A stretch of DNA of 40,889 bases, from positions 1-40,889 of the forward strand of contig LCJG01000015.1 in NCBI GenBank assembly GCA_000998025.1, given 5' to 3'. A program made the translations under genes and the position numbers. The number at the start of each line of letters is the position of its first letter. The first letter of the stretch is position 1. Under the pieces are notes generated by a model. The model saw only the letters and a list, made by a program, of their open reading frames with translations, searched no databases and was not told the origin of the DNA. Shown here in pieces: positions 1 to 40,889 of this stretch. Source of the DNA: Candidatus Collierbacteria bacterium GW2011_GWB1_44_6 (lineage in GTDB: Bacteria > Patescibacteriota > Microgenomatia > UBA1400 > MFAQ01).

Positions 1-220
1 TTATTTCTCTGTCTCCGGTAAAGATGTGGTGATAAAAAGATTCCAGATTCCACTTCCAGTGGACCTGTCCTGAGCCCGTCGAAGGATTAAACCCGCTTGC
101 TAAACCTCCACACTTATCAGAAGCTTCAAAAATGACTACCTCAAAATCCTCATCCACCAAAGATACTCCGCAGGAAAGTCCAGTAAACCCTCCTCCTATT
201 ACAGCTATCCGCTTCCTCAC
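1..220 (-). CDS. FAD/NAD(P)-binding amine oxidoreductase (UDP-galactopyranose mutase / protoporphyrinogen oxidase-like), 3' end outside window
   Basis: Manual minus-strand translation from GTG at 220: VRKRIAVIGGGFTGLSCGVSLVDEDFEVVIFEASDKCGGLASGFNPSTGSGQVHWKWNLESFYHHIFTGDREI; GxGxxG dinucleotide motif and GGLAxGF; open to window edge. Not in ORF track. Confidence 0.85.
   Translation of the reverse strand, partial: MRKRIAVIGGGFTGLSCGVSLVDEDFEVVIFEASDKCGGLASGFNPSTGSGQVHWKWNLESFYHHIFTGDREI
66..88 (+). repeat. Hairpin repeat family copy, in-frame within FAD oxidoreductase CDS
   Basis: GTCCTGAGCCCGTCGAAGGAT; stem TCCT/AGGA. Confidence 0.75.
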
Positions 221-223
221 GCT

Positions 224-1636
224 TTATAGAGCTAATAGAATTCCAACTATGGCTAGAAGCAAGCCTCCTCCAAAGGCGGCCACTCCTGGGAAGTCAAGGA
301 TGCCAGTCTCCGGCAGTATTGTTGGCTCAACTGCTCCTGCGGCTACTCCTGCGGCACCCGCTGGAGCCTCTGTGGCCACTCTTACTGGGGCTACTGTTCT
401 TACCGCAGTTGGTTCTGCTGTTGGAGCCTCGGTAATTGCAACCGCTGAAGGGCAAACACAGGTATCATCTTCGCTGCATGCCTCCTTACGGCATTTACTG
501 GAAGCAGTGTCACAAACCAGGCCAGTTGAACACTCGGTGTCCGTGGTGCAAGTATTGTTACATCCCACAACAGTGCTCACTGTCACCGAGTAATCATCGC
601 TGATACTTGTGTCACCAATTACTGCAATAGCTGTATTTTTGATTATGTCTCCATTTACCGCGCCGCTATTTACCTTCACCCGGAAAGCATAGACGACTCT
701 TTCTCCCGCTGGAATGCTGATTCCGCTACATGTCACCTTCTTGTTACTTTGTGAGAATGTACATCCGCTATTTGCATCTAGGTAGGTCAAATCGTCTTGA
801 TGGTCTCCGTCAAGCGTGTCGGTTAATACTATGTTACCCACGCTTACCTCTCCGTTGTTTAGTAAATAAATCGCATAAATAAAAGTCTGGTCTTTGGACA
901 CTGTATCAATTGCTGTTTCATACTCATAGCTCCTGGAAGTGCTTAAGTCTTCATTTCTGTATGCGATTTTTGAAATATCTATATCCGTGGCACAAGCAGT
1001 TGTCGCGGGACACGCTTTTGTAGTTGCTACCCCACAAGAGTCCAAACAAGTAGATATTGTACCTGCAGGATTTCCACAAGCCGTAGGACAGTCGGGGGAA
1101 CAGGTGACCGCCTCCGAAGCAACACAAATACTAGTTGATGTCACCGTACATGCCGCTGACCCTTCGTAGCAAACAGACGTACCGTCCGTCTTCTTACATC
1201 TTCCATCCACCAGATCACAAGATAGACCAGCCGCGCAATTTGCTGTCGAAGTACAAGCAGAACATTCAACTCCTGTTCCTGCTATCGTCGGCGCTACCGT
1301 AACCGTTGCGGTCGGACAAGCAGTCATACTTGTGGTCCAGTTTCCACCCACAAATGGGCAACAATAATTTTGTCCTCCACAAGACTCTACCCTGCCGGCT
1401 CTGTTACATGAACTGACAAGCGACCCGTCTGCGGATGGAGTACAGCTATATAGCAATGTAGGATCACTTTCAGTTGGGCACTGGGCATCACAAGCCGAGG
1501 GACTACTTGCCGGGCCAGTTGGTGCCAACCCTTCCTGAGTGCTAAGTCGATAAGAAACAAACACCGCCGCTGCGGCCAGTAGGGCTATCAAGATTATCGA
1601 AACGATAGCTACAATTTTTTTTCTTGAGTTTTTCAT
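224..1636 (-). CDS. Secreted Cys-rich surface protein with DUF11-like domain and C-terminal LPETG sorting motif
   Basis: ORF 470 aa; N-terminal TM/signal (KKIVAIVSIILIALLAAAAVF), Cys-rich repeats CxxxxxCxxGLxCxxxxxxC, C-terminal LPETG followed by hydrophobic stretch. Confidence 0.8.
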   Translation of the reverse strand: MKNSRKKIVAIVSIILIALLAAAAVFVSYRLSTQEGLAPTGPASSPSACDAQCPTESDPTLLYSCTPSADGSLVSSCNRAGRVESCGGQNYCCPFVGGNWTTSMTACPTATVTVAPTIAGTGVECSACTSTANCAAGLSCDLVDGRCKKTDGTSVCYEGSAACTVTSTSICVASEAVTCSPDCPTACGNPAGTISTCLDSCGVATTKACPATTACATDIDISKIAYRNEDLSTSRSYEYETAIDTVSKDQTFIYAIYLLNNGEVSVGNIVLTDTLDGDHQDDLTYLDANSGCTFSQSNKKVTCSGISIPAGERVVYAFRVKVNSGAVNGDIIKNTAIAVIGDTSISDDYSVTVSTVVGCNNTCTTDTECSTGLVCDTASSKCRKEACSEDDTCVCPSAVAITEAPTAEPTAVRTVAPVRVATEAPAGAAGVAAGAVEPTILPETGILDFPGVAAFGGGLLLAIVGILLAL

Positions 1637-1637
1637 T

Positions 1638-3254
1638 TTATGGCTTTGTGCTAACTAGTCCTTCAAATTTGTGAGCCCCAGTCTTGGTAATTGTAAAATC
1701 GAAATAAGAATTCTTGTTAGTGCTCGCATCCAAATAGCCCACACTATTGTTTTCTACTGGAGTATCGGTGCCAACGGTAATTCTGAATTTGGCTTTTAAA
1801 TTTGCCTTGCTCGCCACAATTACCAGCCTGATTTTGTCACCAATTTTTACGGCGTTTCTTTGGGCTACGGTCATTGCGGTCGTGTTGTATGTTCCATCTG
1901 CTTTCTGAGAGTAGAGTTTTATTTCCATACAAGCCCCTGCTACTCCCGGTGTCGGTGCCACTGTCACGGTAGCCGTTACCACTGGTGTAACATTTCCACC
2001 ACCCCCGCCTCCTCCACCACCACCCCCTCCATCAGTCGTTGTTGCAGGATAGCATCCGTTACCAGATCCACACACATAACCGGCCACGCAACACGTCATT
2101 CCAGTTCCACCTTGATTTTTACACCAAGACCGGCCTTGAGAGGTGCATACATTCGCAATGTAAGTATCAGAAACACACTCGTGGCCGGTACACGCATCCC
2201 CTCCGGTACAATGACAATTGTTGGGACTACATAGTATTCCTCCGCAATTTATTGTTGTTTCTCCGGGGTTCGCACATCTGCCGCCAATACATTGCTTACC
2301 ACTAGCGCAATCAGCATCAATTGTGCAGTACCCGGCGGGAACCGTGGGCTGGCATTTTAAGCCAGCACAAGTTTGTCCTGATGGACAATCTGCTGATGTT
2401 TGGCATGTCTTTTGAGGGGTTGTGGTAATTATAGTCCCTTGGCAAACATTCCCAACACAAGACTGTCCTGAAGGACAATCAGGAGTTGTCTGACATGTTC
2501 TTGATGCTCCGCACGACGAAGCCGTACAGTTTAGCGTATTTGAGCAGCCAACATAATCAGTTACAACACAACTTCCTGCAACACAGGACATGCAACCACC
2601 ACTGTAAGGTGTCACGGTCGGCTTAACATCTGTCTTTGTTGGCGTTGCTGACGGCTTAACATCAATCTTTGTCGGTATTGCCACGGGCGTCTCCTCAGGC
2701 TCTTTATCAGGTTTCTTTGTTGGCTTAACTGTTACCGGCGGCTTTGTCGTTGACCCGCCTAGACTCCCCGCCGCTTGTGGTTCACTTTCCGGCGCAGTCG
2801 GAGCAACGGCTTGACGCTGGGATACTCTAGTCGAAACAAAATAAGCCCCGGTCGCCGCCCCGACGACCAAAAGAACTGCTAACACTCCACCCAAAATCTT
2901 CGGCATCTGGCTCTTAGGTTTTGTTTCCGGCCACTTCGGTTCCTCGGAGATAGGAGGAGTCACGGTAGTGGTGGTAATTCCAGTCGGCGCCACTGTTGTC
3001 GTCGTTTCCGCAGACTCGGTGGCTGTCGTTGTCGTCGTTACTGGTACAGGGGGAACGGTCGCATCTGAAGTTGGCCCGGGAATCGGAGTTGTCGCTACCG
3101 GAGCAGACACCGTTGTCGTCGTAATCTGTGTGGGTTCGGCATAGGGAGCTATGGGTAGAGGTTCCGCGGACGCAGATGGCGGAGGAGTCATGCTCGGCTC
3201 AGGAGAGCTGTAGTTATCTTGCGCAGGAACAATAGGATTATTTTTGTCGTCCAT
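1638..3254 (-). CDS. Pro/Thr-rich membrane-anchored protein with Cys-rich minidomain repeats and a poly-Gly tract
   Basis: ORF 538 aa; long P/T-rich N-terminus, TM (ILGGVLAVLLVVGAATGAYFV), three or more CxxxxDCxxGxxCxxxxC repeats, Gly12 run. Confidence 0.75.
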   Translation of the reverse strand: MDDKNNPIVPAQDNYSSPEPSMTPPPSASAEPLPIAPYAEPTQITTTTVSAPVATTPIPGPTSDATVPPVPVTTTTTATESAETTTTVAPTGITTTTVTPPISEEPKWPETKPKSQMPKILGGVLAVLLVVGAATGAYFVSTRVSQRQAVAPTAPESEPQAAGSLGGSTTKPPVTVKPTKKPDKEPEETPVAIPTKIDVKPSATPTKTDVKPTVTPYSGGCMSCVAGSCVVTDYVGCSNTLNCTASSCGASRTCQTTPDCPSGQSCVGNVCQGTIITTTPQKTCQTSADCPSGQTCAGLKCQPTVPAGYCTIDADCASGKQCIGGRCANPGETTINCGGILCSPNNCHCTGGDACTGHECVSDTYIANVCTSQGRSWCKNQGGTGMTCCVAGYVCGSGNGCYPATTTDGGGGGGGGGGGGNVTPVVTATVTVAPTPGVAGACMEIKLYSQKADGTYNTTAMTVAQRNAVKIGDKIRLVIVASKANLKAKFRITVGTDTPVENNSVGYLDASTNKNSYFDFTITKTGAHKFEGLVSTKP

Positions 3255-3298
3255 CTATTTCACTATATCTATTTTTTTAATCACCGTCAACACGGTAT

Positions 3299-4648
3299 TT
3301 ATTTAAATCTATTTTTTGTAACTCTACCAAATACCAACAGGATAATTCCGAGTAATACCAAACCCATTGAAGTTGTGAGTCCTCCGGCATCTGTTAGTTC
3401 CTCTTCTGCGGGTGGCATGGTGGTAATAACGGTCGGAGTCGGCGTCAGTGTAGGTGTTTGTGTAGGAGTCTCTGTCACCGATGGTGTCGCAGATGGAGTG
3501 GCTGTAAACGCCGGGAGTGAACTGGATAAAACGGTAAACGTTCTAATAATTGATCTGAGTTGATTATTTGCATCTGTGTACTCTACGGTAAGTATGTGCT
3601 CTCCTTGCAGTAGTTTCTGTGGAGGGGTCCATGTCCAATTACCGTCAGAATCAGCTGTAACTACCTGAGTATTTAATGGATTATCAATTGTTAGTTTAAT
3701 GGTACTCTCTGCGGTATATTTTCCCATAAACTGCGGCAAGTCCGTCGCAATAATTTCTCCATTAATTGCAGGATTCAAAATCTTTGCCTCACCTGTTGCC
3801 TCTAGTTGTTCTGACAGTGAAAGCTGGGATTCCACAAGTTGGAAACCTGCTCGGGCAGTGGCAGATTCTGTAGCAACCAAGCTAGTTGCCAGCGAACCTG
3901 TCTCAATAAAACTCTGGTTTTTTCCCATCACAATATCCGGTACTGGTGTATCCTTGCTCGTGTCTGTCAATGCCGTAGCTGTACCGCTTGTTCCAGCCTG
4001 GACAAAGATTGATAATAAAGTTGATTGCGGATCATAAGTCAAGACCCGTCCATCTTTATCTCTAGAATTTGCCATATTAAGTCTCCAGGTACCATCTGTC
4101 CTGGTGATGGTTGATAGTGTTTCTCCGCCCTCGGCCTCCACGAAAGTAATTGCCCCGTTTACCGGTTCCCCGGCAGCCCCTATTATCTTTCCAAAAATCA
4201 CGTCTTCCGGGGGAACTACTGCTTGGGCTGCCGTTCGTACTTGAAAGGGTTTACCGTTTTCGTCATAGGTTCCTGACCCGGAAACAATTAAGAAATAATA
4301 AGTTTTATTTGCCCCCAAACCAGTCACGTTGACCAGATGATTTGTGTATCCCTGAGACGTCCCCGACACTTGATCTCTTGCGTCACCTGCCGGAGTGGTG
4401 ATTTTTGTTGGATCCTCTGAATATTTAATTAGGCCTGTCAGGGGAATGTCGGTTGTCCAGCTTACACTTAAGGTCGATGCACCTCTATTAGAAATTTTTA
4501 CATTCTTAGGGCTTTCAGTGGGGCCAGCTTGCGATTCTAGACCCTGGCGGCTATTTACGAGTATTACACCCGCTACCAAACCACCCAAAAGAATTAATAT
4601 CCCCAAGAAAGTCGGTATTCTCTTATTCATTAATCCTTTTGTTGCCAT
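3299..4648 (-). CDS. Surface protein: N-terminal TM, FN3-like domain, carboxypeptidase-regulatory-like and Ig-like domains, P/T linker, C-terminal TM
   Basis: ORF 449 aa; PKNVKISNRGASTLSVSWTTD...TGLGANKTYYFLI is FN3-like; C-terminal GLVLLGIILLVFGRVTKNRFK. Confidence 0.7.
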   Translation of the reverse strand: MATKGLMNKRIPTFLGILILLGGLVAGVILVNSRQGLESQAGPTESPKNVKISNRGASTLSVSWTTDIPLTGLIKYSEDPTKITTPAGDARDQVSGTSQGYTNHLVNVTGLGANKTYYFLIVSGSGTYDENGKPFQVRTAAQAVVPPEDVIFGKIIGAAGEPVNGAITFVEAEGGETLSTITRTDGTWRLNMANSRDKDGRVLTYDPQSTLLSIFVQAGTSGTATALTDTSKDTPVPDIVMGKNQSFIETGSLATSLVATESATARAGFQLVESQLSLSEQLEATGEAKILNPAINGEIIATDLPQFMGKYTAESTIKLTIDNPLNTQVVTADSDGNWTWTPPQKLLQGEHILTVEYTDANNQLRSIIRTFTVLSSSLPAFTATPSATPSVTETPTQTPTLTPTPTVITTMPPAEEELTDAGGLTTSMGLVLLGIILLVFGRVTKNRFK

Positions 4649-4653
4649 TTACT

Positions 4654-4989
4654 TTATTGTATAGGTATTGTTTCAATTGTCGGAGAGGCTGTTGCCGTCG
4701 CCACCGTAGCTGTCTGCACAGGTCCCAATGATTGGGTCGGCACCGGCACAGACACTGATATGAAATCTGATTCGGTTATGACAGATCTTTGCTGGAGGTT
4801 CTGCATCACCTCTTGACTGATAACACCATCTATTGGCTTTACTACTTCTGTTTGTGCTACCGTTAGCTGGCTTTTTACAGACGCGGAAAAAACCTGAAAT
4901 GCCAAAATACCCCCGACGATGGATAGTCCCATCACTCCTACCAATAATACATAAATTGAAAGTGTCTTTCTAGGTTTCATTTTCGTCAA
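4654..4989 (-). CDS. Small membrane protein in the pilP position, unknown function
   Basis: ORF 111 aa, N-terminal TM, overlaps pilO-like stop by 20 nt. Confidence 0.6.
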   Translation of the reverse strand: MTKMKPRKTLSIYVLLVGVMGLSIVGGILAFQVFSASVKSQLTVAQTEVVKPIDGVISQEVMQNLQQRSVITESDFISVSVPVPTQSLGPVQTATVATATASPTIETIPIQ

Positions 4990-5632
4990 AGAAGTAAAAT
5001 GATATTTGTCCAGTAGCTCTCAAGCTGACGTTAGCCCCCCCAGGTCCCGTCTCAGTTGATAAAACAATCGTATTTAGGATGGTCACGCGATCCATGTTTT
5101 CAATCTCAGATAAAAACCCCCTAACATTTCTGGGTTCACCGGTAACGGTAAAGGTCAGATCGGTCTTTATTATTTTGGTTGCATCCGCCTTAATTAATTT
5201 GGTTGACCAGTCCCCGACGGCCTGCCCCGTTCCGAATAGCCGTACTCCCGGCATCTGGATAGTTTGTACGGTCAAATTTCTCCTCCTGGCCAACAGCTCT
5301 ATTCTTCCCGCCATACTTTGATAAGAAAATCCATCAGGTACAGCATCATCAAACAGCCGGAGTCTATCTTGATAAGTATTCAGCTGGTTTTGTGCATTGA
5401 AGACTTGAGCAATTTTATTGTCGGCTTTTTTATTTACGGATTCTAGATCCTCGATCCTTTTCTGCAAAGAGGCCACGTTTGTCAAGGTCGGTCTGATGGC
5501 AGCCAAGATAAGGATAGTCACCATAAAAACTGAGAGAATTATTTCTAGCGACGCCTTTACCTCTGGTCTTTGATAGATCAGATTTATCCTCTGGTAATAA
5601 AGAGAGTATTTTTCGTTATTAATTAGAGCCAT
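4970..5632 (-). CDS. pilO: PilO-like type IV pilus assembly protein
   Basis: ORF 220 aa: N-terminal TM, coiled coil (LQKRIEDLESVNKKADNKIAQ), ferredoxin-like C-terminal region; overlaps PilN-like ORF. Confidence 0.65.
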   Translation of the reverse strand: MALINNEKYSLYYQRINLIYQRPEVKASLEIILSVFMVTILILAAIRPTLTNVASLQKRIEDLESVNKKADNKIAQVFNAQNQLNTYQDRLRLFDDAVPDGFSYQSMAGRIELLARRRNLTVQTIQMPGVRLFGTGQAVGDWSTKLIKADATKIIKTDLTFTVTGEPRNVRGFLSEIENMDRVTILNTIVLSTETGPGGANVSLRATGQISFYFFDENET

Positions 5633-6176
5633 TTTTAAAAGTTGCCTGAATATTAAATTTTACGGAGCCAGAAGTCTGTTCAAAAGTAGTATCCTTCATT
5701 GATAAATTCGCCACCCCTTCCATTCTTTTCAAACTTCGAAGTAATTGTGCAAATCCCAACTCTGACTCGGATTCTCCGACCATACCCATTCCCGTATCGT
5801 TGATAGTTAGTTTCTCCAGGTGTACTCCGCGGGGAATTGTCTTAGATAAATTGTCATATTTTTGACCGAAAGTAAGGTTTTCGGATAGATAGGTATTTAC
5901 AGGTGACTGCTTGGCCAGAATCTTTCTCATTTGTTTTTCCGTTTCTGCAAAAGTTTCGATTTGAACCTGTTTTTGTTCCACTTCCTCGGTCAAGTCATTA
6001 ACTCTTTTATCAAAATAAAATCTGGATCCAAATGCGAGCAGTACTACGAACTCAGTCAAAACCACCAGTACCCTTCCGGTGGTTGTTGCCCACGATAAGA
6101 ATCTTCCCAAAGGGGAAAACTCAAAACTATCTTTCGGTATTAAATTGATCTGAAAAACACCTTGCTGGGCAGCCAC
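5619..6176 (-). CDS. pilN: PilN-like type IV pilus assembly protein
   Basis: ORF 185 aa beginning INLIPKDSFEFSPLGRFLSWATTTGR (PilN N-terminal motif INLxP), TM, coiled coil. Confidence 0.7.
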   Translation of the reverse strand: MAAQQGVFQINLIPKDSFEFSPLGRFLSWATTTGRVLVVLTEFVVLLAFGSRFYFDKRVNDLTEEVEQKQVQIETFAETEKQMRKILAKQSPVNTYLSENLTFGQKYDNLSKTIPRGVHLEKLTINDTGMGMVGESESELGFAQLLRSLKRMEGVANLSMKDTTFEQTSGSVKFNIQATFKNGSN

Positions 6177-6236
6177 ACTTCCAGTTTATCAAATGGAAAC
6201 CTCAAACACAAAGAACTTTTTATTTGACCTTCTTAC

Positions 6237-6368
6237 TCAACCTGGCAGGGTAAGAAGACTCTTAAAATTATCAATAGCTGATTTGGCCTTCGTCTTGGTA
6301 GCTTTGTTGAAAGTGGCCTTTCTTTTGTCGGCCCTAAGTTTTTTGATTGCGGATTTGGTTATAGGCAT
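6237..6368 (-). pseudogene. rpsT: Truncated 30S ribosomal protein bS20 (rpsT remnant or minimal form)
   Basis: Manual minus-strand translation MPITKSAIKKLRADKRKATFNKATKTKAKSAIDNFKSLLTLPG* (43 aa) matches the bS20 N-terminus; a bS20 C-terminus-like ARLSKKVK* occurs in another frame just downstream (stop at 6220-6222). Confidence 0.65.
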
Positions 6369-6432
6369 ACCTTTATTTTATCATGCTCGAGCTAGTCTGG
6401 CACAAGTTCGTCACTTGAATTAAAATAACCCA

Positions 6433-8082
6433 GTGGTAAACAAGATAATTTCCAAATCTCAGGAGTTTTTCAATCGTAAAAGCAATAGCATCCTTTCTGC
6501 GGCTGCCATTATTGGTGTCTCTTACCTTGGGTCAGCTCTCCTGGGTTTAGTCAAAAATCATCTACTTGCTGCCCGTTTTTTTGGTGGCATGGAGACTGAT
6601 CTGGATGTCTACTTTGCCGCTTTTGTCATTCCTGACACGGTATTTCAACTCTTGGTGGTCGGAGCGGTATCTGCGGCTTTTATTCCTGTCTATCAGGAGT
6701 ATTTTGAAAAATCCGAAGAAGAGGCACACCGGCTAGCCAATACAGCCCTAACCACGGTAGGGTTTTATCTACTGATTATCTCCACCCTGATTGCTATTTT
6801 TGCCCGCCCGTTAGCCGGCTTGTTGGCTCATTTTCCTGCAGAAAAACTTGACTTAATGGCTGGCCTTATCAGGCTCATGTCCCTGGCTCAAATTTTGTTT
6901 GCTGTCTCTGCTTTTCTTACTGGGGTGTTGCAATCACAGCGCCGATTCCTGATACCGGCCATTGCTCCTCTTCTCTACAATATTGGTACTATCTTGGGCA
7001 TATACTTTCTCTCTTCGCGATATGGCATTTACTCCGCCGCTATCGGTGTTGTCTTTGGAGCTTTTCTTCACATGGCCATCCAGCTTCCCACCGCCAAAGG
7101 CTTAGGATATTGGCCGGGTATTCGTTGGCAACCAAAACATCCAGGTGTTCTTTCGATGATAAGCCTAATGCCACCCCGGGCTCTGTCTCTGGGTCTAGAT
7201 CAAATTGAGCGGTGGGTCGCGGTAAATCTGAGCTCACTCCTAGCTGCGGGATCTCTCTCAATCTTCAATTTTGCTCGCCAGCTCTATGTTCTGCCTATTT
7301 CCTTATTTGGTGTTTCTTTGAGCCAGGCTTCTTTCCCCTCACTTGCCAGGGAGGCTTTATCTACCGACAAGACCCAATTTAAATCAACTCTATCAAAGGC
7401 CATCCTCCAAATCTTCTTCTTCGCTCTACCCGCCAGCGTCCTTGTCCTCGTCTTGCGCATTCCTTTGGTGCGTTTGGCTTTTGGTGCAAAGAACTTTCCT
7501 TGGGAAGCAACTTTGCTTACAGGCAAGGCCTTGGCCTTTCTTAGTTTATCTATTGCTCCTCAAGCCGTCACCAACTCACTTACCCGGGCACTTCACGCGT
7601 TAAAAGACACAAAAACTCCACTGGTTATTGGCTTTATCACCATGGTCTTCTTCATTGGCTCAGCCTATCTCCTTGGCTTGAGTACCGAAAAGAACGTCGC
7701 CGGCATCACCCTAGCCCTATCACTTGGCAATCTTCTCGATTTTGGTCTCTCTTACTGGGCTGTCCGCATCAAAGTAGGCCCCCTCGGCATTTCCACCCGC
7801 ATCTTCAAAATGGTCATCGTAAGTCTTTTTACCGCCGTTTCTCTCTGGCTACCCATGAGACTTCTCGATCAATTAGTTTTTGATACCACGAGGACTCTTC
7901 CTTTAATCATCTTAACTTTAGTAGTTAGTAGTGTTGGCTTCTGTGTTTATCTCTTTTTCTGTTGGTTGTTTGAGATAGAAGAGCTTAAGGATGTGATATA
8001 CATTGTGAAAAAGGTTGGTAATTGGCGTAAAATACTCGCCAGTAGCGATGAGGTTCTCGAAACCACTCCCAACAATATCTAA
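6433..8082 (+). CDS. murJ: Lipid II flippase MurJ (MviN family), GTG start
   Basis: ORF 549 aa; polytopic, GVSYLGSALLGLVKNHLLAARFFGG...DVYFAAFVIPD..F..LVVGAVSAAFIPV motif. Confidence 0.92.
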   Translation: MVNKIISKSQEFFNRKSNSILSAAAIIGVSYLGSALLGLVKNHLLAARFFGGMETDLDVYFAAFVIPDTVFQLLVVGAVSAAFIPVYQEYFEKSEEEAHRLANTALTTVGFYLLIISTLIAIFARPLAGLLAHFPAEKLDLMAGLIRLMSLAQILFAVSAFLTGVLQSQRRFLIPAIAPLLYNIGTILGIYFLSSRYGIYSAAIGVVFGAFLHMAIQLPTAKGLGYWPGIRWQPKHPGVLSMISLMPPRALSLGLDQIERWVAVNLSSLLAAGSLSIFNFARQLYVLPISLFGVSLSQASFPSLAREALSTDKTQFKSTLSKAILQIFFFALPASVLVLVLRIPLVRLAFGAKNFPWEATLLTGKALAFLSLSIAPQAVTNSLTRALHALKDTKTPLVIGFITMVFFIGSAYLLGLSTEKNVAGITLALSLGNLLDFGLSYWAVRIKVGPLGISTRIFKMVIVSLFTAVSLWLPMRLLDQLVFDTTRTLPLIILTLVVSSVGFCVYLFFCWLFEIEELKDVIYIVKKVGNWRKILASSDEVLETTPNNI

Positions 8083-8085
8083 ATT

Positions 8086-9888
8086 ATGTCAAGTCTAATC
8101 AGAAATTTTTCTATCATTGCTCATATTGACGCCGGAAAATCTACGCTGGCGGATCGACTTATGGAAATTACCGGTGCGGTAAAGGGCGATAAAATGACCC
8201 CGCAATTGTTGGATAGTAATCCGATTGAGAGAGAACGGGGTATCACCATAAAACTTGCCCCCGTATCAATGACCTATCATGGCTACAGCTTAAACCTAAT
8301 TGACACTCCTGGCCACGTCGATTTCAACTACGAAGTTGAGCGAGCCCTCCAGGCCTGCGAAGGTGCCATATTATTAGTGGATGCCACTAAGGGAGTTCAG
8401 GCGCAAACGGTCGCCAATCTCCGCTTGGCAAAAAACCTTGGTCTGACCATCATTCCTGTGATCAACAAAATTGATGCTCCTTTGGCCGACGTCCCCGCCG
8501 CCACCCGCCAAATAAAACTTCTACTTGGATTACAGAGTGACCCTCTTTTTGTCTCCGCCAAAACAGGGGAGGGCGTCGAAAACTTATTGGAAAAAATTAT
8601 TTCTGACCTCCCCTCTCCAAAAACATCTGTCATCCCGAGCGTAGTCGAGGGATCCCACTCCACCGCACCATTTCAAGCCCTCGTCTTCAACTCCACCTTT
8701 GATACTCACCTGGGAGTCATTGCTTTTGTCAAAATAATCACCGGAAATTTAAATGCTGGTGACAAACTATCCTTCTTAAGTTCCGGCCAGTCTCTAACTT
8801 CTCAGGAAATAGGCATTTTTTCTCCAGGCAGAACAGAGAAAAAAATACTCACCTCTGGTAGTGTCGGATATATCATTACCGGGCTGAAGGACATCCGTAA
8901 TGTGCTCGTCGGAGATACCTTGTGTCTTTCCCATCAAGTCAAGCTGGTTTCCCCAATTCCTGGCTTTCGGAAAATTCACCCTAATGTCTTTCTGGATTTC
9001 TATCCCGCCGAAGGTTCTCAGTATAGAGACTTGCTCGATGCTCTGGAGAAATTGAAACTAAACGACTCATCTCTTACCACTCAAGGAATAAACTCTCCCA
9101 TTTTGGGGCAAGGGGTCAAGGTTGGCTTTCTGGGTATGCTTCACTCCGAGGTGGTCGGTGAAAGACTTGAGAGAGAATTTAATCTTCCGGTTATTTCCGT
9201 TTCTCCTTCAGTTGAATATAAGGTAGCAGTTCGCTCCGGTGATGAAAAAATATTTAGTTCACCAGCCGATTTTCCCGATCCTGCCACAATAGTCCAAGGC
9301 TACGAACCTATGGCGGCAGTCAATATCGTCGTTACTTCTCCTTACGTGGGCGCTGTCATGGAACTCTGCCAGGATCTTCGTGGCAATTTAGTTAACGTTT
9401 CCTATCTAGACCAGTTGGTAGAAATCGATTATTTTTTGCCTCTAATTGAAGTCATTACCGCACTTCACGACAGTCTCAAAAGCGTTTCACAGGGTTTTGC
9501 GTCCATGGACTACGAATTAGCCGGTTGGCAAGAAGCGGAGCTCGTTAAGCTCGACGTTTTACTCAATCACGAGCTCTTTGCACCCATGAGTGTCATTACG
9601 GTTAGAGAAAAAGCCTACCAAAAAGGTAAAAAGGTAGCCGAGAAGTTAAAAGAAGCTATACCTAGGCAACAATTCGAAATTCCTATTCAGGTTGCCATCG
9701 GCGGCCAGATCGTGGCCCGCGAAACCATCAAGGCCTACCGCAAAGATGTTGATGCCAAGCTTCATGGGGGAGACTTTACCCGGAATCTAAAACTCCTCAA
9801 TAAGCAGAAAAAAGGCAAAGCCCGCATGAAGCAGTTCGGCAAAGTCAGCGTGCCCCAGGAAGCCTTCCTGGCCATCGCCAAATCCTAG
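8086..9888 (+). CDS. lepA: Elongation factor 4 (LepA)
   Basis: ORF 600 aa; NFSIIAHIDAGKSTLADRL, DTPGHVDF, NKIDAP, C-terminal GKARMKQFGKVSVPQEAFLAIAK. Confidence 0.95.
   Translation: MSSLIRNFSIIAHIDAGKSTLADRLMEITGAVKGDKMTPQLLDSNPIERERGITIKLAPVSMTYHGYSLNLIDTPGHVDFNYEVERALQACEGAILLVDATKGVQAQTVANLRLAKNLGLTIIPVINKIDAPLADVPAATRQIKLLLGLQSDPLFVSAKTGEGVENLLEKIISDLPSPKTSVIPSVVEGSHSTAPFQALVFNSTFDTHLGVIAFVKIITGNLNAGDKLSFLSSGQSLTSQEIGIFSPGRTEKKILTSGSVGYIITGLKDIRNVLVGDTLCLSHQVKLVSPIPGFRKIHPNVFLDFYPAEGSQYRDLLDALEKLKLNDSSLTTQGINSPILGQGVKVGFLGMLHSEVVGERLEREFNLPVISVSPSVEYKVAVRSGDEKIFSSPADFPDPATIVQGYEPMAAVNIVVTSPYVGAVMELCQDLRGNLVNVSYLDQLVEIDYFLPLIEVITALHDSLKSVSQGFASMDYELAGWQEAELVKLDVLLNHELFAPMSVITVREKAYQKGKKVAEKLKEAIPRQQFEIPIQVAIGGQIVARETIKAYRKDVDAKLHGGDFTRNLKLLNKQKKGKARMKQFGKVSVPQEAFLAIAKS
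8629..8654 (+). repeat. Hairpin repeat family copy, in-frame within lepA
   Basis: GTCATCCCGAGCGTAGTCGAGGGATC; stem ATCCC/GGGAT; identical to 12657 copy. Confidence 0.9.
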
Positions 9889-9915
9889 GCGGAACTGATG
9901 CGGCGTGTCACGTCT

Positions 9916-11344
9916 TCAAAACTCTACGGTAAACATCGCAGCCGTGTTTGGGCCAAAAAACTCCGAAGTTTTCCAAGTCGCCGAGGTGGTCGCTACCGTA
10001 AGCGTCCGGCTTGCACCTAGAAAATCAGTCCTCGTAATCTTAAAGTTTAGTTTCGGTAAATTCTCAAAGGTCATCGGCACCGCTTCGGAGTGAATTCTCA
10101 AAGGTCATCGGCACCGCTTCGGAGTGAGAACCTTTTGGGTCATAATTAACCACCATAATTTTTAGATTTCCTTTATCGTCCGTGGAGGCAATACTTTTTA
10201 CCCAGCTTCCCTCCCCGGCCACACTCATCCGGTAAGGTCCCAAATTATTTAAAAATTGGAGCGCGAAGTATCTCGGTTTCTTTTCCGGAGCACCATATTT
10301 TTCATGAGTCAGAATTCCCCACCTACCCCAGTATTTTTCTGTACCGGGACCGTCTTTAATTTCAAAAAGGAAAGCTCTGTCCACGACCCCCATCATTGCC
10401 CGTGCGCCCGCCAGAGTGTGAATTGCACCAAATCTTCCGTCATAGCCCTTGTCAATTTCGCTATTATGTCCCCATTCGGTGACGTAAAATTTTAGATTGA
10501 CGAGGGCTGGAATATTTTCCGCCCACCTTTTCGCCTGTAGCACGTCTTTCTCATACTGTTCCAAATCGTAAGCGTACCGATGCCAGCTCAAAAAATCGAG
10601 TCGAAGGTTATTTGCGTCCACATACTTGATTAGTCTCTCTTCCCAGTTTTGATAGAGGCCAGTCGTTGCGGGTCCACCAATTTCAAATAGATTTGTCCCT
10701 CTCACTCTAGCCGCAGCTCGTGCCGAAACGGCATACATCTCTAGGTAATTCCTGTCACCATAGGTTTTGTATCCTCCAAACAAATCGGGCTCATTCCATA
10801 CTTCATAGATCACCCCATCAATATTTTTTTGACTTCGGCCGCTATAGTGTTCTATGGTCGCCTGGACTAGCTGCCCCCACTCACTCCAATCTTTTGCCGG
10901 AGATACTATATCGCTGGTCGCCATAACAGGCGGCATGTATGACAAAGATAAGAAGGGTTTTGCTCCTGTTGCCAAAATAACATCCACCGCTTGGTCCAGA
11001 CCTGACCAATCAAAGGTAAGTTGCCCATCGTCAGTTCTGGAGACCACCTTAAACGCGTCATATATATGATCGAGTCTAATATATTCCATCCTCAATGCTT
11101 TGACCGCATCCACTACGGGCGCAAGCATTTCTTTGGGCTCTTCCCCCCCTTGCCCTATGTTTCTCCATGGTTGAGGCATTTTCCCAAGTACGCCTTCATA
11201 ATTAAAGACCAAATTAGCAGGGAATCCAGCCGCCTTACCGACAAATTGAACTGCTGATGGAATTGCCACTACTACCACAATGATCACCAATAGTCCGACA
11301 ATCAGCGGGGTTAACCCCCTAAGAATTTTTTTTCGATTAGCCAT
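9916..11344 (-). pseudogene. GH39-like glycoside hydrolase, frameshifted by a 34-bp tandem duplication
   Basis: ORFs 10064..11344 and 9916..10101 share HSEAVPMTFEN; VWNEPDLFGG and FYVTEWG acid/base and nucleophile-like motifs; deleting one 34-nt copy gives 1395 nt (465 codons). Confidence 0.8.
10060..10127. repeat. Perfect 2 x 34-bp tandem direct duplication
   Basis: attctcaaaggtcatcggcaccgcttcggagtga at 10060-10093 and 10094-10127. Confidence 0.97.
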
Positions 11345-11367
11345 TAATTAACTTTATCATGAGTCGC

Positions 11368-11397
11368 TTGACTGCCTCTTATCACTCATGCTATCAT
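11368..11397 (+). promoter_or_regulatory. Sigma70-type promoter of hrcA
   Basis: TTGACT (11368-11373) - 18 nt - TATCAT (11392-11397), 10 nt before ATG. Confidence 0.65.
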
Positions 11398-11405
11398 TCT
11401 GCTAA
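11379..11405 (+). promoter_or_regulatory. Degenerate CIRCE (HrcA operator)
   Basis: TTATCACTC-N9-TTCTGCTAA versus consensus TTAGCACTC-N9-GAGTGCTAA: 8/9 and 6/9 matches at exact N9 spacing, directly upstream of hrcA. Confidence 0.65.
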
Positions 11406-11407
11406 CT

Positions 11408-12133
11408 ATGGATCTAACTGAGCGCCAGATTCTCATCATCAAGACTATTGTCGAAGAATTTACCGAGTCAGCTGAGCCCGTTGGTTCTGTTGCTTTGGAA
11501 AATAAATACAGGTTAGGGGTTTCTCCGGCTACTCTCAGAAACGAAATGGCGAGTCTTGAAGAAAAAGGATTCTTATCTCAACCTCACGCCTCTTCAGGTC
11601 GCATTCCCACTCCTCTTGCCATCAAATTCTATGTCAACGAGCTCATGAAAGAAAAGCAGCTTAGTGTGGCCGAAGAAGTTGGTGTCAAATCTCGGGTTTG
11701 GGATCACCGGTTTAATCGGGATGACTTGCTCCATGAAGCCACCAAAGTTTTGGCAGAAAGAACCAAGGCGCTTTGTGTCGCCGCTTTTGATGAGGGGCAA
11801 AGCTTCCATTCTGGTTATGCCAATATTTTTAATGCTATTGAATTCAAAGATCTGGACATCACTCGAGAAATCTTTTATCTTTTAGACGAGCAAGCACGTC
11901 TTATGGATATCTTTGGTCGCGCGGCCGGGAACAACCCTATACATATTTTGGTAGGGGATGAAATGGGAGTCAGTCTATTTCAACCTGTGAGTTGTGTTTT
12001 TGCCGACATTCACGTCAGTGGTCGCAGGGGTAGCCTTGGAATTATTGGTCCGAGCCGACAAGAATACGATCGCAATATACCCTTTGTTCGATATGTTGCC
12101 AATTTAGTAAATCAAATAGCCGGAGAATGGTAA
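11408..12133 (+). CDS. hrcA: Heat-inducible transcription repressor HrcA (short form)
   Basis: ORF 241 aa; LTERQILIIKTIVEEFTESAEPVGS..L......VSPATLRNEMASLEEKGFLSQPHASSGRIPT. Confidence 0.92.
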   Translation: MDLTERQILIIKTIVEEFTESAEPVGSVALENKYRLGVSPATLRNEMASLEEKGFLSQPHASSGRIPTPLAIKFYVNELMKEKQLSVAEEVGVKSRVWDHRFNRDDLLHEATKVLAERTKALCVAAFDEGQSFHSGYANIFNAIEFKDLDITREIFYLLDEQARLMDIFGRAAGNNPIHILVGDEMGVSLFQPVSCVFADIHVSGRRGSLGIIGPSRQEYDRNIPFVRYVANLVNQIAGEW

Positions 12134-12672
12134 AAAAAGATAAAAAATCCAACGTCAATAACCCTGATCGCGTCGAAACAGCTCAGGAGATTCAGCTTAA
12201 TAATCTTTCCAGACTGATTGAGCTTGAAAAACGGTTCGAAGAAAATGAAGAGAAGCTCGCTTCTACAGAAGAAAAATACCTGAGAATACTGGCTGATTAT
12301 CAAAATCAACAGCGCCGCCATAAAGAGCAAGAGTCTCAAATAATCAAGATGGCTTCGGCCTCCCTACTCGAAAAACTTTTATTAAACATGGATTCCTTAC
12401 AACTAGCTCAGTCTCATCTCAAAGATAAGGGGCTGCAGATGGTCATCGAGCAATTTATGGTTGTATTCAAAGAAGAAGGCTTGGCTCTCATCGAGACAGA
12501 TGGTAATGACTTTGACCCAATCACCATGGACTGCACCGAAATAGTCCCGGGGAAAAAAGATCAAGTGGTCGAAACTGTTGCGCCTGGCTACTTTCTCTTT
12601 GACAAGGTTCTCCGACCTGCTAAAGTCAAAGTCGGCTCAGGAATTAATAACACACCGTCATCCCGAGCGTAG
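12127..12672 (+). CDS. grpE: Nucleotide exchange factor GrpE
   Basis: ORF 181 aa; hrcA-grpE-dnaK-dnaJ order; C-terminal EIVPGKKDQVVETVAPGYFLFDKVLRPAKVKVG. Confidence 0.9.
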   Translation: MVKKDKKSNVNNPDRVETAQEIQLNNLSRLIELEKRFEENEEKLASTEEKYLRILADYQNQQRRHKEQESQIIKMASASLLEKLLLNMDSLQLAQSHLKDKGLQMVIEQFMVVFKEEGLALIETDGNDFDPITMDCTEIVPGKKDQVVETVAPGYFLFDKVLRPAKVKVGSGINNTPSSRA

Positions 12673-12682
12673 TCGAGGGATC
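12657..12682 (+). repeat. Hairpin repeat family copy containing the grpE stop codon
   Basis: GTCATCCCGAGCGTAGTCGAGGGATC; TAG at 12670-12672. Confidence 0.9.
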
Positions 12683-12729
12683 TCAAACAACTAATACGTT
12701 TTAAAAATTAATTAAAAAATAAAAATAAT

Positions 12730-14649
12730 ATGTCAAAAATAATCGGTATCGACCTGGGTACAACCAATTCCGCCATAGCCGTGATGGAGGGTGGCACTGC
12801 GAAAATTATCCCTACCGCTGAAGGCCGTAACACTTTTCCTTCCATCGTAGAGCCTATCAAGGGCTTGGTGGGAGATGTAGCCAAACGCCAGATGGTTCTT
12901 AATTCACAAAACACCATTTATAGTGTGAAACGCCTCATGGGTCAAAAATTCTCCGGGAAGCAAGCTCAAAAAACCAAGGAAATGGCACCATACGAAATAG
13001 CTGAAGGTAAAGACAGTATGGCCATCATAAATCTCGGAGGTAAATCTTTCACCCCCCAAGAAATTTCAGCCAAAATTCTTCAAAAAGCCAAGGCCGACGC
13101 TGAAGCCTATCTGGGGCAGCCGGTAACCGACGCTGTTATTACCGTCCCCGCCTATTTTGATGATTCTCAGAGACAAGCCACGAAGCAGGCAGGGGAAATT
13201 GCCGGACTCAACGTTCAAAGAATTGTCAACGAACCAACCGCAGCTGCTCTGGCGTATGGCCTAGACAAAGGCAAAAACGAGACTGTTGTTGTCTACGATC
13301 TAGGAGGAGGAACCTTTGACGTTTCCATTCTCGAGCTCGGTGATGGGGTCTTTGAGGTAAAGTCCACCAATGGTGATACCTTCCTTGGCGGTGATGATTT
13401 CGACCATCGCTTAATTGATTACATCGTTTCCGAATTCAAAAAAGAATCCGGCGTTGATCTGTCTCTAGACAAACAAGCGCTTCAACGTATTAAAGACGCC
13501 GCCGAAAAAGCCAAGATTGAACTCTCAAGTGCGACTGAAACAGAAATTAATCAACCCTTTATTACCCAGAAAGACGGCCAGCCCCTGCACCTCACCATGA
13601 AGATCACCCGGGCCAAACTGGAAGAATTGGTTGATGATCTGATTCAGAAAACCATCGAACCTTGTAAGAAAGCTTTGGTCGACGCTAAGATAGAAAAAGC
13701 CGCTATCGCGGAAGTTATTCTCGTTGGTGGTATGAGTCGTATGCCCAAAGTTCAGCAAGTGGTCAAAGATTTTTTTGGCAAAGAACCCAACAAATCAGTT
13801 AATCCAGACGAAGCCGTCGCACTCGGCGCCGCCATTCAAGGTGGTGTCATTTCCGGAGATGTCAAAGATGTTCTTCTACTCGACGTCACCCCATTAACTC
13901 TTGGAATTGAAACTATGGGGAGTGTGATGACCCCTCTCATCGAAAGAAATACCACCGTTCCGAGTAGTAAGTCACAAGTCTTCTCAACTGCCTCGGACAA
14001 CCAGCCCCAAGTCGAAATTCATATTCTTCAAGGCGAACGTCCTATGGCGAGTGACAACAAGACGCTTGGAAGTTTCATCCTCGATGGTATTCCTGCTGCC
14101 CCTCGAGGTATTCCTCAGATCGAAGTCACTTTCGACATCGATGCCAACGGAATTTTGAACGTCTCGGCGAAGGATAAAGCTACCGGCAAAGAGCAAAAGA
14201 TTACCATAAAAAACGCCACCAACCTTTCCGACGCTGAAGTCGAAAAAATGAAGCAAGATGCTCAGAAATTTGCTGAGGAGGATAAAAAGAAAAAAGAACT
14301 GGTCGACAAAAGAAACGAAGCGGACACTCTTATAATCCAAACTCGCAAAGTTCTAAAAGATGCCGGCGATAAATTCGGCGCCGATGCTGCCAAAGAGATG
14401 ACTGGGTCACTCGACGAACTTGAAAAAGAACTCAAGAACGAAGCTGCCACAGTCGAGTCTCTTGACGCCAAGCTAAAAGCTTCCACCGAACTTGTTCAAA
14501 AACACGCCGAAGCTCTCTACAAAGCGGCTAGCGAAAAAGACCAACCCGCCGGGGAGGGCAAACCAGCCGAGGACTCAAAAGCCGAAGGCGAAACATCAGA
14601 AACCAAAACTGACACAAAATCCGCAGAAGAAGGAGAGGTTGTCCAGTAA
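12730..14649 (+). CDS. dnaK: Chaperone DnaK (Hsp70)
   Basis: ORF 639 aa; [34 protein letters not shown]. Confidence 0.98.
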
Positions 14650-14668
14650 AATATTAATGTAAACCAAT

Positions 14669-14745
14669 CGTCATTGCGAGACGCGTATAGAGTCGAAGCA
14701 ATCCATCCCCTGGATCGCCACGTCGGAGTACATCCTCGCGATGAC
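14669..14745. repeat. Composite palindromic repeat (two inverted half-units)
   Basis: CGTCATTGCGAG ... CTCGCGATGAC; inner GCAATCCA...TGGATCGC. Confidence 0.9.
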
Positions 14746-14753
14746 AAAATAAC

Positions 14754-15614
14754 ATGGCTACCACACGAGACTTTTACGATATTTTGGGAGTATCAAAAAC
14801 CGCTTCTGCGGCGGAGATTAAATCTGCCTACAGGAAGCTGGCTCTCAAGTGGCACCCGGATCGCAACAAAGAAAAAGACGCCACCGAAAAGTTTAAGGAA
14901 ATAAACGAGGCCTACGAAGTCCTTAGTAGTCCGGAAAAGAAATCCAAATATGATCAATTCGGTCATGCGGCTTTCGGTGGTGGCACCGGCTACAATCCAT
15001 TTGGCCAACAATCTTCAGGCAATCCTTTCTCTTCTTATTACTCCACCGGAGGCAACATCAACTTCGAAGATCTCTTTGGCGGTCGAGGAGGCTTTTCCGA
15101 CCCCTTCGATATTTTTAGCTCCTTTTTTGGTGGAGCAGGAGCCGGCAGACGCCAAGCCAAACCCCGCTATACACTGAAACTTGATTTCATGGAAGCCGTG
15201 AATGGTACTGAAAAAACTATTGTTCACCAAGGAAAACAGTACACCGTCAAAGTTCCTGCCGGCATCGACGAAGGCAACCGTATCCGTTATGACGCATTTG
15301 ACGTTAGCTTTGAAATAAAAAATAGCCCCACCTTCAAGCGGGAAGGTAGCGACGTCATCGTCAATCACGAAATTCCTTTTACTCTAGCTATTTTGGGAGG
15401 CGAGACCAAGGTACAGACCCTTACTGGAGATTTAAAAATCCGTGTTGGTGCCGGCACTCAACCGGAAACTGTCCTCCGTCTTTCCGGCAAAGGCATCAAA
15501 CACCTCCAATCCAGCCGCCATGGCGATTTCTATATTCGGTTCGTTATCAAGTTCCCCACACGTCTTTCTGGTAAGCAAAAAGAACTTCTAAAAAAATTCG
15601 AGGACCTTTCTTAA
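14754..15614 (+). CDS. dnaJ: DnaJ/CbpA-type J-domain co-chaperone without zinc finger
   Basis: ORF 286 aa; J domain with HPD, G/F region, C-terminal substrate-binding domain, no CxxCxGxG repeats. Confidence 0.9.
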   Translation: MATTRDFYDILGVSKTASAAEIKSAYRKLALKWHPDRNKEKDATEKFKEINEAYEVLSSPEKKSKYDQFGHAAFGGGTGYNPFGQQSSGNPFSSYYSTGGNINFEDLFGGRGGFSDPFDIFSSFFGGAGAGRRQAKPRYTLKLDFMEAVNGTEKTIVHQGKQYTVKVPAGIDEGNRIRYDAFDVSFEIKNSPTFKREGSDVIVNHEIPFTLAILGGETKVQTLTGDLKIRVGAGTQPETVLRLSGKGIKHLQSSRHGDFYIRFVIKFPTRLSGKQKELLKKFEDLS

Positions 15615-15670
15615 CGTCTGATATACTTTTCCTCGTTGTTCTTTAACTTTCTGCTACACCTGGAGGTCAT

Positions 15671-16660
15671 GTGTGGAATAACCTATTTGGGAAATGGCAC
15701 ACCGTTTACTTCACTAGTCCAAAAATTCCCTTTGATAATATCTTTGAGGGTGGCATTGAAGAAGATTTGATAAGACTAATCGACAATACCAAAAAAACAC
15801 TTGATGTGGCTGTTTTTGAGTTTGACTTAGAAAACGTCGCTCAGTCTTTGATTAGAGCTCATAGAAGGGGAGTTCGGGTTCGTCTGGTCTATGACAATCA
15901 GTTTTCCGACTATCTCACCATCAAGTCCTTGGTCGACGCAGGGATAGCAACTGTCCCAGATAATCGCTCGGCCTATATGCACAACAAGTTCTTCATATTC
16001 GACCGTAAATATGTTTGGACAGGATCATTTAACATTTCGTTAAATTCAGCTTATCGAAATAACGAGAACGCTGTCGTAATATTCGATCGTTTGCTCGCCA
16101 GAAACTATTCTTTAGAATTTGAGGAAATGTTTGTCGGTAAGTTTGGTAAGACTTCTCCTGACAACACTGATGATATTTTTTCCATCAGAGGAGTCCGGGT
16201 TGAGAACTATTTCGCCCCAGAAGCCGAAGTCATTGGCCATATCATTAATCTGGTCAGGACGGCAAAGAGACACATTCATTTTCTCGCCTTTTCTTTTACG
16301 GATGATTCACTGGCAGATGCCTTAATCGAAATGATGTCCGCTGGCATTAGTGTCTCTGGAGTTTTTGAGAGTCGAGGATCGCATAGGTCGTCTTCAAAAT
16401 ATTCCAAACTTCTCCAAGCAGGCGCCGCCGTTATGAGGGACGCAAATCCGAGGACCATGCACCACAAAGTTTTTATTATTGATGGCCGTCTTGTGATCTT
16501 TGGTTCTTATAACTTCAGCAGTAATGCCGCTCAGGTGAATGACGAGAATCTGTTGGTGATTTTTGATCCTTTTCTGGCGGGGAAATACGAGACCGAATTT
16601 CAAAAGATATTTGCTCGGGCATCAAAACCAAAGGCAGCAAGAAAACCTAAACGGAGCTAA
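15671..16660 (+). CDS. Phospholipase D-like superfamily protein, two HKD motifs, GTG start
   Basis: ORF 329 aa; HNKFFIFD and HHKVFIID HxKxxxxD motifs. Confidence 0.85.
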   Translation: MWNNLFGKWHTVYFTSPKIPFDNIFEGGIEEDLIRLIDNTKKTLDVAVFEFDLENVAQSLIRAHRRGVRVRLVYDNQFSDYLTIKSLVDAGIATVPDNRSAYMHNKFFIFDRKYVWTGSFNISLNSAYRNNENAVVIFDRLLARNYSLEFEEMFVGKFGKTSPDNTDDIFSIRGVRVENYFAPEAEVIGHIINLVRTAKRHIHFLAFSFTDDSLADALIEMMSAGISVSGVFESRGSHRSSSKYSKLLQAGAAVMRDANPRTMHHKVFIIDGRLVIFGSYNFSSNAAQVNDENLLVIFDPFLAGKYETEFQKIFARASKPKAARKPKRS

Positions 16661-17306
16661 CCCCTCCGTTTTTTTCTATTTCTTTAATTACTTTTATGTA
16701 GCTTTTCTTATCGACTGGATCGATTCCGTACAACTTTCCCAGTTTGATTTTCAGATTTGGCATTTGTGCCATACAGCCCAAAACTAATCCCAGATAAATC
16801 CTTTGCCATTCTTGATCAATGCCAGTCATCTCAATGTCCCAATCAATGATTACCTCACTCGACCTTCTTATCTCTTCCAGGGTAAACACGACTTCTCTAA
16901 GATGGGGTGAGTTGGCTAGATTTTTTGCCATTGCTTCTTTAATAATTTGAAGTCCCATTTGTGGGCCGGTAGGTGTTTCTTCGTTAAAGGTGTTTACTAG
17001 ATTAAAATCCAGTTCCAGAGCCAAAATCATTCCCAAATCCACTCTTGATCCTTCCGATGGTGTTCCCCCTGCATTCCACAAGATATCCACTCTTCCACCC
17101 TCCCGGGCCGCCCGGTGTAAAAAGCTCAACTCCGCCATCACAATGTTGAATCCAGTTTCATCATCTTGTGGCGCGTCTTCTACCGGATTAAACAGCCTGA
17201 CACCCTCATTATTCAATTTTTCCGCATGTTCGGCGATTTCTCTTGCCTGATTCGGTGTAACTTGTCTCACCGGCGAGAGTAGATAAACCAACTTTTCATT
17301 TTCCAT
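16647..17306 (-). CDS. Hypothetical protein, possibly nucleoside 2-deoxyribosyltransferase-like
   Basis: ORF track 16647..17327; likely start MENEKLVYLLSPVRQ at 17306. Confidence 0.55.
   Translation of the reverse strand: MENEKLVYLLSPVRQVTPNQAREIAEHAEKLNNEGVRLFNPVEDAPQDDETGFNIVMAELSFLHRAAREGGRVDILWNAGGTPSEGSRVDLGMILALELDFNLVNTFNEETPTGPQMGLQIIKEAMAKNLANSPHLREVVFTLEEIRRSSEVIIDWDIEMTGIDQEWQRIYLGLVLGCMAQMPNLKIKLGKLYGIDPVDKKSYIKVIKEIEKNGGVSSV
16650..16675 (+). terminator. Intrinsic terminator of the PLD-like gene
   Basis: AACGGAG-ctaaccc-CTCCGTT followed by T-run; stop codon lies in the loop. Confidence 0.75.
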
Positions 17307-17345
17307 AGCCCATATTCTACACCACACTGCTCATTAGCCTATAAC

Positions 17346-17373
17346 TTGCTTTTATCGCAAATAATGATACAAT
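17346..17373 (+). promoter_or_regulatory. Sigma70-type promoter of small gene 17403
   Basis: TTGCTT - 16 nt - TACAAT. Confidence 0.6.
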
Positions 17374-17402
17374 TAAACCCATCTCATTGACAGGAGTCAC
17401 AA

Positions 17403-17648
17403 ATGGACATTGAATTTGAATTCGAGGGTAAGAAATATAAGGTCAGCAATTTGGCTCGATACTCCAAAAAGATTGTCCTTCCGGACAAAAGAGTGCTCAA
17501 GGCAAAAAACTGGGATGCAATGGATCCCCAATCTAAGCCAGAGGGTCTGTACGACACCAAGAGCCTGTTTTCCACCCTTCCAAGTCTAACGGCCAAGGAA
17601 GTGGCTGTGGCTGAAGGGAAAATATACGTTGCAGAGATAGTTCTCTAA
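17403..17648 (+). CDS. Small hypothetical protein (81 aa)
   Basis: ORF with AGGAG Shine-Dalgarno, own promoter and terminator. Confidence 0.7.
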   Translation: MDIEFEFEGKKYKVSNLARYSKKIVLPDKRVLKAKNWDAMDPQSKPEGLYDTKSLFSTLPSLTAKEVAVAEGKIYVAEIVL

Positions 17649-17654
17649 ATCTCG

Positions 17655-17684
17655 AATCTCGGCCAGATGGCCGAGATTTTTTTT
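17655..17684 (+). terminator. Intrinsic terminator
   Basis: AATCTCGGCC-agat-GGCCGAGATT then T-run; perfect 10-bp stem. Confidence 0.92.
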
Positions 17685-17727
17685 GGCAAATGCGCTATAA
17701 TCACCCATGGAATGTGGTTTTTAGTTT

Positions 17728-17750
17728 GAGCGGCTCGGGTCGCTCTTTTT
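17728..17750 (+). promoter_or_regulatory. Putative attenuator/terminator in the nusA leader
   Basis: GAGCGGC-TCGG-GTCGCTC-TTTTT, downstream of TATAAT at 17696 and 90 nt upstream of nusA. Confidence 0.6.
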
Positions 17751-17839
17751 AATAAAATCACACCCTAAATTAACTAAACTTATAAATTAAATACAAACTA
17801 TCTGAGATCTTAAACCTGAGATCTGAGACCTAAATCAAC

Positions 17840-19045
17840 ATGGACACCCAAACTTTATCAGCTAGGACCGAATTCGCCGCCGCTATCAACCAGATTTGTT
17901 CCGAGCGTGGAATCGCTCCGGAAACCGTGCTAAACGCGATCAACAGTGCTTTGGTGGCTTCTTTTAAGAAAGACTACCCCGAACAAGCCCTCAAATTTGA
18001 AGAAGAAGAGTTAATTGTTTCAGCAGACGTGGATTCTGACAACGGTCAGTTCAAGCTATTTGTCGGCAAAGAAGACGCCAAGAAAAAAGATCTCAAAGAA
18101 ATTACCCCTCCTGGATTTGGTCGCATCGCCGCCCAAGCCGCCAAACAAGTCATACTACAAACTATCCGTGAAGCCGAGAGAGACTCCGTCCTCGCCGACT
18201 ATCAGGAGCACATCGGTGAGGTTATGACAGGCATGGTTCAGAGAATGGACGGCCGTAATGTCGTCATAGATTTGGGTCGTGGCCAAGCAGTCATGCCCCC
18301 CGACGAACAGGTTCGCACCGAATATTACCGCTTAAATTCACGTCTTAGTGTCTACCTCAAAGAAATTGCTGAGACAGTTAAGGGAAAACAAATTATCGTT
18401 TCCCGCTCGGATGATCGTCTATTGGCCGGCCTTTTTGAGAGAGAAGTGCCCGAGGTCAGCTCCGGAGCCGTCCTTATCAAGGCCATCGCCCGTGAAGCCG
18501 GTTCACGATCAAAGGTGGCCGTGGAATCTACCCAAGCAGGCGTCGACCCGGTCGGTTCTTGTGTCGGCCAAAAAGGTGTTCGTGTCCAAGCAGTCATCAA
18601 CGAATTGAACAACGAAAAAATCGATATCATTCAGTACTCAGAGGAAAAAGACAAGTTTATAAAGTCAGCTTTAGCACCTGCCGAAGGACTTAATATTTCT
18701 TTCGACAAGCGGTCAGGTGAGACCACGGTCACCGTACCTTCCGATCAGCTTTCTCTGGCCATCGGTCGTGGTGGACAAAACGTCAAGCTCGCCGCTAAAC
18801 TCACGGGAACCAAGATTAGAATCATTTCTGATCAAGCTTCTCCAGAATCAGCCATTGTAGCTACTGGAACTGAAGAATATGAAATCGATCAGCTCAGCCT
18901 AGACACCAAAGCCAGGAACATCTTGGTTGAGTCAGGGCTCACACACATTGAAGATCTCACGGAAGACAAACTGGACACAGTCAAAGGCATTGGGCCCAAG
19001 ACTCTCGAGAAAATCAAAGTTCAGCTTGCCTCATACAAAAGCTAA
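17840..19045 (+). CDS. nusA: Transcription termination/antitermination factor NusA
   Basis: ORF 401 aa; S1 and KH domains (DPVGSCVGQKGVRVQAVINELNNEKIDII), C-terminal HhH. Confidence 0.95.
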   Translation: MDTQTLSARTEFAAAINQICSERGIAPETVLNAINSALVASFKKDYPEQALKFEEEELIVSADVDSDNGQFKLFVGKEDAKKKDLKEITPPGFGRIAAQAAKQVILQTIREAERDSVLADYQEHIGEVMTGMVQRMDGRNVVIDLGRGQAVMPPDEQVRTEYYRLNSRLSVYLKEIAETVKGKQIIVSRSDDRLLAGLFEREVPEVSSGAVLIKAIAREAGSRSKVAVESTQAGVDPVGSCVGQKGVRVQAVINELNNEKIDIIQYSEEKDKFIKSALAPAEGLNISFDKRSGETTVTVPSDQLSLAIGRGGQNVKLAAKLTGTKIRIISDQASPESAIVATGTEEYEIDQLSLDTKARNILVESGLTHIEDLTEDKLDTVKGIGPKTLEKIKVQLASYKS

Positions 19046-19054
19046 TTAAATCCT

Positions 19055-20485
19055 ATGCCAGATAACACTCTGTCCACGAGACCGCCCGTGGTTACTATTC
19101 TTGGACACGTTGATCACGGGAAAACCTCTCTTCTTGATCGTATTCGTCACGCCGAAGTTGCCGCAGGTGAGATAGGTGGTATTACTCAAGCCATTGGCGC
19201 ATATCAGATAGATTACAAAGGGAAGAAGATTACTTTCATTGACACTCCGGGACATGCGGCTTTTTCGGCCATGCGCCGCCGTGGTGGCCAGGCCGCTGAT
19301 GTTGCTGTTCTTATTGTTGCCGCCGATGATTCCGTCATGCCTCAGACCATAGAGTCCATCGAGCATATCAAGTCTGCAGGAATTCCCTTTGTCATAGCCG
19401 TCAACAAGGTGGACCTTCCTGGAGTAAACCCCGATAGGGTAAAAACCGATCTAGCAAATAACGGGGTCTACGTCGAGGGATATGGAGGTAATGTTCCGCT
19501 GGTCAATATTTCAGCCAAAAGCGGCGCCGGCATCGACGATCTTTTGGAAATTATTCTCCTCTTGGCCGAGCTGGAAGAGCTAAGAGACAACTCTCAAGAC
19601 ATTCCTGCCTCTAATTTAGTTATTGAATCTTTACTACATCCCCAAATAGGTCCTCTTGCCACTCTACTCGTCAAGCAAGGCACCTTCAAAAAAAATGATA
19701 GTTTATATTCCGGAAAGAAAAATATCGGCAAGATCCGTTCCATGATCGATTATCGTGGAAAATCGATATTAGAAGCCGGCCCCTCTACCCCTTTTCAAGT
19801 TATCGGTCTCTCCGATGTTCCTAGTGTCGGAGATATCCTCACGAGTTCTCCGGCTTCTCCCTCTTCTCTTGATAGAGGTAGTTCAGGAAAGGTAGTCAGT
19901 GCTACCGATGTCGAAAAACCCAACATTCTCCTTAAGGCAGACGTTCAAGGATCTTTGGAGGCAATTCTGGGAACCATAAAAGATCAGGCCAATATTATTG
20001 CGTCTTCTGTCGGCAATGTCTCTGACACCGATGTTCAAACAGCTTCTTCTGCTAGCGCCGAAATATTGGGTTTCAACGTCCGCTTGTCGAGCAGTGTCGT
20101 CAAGCTAGCAGAAATTGAAAAGGTAAAATTCACCAATTTCCGGATTATTTACCAACTCTTTGATTATTTAAAGGAGTTGCAAGAGAAAAAAACTGTTGCC
20201 ATGGGACCTAAGATAATTGAATCCGGAACCGCTACTGTTCTAAAAGTCTTCAATTTTGGTGGCACCATCGTGTACGGCTGTCTGGTAACTTCCGGAAAAT
20301 TTAAACTCGGAGACAAAATACAAAATTCCAAAATTGCATCCATTCAACTTGGCAAAGCAAATGTAGATGAAGTAAAAAAAGATCAGGAATTTGGTGTTAC
20401 CTTAGTACCGAATATTGAGCTCAAGCCTGGTGATATAATGACCGCAACGAATATCGAAGCCCTGCCTGCCAGTAAACAGATGTAA
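19055..20485 (+). CDS. infB: Translation initiation factor IF-2 (short, no N-terminal extension)
   Basis: ORF 476 aa; RPPVVTILGHVDHGKTSLLD, DTPGHAAFSAMRRRG, NKVD. Confidence 0.96.
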   Translation: MPDNTLSTRPPVVTILGHVDHGKTSLLDRIRHAEVAAGEIGGITQAIGAYQIDYKGKKITFIDTPGHAAFSAMRRRGGQAADVAVLIVAADDSVMPQTIESIEHIKSAGIPFVIAVNKVDLPGVNPDRVKTDLANNGVYVEGYGGNVPLVNISAKSGAGIDDLLEIILLLAELEELRDNSQDIPASNLVIESLLHPQIGPLATLLVKQGTFKKNDSLYSGKKNIGKIRSMIDYRGKSILEAGPSTPFQVIGLSDVPSVGDILTSSPASPSSLDRGSSGKVVSATDVEKPNILLKADVQGSLEAILGTIKDQANIIASSVGNVSDTDVQTASSASAEILGFNVRLSSSVVKLAEIEKVKFTNFRIIYQLFDYLKELQEKKTVAMGPKIIESGTATVLKVFNFGGTIVYGCLVTSGKFKLGDKIQNSKIASIQLGKANVDEVKKDQEFGVTLVPNIELKPGDIMTATNIEALPASKQM

Positions 20486-20487
20486 CT

Positions 20488-21372
20488 ATGGAAGCCCAAA
20501 ATCATTTTGCCCCAATCAAAAAACTCCTCGAGTCTGCCAGTTCATTCATCGTAGTTTTGCCTCCAGATCCTTCCGGAGATTTAGTCGCCGCCGGTCTCAG
20601 CCTCCATCTGGCCTTAGTCGCCTCCGGCAAAAAATCCCAAATTGGTTGCGGCAGTGAAATTCACGTTCCACCATCGCTATTGGGGGCCGGTGAGATCGCC
20701 GACAGTATTGGCGCCAAAAACTTAGTCATCTCTTTTGATTATCACGAAGACGACTTAGAGAAAGTAGATTATGATGTCCGTCCTGACGGCAAGTTTTACC
20801 TCATGATCAAACCGAAGCAGGGAGCTCCCATTCCCGATGTCTCCAATGTGAAATACTCTTATTCCGGTGCTTCAGCCGATTTGGTCATTACGCTTGGTGT
20901 TAACTCTTTCGAAGAGCTAGGCAAAATCTACGCCGACGAAAAATCATTTTTAGATGAAGCCAAAGTCCTAAGTTTGAATATTACCCCCCGCCCTGCCACT
21001 TTTACCCAAAATCTTCTTCATCTCACCTCTATTGCCTTTACGGAATTGGTGGCCAGACTTCTGGAGAACACTGATCTTAAACCCTCTCCGGACGCCGCCA
21101 AAAATCTTTTAACTTCACTCTACGAAGAAACAAAAAGCCTCACGAGCCCGAAGATGACCGCTGATACTTTTTCCGCTATCGCTTTTCTCATGCGCCACGG
21201 AGCCAGATTCCCGAACCAACAAGCCTATATCCCCAGATTTCCTCTCCCGACCGAAGAAAATTTATCCGCCGCAATGAACAAACCTTACGTAATTCCTCCG
21301 TCCAATCTTTCTGATCAAGAGGTTCCCAACGACTGGACCAAGCCAAAAATCTTCCGCGCCACCGACCTGTAG
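20488..21372 (+). CDS. DHH/NrnA-like phosphoesterase family, degenerate active site
   Basis: ORF 294 aa in the nusA-infB-nrnA position; PPDPSGDLVAAGLSLHLAL resembles motif I but the DHH motif is absent. Confidence 0.6.
   Translation: MEAQNHFAPIKKLLESASSFIVVLPPDPSGDLVAAGLSLHLALVASGKKSQIGCGSEIHVPPSLLGAGEIADSIGAKNLVISFDYHEDDLEKVDYDVRPDGKFYLMIKPKQGAPIPDVSNVKYSYSGASADLVITLGVNSFEELGKIYADEKSFLDEAKVLSLNITPRPATFTQNLLHLTSIAFTELVARLLENTDLKPSPDAAKNLLTSLYEETKSLTSPKMTADTFSAIAFLMRHGARFPNQQAYIPRFPLPTEENLSAAMNKPYVIPPSNLSDQEVPNDWTKPKIFRATDL
21346..21372 (+). repeat. Direct repeat copy 1 (3' end of nrnA-like gene)
   Basis: AAAATCTTCCGCGCCACCGAcctgTAG; first 20 nt identical to 21801-21820. Confidence 0.85.
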
Positions 21373-21376
21373 TTAC

Positions 21377-21403
21377 AAAAAACCACCCCTCAATTTGGGG
21401 TGG
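21377..21403 (-). terminator. Intrinsic terminator for the minus-strand gene 21413..21739
   Basis: Minus strand CCACCCC-aaattga-GGGGTGG-TTTTTT. Confidence 0.85.
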
Positions 21404-21412
21404 CAGTTAGAC

Positions 21413-21739
21413 TTACACAATTTCCGTTATAGCCGGAATTCCGAGCCCTTGTGAGAGGTAATCGTGGAGCTGAGTGACCTTTACCGGCTTAGCCCAACCA
21501 GTAAATTCACACGGAAACTCCCAGACATCCTGCGGCCAGGCCACATCACAGGAGAAAACATTCAGTACAAACAAACTACCTTTTCCGGCCCAGATTCTCA
21601 CGGCCGAAATGCCATCCCCCCGAAGTCCAAAGACGGCACCTTCATGTAATGCCTCGCTTGATACTTCCAACACTCTCCCCGAGCCATCTATCCACACTCT
21701 TACTCTACCCTTATCTTCATGTATGGTAACCTCGAACAT
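21413..21739 (-). CDS. Hypothetical protein (108 aa) in a small inserted cassette
   Basis: ORF with strong SD (GGAGGTAGTTATG), own terminator, opposite strand to neighbours. Confidence 0.65.
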   Translation of the reverse strand: MFEVTIHEDKGRVRVWIDGSGRVLEVSSEALHEGAVFGLRGDGISAVRIWAGKGSLFVLNVFSCDVAWPQDVWEFPCEFTGWAKPVKVTQLHDYLSQGLGIPAITEIV

Positions 21740-21800
21740 AACTACCTCCAGCTTATTAGTGAACTGAGAATACCCCAGAGTATATCACACTACATAACCC

Positions 21801-21827
21801 AAAATCTTCCGCGCCACCGATTTATAG
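21801..21827 (+). repeat. Direct repeat copy 2
   Basis: AAAATCTTCCGCGCCACCGAtttaTAG; 24/27 identity with copy 1, all three differences transitions. Confidence 0.85.
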
Positions 21828-21857
21828 AACGACTAGCCGAAGGTCGGAACATGCCTG

Positions 21858-21886
21858 TTGGCAAAAACAGATCTTTCTGCTACAAT
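21858..21886 (+). promoter_or_regulatory. Sigma70-type promoter of rpsO
   Basis: TTGGCA - 17 nt - TACAAT, 10 nt before ATG. Confidence 0.75.
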
Positions 21887-21896
21887 ACCCCTTGAT

Positions 21897-22184
21897 ATGG
21901 CCCTAAAATCAGACACCAAAATAGACATCATTAAGAAATTTGCCGCAAGTCCCAAGGACACCGGCTCGCCACGAGTGCAGATCGCTCTCCTCACCACTCA
22001 GATCGAGGAGCTCACCGGCCACCTCAAGGTCCACAAAAAAGACAATCACTCTCGCCGTGGCCTTCTCAAGATCATCTCCAAGCGCCGCCGTCTTCTCAAC
22101 TACCTTTCCAAATCCAACCCAAAAGACTATTTAGACATTACCAAGTCACTTAAAATTACTAGCCAGTTGCGCTCAGCCGAATAA
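21897..22184 (+). CDS. rpsO: 30S ribosomal protein uS15
   Basis: [70 protein letters not shown]; start chosen downstream of track start. Confidence 0.96.
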
Positions 22185-22292
22185 GTTGGGTTTAGCTTGA
22201 GGAGTAAATAGAGAAAATCTGTTTTTCTTTGGTTCTTTCTGTTTTCTTCTCAAGACCTGTGGTCGAGCGCGCAATATGAAAGGAAACCGGAT

Positions 22293-24506
22293 ATGACCTA
22301 TCCATCCACCACCATAGTTCTGAGTGGTAAAACAATTACTATCGAGACCGGCCGCTTTGGTGCCCAGGCTTCAGGTTCTGTCACTGTCCGTTGTGGTGAC
22401 ACCATGGTTAACGCCTCAGTCGTGGCCTCCAAAAAAATCAAAGAGGGGATCGACTATTTTCCACTCTCGCTTGATTACCAAGAAAAACTTTACGCCGGAG
22501 GACTAATTAGTTCTAGTCGCTTCATCAAGCGTGAAGGCAGACCAAATGAAAACGAAATTCTAACCGGCCGTGTCATCGACCGTTCCCTGCGCCCGCTTTT
22601 TGATCAAAGAAGCCGCAACGAAGTTCAAATCATGGTTTATCCTCTGTCCATCGATGGTTCAGAAGAACCAGAAATTTTGGCAGTTATCGCCGCTTCGGCT
22701 GCTGTTTCCATTTCTGATTATCCCTGGCTGGGTCCTGTTGGAGCTGTTAGAGTTGGTATGACTCCTGATGGTGAATATCTCGTCAATCCTACGGCCGAAC
22801 AAAAACTTCTTTCTCCTTTGGACCTCGTTGTTTCCGGTCCTAAAGGTGGAATCAGTATGGTTGAAGCCGGAGCCATTGAAGTATCCGAAGAAAAAATGAT
22901 CGGAGCTTTAAAATTCGCTCAAGAAAACACTGATATTATTTGTGAAGCGATCGACAAGTTTGCCAAAGAAAATGGAAAGAAAAAGAGAACTTTAGAATTC
23001 TCGGAAATCAGTCCCGAAGTGGTTAAGCTAGTAAAAGATGAAATCAAAAACATTGACGAAATTCTCGAAAATGAGGCCAAAAAAACTGGCACACAGATGT
23101 CTGAATACACCGCCGCTATCGCCTTGGCTCATCCAGAGATAAATCCTAATCAAATCAATGAAGTGGCCGATGGTATGCTGAGAGAGCTCGCTCGTGCCGG
23201 AATAGTTGATAAAAATATTCGGCCAGATGGTCGCAACATGGAAGAGATTAGGAAAATTAACATTGAGGTAGGCCTACTTCCTCGTACTCATGGTTCCGCT
23301 TTTTTCCAAAGAGGTCTTACACACGTTTTGTCTGTCGTGACTCTCGCGTCTCCCTCCAGAGAACAGTTGATCGATGGGATGAAGGGTGAGTCCACCAAGC
23401 GTTATATGCATCACTACAACATGCCCGGATATGCTTCCGGTGAGGTTAGTCGTCCCGGCACAGGACGCCGAGAAATTGGTCACGGTGCGCTTGCCGAAAG
23501 AGCTATTTTCCCGATGCTGCCATCAACTGATGTTTTTCCTTACACCATTCGTGTCGTTTCCGAAGTTATGTCCAGCAATGGTTCGACTTCTCAGGCTTCA
23601 GTCTGTGGATCTACTCTTTCTTTGATGGACGCCGGTGTTCCTCTCAAGAAGCCGGTCGCCGGAGTGGCTATGGGACTTATCACCGAAGGTGACAAATTCA
23701 TTACCCTCACCGACATCAGTGGTCTTGAGGATCATCTTGGAGATATGGATTTTAAAGTTGCTGGAACAGTTGATGGAATTACCGCTCTTCAAATGGATAT
23801 TAAAGTTACCGGGGTCAATGCAGACATCTTGGTCAAAGCCTTGGAGCAAGCTAGGCGAGGCCGTATGAAGCTTCTTGATATCATGAATGAGACTCTTGCA
23901 GCGCCCCGTCCCAAACTTTCTCAATATGCTCCAAGGATTTCTTCCACCAAAGTTCCACAGTTAAAGATTGGTGAAATTATTGGACCTGGTGGGAAGATGA
24001 TTCGTCAACTACAGGAAGATTTTACTTGTGAAATTGATATTCAAGAAGATGGCACTGTTACAGTTACCGGCAAGGACCAAGCTAAAGTTGACGGAGCTAT
24101 CGCTTACATCGACTCAATGGTCGCCGAAGCGGAAGTTGGCAAAGTTTACGAAGGTACGGTTGTCCGTATTGAGGCTTTTGGCGCTTTCGTCAACATTATT
24201 CCCGGCAAAGATGGTTTGGTGCACGTTAGCCAAGTCCACCCCGAGACCTTCAAGGCCATGAAAAATGGTGACAAAGTCACCGTCCGTTGCTACGAAATCG
24301 ATTCTATGGGTAGAGTAAATCTCACCATGCTTGACGAAGGCGAATCTCCCATCCGGGCAGAGCGTCCCGCCGGTACCGGCTTTGGTGGTGGCGACAGAGG
24401 TGGACGCAGCTTCGGTGGTGGAGGAGATCGCGGCGGAAGACCTGGTGGTCGCTCGGGAGGACCGGGCGGACGCCCCTCCTTCTCCAAGTTCCGCGACACT
24501 CGCTAA
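22293..24506 (+). CDS. pnp: Polynucleotide phosphorylase
   Basis: ORF 737 aa; two RNase PH domains, KH and S1, Gly/Arg-rich tail; rpsO-pnp order. Confidence 0.97.
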   Translation: MTYPSTTIVLSGKTITIETGRFGAQASGSVTVRCGDTMVNASVVASKKIKEGIDYFPLSLDYQEKLYAGGLISSSRFIKREGRPNENEILTGRVIDRSLRPLFDQRSRNEVQIMVYPLSIDGSEEPEILAVIAASAAVSISDYPWLGPVGAVRVGMTPDGEYLVNPTAEQKLLSPLDLVVSGPKGGISMVEAGAIEVSEEKMIGALKFAQENTDIICEAIDKFAKENGKKKRTLEFSEISPEVVKLVKDEIKNIDEILENEAKKTGTQMSEYTAAIALAHPEINPNQINEVADGMLRELARAGIVDKNIRPDGRNMEEIRKINIEVGLLPRTHGSAFFQRGLTHVLSVVTLASPSREQLIDGMKGESTKRYMHHYNMPGYASGEVSRPGTGRREIGHGALAERAIFPMLPSTDVFPYTIRVVSEVMSSNGSTSQASVCGSTLSLMDAGVPLKKPVAGVAMGLITEGDKFITLTDISGLEDHLGDMDFKVAGTVDGITALQMDIKVTGVNADILVKALEQARRGRMKLLDIMNETLAAPRPKLSQYAPRISSTKVPQLKIGEIIGPGGKMIRQLQEDFTCEIDIQEDGTVTVTGKDQAKVDGAIAYIDSMVAEAEVGKVYEGTVVRIEAFGAFVNIIPGKDGLVHVSQVHPETFKAMKNGDKVTVRCYEIDSMGRVNLTMLDEGESPIRAERPAGTGFGGGDRGGRSFGGGGDRGGRPGGRSGGPGGRPSFSKFRDTR

Positions 24507-24523
24507 CTCTTGTCGTCATTCCG

Positions 24524-25129
24524 TTATTTATACACGCCTAACTCCGTGAGTCTATTTTTTAGATCTGCGGCGTCCCTAAAGAGTATTGGAGTAAATCCAA
24601 TTTCTGGAGCTTTTTCTAAGCTTTTTTCTGCGTCATCTATAAAGATAAATTCTTCTGCTTTTATTCCCAGCTTATTGATTATCATCTCAAACATTTCCTT
24701 TTGAGGTTTCATCATTCTCACTTCTGACGAAATCAATATTTCATCAAAATATTGAGCCACCTCGCTATCCTTTATCTTTTGTCCTCCTTCGATCGTTGCG
24801 TTACTGACTATACCGAGTTTATAGCCGTTATTTTTCAATTTTTTTATAATTTCGATGACATCTTTGTTGATTGTTCCTCCGGGAAAACTATTAATATAAT
24901 CTAAAAGTACTGGTAGTTTACTTTGTGCCTTCAGATCTTCCAACACCGCTTTCCAAAATACTTCATTAGAGGCTCCTTCCTTATTTCTTAAATAGTTATT
25001 GTCAAAATATGATCGTCTAAAAGCGGCAATATCTATTCCGACTGCTTCCGCCGCCCCTTGAGAAAAAACTGACCCTGGTAAACCAAAAATAACTCCATTC
25101 CAATCAAATCCAATCGCTTTATATTTCAT
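24524..25129 (-). CDS. HAD-superfamily hydrolase
   Basis: ORF 201 aa; GFDWNGVIFG motif I, IVSNAT motif II, IFIDDAEKSLEKAPEIGFTPILF motif IV. Confidence 0.88.
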   Translation of the reverse strand: MKYKAIGFDWNGVIFGLPGSVFSQGAAEAVGIDIAAFRRSYFDNNYLRNKEGASNEVFWKAVLEDLKAQSKLPVLLDYINSFPGGTINKDVIEIIKKLKNNGYKLGIVSNATIEGGQKIKDSEVAQYFDEILISSEVRMMKPQKEMFEMIINKLGIKAEEFIFIDDAEKSLEKAPEIGFTPILFRDAADLKNRLTELGVYK

Positions 25130-25175
25130 GATTATATTTTCTCATACAGCTGTCCAGCATATATAATGACTCTAG

Positions 25176-26243
25176 ATGGATAACTCTGCCCCTACTTCGA
25201 ACACAGCTGCCAAAAGAGATCTCGATGCCCTGACACAAAAGCTTCAAGCAGTCGAGCTCCCTCCCGAACTAAAGCTCAAAGCCGAAGACATGATCGCCAG
25301 GCTAGAGCGTATGTCTTCTCAGGGTTTTTATTCCGAAGAGTTTGAAAAAGTTACTCACTATGTCGACTGGATCATCAAAGTCCCCTGGACCAAACGTGTT
25401 GACCGCCCTATCGACCTCGCAGGCATCAAAGCCTCTATGGACAAGAGTCACTATGGTATGGACAGTGTCAAAGAAAGAATTCTGGAATATATGGCCGTCC
25501 TGAAACTCCGTGCTTCAAAAAATCTTGGCGTTGCCCGGGCACCCATTATTTGTTTAGTCGGCTTGGTCGGTACCGGAAAGACTACCTTTGCCTACGCCCT
25601 TTCAGAGGCGCTCGGTCGCCCCATTGCTCGCATTCCCTTCGGTGGTCTTGGCTCTGCCCGCGATCTTCGTGGAGAATCTCGTCTGCACATCGAAGCGGAA
25701 CCTGGCTACGTCGCCCGTGCCCTTTGTACCTCAGGAGTCAAAAACCCCATTATTCTTCTGGATGAAATCGATCGTGTCACCGAAGAAGCCCGCATGGATA
25801 TCATGGGTGTTTTGGTGGAGCTCTTGGACCCCAGCCAAAACGATCGTTTTTTGGATCACTTCATTGATTATCCGGTCGATCTTTCCGAAGTTCTTTTTAT
25901 AGCGACGGCGAACAACACCGGCAATCTAGCTACCGCTGTTATGGACCGTCTCGAACCCATTCAAATGCCCTCCTACACCGACGAAGAAAAAACTCACATT
26001 GCCCAAGAGTACCTCCTCCCCAAAGCGCTCGAAGCCGGAGGTATGGATCCATCCACTATTTCCATCGACCCCGCTCTTTGGCCGAGCATCATCCGCCCTC
26101 TGGGTTACGACGCCGGTATTCGCACGCTAAACCGCACCATCGAAGGCATTGTTCGTAAAGTCGCCGCCATGGTCGTCACCGGCCAGGCACAAACCGTTCA
26201 CCTCACGCCGGACAACATCAAATCCTTCCTCCCTAAGTGGTAA
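25176..26243 (+). CDS. Lon-like AAA+ ATPase lacking the Lon N-terminal and S16 protease domains
   Basis: ORF 355 aa; Lon linker (YVDWIIKVPW), Walker A GLVGTGKTTFA, Walker B IILLDEIDRV, ends just before where the protease domain would start. Confidence 0.85.
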   Translation: MDNSAPTSNTAAKRDLDALTQKLQAVELPPELKLKAEDMIARLERMSSQGFYSEEFEKVTHYVDWIIKVPWTKRVDRPIDLAGIKASMDKSHYGMDSVKERILEYMAVLKLRASKNLGVARAPIICLVGLVGTGKTTFAYALSEALGRPIARIPFGGLGSARDLRGESRLHIEAEPGYVARALCTSGVKNPIILLDEIDRVTEEARMDIMGVLVELLDPSQNDRFLDHFIDYPVDLSEVLFIATANNTGNLATAVMDRLEPIQMPSYTDEEKTHIAQEYLLPKALEAGGMDPSTISIDPALWPSIIRPLGYDAGIRTLNRTIEGIVRKVAAMVVTGQAQTVHLTPDNIKSFLPKW

Positions 26244-26253
26244 ATTCAAAAAT

Positions 26254-26883
26254 ATGAAGCAAAATATAAATAAAATATCTATTCTTCATCAACCAGCATT
26301 GTTTTTGCTGACAATTTCAGTTTCATTTAAGTATTTATTTGTTAAAGGTGAATCTGTTTTTGCAACGATTCAAATCGCTTTAACACTCTTATATGTGACG
26401 CTAAGTGTTTCCTTATTACGAAAGATTCTGCGTAATAGAAAAAACTACACCTTAATCTCTGAAGAGGGTTTAAAGATTTTTCATTCAAGAGGAATTGTAA
26501 ACTTAAATTGGGAAGATTTTTCCCTAACTTCACTACAAGCATCAGGGTCAACAAATATATTAGGTGATACTAAAATAATTCCTTATCTCAATCTAGTTTT
26601 TACCGAATCAGGAAAATCAAAAATATCAGCGATTAACACAAATAAATCTGGTGGACTTTACAAAAAACAAATAGACTTTGAGGGATATATGGGGGAAGTT
26701 TCTGGAGACTTATATATCAATTTATCCAAAACCACAGATAGGGACGCAAGTATTGTTGACACCTTATCTAAACACACAACATTTGTTAAGCACACTAAAC
26801 CTATTTTTAAAACTGTTGATCCTGCTCAATATAATGAGTTTGTAATTCAGAACTTCGAACCTCAGAATCAACCGATCAGATAA
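26254..26883 (+). CDS. Hypothetical membrane protein with two predicted TM segments
   Basis: MKQNINKISILHQPALFLLTISVSFKYLFV...; start trimmed from track ORF 26149..26883. Confidence 0.6.
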   Translation: MKQNINKISILHQPALFLLTISVSFKYLFVKGESVFATIQIALTLLYVTLSVSLLRKILRNRKNYTLISEEGLKIFHSRGIVNLNWEDFSLTSLQASGSTNILGDTKIIPYLNLVFTESGKSKISAINTNKSGGLYKKQIDFEGYMGEVSGDLYINLSKTTDRDASIVDTLSKHTTFVKHTKPIFKTVDPAQYNEFVIQNFEPQNQPIR

Positions 26884-26886
26884 TAT

Positions 26887-28290
26887 TTACAACTTCAACT
26901 TTTCCTTCATCTCCTCCTCAATCGCAATTACTCTCTTTTTATTTTTCCCAAAAATTATGTACGACATATATCCATCGTGAAGTAGATTTGACGAACAAAT
27001 CACCAAGCCCTCCCTTGTCTTTCTGGAAAAAAGAATTGGTGTCATAATTTTATGAAGTTTACTAAACGTAAATTTTTTCGGAGTAATTCCAAACATATTG
27101 TTTGAGAGGACAAAACTCTTTTTCGTAAAGTTCCTTCCGGCTAGTTCTTTCCCTGCTTCATAGACATGTGTTCCGCCCGTCACTCTCACGTTTGACTCGC
27201 TCACCCAAATAACTCCCCCCTTCTCGGCTATATAGTCCACGTCATAGTATCCTCGGTAGCCATCTTTCGAGTATTGCTCGCCAATGAGGTATCCAATGTC
27301 CGTAATTCTTGAAGCCACTCGTTTTGGTAGCACACCTTCTCCTATCTCTACTCCTCCAAATTCGCCCTTTTCATTCACCCTCATTCCACAGGCATACAAA
27401 AACTCTACCTCACCATCTCTCCTGATAAAGAATTCTGCGTTTGGGAAACCTCCTCCGATTTTTGGGTTTGGGTTAACAAGAGACTCCACTACAATGGGAA
27501 ATTTTTCCCAGTAGGCATCTTTGTTTAATATCTTAATAATTTTTTCTTCACACTCGGCAAACTTCTTCGGTAAATCACCCTTCCGGAAAATTAGTACCCC
27601 TGCCCCTGAGTGCCCTTTATTGGTTTTGATTACCACCCCGTTTTCTTTAATGTATTTATTTGCCGCTATTCCGGCCGTGTCTACTATCCCGGAACTAATT
27701 ACCCCGTCTGGCATTTTTAAGTCTGCCCTTATCGCACCATTTATTTGTGTTAGTTGTCTTATCCCGGACTTGCTTCCATAAAAGTTTACCGTCCAAGCGT
27801 CAGACCTGTCCGGTGCCTCAGGAGTTCGCACGTCCACCCCTTTAGATCTCAATATTTCAATCAAGTCCAGAAAATTTGGGGTTGTAGAGTATGCTGTGAT
27901 GTTTATTCGAGAGTACTCCCTTCCTAGTCGCAACAGTCGTTTCATTATCTTCCCGTCGTTCTTAATATCCTCACAAAGCTGACCAGTGTGTTTCTCTGGA
28001 ACCAATATTTCCAAGTCACGCACCTCACATAGTTTCTTATAGTACTCTACAAACAAGGGATCGAGCGGTTTGGCGGTTATAAAGGTAAACTCAAACTCTT
28101 CGGCCATCGAAAACAAGTCCTTGTCGGACAGATTAGCATTCTCATCTATTTCCCATTTTTGCAGTTTCTTGTCTCCATAGGCCTCAATAAACGGCCATAC
28201 GTCCTCCGATAAATTAAATATTCGAACCACGCGCTCTTTTTTACTTCCTCCAGGCTTATCTGACTGGGTAAGTTTCTTAGGTTTATTCAT
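26887..28290 (-). CDS. ATP-grasp ligase, possibly PGM1-like peptide ligase
   Basis: ORF 467 aa; VVIKTNKGHSGAGVLIF, GYYDVDYIAEKGGVIWVSESNVRVTGGTHVYE. Confidence 0.7.
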   Translation of the reverse strand: MNKPKKLTQSDKPGGSKKERVVRIFNLSEDVWPFIEAYGDKKLQKWEIDENANLSDKDLFSMAEEFEFTFITAKPLDPLFVEYYKKLCEVRDLEILVPEKHTGQLCEDIKNDGKIMKRLLRLGREYSRINITAYSTTPNFLDLIEILRSKGVDVRTPEAPDRSDAWTVNFYGSKSGIRQLTQINGAIRADLKMPDGVISSGIVDTAGIAANKYIKENGVVIKTNKGHSGAGVLIFRKGDLPKKFAECEEKIIKILNKDAYWEKFPIVVESLVNPNPKIGGGFPNAEFFIRRDGEVEFLYACGMRVNEKGEFGGVEIGEGVLPKRVASRITDIGYLIGEQYSKDGYRGYYDVDYIAEKGGVIWVSESNVRVTGGTHVYEAGKELAGRNFTKKSFVLSNNMFGITPKKFTFSKLHKIMTPILFSRKTREGLVICSSNLLHDGYMSYIIFGKNKKRVIAIEEEMKEKLKL

Positions 28291-28363
28291 TTCCTTTACA
28301 GTTTACTCGCCTCTCTCCATTTGTAAAGATATGGCTCATTTGGGCTTGTATCATGCGTAGCGG

Positions 28364-28392
28364 TTGCTTTAGCCTTATAAGTCTGCTATACT
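28364..28392 (+). promoter_or_regulatory. Sigma70-type promoter of RNase J gene
   Basis: TTGCTT - 17 nt - TATACT. Confidence 0.6.
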
Positions 28393-28581
28393 ACCCCTCA
28401 GTCCACGGAAACGTTGTCAACAGTGATTTGTGAGAAAGAAGAAGATCAGTTAGATTTTACCTCCCAGTCTGAGAAACTTACCCGTAAATTTTGGATCATT
28501 TAGCGTTTTTTCCGGCGCTCACCTTACTGTCATTAGACAGTGAGCTACAATATTATTTAGGAAAATAAATTATAAACAAAT

Positions 28582-30237
28582 ATGTCTCAGCTTAAGTTGA
28601 TTCCTCTTGGTGGTGTTGGTGGTGTTACTAAAAATATGTACGTCTATGAGTTCGGCGATGACCAAATGGTCGTCGACTGCGGAATGGGTTTCCCTTCTAG
28701 CAGTGACCTCGGCGTTGATTCCGTTATTCCCGATATTAGTTATCTGGAAAAACCCGGTAAGCGGCTTCACGGCATAGTTCTCACCCATCCTCACATGGAC
28801 CACATTGGTGGACTCCCATACATTCTCCCTCGATTGAAAGATGTCGAAGTTTTTGGTGGCAAACTAGCTATTGCCATGGCCGAAGTCCGCGTTCGTGAGT
28901 TTGGCATTCCCAATCGCATGACTCCGGTCGAAGGTAGTACTTTAGATCTCGGACCTTTTCATATTGAATTCATTCACTCAACTCACTCTGTTCCCAACTG
29001 TTTCCATTTGTTAATCAAAACTCCCGCCGGCACTGTCTATCATGGTGCTGACTTTAAGTTCGATCTTACCCCGGTCGACAATCTCCCGCCAGACATGGCC
29101 TCTATGGCCATCGCCGGGAAAAACGGAGTCGATCTTCTCCTCACCGATTGTTTGGGTATTGAGAAAGAAGGCTTCTGTCCGTCCGAAAGGTCTCTCAAAA
29201 AAGCGATCGACAACGAAATTCGCGACACTCAAGGTAAATTAATTTTTACTGGTATGTCTTCTTCCATTTCCCGTTTCCAAATGGCTATCGAATCTTGTAT
29301 CAAGTACCATCGCCGCGTCGCCATCATCGGCCGCTCGGTCGAACAGAATTTGGAAGCGGCTATGAAAACCGGTTTTATCAAAATCCCCGCCGGAGTCCTG
29401 ATCAAGCCTCAACAAATTACCAATCTCCCGGCCAACCAGGTGGCGATCATTGTCGCCGGCTCGCAGGGACAGTCCGGCTCTGCCATGCATAGGCTGGCTA
29501 ACAACGAACACCGTTTGGCAAGACTCAAAAAGGGTGACAAAGTCATCATTAGCTCCAACGCCATTCCTGGTACCGGCAATGATGCTGATATCTTTGACCT
29601 CATGGATACTCTTTACAAAAATGGAATCGACGTGACTTACTCCGGCACTTCCGAAAACCTTCATGTTTCCGGACATGGTTACCGCGGTGACATCGCTTTG
29701 CTTGCTCAGCTAGTCAAACCCAAACACATTATCCCGATCGGTGGCGATATCCGTCACATGATGCTTTACAAGAAGCTGGCGACTGACATGAACTTTGATC
29801 AGGAAAAAGTCATGATCCTTCCAGAAGGTCAATCGGTCATTCTCGAAGACCACGTGGTCAAAGAGGGTCCAAAATTCGAAACAAAAAATGTCTATGTCGA
29901 TGGTCTGGGTATTGGGGACGTCGGCACCGTCGTCCTTCGAGACCGTCAGGTTATGTCTGAAGATGGAATTCTAATTGCCATCGTACCTCTGCGAAGGGAC
30001 AATTCTCAGTCGACTGGTGATATCGAAATTATTTCAAGAGGCTTTGTCTACCAAAAAGAATCCCAGGATCTTATCCGAGACGCTCGCAAAGAGGTCCAGA
30101 AATGTCTCAAGGATATCAAAGGGCCGGTTACGGATTGGGGTTTCCTTCGCAAAAAGATCGAAGGCCAACTGGAAAAATTCGCCTTCACGCACACCCAGCG
30201 CCGCCCACTAGTCATCTCCATCTTGATTGAGGTATAA
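28582..30237 (+). CDS. rnj: Ribonuclease J family
   Basis: ORF 551 aa; LIPLGGVGGVTKNMYVYE, HPHMDHIGGLPY, HADFKFDLTP-like motifs of beta-CASP MBL RNases. Confidence 0.94.
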   Translation: MSQLKLIPLGGVGGVTKNMYVYEFGDDQMVVDCGMGFPSSSDLGVDSVIPDISYLEKPGKRLHGIVLTHPHMDHIGGLPYILPRLKDVEVFGGKLAIAMAEVRVREFGIPNRMTPVEGSTLDLGPFHIEFIHSTHSVPNCFHLLIKTPAGTVYHGADFKFDLTPVDNLPPDMASMAIAGKNGVDLLLTDCLGIEKEGFCPSERSLKKAIDNEIRDTQGKLIFTGMSSSISRFQMAIESCIKYHRRVAIIGRSVEQNLEAAMKTGFIKIPAGVLIKPQQITNLPANQVAIIVAGSQGQSGSAMHRLANNEHRLARLKKGDKVIISSNAIPGTGNDADIFDLMDTLYKNGIDVTYSGTSENLHVSGHGYRGDIALLAQLVKPKHIIPIGGDIRHMMLYKKLATDMNFDQEKVMILPEGQSVILEDHVVKEGPKFETKNVYVDGLGIGDVGTVVLRDRQVMSEDGILIAIVPLRRDNSQSTGDIEIISRGFVYQKESQDLIRDARKEVQKCLKDIKGPVTDWGFLRKKIEGQLEKFAFTHTQRRPLVISILIEV

Positions 30238-30309
30238 CCTCACCCCGCTCGTCAGCGATACTGATTCGCTTCCCCTCTCCTTCAGAAGGAGAGGGGCCAG
30301 GGGCTGAGG
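30238..30309. repeat. Palindromic intergenic repeat element
   Basis: Core perfect palindrome CCCCTCTCCTTC-A-GAAGGAGAGGGG (30272-30296), outer CCTCACCCC/GGGGCTGAGG. Confidence 0.88.
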
Positions 30310-30324
30310 TAATAAAATAGTTGT

Positions 30325-30693
30325 GTGACCATCTACTTCAATAAATCTTCTCAGTTAGAAAAAAGGAAATTGCTTAGAAAGAGGCAAACCAGTTCGGAAA
30401 AAATACTTTGGACTCAGCTTCGAGATCGTCGTTTCCACAAAATTAAATTTCGGCGTCAATATAGCGTCGCTTCATATGTTATTGATTTCTACTGTCCCGA
30501 AACAAAGACGGCTGTTGAAATTGATGGTGGTATTCACCTACGTCCTGATCAAATTCAACACGATAAACTCCGTCAAGAACAAATCGAGGGTTTAGGTATA
30601 AAGTTTTTGAGATTCTCAGTCAAAGATGTTGAAACTAATTTGGAAATAATTCTAGAACTAATCGCCACCTTTTGTAAGTCTGATAATCTATAA
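30325..30693 (+). CDS. DUF559 (Vsr-like) endonuclease domain protein, GTG start
   Basis: ORF 122 aa; SEKILWTQLRDRRFHKIKFRRQYSVASYVIDFYCPETKTAVEIDGGIH. Confidence 0.9.
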   Translation: MTIYFNKSSQLEKRKLLRKRQTSSEKILWTQLRDRRFHKIKFRRQYSVASYVIDFYCPETKTAVEIDGGIHLRPDQIQHDKLRQEQIEGLGIKFLRFSVKDVETNLEIILELIATFCKSDNL

Positions 30694-30705
30694 TGATAAG
30701 TATCT

Positions 30706-32844
30706 ATGGCTCGTAAAAAAGGTCGCCGCTCCAAACCATATAAGCTAAATCTCAAGAAAGATACCATGAACTCCATTTTGGCGGTGGCTTTAATGGGTGT
30801 CGGCGGTCTGATTGCTATTTCTTTTTCTCAACAAGGCGAACTTCTGACGAAGATAAACGAAATCGGTCAGCAGTTCTTCGGCTGGCCATTGCTTTTCCTC
30901 CCCTTCATTTTTATTGTTGGTGGCCTGATTATCACTCACACGAAGCTGGCCATCGCATCCACTCACGTCCTTCTGGGAAGTGTCATCACTATGATTTCTC
31001 TTTCTGGTTTGTTCGGCACTGGCAGTCTTGGGTTTGGTATCAAGGAGTCGGTTGTCTCGCTCATCTCCGTCCCCGGAGCCATTCTCTTTTATCTTGTCGG
31101 CACCGTCATTGGCCTTTTCATTCTTTTCGAAACCTCCATCGAAGATCTCTTGGTTATTGTGCAAGACATCTTTGGCACTCTCACTGGTACCCTTGGCAAG
31201 TTTAAAGGCCTTCCGGGGATCAAAGGAAGAACTCCTGTTTTTTTAAGTAAAAGTAACACCGTCAAAATTACCGGAGGAGAAGAGACCCCAGTTATTTCTG
31301 CCCCACATCACGCAGCTGAGTCAATTAAAATTGTCACCAAAGAAACATCACAAATTCCACAGACCGCTATTGAAACCAAGAAACTTCCCGAAGGAGCTAC
31401 TGCTGGAGTTTGGCAATACCCCCCCCTTACTTTACTGAGTGATCAAAAATTAGGCAAAGCCGATCGTGGGGATATTAATAAGAACATAGAAATAATTCAA
31501 AACACCCTTGCCTCTTTTGGTATACAAGCCAAGGTGATGGAAGTCCACCAAGGTCCAGCTGTCTCCCAATATGCCCTCACCATTACCATGGGCACGAAGC
31601 TTTCCAAGATTAGCGCACTTCAGTCCGATTTGGCCCTAGCCCTTTCCGCCCCACAAGGACAAATCCGTATCGAAGCCCCCATCCCTGGGCGGGATCTGGT
31701 CGGTATCGAGATCCCAAACAGATCGCTAGAATTTGTCTCTCTCAGAGAAATGTTATCCAAGAAAATTATGCAGGAAAACCGCGCAAAAACAGCCTTCTCA
31801 CTAGGCTTAGATGTCTCAGGTCAGGAAGTGGTGGCCGATATAGCAAAAATGCCTCATTTGCTGATAGCCGGTACCACTGGTTCCGGAAAATCTGTCCTTA
31901 TCAACGCCATCATTTCATCCATATTATTCCGCGCATCCCCCGAAGAGGTCAAATTCATCATGGTCGACCCCAAAAGAGTTGAACTTACACCATATAACGA
32001 TATTCCTCATTTACTTACTCGGGTTATTACCGATGTTACCAAAGTCGGTAACGCTCTGGGGTGGTTAGTGGCAGAAATGGAAAGACGCTATCGTCTTTTT
32101 GAAGAAATGGGCGTCAAAAATATCGCGAGCTATAACGAAATGAGCGGTTTTCAGGCCATGCCTTTCATTATCGTTATAGTGGATGAAATGGCCGATATTA
32201 TGATGTCCAAGAATGCTGGGGAGATCGAAGAAAAAATTGTTCGCTTAGCTCAGATGGCTCGAGCCGTCGGTATTCACTTGATACTTGCGACCCAGCGTCC
32301 TTCCGTCAACATCCTCACGGGTATTATTAAAGCCAACATCCCCGCCCGTATTGCCTTCCAGGTAACTTCCATGATCGATTCTCGAGTTATTATCGACACC
32401 CCAGGAGCCGAAAAACTTCTGGGGAAGGGAGACATGCTCTATGTTCCCCCCGATATTGCCAAGCCCAAACGTATTCAAGGAGCCTTTGTGTCCGACAAAG
32501 AAATAAAAAACCTCATCGACTTTATCCGTCGTACTGGAGTCACTCCACAGCTAGATGAAAATATTATCAAGGCTAAAGAAGAAAAAGGCACCCTCTCTGC
32601 GAGTGGTCAAAACCTTGGCGATGTCGACGACAAATTTGAAGAAGCAGCTCATCTGGTCATTGCCGAAGGCAAAGGGTCTGCCTCATTGCTCCAGAGGCGT
32701 CTGGAAATTGGCTACGCTCGTGCTGCCAGGATATTAGATCAGTTAGAAGGAGCCGGGGTGCTTGCTCACGCTGAAGGTAACAAGCCCAGGGAAGTGATTG
32801 TTGGCAGCCTGAACGAGGTCTTTCCCGGCGAAGACAATATATAA
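30706..32844 (+). CDS. ftsK: DNA translocase FtsK/SpoIIIE
   Basis: ORF 712 aa; N-terminal TMs, AGTTGSGKSVLINAI Walker A, C-terminal gamma winged helix. Confidence 0.96.
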   Translation: MARKKGRRSKPYKLNLKKDTMNSILAVALMGVGGLIAISFSQQGELLTKINEIGQQFFGWPLLFLPFIFIVGGLIITHTKLAIASTHVLLGSVITMISLSGLFGTGSLGFGIKESVVSLISVPGAILFYLVGTVIGLFILFETSIEDLLVIVQDIFGTLTGTLGKFKGLPGIKGRTPVFLSKSNTVKITGGEETPVISAPHHAAESIKIVTKETSQIPQTAIETKKLPEGATAGVWQYPPLTLLSDQKLGKADRGDINKNIEIIQNTLASFGIQAKVMEVHQGPAVSQYALTITMGTKLSKISALQSDLALALSAPQGQIRIEAPIPGRDLVGIEIPNRSLEFVSLREMLSKKIMQENRAKTAFSLGLDVSGQEVVADIAKMPHLLIAGTTGSGKSVLINAIISSILFRASPEEVKFIMVDPKRVELTPYNDIPHLLTRVITDVTKVGNALGWLVAEMERRYRLFEEMGVKNIASYNEMSGFQAMPFIIVIVDEMADIMMSKNAGEIEEKIVRLAQMARAVGIHLILATQRPSVNILTGIIKANIPARIAFQVTSMIDSRVIIDTPGAEKLLGKGDMLYVPPDIAKPKRIQGAFVSDKEIKNLIDFIRRTGVTPQLDENIIKAKEEKGTLSASGQNLGDVDDKFEEAAHLVIAEGKGSASLLQRRLEIGYARAARILDQLEGAGVLAHAEGNKPREVIVGSLNEVFPGEDNI

Positions 32845-32846
32845 GC

Positions 32847-33467
32847 ATGAAGACAGTCGGCCAAATTATCCGTACCGCTAGGCAAAAGAGAGGCCTCTCC
32901 ATTGATCAGCTATCATCTTTAACCAAGATTGATGGAAAATATATTAATGCTCTGGAACAAGATAACTACTCAAGTCTTCCCTCAGAGACTTTCGCAAAAG
33001 GGTTTATCAGAAACCTCAGTCTCAGGTTAGATCTTAACCCGAGCGAGTTAGTTGCCATTTTTCGTCGTGACTTCAAACATCCGGAACAAAAAGTACCGTC
33101 CAAGCGTCATCAAAGATTTGTTTTGCAAGGCATTACATCTCAGATTCTTCCCTTTGCTCTGGGATGCGTAGCCTTCATCGTTTATTTGATTTTTCAATTC
33201 CGTGCCATTGTCGTTCCTCCGAAACTAACCATCTCTCAACCTGGAGACGGCAGCGTCTTAGTCTCCCCGGTCGAGATATCGGGTGATACTGCAGTCGATG
33301 CTCTTGTCTACATAAACGAAGAAATTAAAGTCAAACCGGATTCTTCGGGACATTTTTTTACTCGCATCAATCTTCCCGTGGGTGAGACAGAAATAGGAAT
33401 AAAGGCCACCAACCGTTTTTCCCGCTCATCCTCGAAAATCCTTAAAATCACCATCATCTCTAAGTAA
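32847..33467 (+). CDS. RodZ-like helix-turn-helix membrane protein
   Basis: ORF 206 aa; RTARQKRGLSIDQLSSLTKIDGKYINALEQDNYSSLPSETFAKGFIRNLS, TM, extracellular Ig-like tail. Confidence 0.8.
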   Translation: MKTVGQIIRTARQKRGLSIDQLSSLTKIDGKYINALEQDNYSSLPSETFAKGFIRNLSLRLDLNPSELVAIFRRDFKHPEQKVPSKRHQRFVLQGITSQILPFALGCVAFIVYLIFQFRAIVVPPKLTISQPGDGSVLVSPVEISGDTAVDALVYINEEIKVKPDSSGHFFTRINLPVGETEIGIKATNRFSRSSSKILKITIISK

Positions 33468-33473
33468 CCCAAT

Positions 33474-33509
33474 CGTCATTGCGAGAAGGTACTCCGACGT
33501 GGCAATCCA
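33474..33509 (+). repeat. Hairpin repeat half-unit
   Basis: CGTCATTGCGAGAAGGTACTCCGACGTGGCAATCCA; stem ATTGC/GCAAT. Confidence 0.88.
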
Positions 33510-33529
33510 GAAAATGTTAATATAAATCA

Positions 33530-33832
33530 ATGACTCTTCCTCAAATTATTTCCATGATCTCCATAGTGTTATTGACCACTATGGCTATCTTCATCGGTAT
33601 TCAACTCATATATTTACTTAAGGAACTTCGAGACACACTTTCCAGGGTCAACCAAACAGTTGACACCATCTCAGACACTTTCGAAAAGATTTCCCAACCT
33701 GCACTGGGAATTTTTGCCATCTTAGAGGGCTTTAAAGAAAGTGGCAAAATTATCGAAACTATTTCTCATTTATTGGGCAGAGACAAACCCAAGCCACCAG
33801 TAGATATCGACGCTTATGACAACTCCCTCTGA
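33530..33832 (+). CDS. Small membrane protein (DUF948-like coiled coil)
   Basis: ORF 100 aa, N-terminal TM plus RDTLSRVNQTVDTISDTFEKISQP. Confidence 0.6.
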   Translation: MTLPQIISMISIVLLTTMAIFIGIQLIYLLKELRDTLSRVNQTVDTISDTFEKISQPALGIFAILEGFKESGKIIETISHLLGRDKPKPPVDIDAYDNSL

Positions 33833-34133
33833 GAAAACAGGCAACACCTCTTTCTCTTCCTTTGGTATCGGTGTTCTCTTTGGTGTTGCTGCCGCTTTTC
33901 TTTTTGGCACGGAAGAGGGCAGAAAAATAGTCAAAAAAATTGCGGAATCCGTTCCGGAAAAATACAAAAACCCCTTGAATCTTTCCCCCCTTCAGCCCGC
34001 CCACAGTTCACCTTCAACTATGCCCATAATCCAGCCAGAAGAGACCCAGCATCATGCCACCTACGAAGCCCCACCTCCACCTGCTCCCCACGTTCGCCCC
34101 ACCCGCCCCGAGCCCTTCACCCCCTCTCGCTAG
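33816..34133 (+). CDS. YtxH-like small membrane protein with Pro-rich tail
   Basis: ORF 105 aa; GIGVLFGVAAAFLFGTEEGRKIVKKIAE. Confidence 0.6.
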   Translation: MTTPSEKTGNTSFSSFGIGVLFGVAAAFLFGTEEGRKIVKKIAESVPEKYKNPLNLSPLQPAHSSPSTMPIIQPEETQHHATYEAPPPPAPHVRPTRPEPFTPSR

Positions 34134-34190
34134 CCGAATTTTTTCCTTAATCACATAAGACACGTTAGGCTTGTTATAATTTGACTACAA

Positions 34191-36026
34191 ATGACCATAC
34201 ACGACATCAGGCAAAAGTATTTTGATTTTATGCAGGCTAGGGGACATCAAATTATTCCTTCCTCGTCTTTGGTTCCGGAAGGCGACGCCACTACTTTATT
34301 TACCTCTGCCGGCATGCAGCCCATGATGCCTTACCTCTTGGGACAAAAACATCCACTCGGTGCCAGACTCGCAGACAGTCAAAAATGTTTCCGGTCTCAA
34401 GATATTGATGAGGTGGGGGACAATCGCCACACTACTTTTTTTGAAATGCTGGGGAACTGGTCTCTAGGAGATTATTTCAAAAAAGAACAACTAAAATATT
34501 TTTTTACTTTTCTGACTGACAAAAAAGTAGGACTGGGTCTCGACCCACATCGCTTATCTGTTTCCGTCTTTGCTGGAGGATCGGGAGTAGACAAAGATGA
34601 GGAAGCTATTCAAATTTGGCAAAATCTTTTTGCCACTGTCGGCATTCAAGCTAAGGAAGGTGTTCATATCTTTCCCTACCCGGCCAAGAAAAATTGGTGG
34701 TCCCGCTCCGGCACCCCGGACCAGATGCCTACCGGAGAACCCGGTGGCCCAGATAGTGAAGTCTTCTTCGATTTTGGTGTGGAGAATAAGCTTCACGAAC
34801 TTTCCCCATGGAAAGACGAACCGTGTCACATAAACTGTGACTGTGGCCGTTTTATGGAAATCGGTAACTCTGTTTTTATGCAATATGTCAAACAAGCCGA
34901 TGGCTCTCTAAAAGAACTTCCTCAAAAAAATATCGACTTTGGTGGAGGGCTCACACGTCTCGAGGCCGCCGTCAGAGACGACCCCGACATGTTTAATATT
35001 TCTTCTTTGGCACCGGTTATTCAAGAGATCGAAAAATTATCAGAACATTCTTACTCAGTGGAAGAACACCGGTCCTCTATGCGGATTATCGCCGACCATC
35101 TAACTGCCGGTTCCTTTCTAATCAAAGACGGTGTCTTCCCAAGCAACAAAGGTCAGGGCTATGTCCTCCGCCGTTTGCTCCGTCGCGCTGCTATCAAGCT
35201 ATACTTCCTTACCTCAGACAGAGAATCAATTCTCAAGCTCCCCGAAATCGTCCGGGTGATTACCGATTTTTATGCTCATCCATATTTTGATCCACAGGAT
35301 TACCCTTCAATTCAGCACACGATCACTACCGAAATTTCCAAATTTAGTCACTCCTTAGATCGCGGTCTGAAGGAACTTGAAAAAAACCCACAAGTTGACG
35401 GCAAATTTGCCTTTGATCTATATCAAAACTACGGTTTCCCGCTGGAAATTACCGCTGAAATCTTGGCGCAAATGGGTAAGCAAGTTGATCTGAAAGAGTT
35501 CCAAGCAGAATTTGAAAAACACAAAGAACTCTCAAGGACTTCTTCTGCTGGTATGTTCAAGGGTGGTTTGGCCGATAAATCTCAAGTTGTCACCGCCTAT
35601 CACACCGCTACCCATCTACTACACGCTTCACTCCGCCGGATCCTGGGAAATCGTGTTGAGCAAAAAGGCAGTAATATAACGGCAGATAGACTAAGATTTG
35701 ATTTCTCCTATACGGAAAAAATCACCGATGAACAAATAAAGGCTATAGAAGATCTTATAAACAAAAAAATAGCCGAAAAACTCTCAGTTGTCCGCGAAGA
35801 GATGCCCAAAGAAGATGCTTTGAAGCAAGGAGCTCTCGCTTTCTTCGGTCAAAAATACCCCGAAATCGTCAGCGTTTATACCATTGGTCCAAAGAACAAT
35901 TTCTTCTCCAAAGAACTCTGTGGTGGTCCACATGTGGAAAGTCTTGCAGAACTTGCTAAGATAAATATAGTCAAACAAGAGTCCTTGGGCGCAACCACGC
36001 GTCGTCTCTACTTACAGTTTGTTTGA
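34191..36026 (+). CDS. alaS: Alanyl-tRNA synthetase, reduced form
   Basis: ORF 611 aa; FTSAGMQPMMPYL, editing motifs HTATHLLHASL and CGGPHVES; lacks C-Ala domain. Confidence 0.94.
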   Translation: MTIHDIRQKYFDFMQARGHQIIPSSSLVPEGDATTLFTSAGMQPMMPYLLGQKHPLGARLADSQKCFRSQDIDEVGDNRHTTFFEMLGNWSLGDYFKKEQLKYFFTFLTDKKVGLGLDPHRLSVSVFAGGSGVDKDEEAIQIWQNLFATVGIQAKEGVHIFPYPAKKNWWSRSGTPDQMPTGEPGGPDSEVFFDFGVENKLHELSPWKDEPCHINCDCGRFMEIGNSVFMQYVKQADGSLKELPQKNIDFGGGLTRLEAAVRDDPDMFNISSLAPVIQEIEKLSEHSYSVEEHRSSMRIIADHLTAGSFLIKDGVFPSNKGQGYVLRRLLRRAAIKLYFLTSDRESILKLPEIVRVITDFYAHPYFDPQDYPSIQHTITTEISKFSHSLDRGLKELEKNPQVDGKFAFDLYQNYGFPLEITAEILAQMGKQVDLKEFQAEFEKHKELSRTSSAGMFKGGLADKSQVVTAYHTATHLLHASLRRILGNRVEQKGSNITADRLRFDFSYTEKITDEQIKAIEDLINKKIAEKLSVVREEMPKEDALKQGALAFFGQKYPEIVSVYTIGPKNNFFSKELCGGPHVESLAELAKINIVKQESLGATTRRLYLQFV

Positions 36027-36039
36027 CAATTAAGAATCT

Positions 36040-38184
36040 GTGAACTTAGTCAACCTATTTGGCAATAAATCAAAAAATCCCGAGCCGGAATATTTCTTGG
36101 CTATCGAAATTCACGAATCACTGATAAAAACTGCTCTGTGGGAGGTATTAGAAGGTCAGCCTGAGGTGGTGAACGTGGGCTCATATGAGTCGTGGACCGA
36201 AGAAGAATCTCTTATAAACGGCGTTGATTCCTCATTGGATCAGGCCATAAAAGTCATCAAAAGTCAGCCAAAGCGGACAATCATTGGCTTGCCCGACTCT
36301 TGGATGGAAAACGAAAAAATCCATTCTTCCAAAACTAAACTAATCAATCACTTATTCAAAGAGCTGGGGCTGGAACCTATTGGAGTAGTCACCATCAATA
36401 GGGCAATCGCGCATTACCTAAAAAAGAAAGAGGGTATGCCTCCCACTGTCATCCTTCTTGAGGTGTACACCAGTAAGGTGGCCGTTTCTTATGTGTATCT
36501 GGGTGTAGTAACCAAAACCGAAGAGGTGGCCAGGTCGGGCGATCTAGCGCACGATGTCGAGGAAGGGCTCACCCGAATGGACCTGCCCAATTACCCAGCA
36601 CGATTTATTTTGACCAATGGTGGAGGCTTGGAAGAAGAGTCCGAGCAACTCACCGCCTTCCCTTGGACAGACAGACTTCCCTTTAAGCACATACCCAAGG
36701 TGGAAATCCTTCCTGTTGATTTTTCCATCAAATCAATTGCTCTTACTGGGGGCATCGAAGCAGTCCAGTATTTAGGCTTGGAGGTCAAAGAAGATGAGGC
36801 CAATTTGGTTATACCAGAGGAACCCCCCTCTTCTATGGAGGAACTTGGATTTTCCTACGAGGAGACCTCTCCGCCATCGACAATTCCCCTGGCCGTACCA
36901 GTTAGTCCTCCGTTGGTAATGAGTGATGAGGGGTCTGAGACTTACGAAGAAAATGAGCCCGAATACGCCTTTAAGGAAGATAGCGACACTGTCTCGCCTA
37001 AAAAAATACCTCATTTCAAGCTCCCCGTTCCAACACTTCCAAAAATTACCCTACCAAAGTTACCACGTCTGAGTCTGGTTATCCTCATTACCCTACCGTT
37101 GCTTTTGATCTTGGGAGTTTTAAGCTATTTATATTTTGGAAAAGCTCAAATCACCATTCATTTCACTCCGCAGAAAATTACCAAACAAATTGGCATTGCC
37201 ATAGCTGAAACTCCACAAGAGGGGATACCAACGCTTATAGCCACCAAGAAAACTTTTTCAGGCACTGCAGTAGAGTCCGCCTCCACCACTGGTACGGCTA
37301 CTGTCGGTGACAAAGCTACGGGCAGCATCACGATTGGAAACAAATCAGTCGCGCCAATCATTCTCAAAGCAGGTACCACAATCACTAGCGATACTGGTAA
37401 ATATTCTTTCACTCTTCAGAATTCCGTCACAGTTGCCTCAGCCAGTGCCGATTCTCTGGATACCATTTCCGGAAAAGTTTCAGGAGTCTCGGTCACGGCA
37501 GCAAAAATTGGAGCAGAATTCAATCTTCCCAAAGACACGATCTTTACCGTCGACAATTTTTCAAAATCGATAGCCGCAGCCGTTGCCGAGGGAGACTTTA
37601 CCGGAGGCACTTCCCGCACAGTCAACGCTGTTTCCAAAGTTGATCAGGAAAAATTACTAGCTGCTTCAATCGAAAAGATAAAAGCCAAGGTCCAAACTGA
37701 CACTCAAACAGAAAACCCTGGGTTCAAAACTTTACCACTTTCCGAAATTCAATTTACCAAGAAGCAGTTTGATCATAATGTTTCAGAAGAGGCTACTACT
37801 CTTAGTCTGACTTTGGAAGGTTCGCTGGATGCCTTAGTCTATTCAGAAGACAGTCTTTACGAGTTGGCCGTCAAGGAGCTCAATGGCCAAATTCCTTCTG
37901 GTTCCGTCACGAAAAAAGAATCCACCAAAGTCAGCCTTGAAAATCCCAACAAATCAGACGGAAAATATTTATCGAAGCTAAATGTAGAAGCTTCACTTTA
38001 CCCGGAAATCGATAAAAACAAATTAACAGAATTTATTAAAGGCAAAGTGGCCGCTGGCACGCGCCACTTTTTTGAGCCCATCCCCGGCTTCACCGGTGTT
38101 GATGTAAGGATGACTCCTGCTGTACCCATGCTTACCAAGATATTTCCTCTTCGGAATATAAACTTTGAGTTAGTCAGTAATTGA
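36040..38184 (+). CDS. Membrane protein: actin-like (PilM/FtsA-like) N-terminal region, TM, C-terminal baseplate-J-like region, GTG start
   Basis: ORF 714 aa; TM LSLVILITLPLLLILGVLSYLYFG; beta-rich ITIHFTPQKITKQIGI...KATGSITIGNKSVAPIILKAGTTITS. Confidence 0.6.
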   Translation: MNLVNLFGNKSKNPEPEYFLAIEIHESLIKTALWEVLEGQPEVVNVGSYESWTEEESLINGVDSSLDQAIKVIKSQPKRTIIGLPDSWMENEKIHSSKTKLINHLFKELGLEPIGVVTINRAIAHYLKKKEGMPPTVILLEVYTSKVAVSYVYLGVVTKTEEVARSGDLAHDVEEGLTRMDLPNYPARFILTNGGGLEEESEQLTAFPWTDRLPFKHIPKVEILPVDFSIKSIALTGGIEAVQYLGLEVKEDEANLVIPEEPPSSMEELGFSYEETSPPSTIPLAVPVSPPLVMSDEGSETYEENEPEYAFKEDSDTVSPKKIPHFKLPVPTLPKITLPKLPRLSLVILITLPLLLILGVLSYLYFGKAQITIHFTPQKITKQIGIAIAETPQEGIPTLIATKKTFSGTAVESASTTGTATVGDKATGSITIGNKSVAPIILKAGTTITSDTGKYSFTLQNSVTVASASADSLDTISGKVSGVSVTAAKIGAEFNLPKDTIFTVDNFSKSIAAAVAEGDFTGGTSRTVNAVSKVDQEKLLAASIEKIKAKVQTDTQTENPGFKTLPLSEIQFTKKQFDHNVSEEATTLSLTLEGSLDALVYSEDSLYELAVKELNGQIPSGSVTKKESTKVSLENPNKSDGKYLSKLNVEASLYPEIDKNKLTEFIKGKVAAGTRHFFEPIPGFTGVDVRMTPAVPMLTKIFPLRNINFELVSN

Positions 38185-38185
38185 C

Positions 38186-38938
38186 ATGCTCTATAGTTAC
38201 CGCAAAGCCACCAAAGACAATCCTCACCCTGGGCGGCGCATACCCCTGTATTTGAAAACCGTCCCCACTTTGGTGTCTGCCTTGGGACTAAGTATTCTTG
38301 CCGGAGTAGCCTACCCCGTAGTGAGCTATCAATTGAAAGGATTAAGTTTTTTTAGCATTGCTGATTCCGGTCTTCTTTCACCCATCTATTACGAATCTCA
38401 GGCAAACAATAACGGAGACCCTATCGTCATACAGGGTGCCGACTATACCAAGGCTAGCAGTTGGTTCCCTGGCACACCACAAAATGATCTATTTGCCTCA
38501 AAAAAAATCTTAGAGGCAGAGGTTCCTGACAATTATTCAATTTCCATTCCTTCTCTCGGGATTTTCGACGCCGAAGTCGCACTCAAAGATGAAGACTTAA
38601 CCAAGCACCTGGTCCAATATCCCCAAACCGCTCTACCGGGACAAATTGGAGCCCCTGTAATCTTTGGCCACTCGACGTTGCCTCAGCTCTTCGACCCAAA
38701 AAAGTACACCACGATTTTTTCCACCCTCCCCAAAGTTAAAATTGGTTCTGATATTATCGTCAAATACAGCGGTACCGAGTACACTTATCGGATTAATAAG
38801 ACCTATGAAGTCATGCCCAAAGAGCTTTGGGTTCTCCGTCAAGAATATTCGGACAAGACCTTAAAGCTCATTACTTGTGTCCCCCCCGGCACCACCCTCC
38901 GGCGTTTAGTTGTCGAAGGCGATCTCATTCAAAACTGA
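38186..38938 (+). CDS. Sortase family transpeptidase
   Basis: ORF 250 aa; N-terminal TM, catalytic His (GHSTL), Cys (LKLITCVPP), Arg (TTLRRLVVEG). Confidence 0.85.
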   Translation: MLYSYRKATKDNPHPGRRIPLYLKTVPTLVSALGLSILAGVAYPVVSYQLKGLSFFSIADSGLLSPIYYESQANNNGDPIVIQGADYTKASSWFPGTPQNDLFASKKILEAEVPDNYSISIPSLGIFDAEVALKDEDLTKHLVQYPQTALPGQIGAPVIFGHSTLPQLFDPKKYTTIFSTLPKVKIGSDIIVKYSGTEYTYRINKTYEVMPKELWVLRQEYSDKTLKLITCVPPGTTLRRLVVEGDLIQN

Positions 38939-38966
38939 CGTACTCGTCATCCTCTATAATACCTCC

Positions 38967-39359
38967 ATGCCCATTATTCTTTGTCTTGACCCCGGTACTG
39001 CCCATACAGGTATTGCCGTATCATACGAGGGAGAACTCGCCAACCCACTTGATACTATTTATGAAAAAGATCTTGATAAGCTAGTAGTGGGTCTCCTTCC
39101 CTTTATCGTTCGCTTTAACCCAGACAAAGTCATCCTCGGCACTCCGGAACATGGTCCCCTAAAAAGTTTTGCTCAGGACCTTGGAGGCAGACTCAAAAAA
39201 GTATTTTCCGGAGAAATTATCTACTTTGAAGAAGATCTCAGCAGCCGCAAGGCCCGTCATCAAATGAAAGAAGTCGGGAAGACTCTCATAAAAAGGAAAC
39301 AGTTAGAGCATCAAACCGCCGCCGCCGTCATTCTTCAAGAGTATCTAGATTCCCTATAA
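38967..39359 (+). CDS. ruvX: YqgF/RuvX-type Holliday junction resolvase-like protein
   Basis: MPIILCLDPGTAHTGIAVS...AAAVILQEYLDSL; start trimmed from 38910 track ORF; TATAAT 6 nt upstream. Confidence 0.75.
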   Translation: MPIILCLDPGTAHTGIAVSYEGELANPLDTIYEKDLDKLVVGLLPFIVRFNPDKVILGTPEHGPLKSFAQDLGGRLKKVFSGEIIYFEEDLSSRKARHQMKEVGKTLIKRKQLEHQTAAAVILQEYLDSL

Positions 39360-39404
39360 AACCGCGGCAATCCAAAGTAATAACCCATCGTATATAATCA
39401 AAAT

Positions 39405-39614
39405 ATGTTCAAGAATATTATCGCTCCTGTTCAAGCCTGGTTGTTGTCTCGAGGAATCTGTGTTGGCTGTGGTACACCTCTTGCAGAAGGCAACAAAAAA
39501 CCTTCTTCCAAGGTCAAAGATACCGACCAAGTTACCTGTAATAAGTGCGGCCGAATTTTTATCTACAATCCGAAGACAAACACCTATCGTCGTGCACTTC
39601 TCAGTGAAGTCTAA
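39405..39614 (+). CDS. Zinc-ribbon small protein
   Basis: ORF 69 aa with CVGC and CNKC pairs. Confidence 0.65.
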   Translation: MFKNIIAPVQAWLLSRGICVGCGTPLAEGNKKPSSKVKDTDQVTCNKCGRIFIYNPKTNTYRRALLSEV

Positions 39615-39620
39615 AAAAAC

Positions 39621-40601
39621 ATGTTAAAGCGTTTCTTTATTGCAATTACTCTTTTGGCCATGCTCGGCTTCGCCTGGTACTTTCAAGCCATCCAGCCTGT
39701 CACCCGAGAGCGTCTTCCCACGGTTGATTTTGAAATCAAGCCCGGTACCGGCATTGATCAAATAGCAAATGATCTAAGCGTCTCTCGTCTTATTCGCTCC
39801 CGGGTCGCCTTCAAAATCACCGTTATTCGCCTGGGAATAGCCAGCAAAATTCAAGCCGGCTATTTTAAGCTTACCCCAAGTATGGATGCCACCGACTTGG
39901 CCGAAGCTCTTACCCGTGCTTACGCCCGCCAGGTACGTGTGACCATTCCCGAAGGTTTGCGAAGTGAAGAAATCAATTTACTTCTTGAGAAAGCCTTTAG
40001 TCAAACTAAAGACAATCAGTATAACCCTAGTGAATTCACCTCTCTATCCAGAGGGAAAGAGGGACATCTGTTTCCCGATACCTACGATTTTATTCCCGAA
40101 GCTTCTGCCTCAGACATAATTCGTCGTATGACAGATCAGTTCGAAAAGGTTACCGTCGACATCTCAAAAAATAATCTAAAAGAAATAATTATCTTGGCCT
40201 CTTTACTCGAAAGAGAGGCCGCTTCGTCGCAAGAAATGCCAAAAGTGGCAGGAGTCATGATTAAAAGAATCGAAGCTGATTGGCCATTACAGATCGACGC
40301 CACCGTTCAATACGCTCTGGGATCTGTGCGTTGTAAGCAGTTAGATTGTGACTGGTGGAAGGACAATCTTTCCAAGGAAGACATTCGCTTCAATTCGCCT
40401 TACAACACTTATCTAAATACCGGTTTACCTCCTGCCCCCATTTCCAATCCAGGTCGGGATGCCCTAAAGGCGGCAGCTAGTCCAGAAAAAAGCTCAGCTT
40501 GGTTTTATCTTCACGATTTAAACGGCAACATTCACTATGCCGACACTATCGAACAGCACAATAAAAACATCTGCCTCTATCTGAAAAAAGACTGTAAATA
40601 A
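39621..40601 (+). CDS. mltG: Endolytic transglycosylase MltG (YceG)
   Basis: ORF 326 aa; IPEGLRSEEI, FPDTYDF, ASLLEREA, INATVQYALG-like DATVQYALG, SPYNTYLNTGLPPAPISNPG. Confidence 0.96.
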   Translation: MLKRFFIAITLLAMLGFAWYFQAIQPVTRERLPTVDFEIKPGTGIDQIANDLSVSRLIRSRVAFKITVIRLGIASKIQAGYFKLTPSMDATDLAEALTRAYARQVRVTIPEGLRSEEINLLLEKAFSQTKDNQYNPSEFTSLSRGKEGHLFPDTYDFIPEASASDIIRRMTDQFEKVTVDISKNNLKEIIILASLLEREAASSQEMPKVAGVMIKRIEADWPLQIDATVQYALGSVRCKQLDCDWWKDNLSKEDIRFNSPYNTYLNTGLPPAPISNPGRDALKAAASPEKSSAWFYLHDLNGNIHYADTIEQHNKNICLYLKKDCK

Positions 40602-40604
40602 TTT

Positions 40605-40647
40605 CGTCCTTGCGCGATTCGGTACTCCGAACCAAAGCAATCCAAGG
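40605..40647 (+). repeat. Hairpin repeat half-unit
   Basis: CGTCCTTGCGCGATTCGGTACTCCGAACCAAAGCAATCCAAGG; stem TTGC/GCAA. Confidence 0.75.
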
Positions 40648-40674
40648 TCAAGTAAAATCCCATCGTCACTTCAC

Positions 40675-40703
40675 AAAAAACCGGTGGCCTTTCGGCTCAC
40701 CGG
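40675..40703 (-). terminator. Intrinsic terminator for minus-strand CDS at window end
   Basis: Minus strand CCGGTG-a-GCC-gaaa-GGC-CACCGG-TTTTTT. Confidence 0.85.
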
Positions 40704-40719
40704 TATGTCAACCGTATAG

Positions 40720-40889
40720 TCATCTCTTGAACTTTTCACTAAAAATACGTGCGTTGAAGCTGAGAGCGTTCTGTTCGATATAACCTTTTTGCCACTTCAG
40801 CTCATTTCTGGCAAAGTAAACATCCTCAAGTTCTGCTCCGCAGATTTCAGCTAAACGGATATTCTCCCTATACTCAGCGATGATTCTTG
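40720..40889 (-). CDS. C-terminal fragment of unidentified protein, 5' end outside window
   Basis: Manual translation ...RIIAEYRENIRLAEICGAELEDVYFARNELKWQKGYIEQNALSFNARIFSEKFKR*, followed by a terminator. Confidence 0.6.
   Translation of the reverse strand, partial: RIIAEYRENIRLAEICGAELEDVYFARNELKWQKGYIEQNALSFNARIFSEKFKR

Follow-up and report, generated by a model that had tools for sequence, protein, structure and literature searches.

A REP-like hairpin repeat in frame in a flavoenzyme gene of Candidatus Collierbacteria

Introduction

At the first bases of a contig from Candidatus Collierbacteria bacterium GW2011_GWB1_44_6, a gene for an FAD oxidoreductase encodes the peptide NPSTGSGQV, which a first-pass annotation took for the product of a short repeat inserted in frame. 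This locus raises the question of whether the peptide is indeed an insertion, to what kind of element it belongs, and how such an element could move. The window, that is, the whole stretch of DNA analysed here (40,889 nucleotides), is contig C15 of this assembly from its first base; the source genome comprises 965 kb in 67 contigs and is an estimated 78% complete.

Results

The oxidoreductase gene crosses the end of the contig, and three features define the locus.

1–220, minus strand: N-terminal part of an FAD/NAD(P) oxidoreductase gene (PF01593 type), with a GTG start at 218–220; the gene continues on contig C35
68–86, minus strand: 19-bp REP-like element, an exact match, TCCTGAGCCCGTCGAAGGA on the plus strand and TCCTTCGACGGGCTCAGGA on the coding (minus) strand
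62–88, minus strand: codons of the extra peptide NPSTGSGQV, from the translation; missing in most homologues

The last 99 bases of C35 are identical to the first 99 bases of C15, which is most simply explained by overlap in the assembly, and the two parts together form an ORF of 424 codons without a stop. The region is therefore coding and a single locus, which removes the concern that it might be noncoding in the complete gene. The overlap also means that the matches to the 19-bp repeat on C35 and C15 are one copy counted twice; we thus reject two genomic copies in favor of one. The product matches Amino_oxidase (PF01593, flavin amine-oxidase domain) at 1.4e-22, and a sequence search returned no homologous solved structure. 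The open minus frame reads GGLASGF-NPSTGSGQV-HWKWNLESFYHHIF, in which the 19-mer codes for the core of NPSTGSGQV and positions 59–88 code for the loop NPSTGSGQVH. The repeat thus lies in frame in the oxidoreductase, as first proposed, and within the proposed interval of 63–90, from which the true nonapeptide span (62–88) departs by one to two bases. Written in hairpin orientation on the plus strand, the copy is TCCT-GA-GCCCG-TC-GA-AGGA; it is solitary.

To place this loop among its relatives, we gathered homologues from the family, order, and class, 55 of which have a parsable loop between GF and WxW. The link is four residues long in 47 of the 55, five in one, and ten here; relatives do run from GGLxxGF almost straight into WxW, as noted earlier, and an ancestral origin of the peptide is ruled out. 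In a tree computed without the loop columns, the gene groups with G007, G011, and G012 (support 82/82, modest), and the insert is absent from the near relatives G007 and G012. The homologue in G010 carries the loop GPSASSGKV, coded by CCTTCAGCTAGTTCAGGA, at exactly the same point and clearly similar at the DNA level; G010 itself groups with the insert-free G006 and G009 (support 98/93). Two further loops, NPSATKNSN in G013 and YPPMNSS in G011, are longer and start at the same codon, with weaker resemblance. The loop has either been hit more than once or lost one old insert repeatedly. A single recent insertion would not account for the long loops of G010, G013, and G011, and the compared sequences suggest that this site has been subject to insertion over time, not in one clean step. 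A single ancient insertion in the ancestor of the genus, since lost or eroded in most lineages and kept intact here by chance or constraint, would explain why the longer loops of G010, G013, and G011 share a starting codon, and why G010 is so similar in DNA. It requires several independent losses on the tree, however, and third codon positions are only 40 to 44% identical to those of G007 or G010, whereas the copy retains every fixed base of the wide consensus; we consider it rather unlikely. An intact consensus against this background would instead point to a recent insertion or to constraint on the DNA. The short-loop homologues are all divergent, the comparison having reached no relative more than 90% identical. 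The net gain is 18 nt (six codons), one base less than the 19-bp element, and so is not a simple 19-bp insertion. Other long loops of this enzyme occur in G158, G195, and G244; we do not claim these as palindromic inserts, the sole hint being G244 (z −2.2).

An AlphaFold model of the G013 homologue, whose loop is equally long, has a mean pLDDT of 69 (moderate confidence), and its extra residues 44 to 50 fall below 50 between two short strands. The idea of a surface loop fits this model, which is compatible with a flexible loop at the insert position but does not amount to proof.

We next consider the structure of the repeat itself, whose unit is NNNY-GA-GCNNG-TC-GA-RNNN: a four-pair foot, a GA/TC step, a two-base bulge, and a five-base loop. 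The bases just outside the repeat covary: 27 of 29 copies have T-A or C-G, against 14.9 expected under independence. Covariation was tested on bystander copies only, that is, copies of the core GAGC-NN-GTCGA with flanks other than the searched CCT/AGG, which avoids a bias from the search word. Of 170 bystander copies, 53 have a perfect foot of 4 bp or more, in 17 different stem sequences, as compared with a mean of 3.9 and a maximum of 11 in 1000 shuffles, and none with four altered cores. One copy by itself folds with no better energy than shuffled sequence, and the structural claim thus rests on covariation. By this measure the repeat is shown to conform to a predicted bulged hairpin whose tip, GAGC-NN-GTCGA, is fixed and whose foot varies but stays base-paired. 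Neighboring copies are inverted in 83 of 107 pairs (55 + 28) and tandem in 24, are mostly 10 to 48 bp apart, and often differ in their feet; this inverted layout is that of REP dimers. The element is thus REP-like both as an imperfect palindrome backed by covariation and in forming inverted dimers with short spacers.

The repeat is not confined to this genome. The pattern CCTTCGACNNGCTCAGG has 62 exact matches (with the overlap copy counted twice) in 16 of the 88 genomes of the order, and the reversed pattern, used as a control, has none in the same 88 genomes, which places the repeat far beyond chance. The GTDB matches listed fall in at least 11 phyla, the phylum being taken in some cases from the genus: Bacteroidota, Pseudomonadota, Actinomycetota, Chloroflexota, Cyanobacteriota, Armatimonadota, Acidobacteriota, Eremiobacterota, Myxococcota, Planctomycetota, Zixibacteria, and Patescibacteria. 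Copies in Pseudomonadota commonly have another flank, CCGTTCG. Exact copies per genome range from 0 to 274, with high numbers in Microlunatus flavus (274), Microbacterium mangrovi (103), Sphingomonas sp. Root241 (35), and SAR202 bin87 (31). An array of more than ten exact copies in M. mangrovi (G266:C20:58827-59732), spaced by 36 bp and then by ~71 bp, is a tandem amplification beside dispersed copies. The element is also common in IMG/VR viral contigs (at least 120 matches), and carriage between hosts by phages or prophages is accordingly possible. The two one-mismatch matches in the source genome overlap no tRNA, which excludes a tRNA origin for them.

A tip conserved across phyla and a high copy number in some genomes could also reflect a sequence-specific host function, such as an uptake word, a protein-binding site, or an RNA signal, that keeps genic copies in place. 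Copy number does not hold to any conserved level, however, and is one in the source genome; the foot, unlike an uptake word, varies freely with pairing kept; and an Rfam search of the window matched no family. A host function is improbable on these grounds.

Insertions of the same net size are found in other conserved proteins. EF-P in G020 has a loop six residues longer than in G018 and G019, MnmA in G086 has 33 residues as compared with 27 in ten relatives, and MreB has six residues more than solved MreB, such that each of the four genes measured in this order, including the oxidoreductase, has a net gain of six codons, one base short of the element's length. In all four, the insert is in frame, leaves the coding sequence intact, and is absent from homologues, as in RPEs; for MnmA and EF-P, the insert-free comparisons are short loops in divergent relatives only. 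Further in-frame copies, less exactly measured, lie in isopentenyl-diphosphate isomerase, a UvrD-like helicase, a glycosyltransferase, and a MacB-like permease. The idea that the repeat contains few stops is confirmed by its six frames: one always reads TGA, three never stop, and two do so rarely, for only 1 of 16 loop dinucleotides, leaving five of six frames usable. Readable tags of the inserted peptides are PSTSSGQ, LRQAQD, FDKLRT, PELVEG, and LSLSKG. Exact matches also occur in NadE (GPERVEG, L029) and GyrB (MPELVEGGH, L116), which we take to be native motifs rather than inserts and which caution against word counts alone. That a native loop of the oxidoreductase merely happens to fit the pattern, much as these two do, is nevertheless hardly credible, since most homologues have a loop six residues shorter and the copy fits at its paired end bases as well.

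The window also contains copies of a sister subfamily, the first of which had been assigned to the same family as the oxidoreductase repeat.

8629–8657, plus strand: sister-subfamily element GTCATCCCGAGCGTAGTCGAGGGATCCCA, in frame in lepA (8086–9888, plus strand), peptide VIPSVVEGSH
12657–12685, plus strand: second copy of the lepA subfamily, at the 3' end of ORF 12127–12672

The lepA repeat shares the core of the hairpin, and hence the superfamily, but belongs to a different subfamily, with a three-base loop and a C-G replacing a T-A pair; as noted earlier, it reads the other way relative to its gene. Most copies of this subfamily start with (C/T)GTCAT, and within the genus they have the tail CTCACTCCA. 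The second copy supplies the last codons (PSSRA) and the TAG stop of ORF 12127–12672, which is grpE-like by its position before dnaK, and has therefore moved or created the stop codon. The LepA loop, between LPSP and ALVFNS (L359–L372), is short in G008 and G014 and holds different hairpin repeats in G000, G007, G006, and G013: an in-frame ATTGC...GCAAT hairpin in G007, two hairpins in G013 (z −3.95 and −2.83), and another in G006 (z −2.84). These comparisons suggest that hairpins have repeatedly inserted into this loop of a conserved GTPase. The G007 hairpin is like another, CGTC-REP-like family in the window, CGTCATTGCGAG...GGCAATCCAG, found at 14659–14745 and 33464–33510; one site lies between dnaK and a DnaJ-like gene, and an inverted partner is present. 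Separately, positions 10056–10123 contain two head-to-tail 34-bp copies, 97% identical, at the end of ORF 10064–11344, and since 34 bp is not a whole number of codons, the C terminus of this ORF is probably changed.

Finally, we asked what might move the element. REPs are thought to need a resident RAYT. On the classical REP/RAYT scheme, a genome-encoded Y1 HUH REP-associated tyrosine transposase would mobilize the element, as proposed for the REPs of E. coli and Pseudomonas. The anatomy is shared, with a bulged hairpin and inverted pairs, and Y1 genes are common in the order, with a PF01797 match in 14 of 16 element-bearing genomes and few such genes in the large, element-free family f9. This association is gone outside f9, however (14/16 versus 22/30), and the hairpin is found in 0 of 30 Y1 loci. 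RAYT profile matches accompany only 2 of 238 element loci, one of which (L217, a weak neighbor) has a truncated RAYT-like ORF ~0.5 to 0.7 kb from an inverted pair. At the listed positions of the order, Y1 genes do not lie next to elements, and the GTAG tag is absent. Y1_Tnp is absent from 7 of the 12 element-bearing genomes searched and has no match in M. flavus, M. mangrovi, Sphingomonas sp. Root241, or SAR202 bin87. The Y1/RAYT searches thus returned no mobilizing enzyme, and because genomes with 100 to 274 copies lack a detectable Y1/RAYT, the mobilizer cannot be a resident Y1/RAYT in every host. The empty Y1 loci, the two RAYT matches, and the Y1-free high-copy genomes together weaken the case for a RAYT, which we regard as distinctly unlikely.

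Discussion

These analyses show that the nonapeptide of the oxidoreductase derives from a 19-bp REP-like element that is widespread and present here as a lone copy, in a loop that most homologues lack, and they support the first-pass interpretation overall. Taken as a whole, the locus is probably best explained by a REP-like, nonautonomous hairpin element that came to lie in frame and is tolerated in a loop of the flavoenzyme, a reading drawn from comparison of genomes. Such an element would be nonautonomous and would spread in the form of a folded single-stranded hairpin, on which an enzyme provided in trans would act. Intragenic copies would survive only where the net change in length is divisible by three, the reading frame is among the five open ones, and the peptide falls in a tolerant loop; the insert is predicted to have no enzymatic role and to be merely tolerated. 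With a 274-copy genome that lacks a detectable Y1 and a tip shared across phyla, the mover of transposase-less REPs becomes a directly testable question, and the peptide tags allow inserts to be spotted in conserved proteins, where they are otherwise seen as odd loops. The sequence as a repeat, or its peptides, was not found described in the literature searched; the consensus figures of PMC3733652 lie outside that search, and an earlier description is possible.

Among known systems, the closest in anatomy are the GTAG REPs, BIMEs, and REPINs with their RAYT (TnpA-REP), as described in PMC2817692, PMC3116915, PMC8266576, and PMC3733652. In E. coli, a Y1 transposase recognizes REPs as single-stranded hairpins with a bulge, the bulge being essential (PMC8266576); intragenic REPs are known as well (PMC3733652). 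Such REPs and the present element alike are imperfect bulged hairpins of 20 to 40 bp in mosaic inverted pairs, noncoding, nonautonomous, and sometimes intragenic. The present element differs in that GTAG lies next to the hairpin in only 1 of 139 GTDB copies among the matches listed and in 2 of 29 from the order, that the tip is fixed and the foot free to vary, and that several high-copy genomes have no detectable RAYT beside the element or even elsewhere in the genome.

The CGTC REPs, which include Rickettsia RPE-4 and RPE-6 and Neisseria dRS3, are likewise short hairpins, mostly in inverted dimers, with intragenic copies. What moves them has been noted as a similar puzzle, since this class apparently has no transposase of its own (PMC3733652). 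They have the tag CGTC (or TGTC/CCTC) and an 8- to 9-bp stem starting with AT. The lepA subfamily resembles them in its (C/T)GTC start followed by AT, whereas the oxidoreductase element has CGTC in 7 of 139 copies among the matches listed and a foot that does not begin with AT.

Rickettsia RPEs are palindromic repeats kept in frame as extra peptides in genes of many functions, and RPE-1 is described as longer (PMC3733652). The present element is like them in its in-frame genic copies but differs in sequence, in the addition of about six residues, and in a family that spans many phyla. The Y1 elements of the IS200/IS605 family have single-stranded hairpins recognized by structure (PMC8266576), to which the hairpin considered here may be compared by analogy. 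It has no coding capacity, however; no autonomous partner with the same ends was found; and the Y1 gene of the source genome (on contig C40) has no such hairpin nearby.

In appearance and arrangement the element resembles a REP, and within genes it behaves as an RPE does; we read it as a REP-like, nonautonomous element of a third type, with neither a GTAG nor a CGTC tag. We tentatively extend this reading, at slightly less than even odds, to a third, untagged superfamily with a GAGC-N2/3-GTCGA tip and a covarying foot, present in at least 11 phyla, moved by a non-Y1 enzyme or host process, and repeatedly adding six-residue peptides at tolerant loops.

Follow-up and report, generated by a model that had tools for sequence, protein, structure and literature searches.

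The known contingency loci consist of short repeats in many copies, and a pair of 34-bp copies is unlike them. Exact and recent tandem duplications do occur in bacteria. Doubled sequence can also arise during assembly: work on gap closers describes 'negative gaps' that result from overlapping contig ends (PMC4091766), and the documented classes of error include false duplications at contig boundaries (PMC8081667).

The window analysed here is the whole of contig LCJG01000015.1 (40,889 nucleotides; C15 in Table 1), one of the 67 contigs of a draft metagenome-assembled genome of Candidatus Collierbacteria bacterium GW2011_GWB1_44_6 (964,574 bp, 77.8% complete). In this contig a 34-bp unit stands twice, exact and head to tail, within a gene for a GH39-type glycoside hydrolase. 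The second copy is very probably an assembly artefact, a judgement drawn from the genome-wide pattern: the same kind of exact doubling breaks uvrB and other genes in the draft and is absent from the relatives.

The 34-bp duplication in the GH39 gene

Tandem Repeats Finder (TRF) returned the duplication with a period of 34, 2.0 copies and a 100% match. By chance, ∼8 × 10−15 exact tandem repeats with units of at least 34 bp would be expected in the genome, and a chance origin was thus ruled out. Since 34 is not divisible by three, the reading frame of the gene is broken in the sequence, and its 464-aa frame on the minus strand is now read as 426 aa. This product starts at 11344 and ends in ...HSEAVPMTFENSLRSGADDL before its stop codon (...MTFENSLRSGADDL). 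The other frame reads HSEAVPMTFENLPKLNFKITRTDFLGASRTLTVATTSATWKTSEFFGPNTAAMFTVEF up to a stop and carries the tail ...LPKLNFKITRTDFLGAS...MFTVEF. The part cut off from the protein is its C-terminal 47 residues. An earlier note on this DNA had placed the two copies, and the frameshift that they cause, as in Table 1; its coordinates and translations are right, and recomputation gave the same uninterrupted frame of 1395 nt and 464 aa once one copy is removed.

Table 1. Features at the GH39 locus and exact two-copy tandem duplications across the draft genome
Feature	Location	Strand	Remark
LepA/EF4-like GTPase	8086..9888	+	convergent with the GH39 gene; identity recognised from sequence
Out-of-frame remainder of the GH39 gene	9916..10102	-	approximate open-frame extent; conserved C-terminal residues ...LPKLNFKITRTDFLGASRTLTVATTSATWKTSEFFGPNTAAMFTVEF, then stop
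First 34-bp copy	10060..10093	none	register slides by one base: 10059 matches too
Second 34-bp copy	10094..10127	none	identical to first; likely abutment point of two overlapping contig ends
426-aa ORF	10064..11344	-	N-terminal hydrophobic segment and GH39 catalytic region (WNEPD, TEWG); C-terminus truncated
HrcA-like repressor	11408..12133	+	divergent from the GH39 gene; identity recognised from sequence
Duplication, 81 bp	C12 5836-5999		poorly coding region
Duplication, 23 bp	C13 21109-21154		repetitive gene with second 57-bp array
Duplication, 34 bp	C15 10060-10127		GH39 gene
Duplication, 23 bp	C16 19265-19310 (L055)		Wzy_C/TPR gene split
Duplication, 17 bp	C21 2404-2440		near small ORFs
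Duplication, 38 bp	C24 1546-1621 (L063)		uvrB split into two overlapping ORFs
Duplication, 29 bp	C37 1766-1823 (L076)		membrane protein without Pfam match split
Duplication, 41 bp	C43 375-456 (L082)		very start of murA
Duplication, 29 bp	C60 5309-5367		

The description of the gene as GH39-like was borne out by a profile match of the 426-aa product to PF01229 (E = 1.9 × 10−28; 100 bits against a curated cut-off of 26), and the same profile matches an intact relative (E = 9.1 × 10−30). The truncated product retains WNEPD. In the intact relative, WNEPD aligns with NEP, and YVTEW with YFTEW, of the beta-xylosidase structure 6uqj. This alignment to solved beta-xylosidases puts both catalytic Glu motifs upstream of the break; judged by motif only, the acid/base and nucleophile Glu motifs of GH39 are present.

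The gene was found in 41 of 55 related genomes, the named congeners compared being Candidatus Collierbacteria of the Microgenomates. Seven congeners gave near-full-length matches at 77–84% identity, with open frames of 464–481 codons from stop to stop, and the match in an eighth ends at the end of its contig. In all full-length relatives examined, congeneric Ca. Collierbacteria included, the unit stands once and the frame is open over ∼463 aa. In the realigned set, the tail follows directly after MTFEN in every readable congener. The 34-bp unit has its best match at a single orthologous site in each readable relative, with the second-best match at background level, and none of the relatives whose coding sequence could be read showed a repeat tract at that site or a variation in copy number. 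The comparison of related strains proposed in the earlier note thus gave a single copy and an open frame in all readable relatives. A naturally shorter C-terminus, which the same note had named as an outcome that would overturn its reading, was ruled out, the recovered relatives having the long tail. These statements leave out L004, which is cut short by the end of its contig, and L023. The latter (G036:C31), from an order-level relative, has one in-frame TGA in its GH39 homologue, for which a lesion, a sequencing error or recoding are possible. The HrcA-like gene adjoins the orthologous GH39 gene in the congener G002 as well (tblastx).

The cut-off tail is identical to that of the nearest relatives at 40 of its 47 residues, against ∼341 of 405 for the body of the protein. 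Substitution measures were likewise similar, with pN of 0.106–0.143 and pS of 0.67–0.79 in the tail and pN of 0.095–0.140 and pS of 0.76–0.84 in the body. Further stops and relaxed constraint, as in a decaying pseudogene, were looked for in the tail and none were found. An old pseudogene was ruled out on these grounds, the tail being fully constrained and free of other lesions. With conservation equal to that of the body, the tail cannot have escaped selection for a measurable period, and the break, if it is real at all, must be extremely recent.

Exact duplications across the draft genome

All exact tandem repeats with a unit of at least 10 bp were collected from the entire 964,574-base draft. 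Nine exact two-copy duplications with units of 17–81 bp were present (Table 1), where ∼1 × 10−4 would be expected by chance, and in eight of the nine the unit length is not a multiple of three. Besides the GH39 gene, conserved genes are interrupted by at least four of the others, in uvrB, murA, the Wzy/TPR gene and the membrane protein gene. The two uvrB pieces match positions 1–292 and 278–651 of the 653 in the UvrB profile; the ranges overlap, and the overlap is thus the duplicated 38-bp stretch. In murA, the duplication puts the start codon out of frame and the N-terminal start is lost. The duplications on C12, C13 and C21 could be real. On C13 (21011-21154; L120), the exact 23-bp duplication shares part of its sequence with a 57-bp array (2.1 copies, 98%) in a collagen-like repetitive frame, and the two together could be either real or an assembly error. 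C12 also holds a near-exact (95%) two-copy 40-bp duplication (22112-22192; L119), which may belong to this class if one of the ends contains a sequencing error.

One genome served as control at the genome scale, that of congener G002, a single contig of 1.09 Mb with 72 kb masked. Its ∼1.02 Mb of unmasked sequence contained no exact duplication outside low-complexity sequence with a unit of at least 17 bp. The four orthologues are open there, with 696 (uvrB), 442 (murA), 649 (Wzy/TPR) and 643 (membrane protein) codons from stop to stop, and a single stretch of its uvrB (718829-718867) aligns to both 38-bp copies of the draft. G002 does carry scattered two-copy repeats of a recurrent 16-bp TTTTGAGT-like unit (C1 14118-14407, 361291, 871446, 881044, 1082016 and 1085718), which do not appear in the tandem-repeat list of the draft.

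Microhomology at the junctions of the nine duplications was 0–3 bp, with a mean of 0.78, close to the 0.68 predicted for blunt abutment (P(sum ≥ 7) = 0.41). Slippage usually begins from short direct repeats, so that a longer extension would be expected from it. Ten runs of N remain in the draft, five with no more than a single N, and two of its scaffold gaps are flanked on both sides by the same 7–8 bp. These N runs and repeated gap flanks indicate that scaffolding was part of this assembly and that it apparently left some overlapping ends unmerged.

Origin of the second copy

Assembly error had been one of three options in the earlier note, and the genome-wide pattern of duplications supports it well; together with the N runs and repeated gap flanks, it is what one would expect from overlapping contig ends set end to end unmerged. 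Two short-read contigs, or gap-fill extensions, would have overlapped by 34 bp within the GH39 gene. Scaffolding or gap closing would then have placed the pieces end to end with the overlap unmerged, and the 34 bp would have been written twice, which would break the frame on paper only; the exact step is one that we infer. The organism itself most likely carries one copy and, like its relatives, an intact, membrane-anchored GH39-type glycoside hydrolase of 463–464 aa.

A genuine and very recent tandem duplication, in the strain or in part of the population, would truncate the enzyme in the same way and leave a fresh pseudogene or a transient polymorphism of no regulatory meaning. The exact and clean duplication, the catalytic motifs upstream of the break and the undecayed tail, with its 40 of 47 identical residues and body-like pN and pS, are also expected of such an event. 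However, at least four further conserved genes, uvrB and murA included, would have had to be broken likewise at the same time, the single-contig G002 has no such duplications, and the junction lacks microhomology of the kind that slippage usually uses. We therefore consider a real event unlikely, and the fresh pseudogene offered in the earlier note, which fits the undecayed tail and needs several simultaneous lesions, less likely than an artefact. To take all nine duplications as real, with short tandem duplications arising in a burst and without microhomology in a Collierbacteria population, breaking uvrB, murA and other genes, and with the GH39 break among the transient or reversible lesions, seems highly improbable.

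The earlier note had also suggested a reversible switch, in which slippage gains or loses one 34-bp copy and so turns the full-length glycosidase off or on. The geometry would permit this, as the unit has a length not divisible by three, lies within the coding region and as one copy leaves an intact frame. However, the readable relatives all have a single copy, the unit matching one site with no repeat tract around it, and the same class of duplication strikes uvrB and murA, implausible targets that do not belong to the switchable surface genes. Phase variation at this locus is accordingly barely credible.

With the assembly artefact as the preferred reading, the 34-bp duplication is most likely neither a real feature nor of biological importance. 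It does matter for annotation: through the same kind of join, at least five genes of the public draft (GH39, uvrB, murA, Wzy/TPR and membrane protein) would be taken for broken or missing ones. Scans of metagenome-assembled genomes for slippage switches or pseudogenes should begin by counting the exact two-copy duplications in the whole bin.

Comparison with known systems

The product shares with glycoside hydrolase family 39 (beta-xylosidase type, PF01229) the profile match and the WNEPD and TEWG motifs. It is, however, distant from characterised GH39 enzymes and has an N-terminal hydrophobic segment, and its enzymatic activity is a prediction from sequence. With phase-variable contingency loci, the duplication has in common a unit length not divisible by three and a position inside a gene, whereas the copy number of only two, the long unit, the lack of copy-number variation among relatives and the affected housekeeping genes set it apart. 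The published false duplications in vertebrates are about as long as a read and come from long reads, whereas the units in this draft are of 17–81 bp, so that a short-read scaffolder or gap closer was probably at work. The closest likeness is to a false duplication at a contig boundary, or unmerged 'negative gap', in that the draft holds several exact head-to-tail pairs, without microhomology and placed blindly with respect to function (PMC4091766, PMC8081667).
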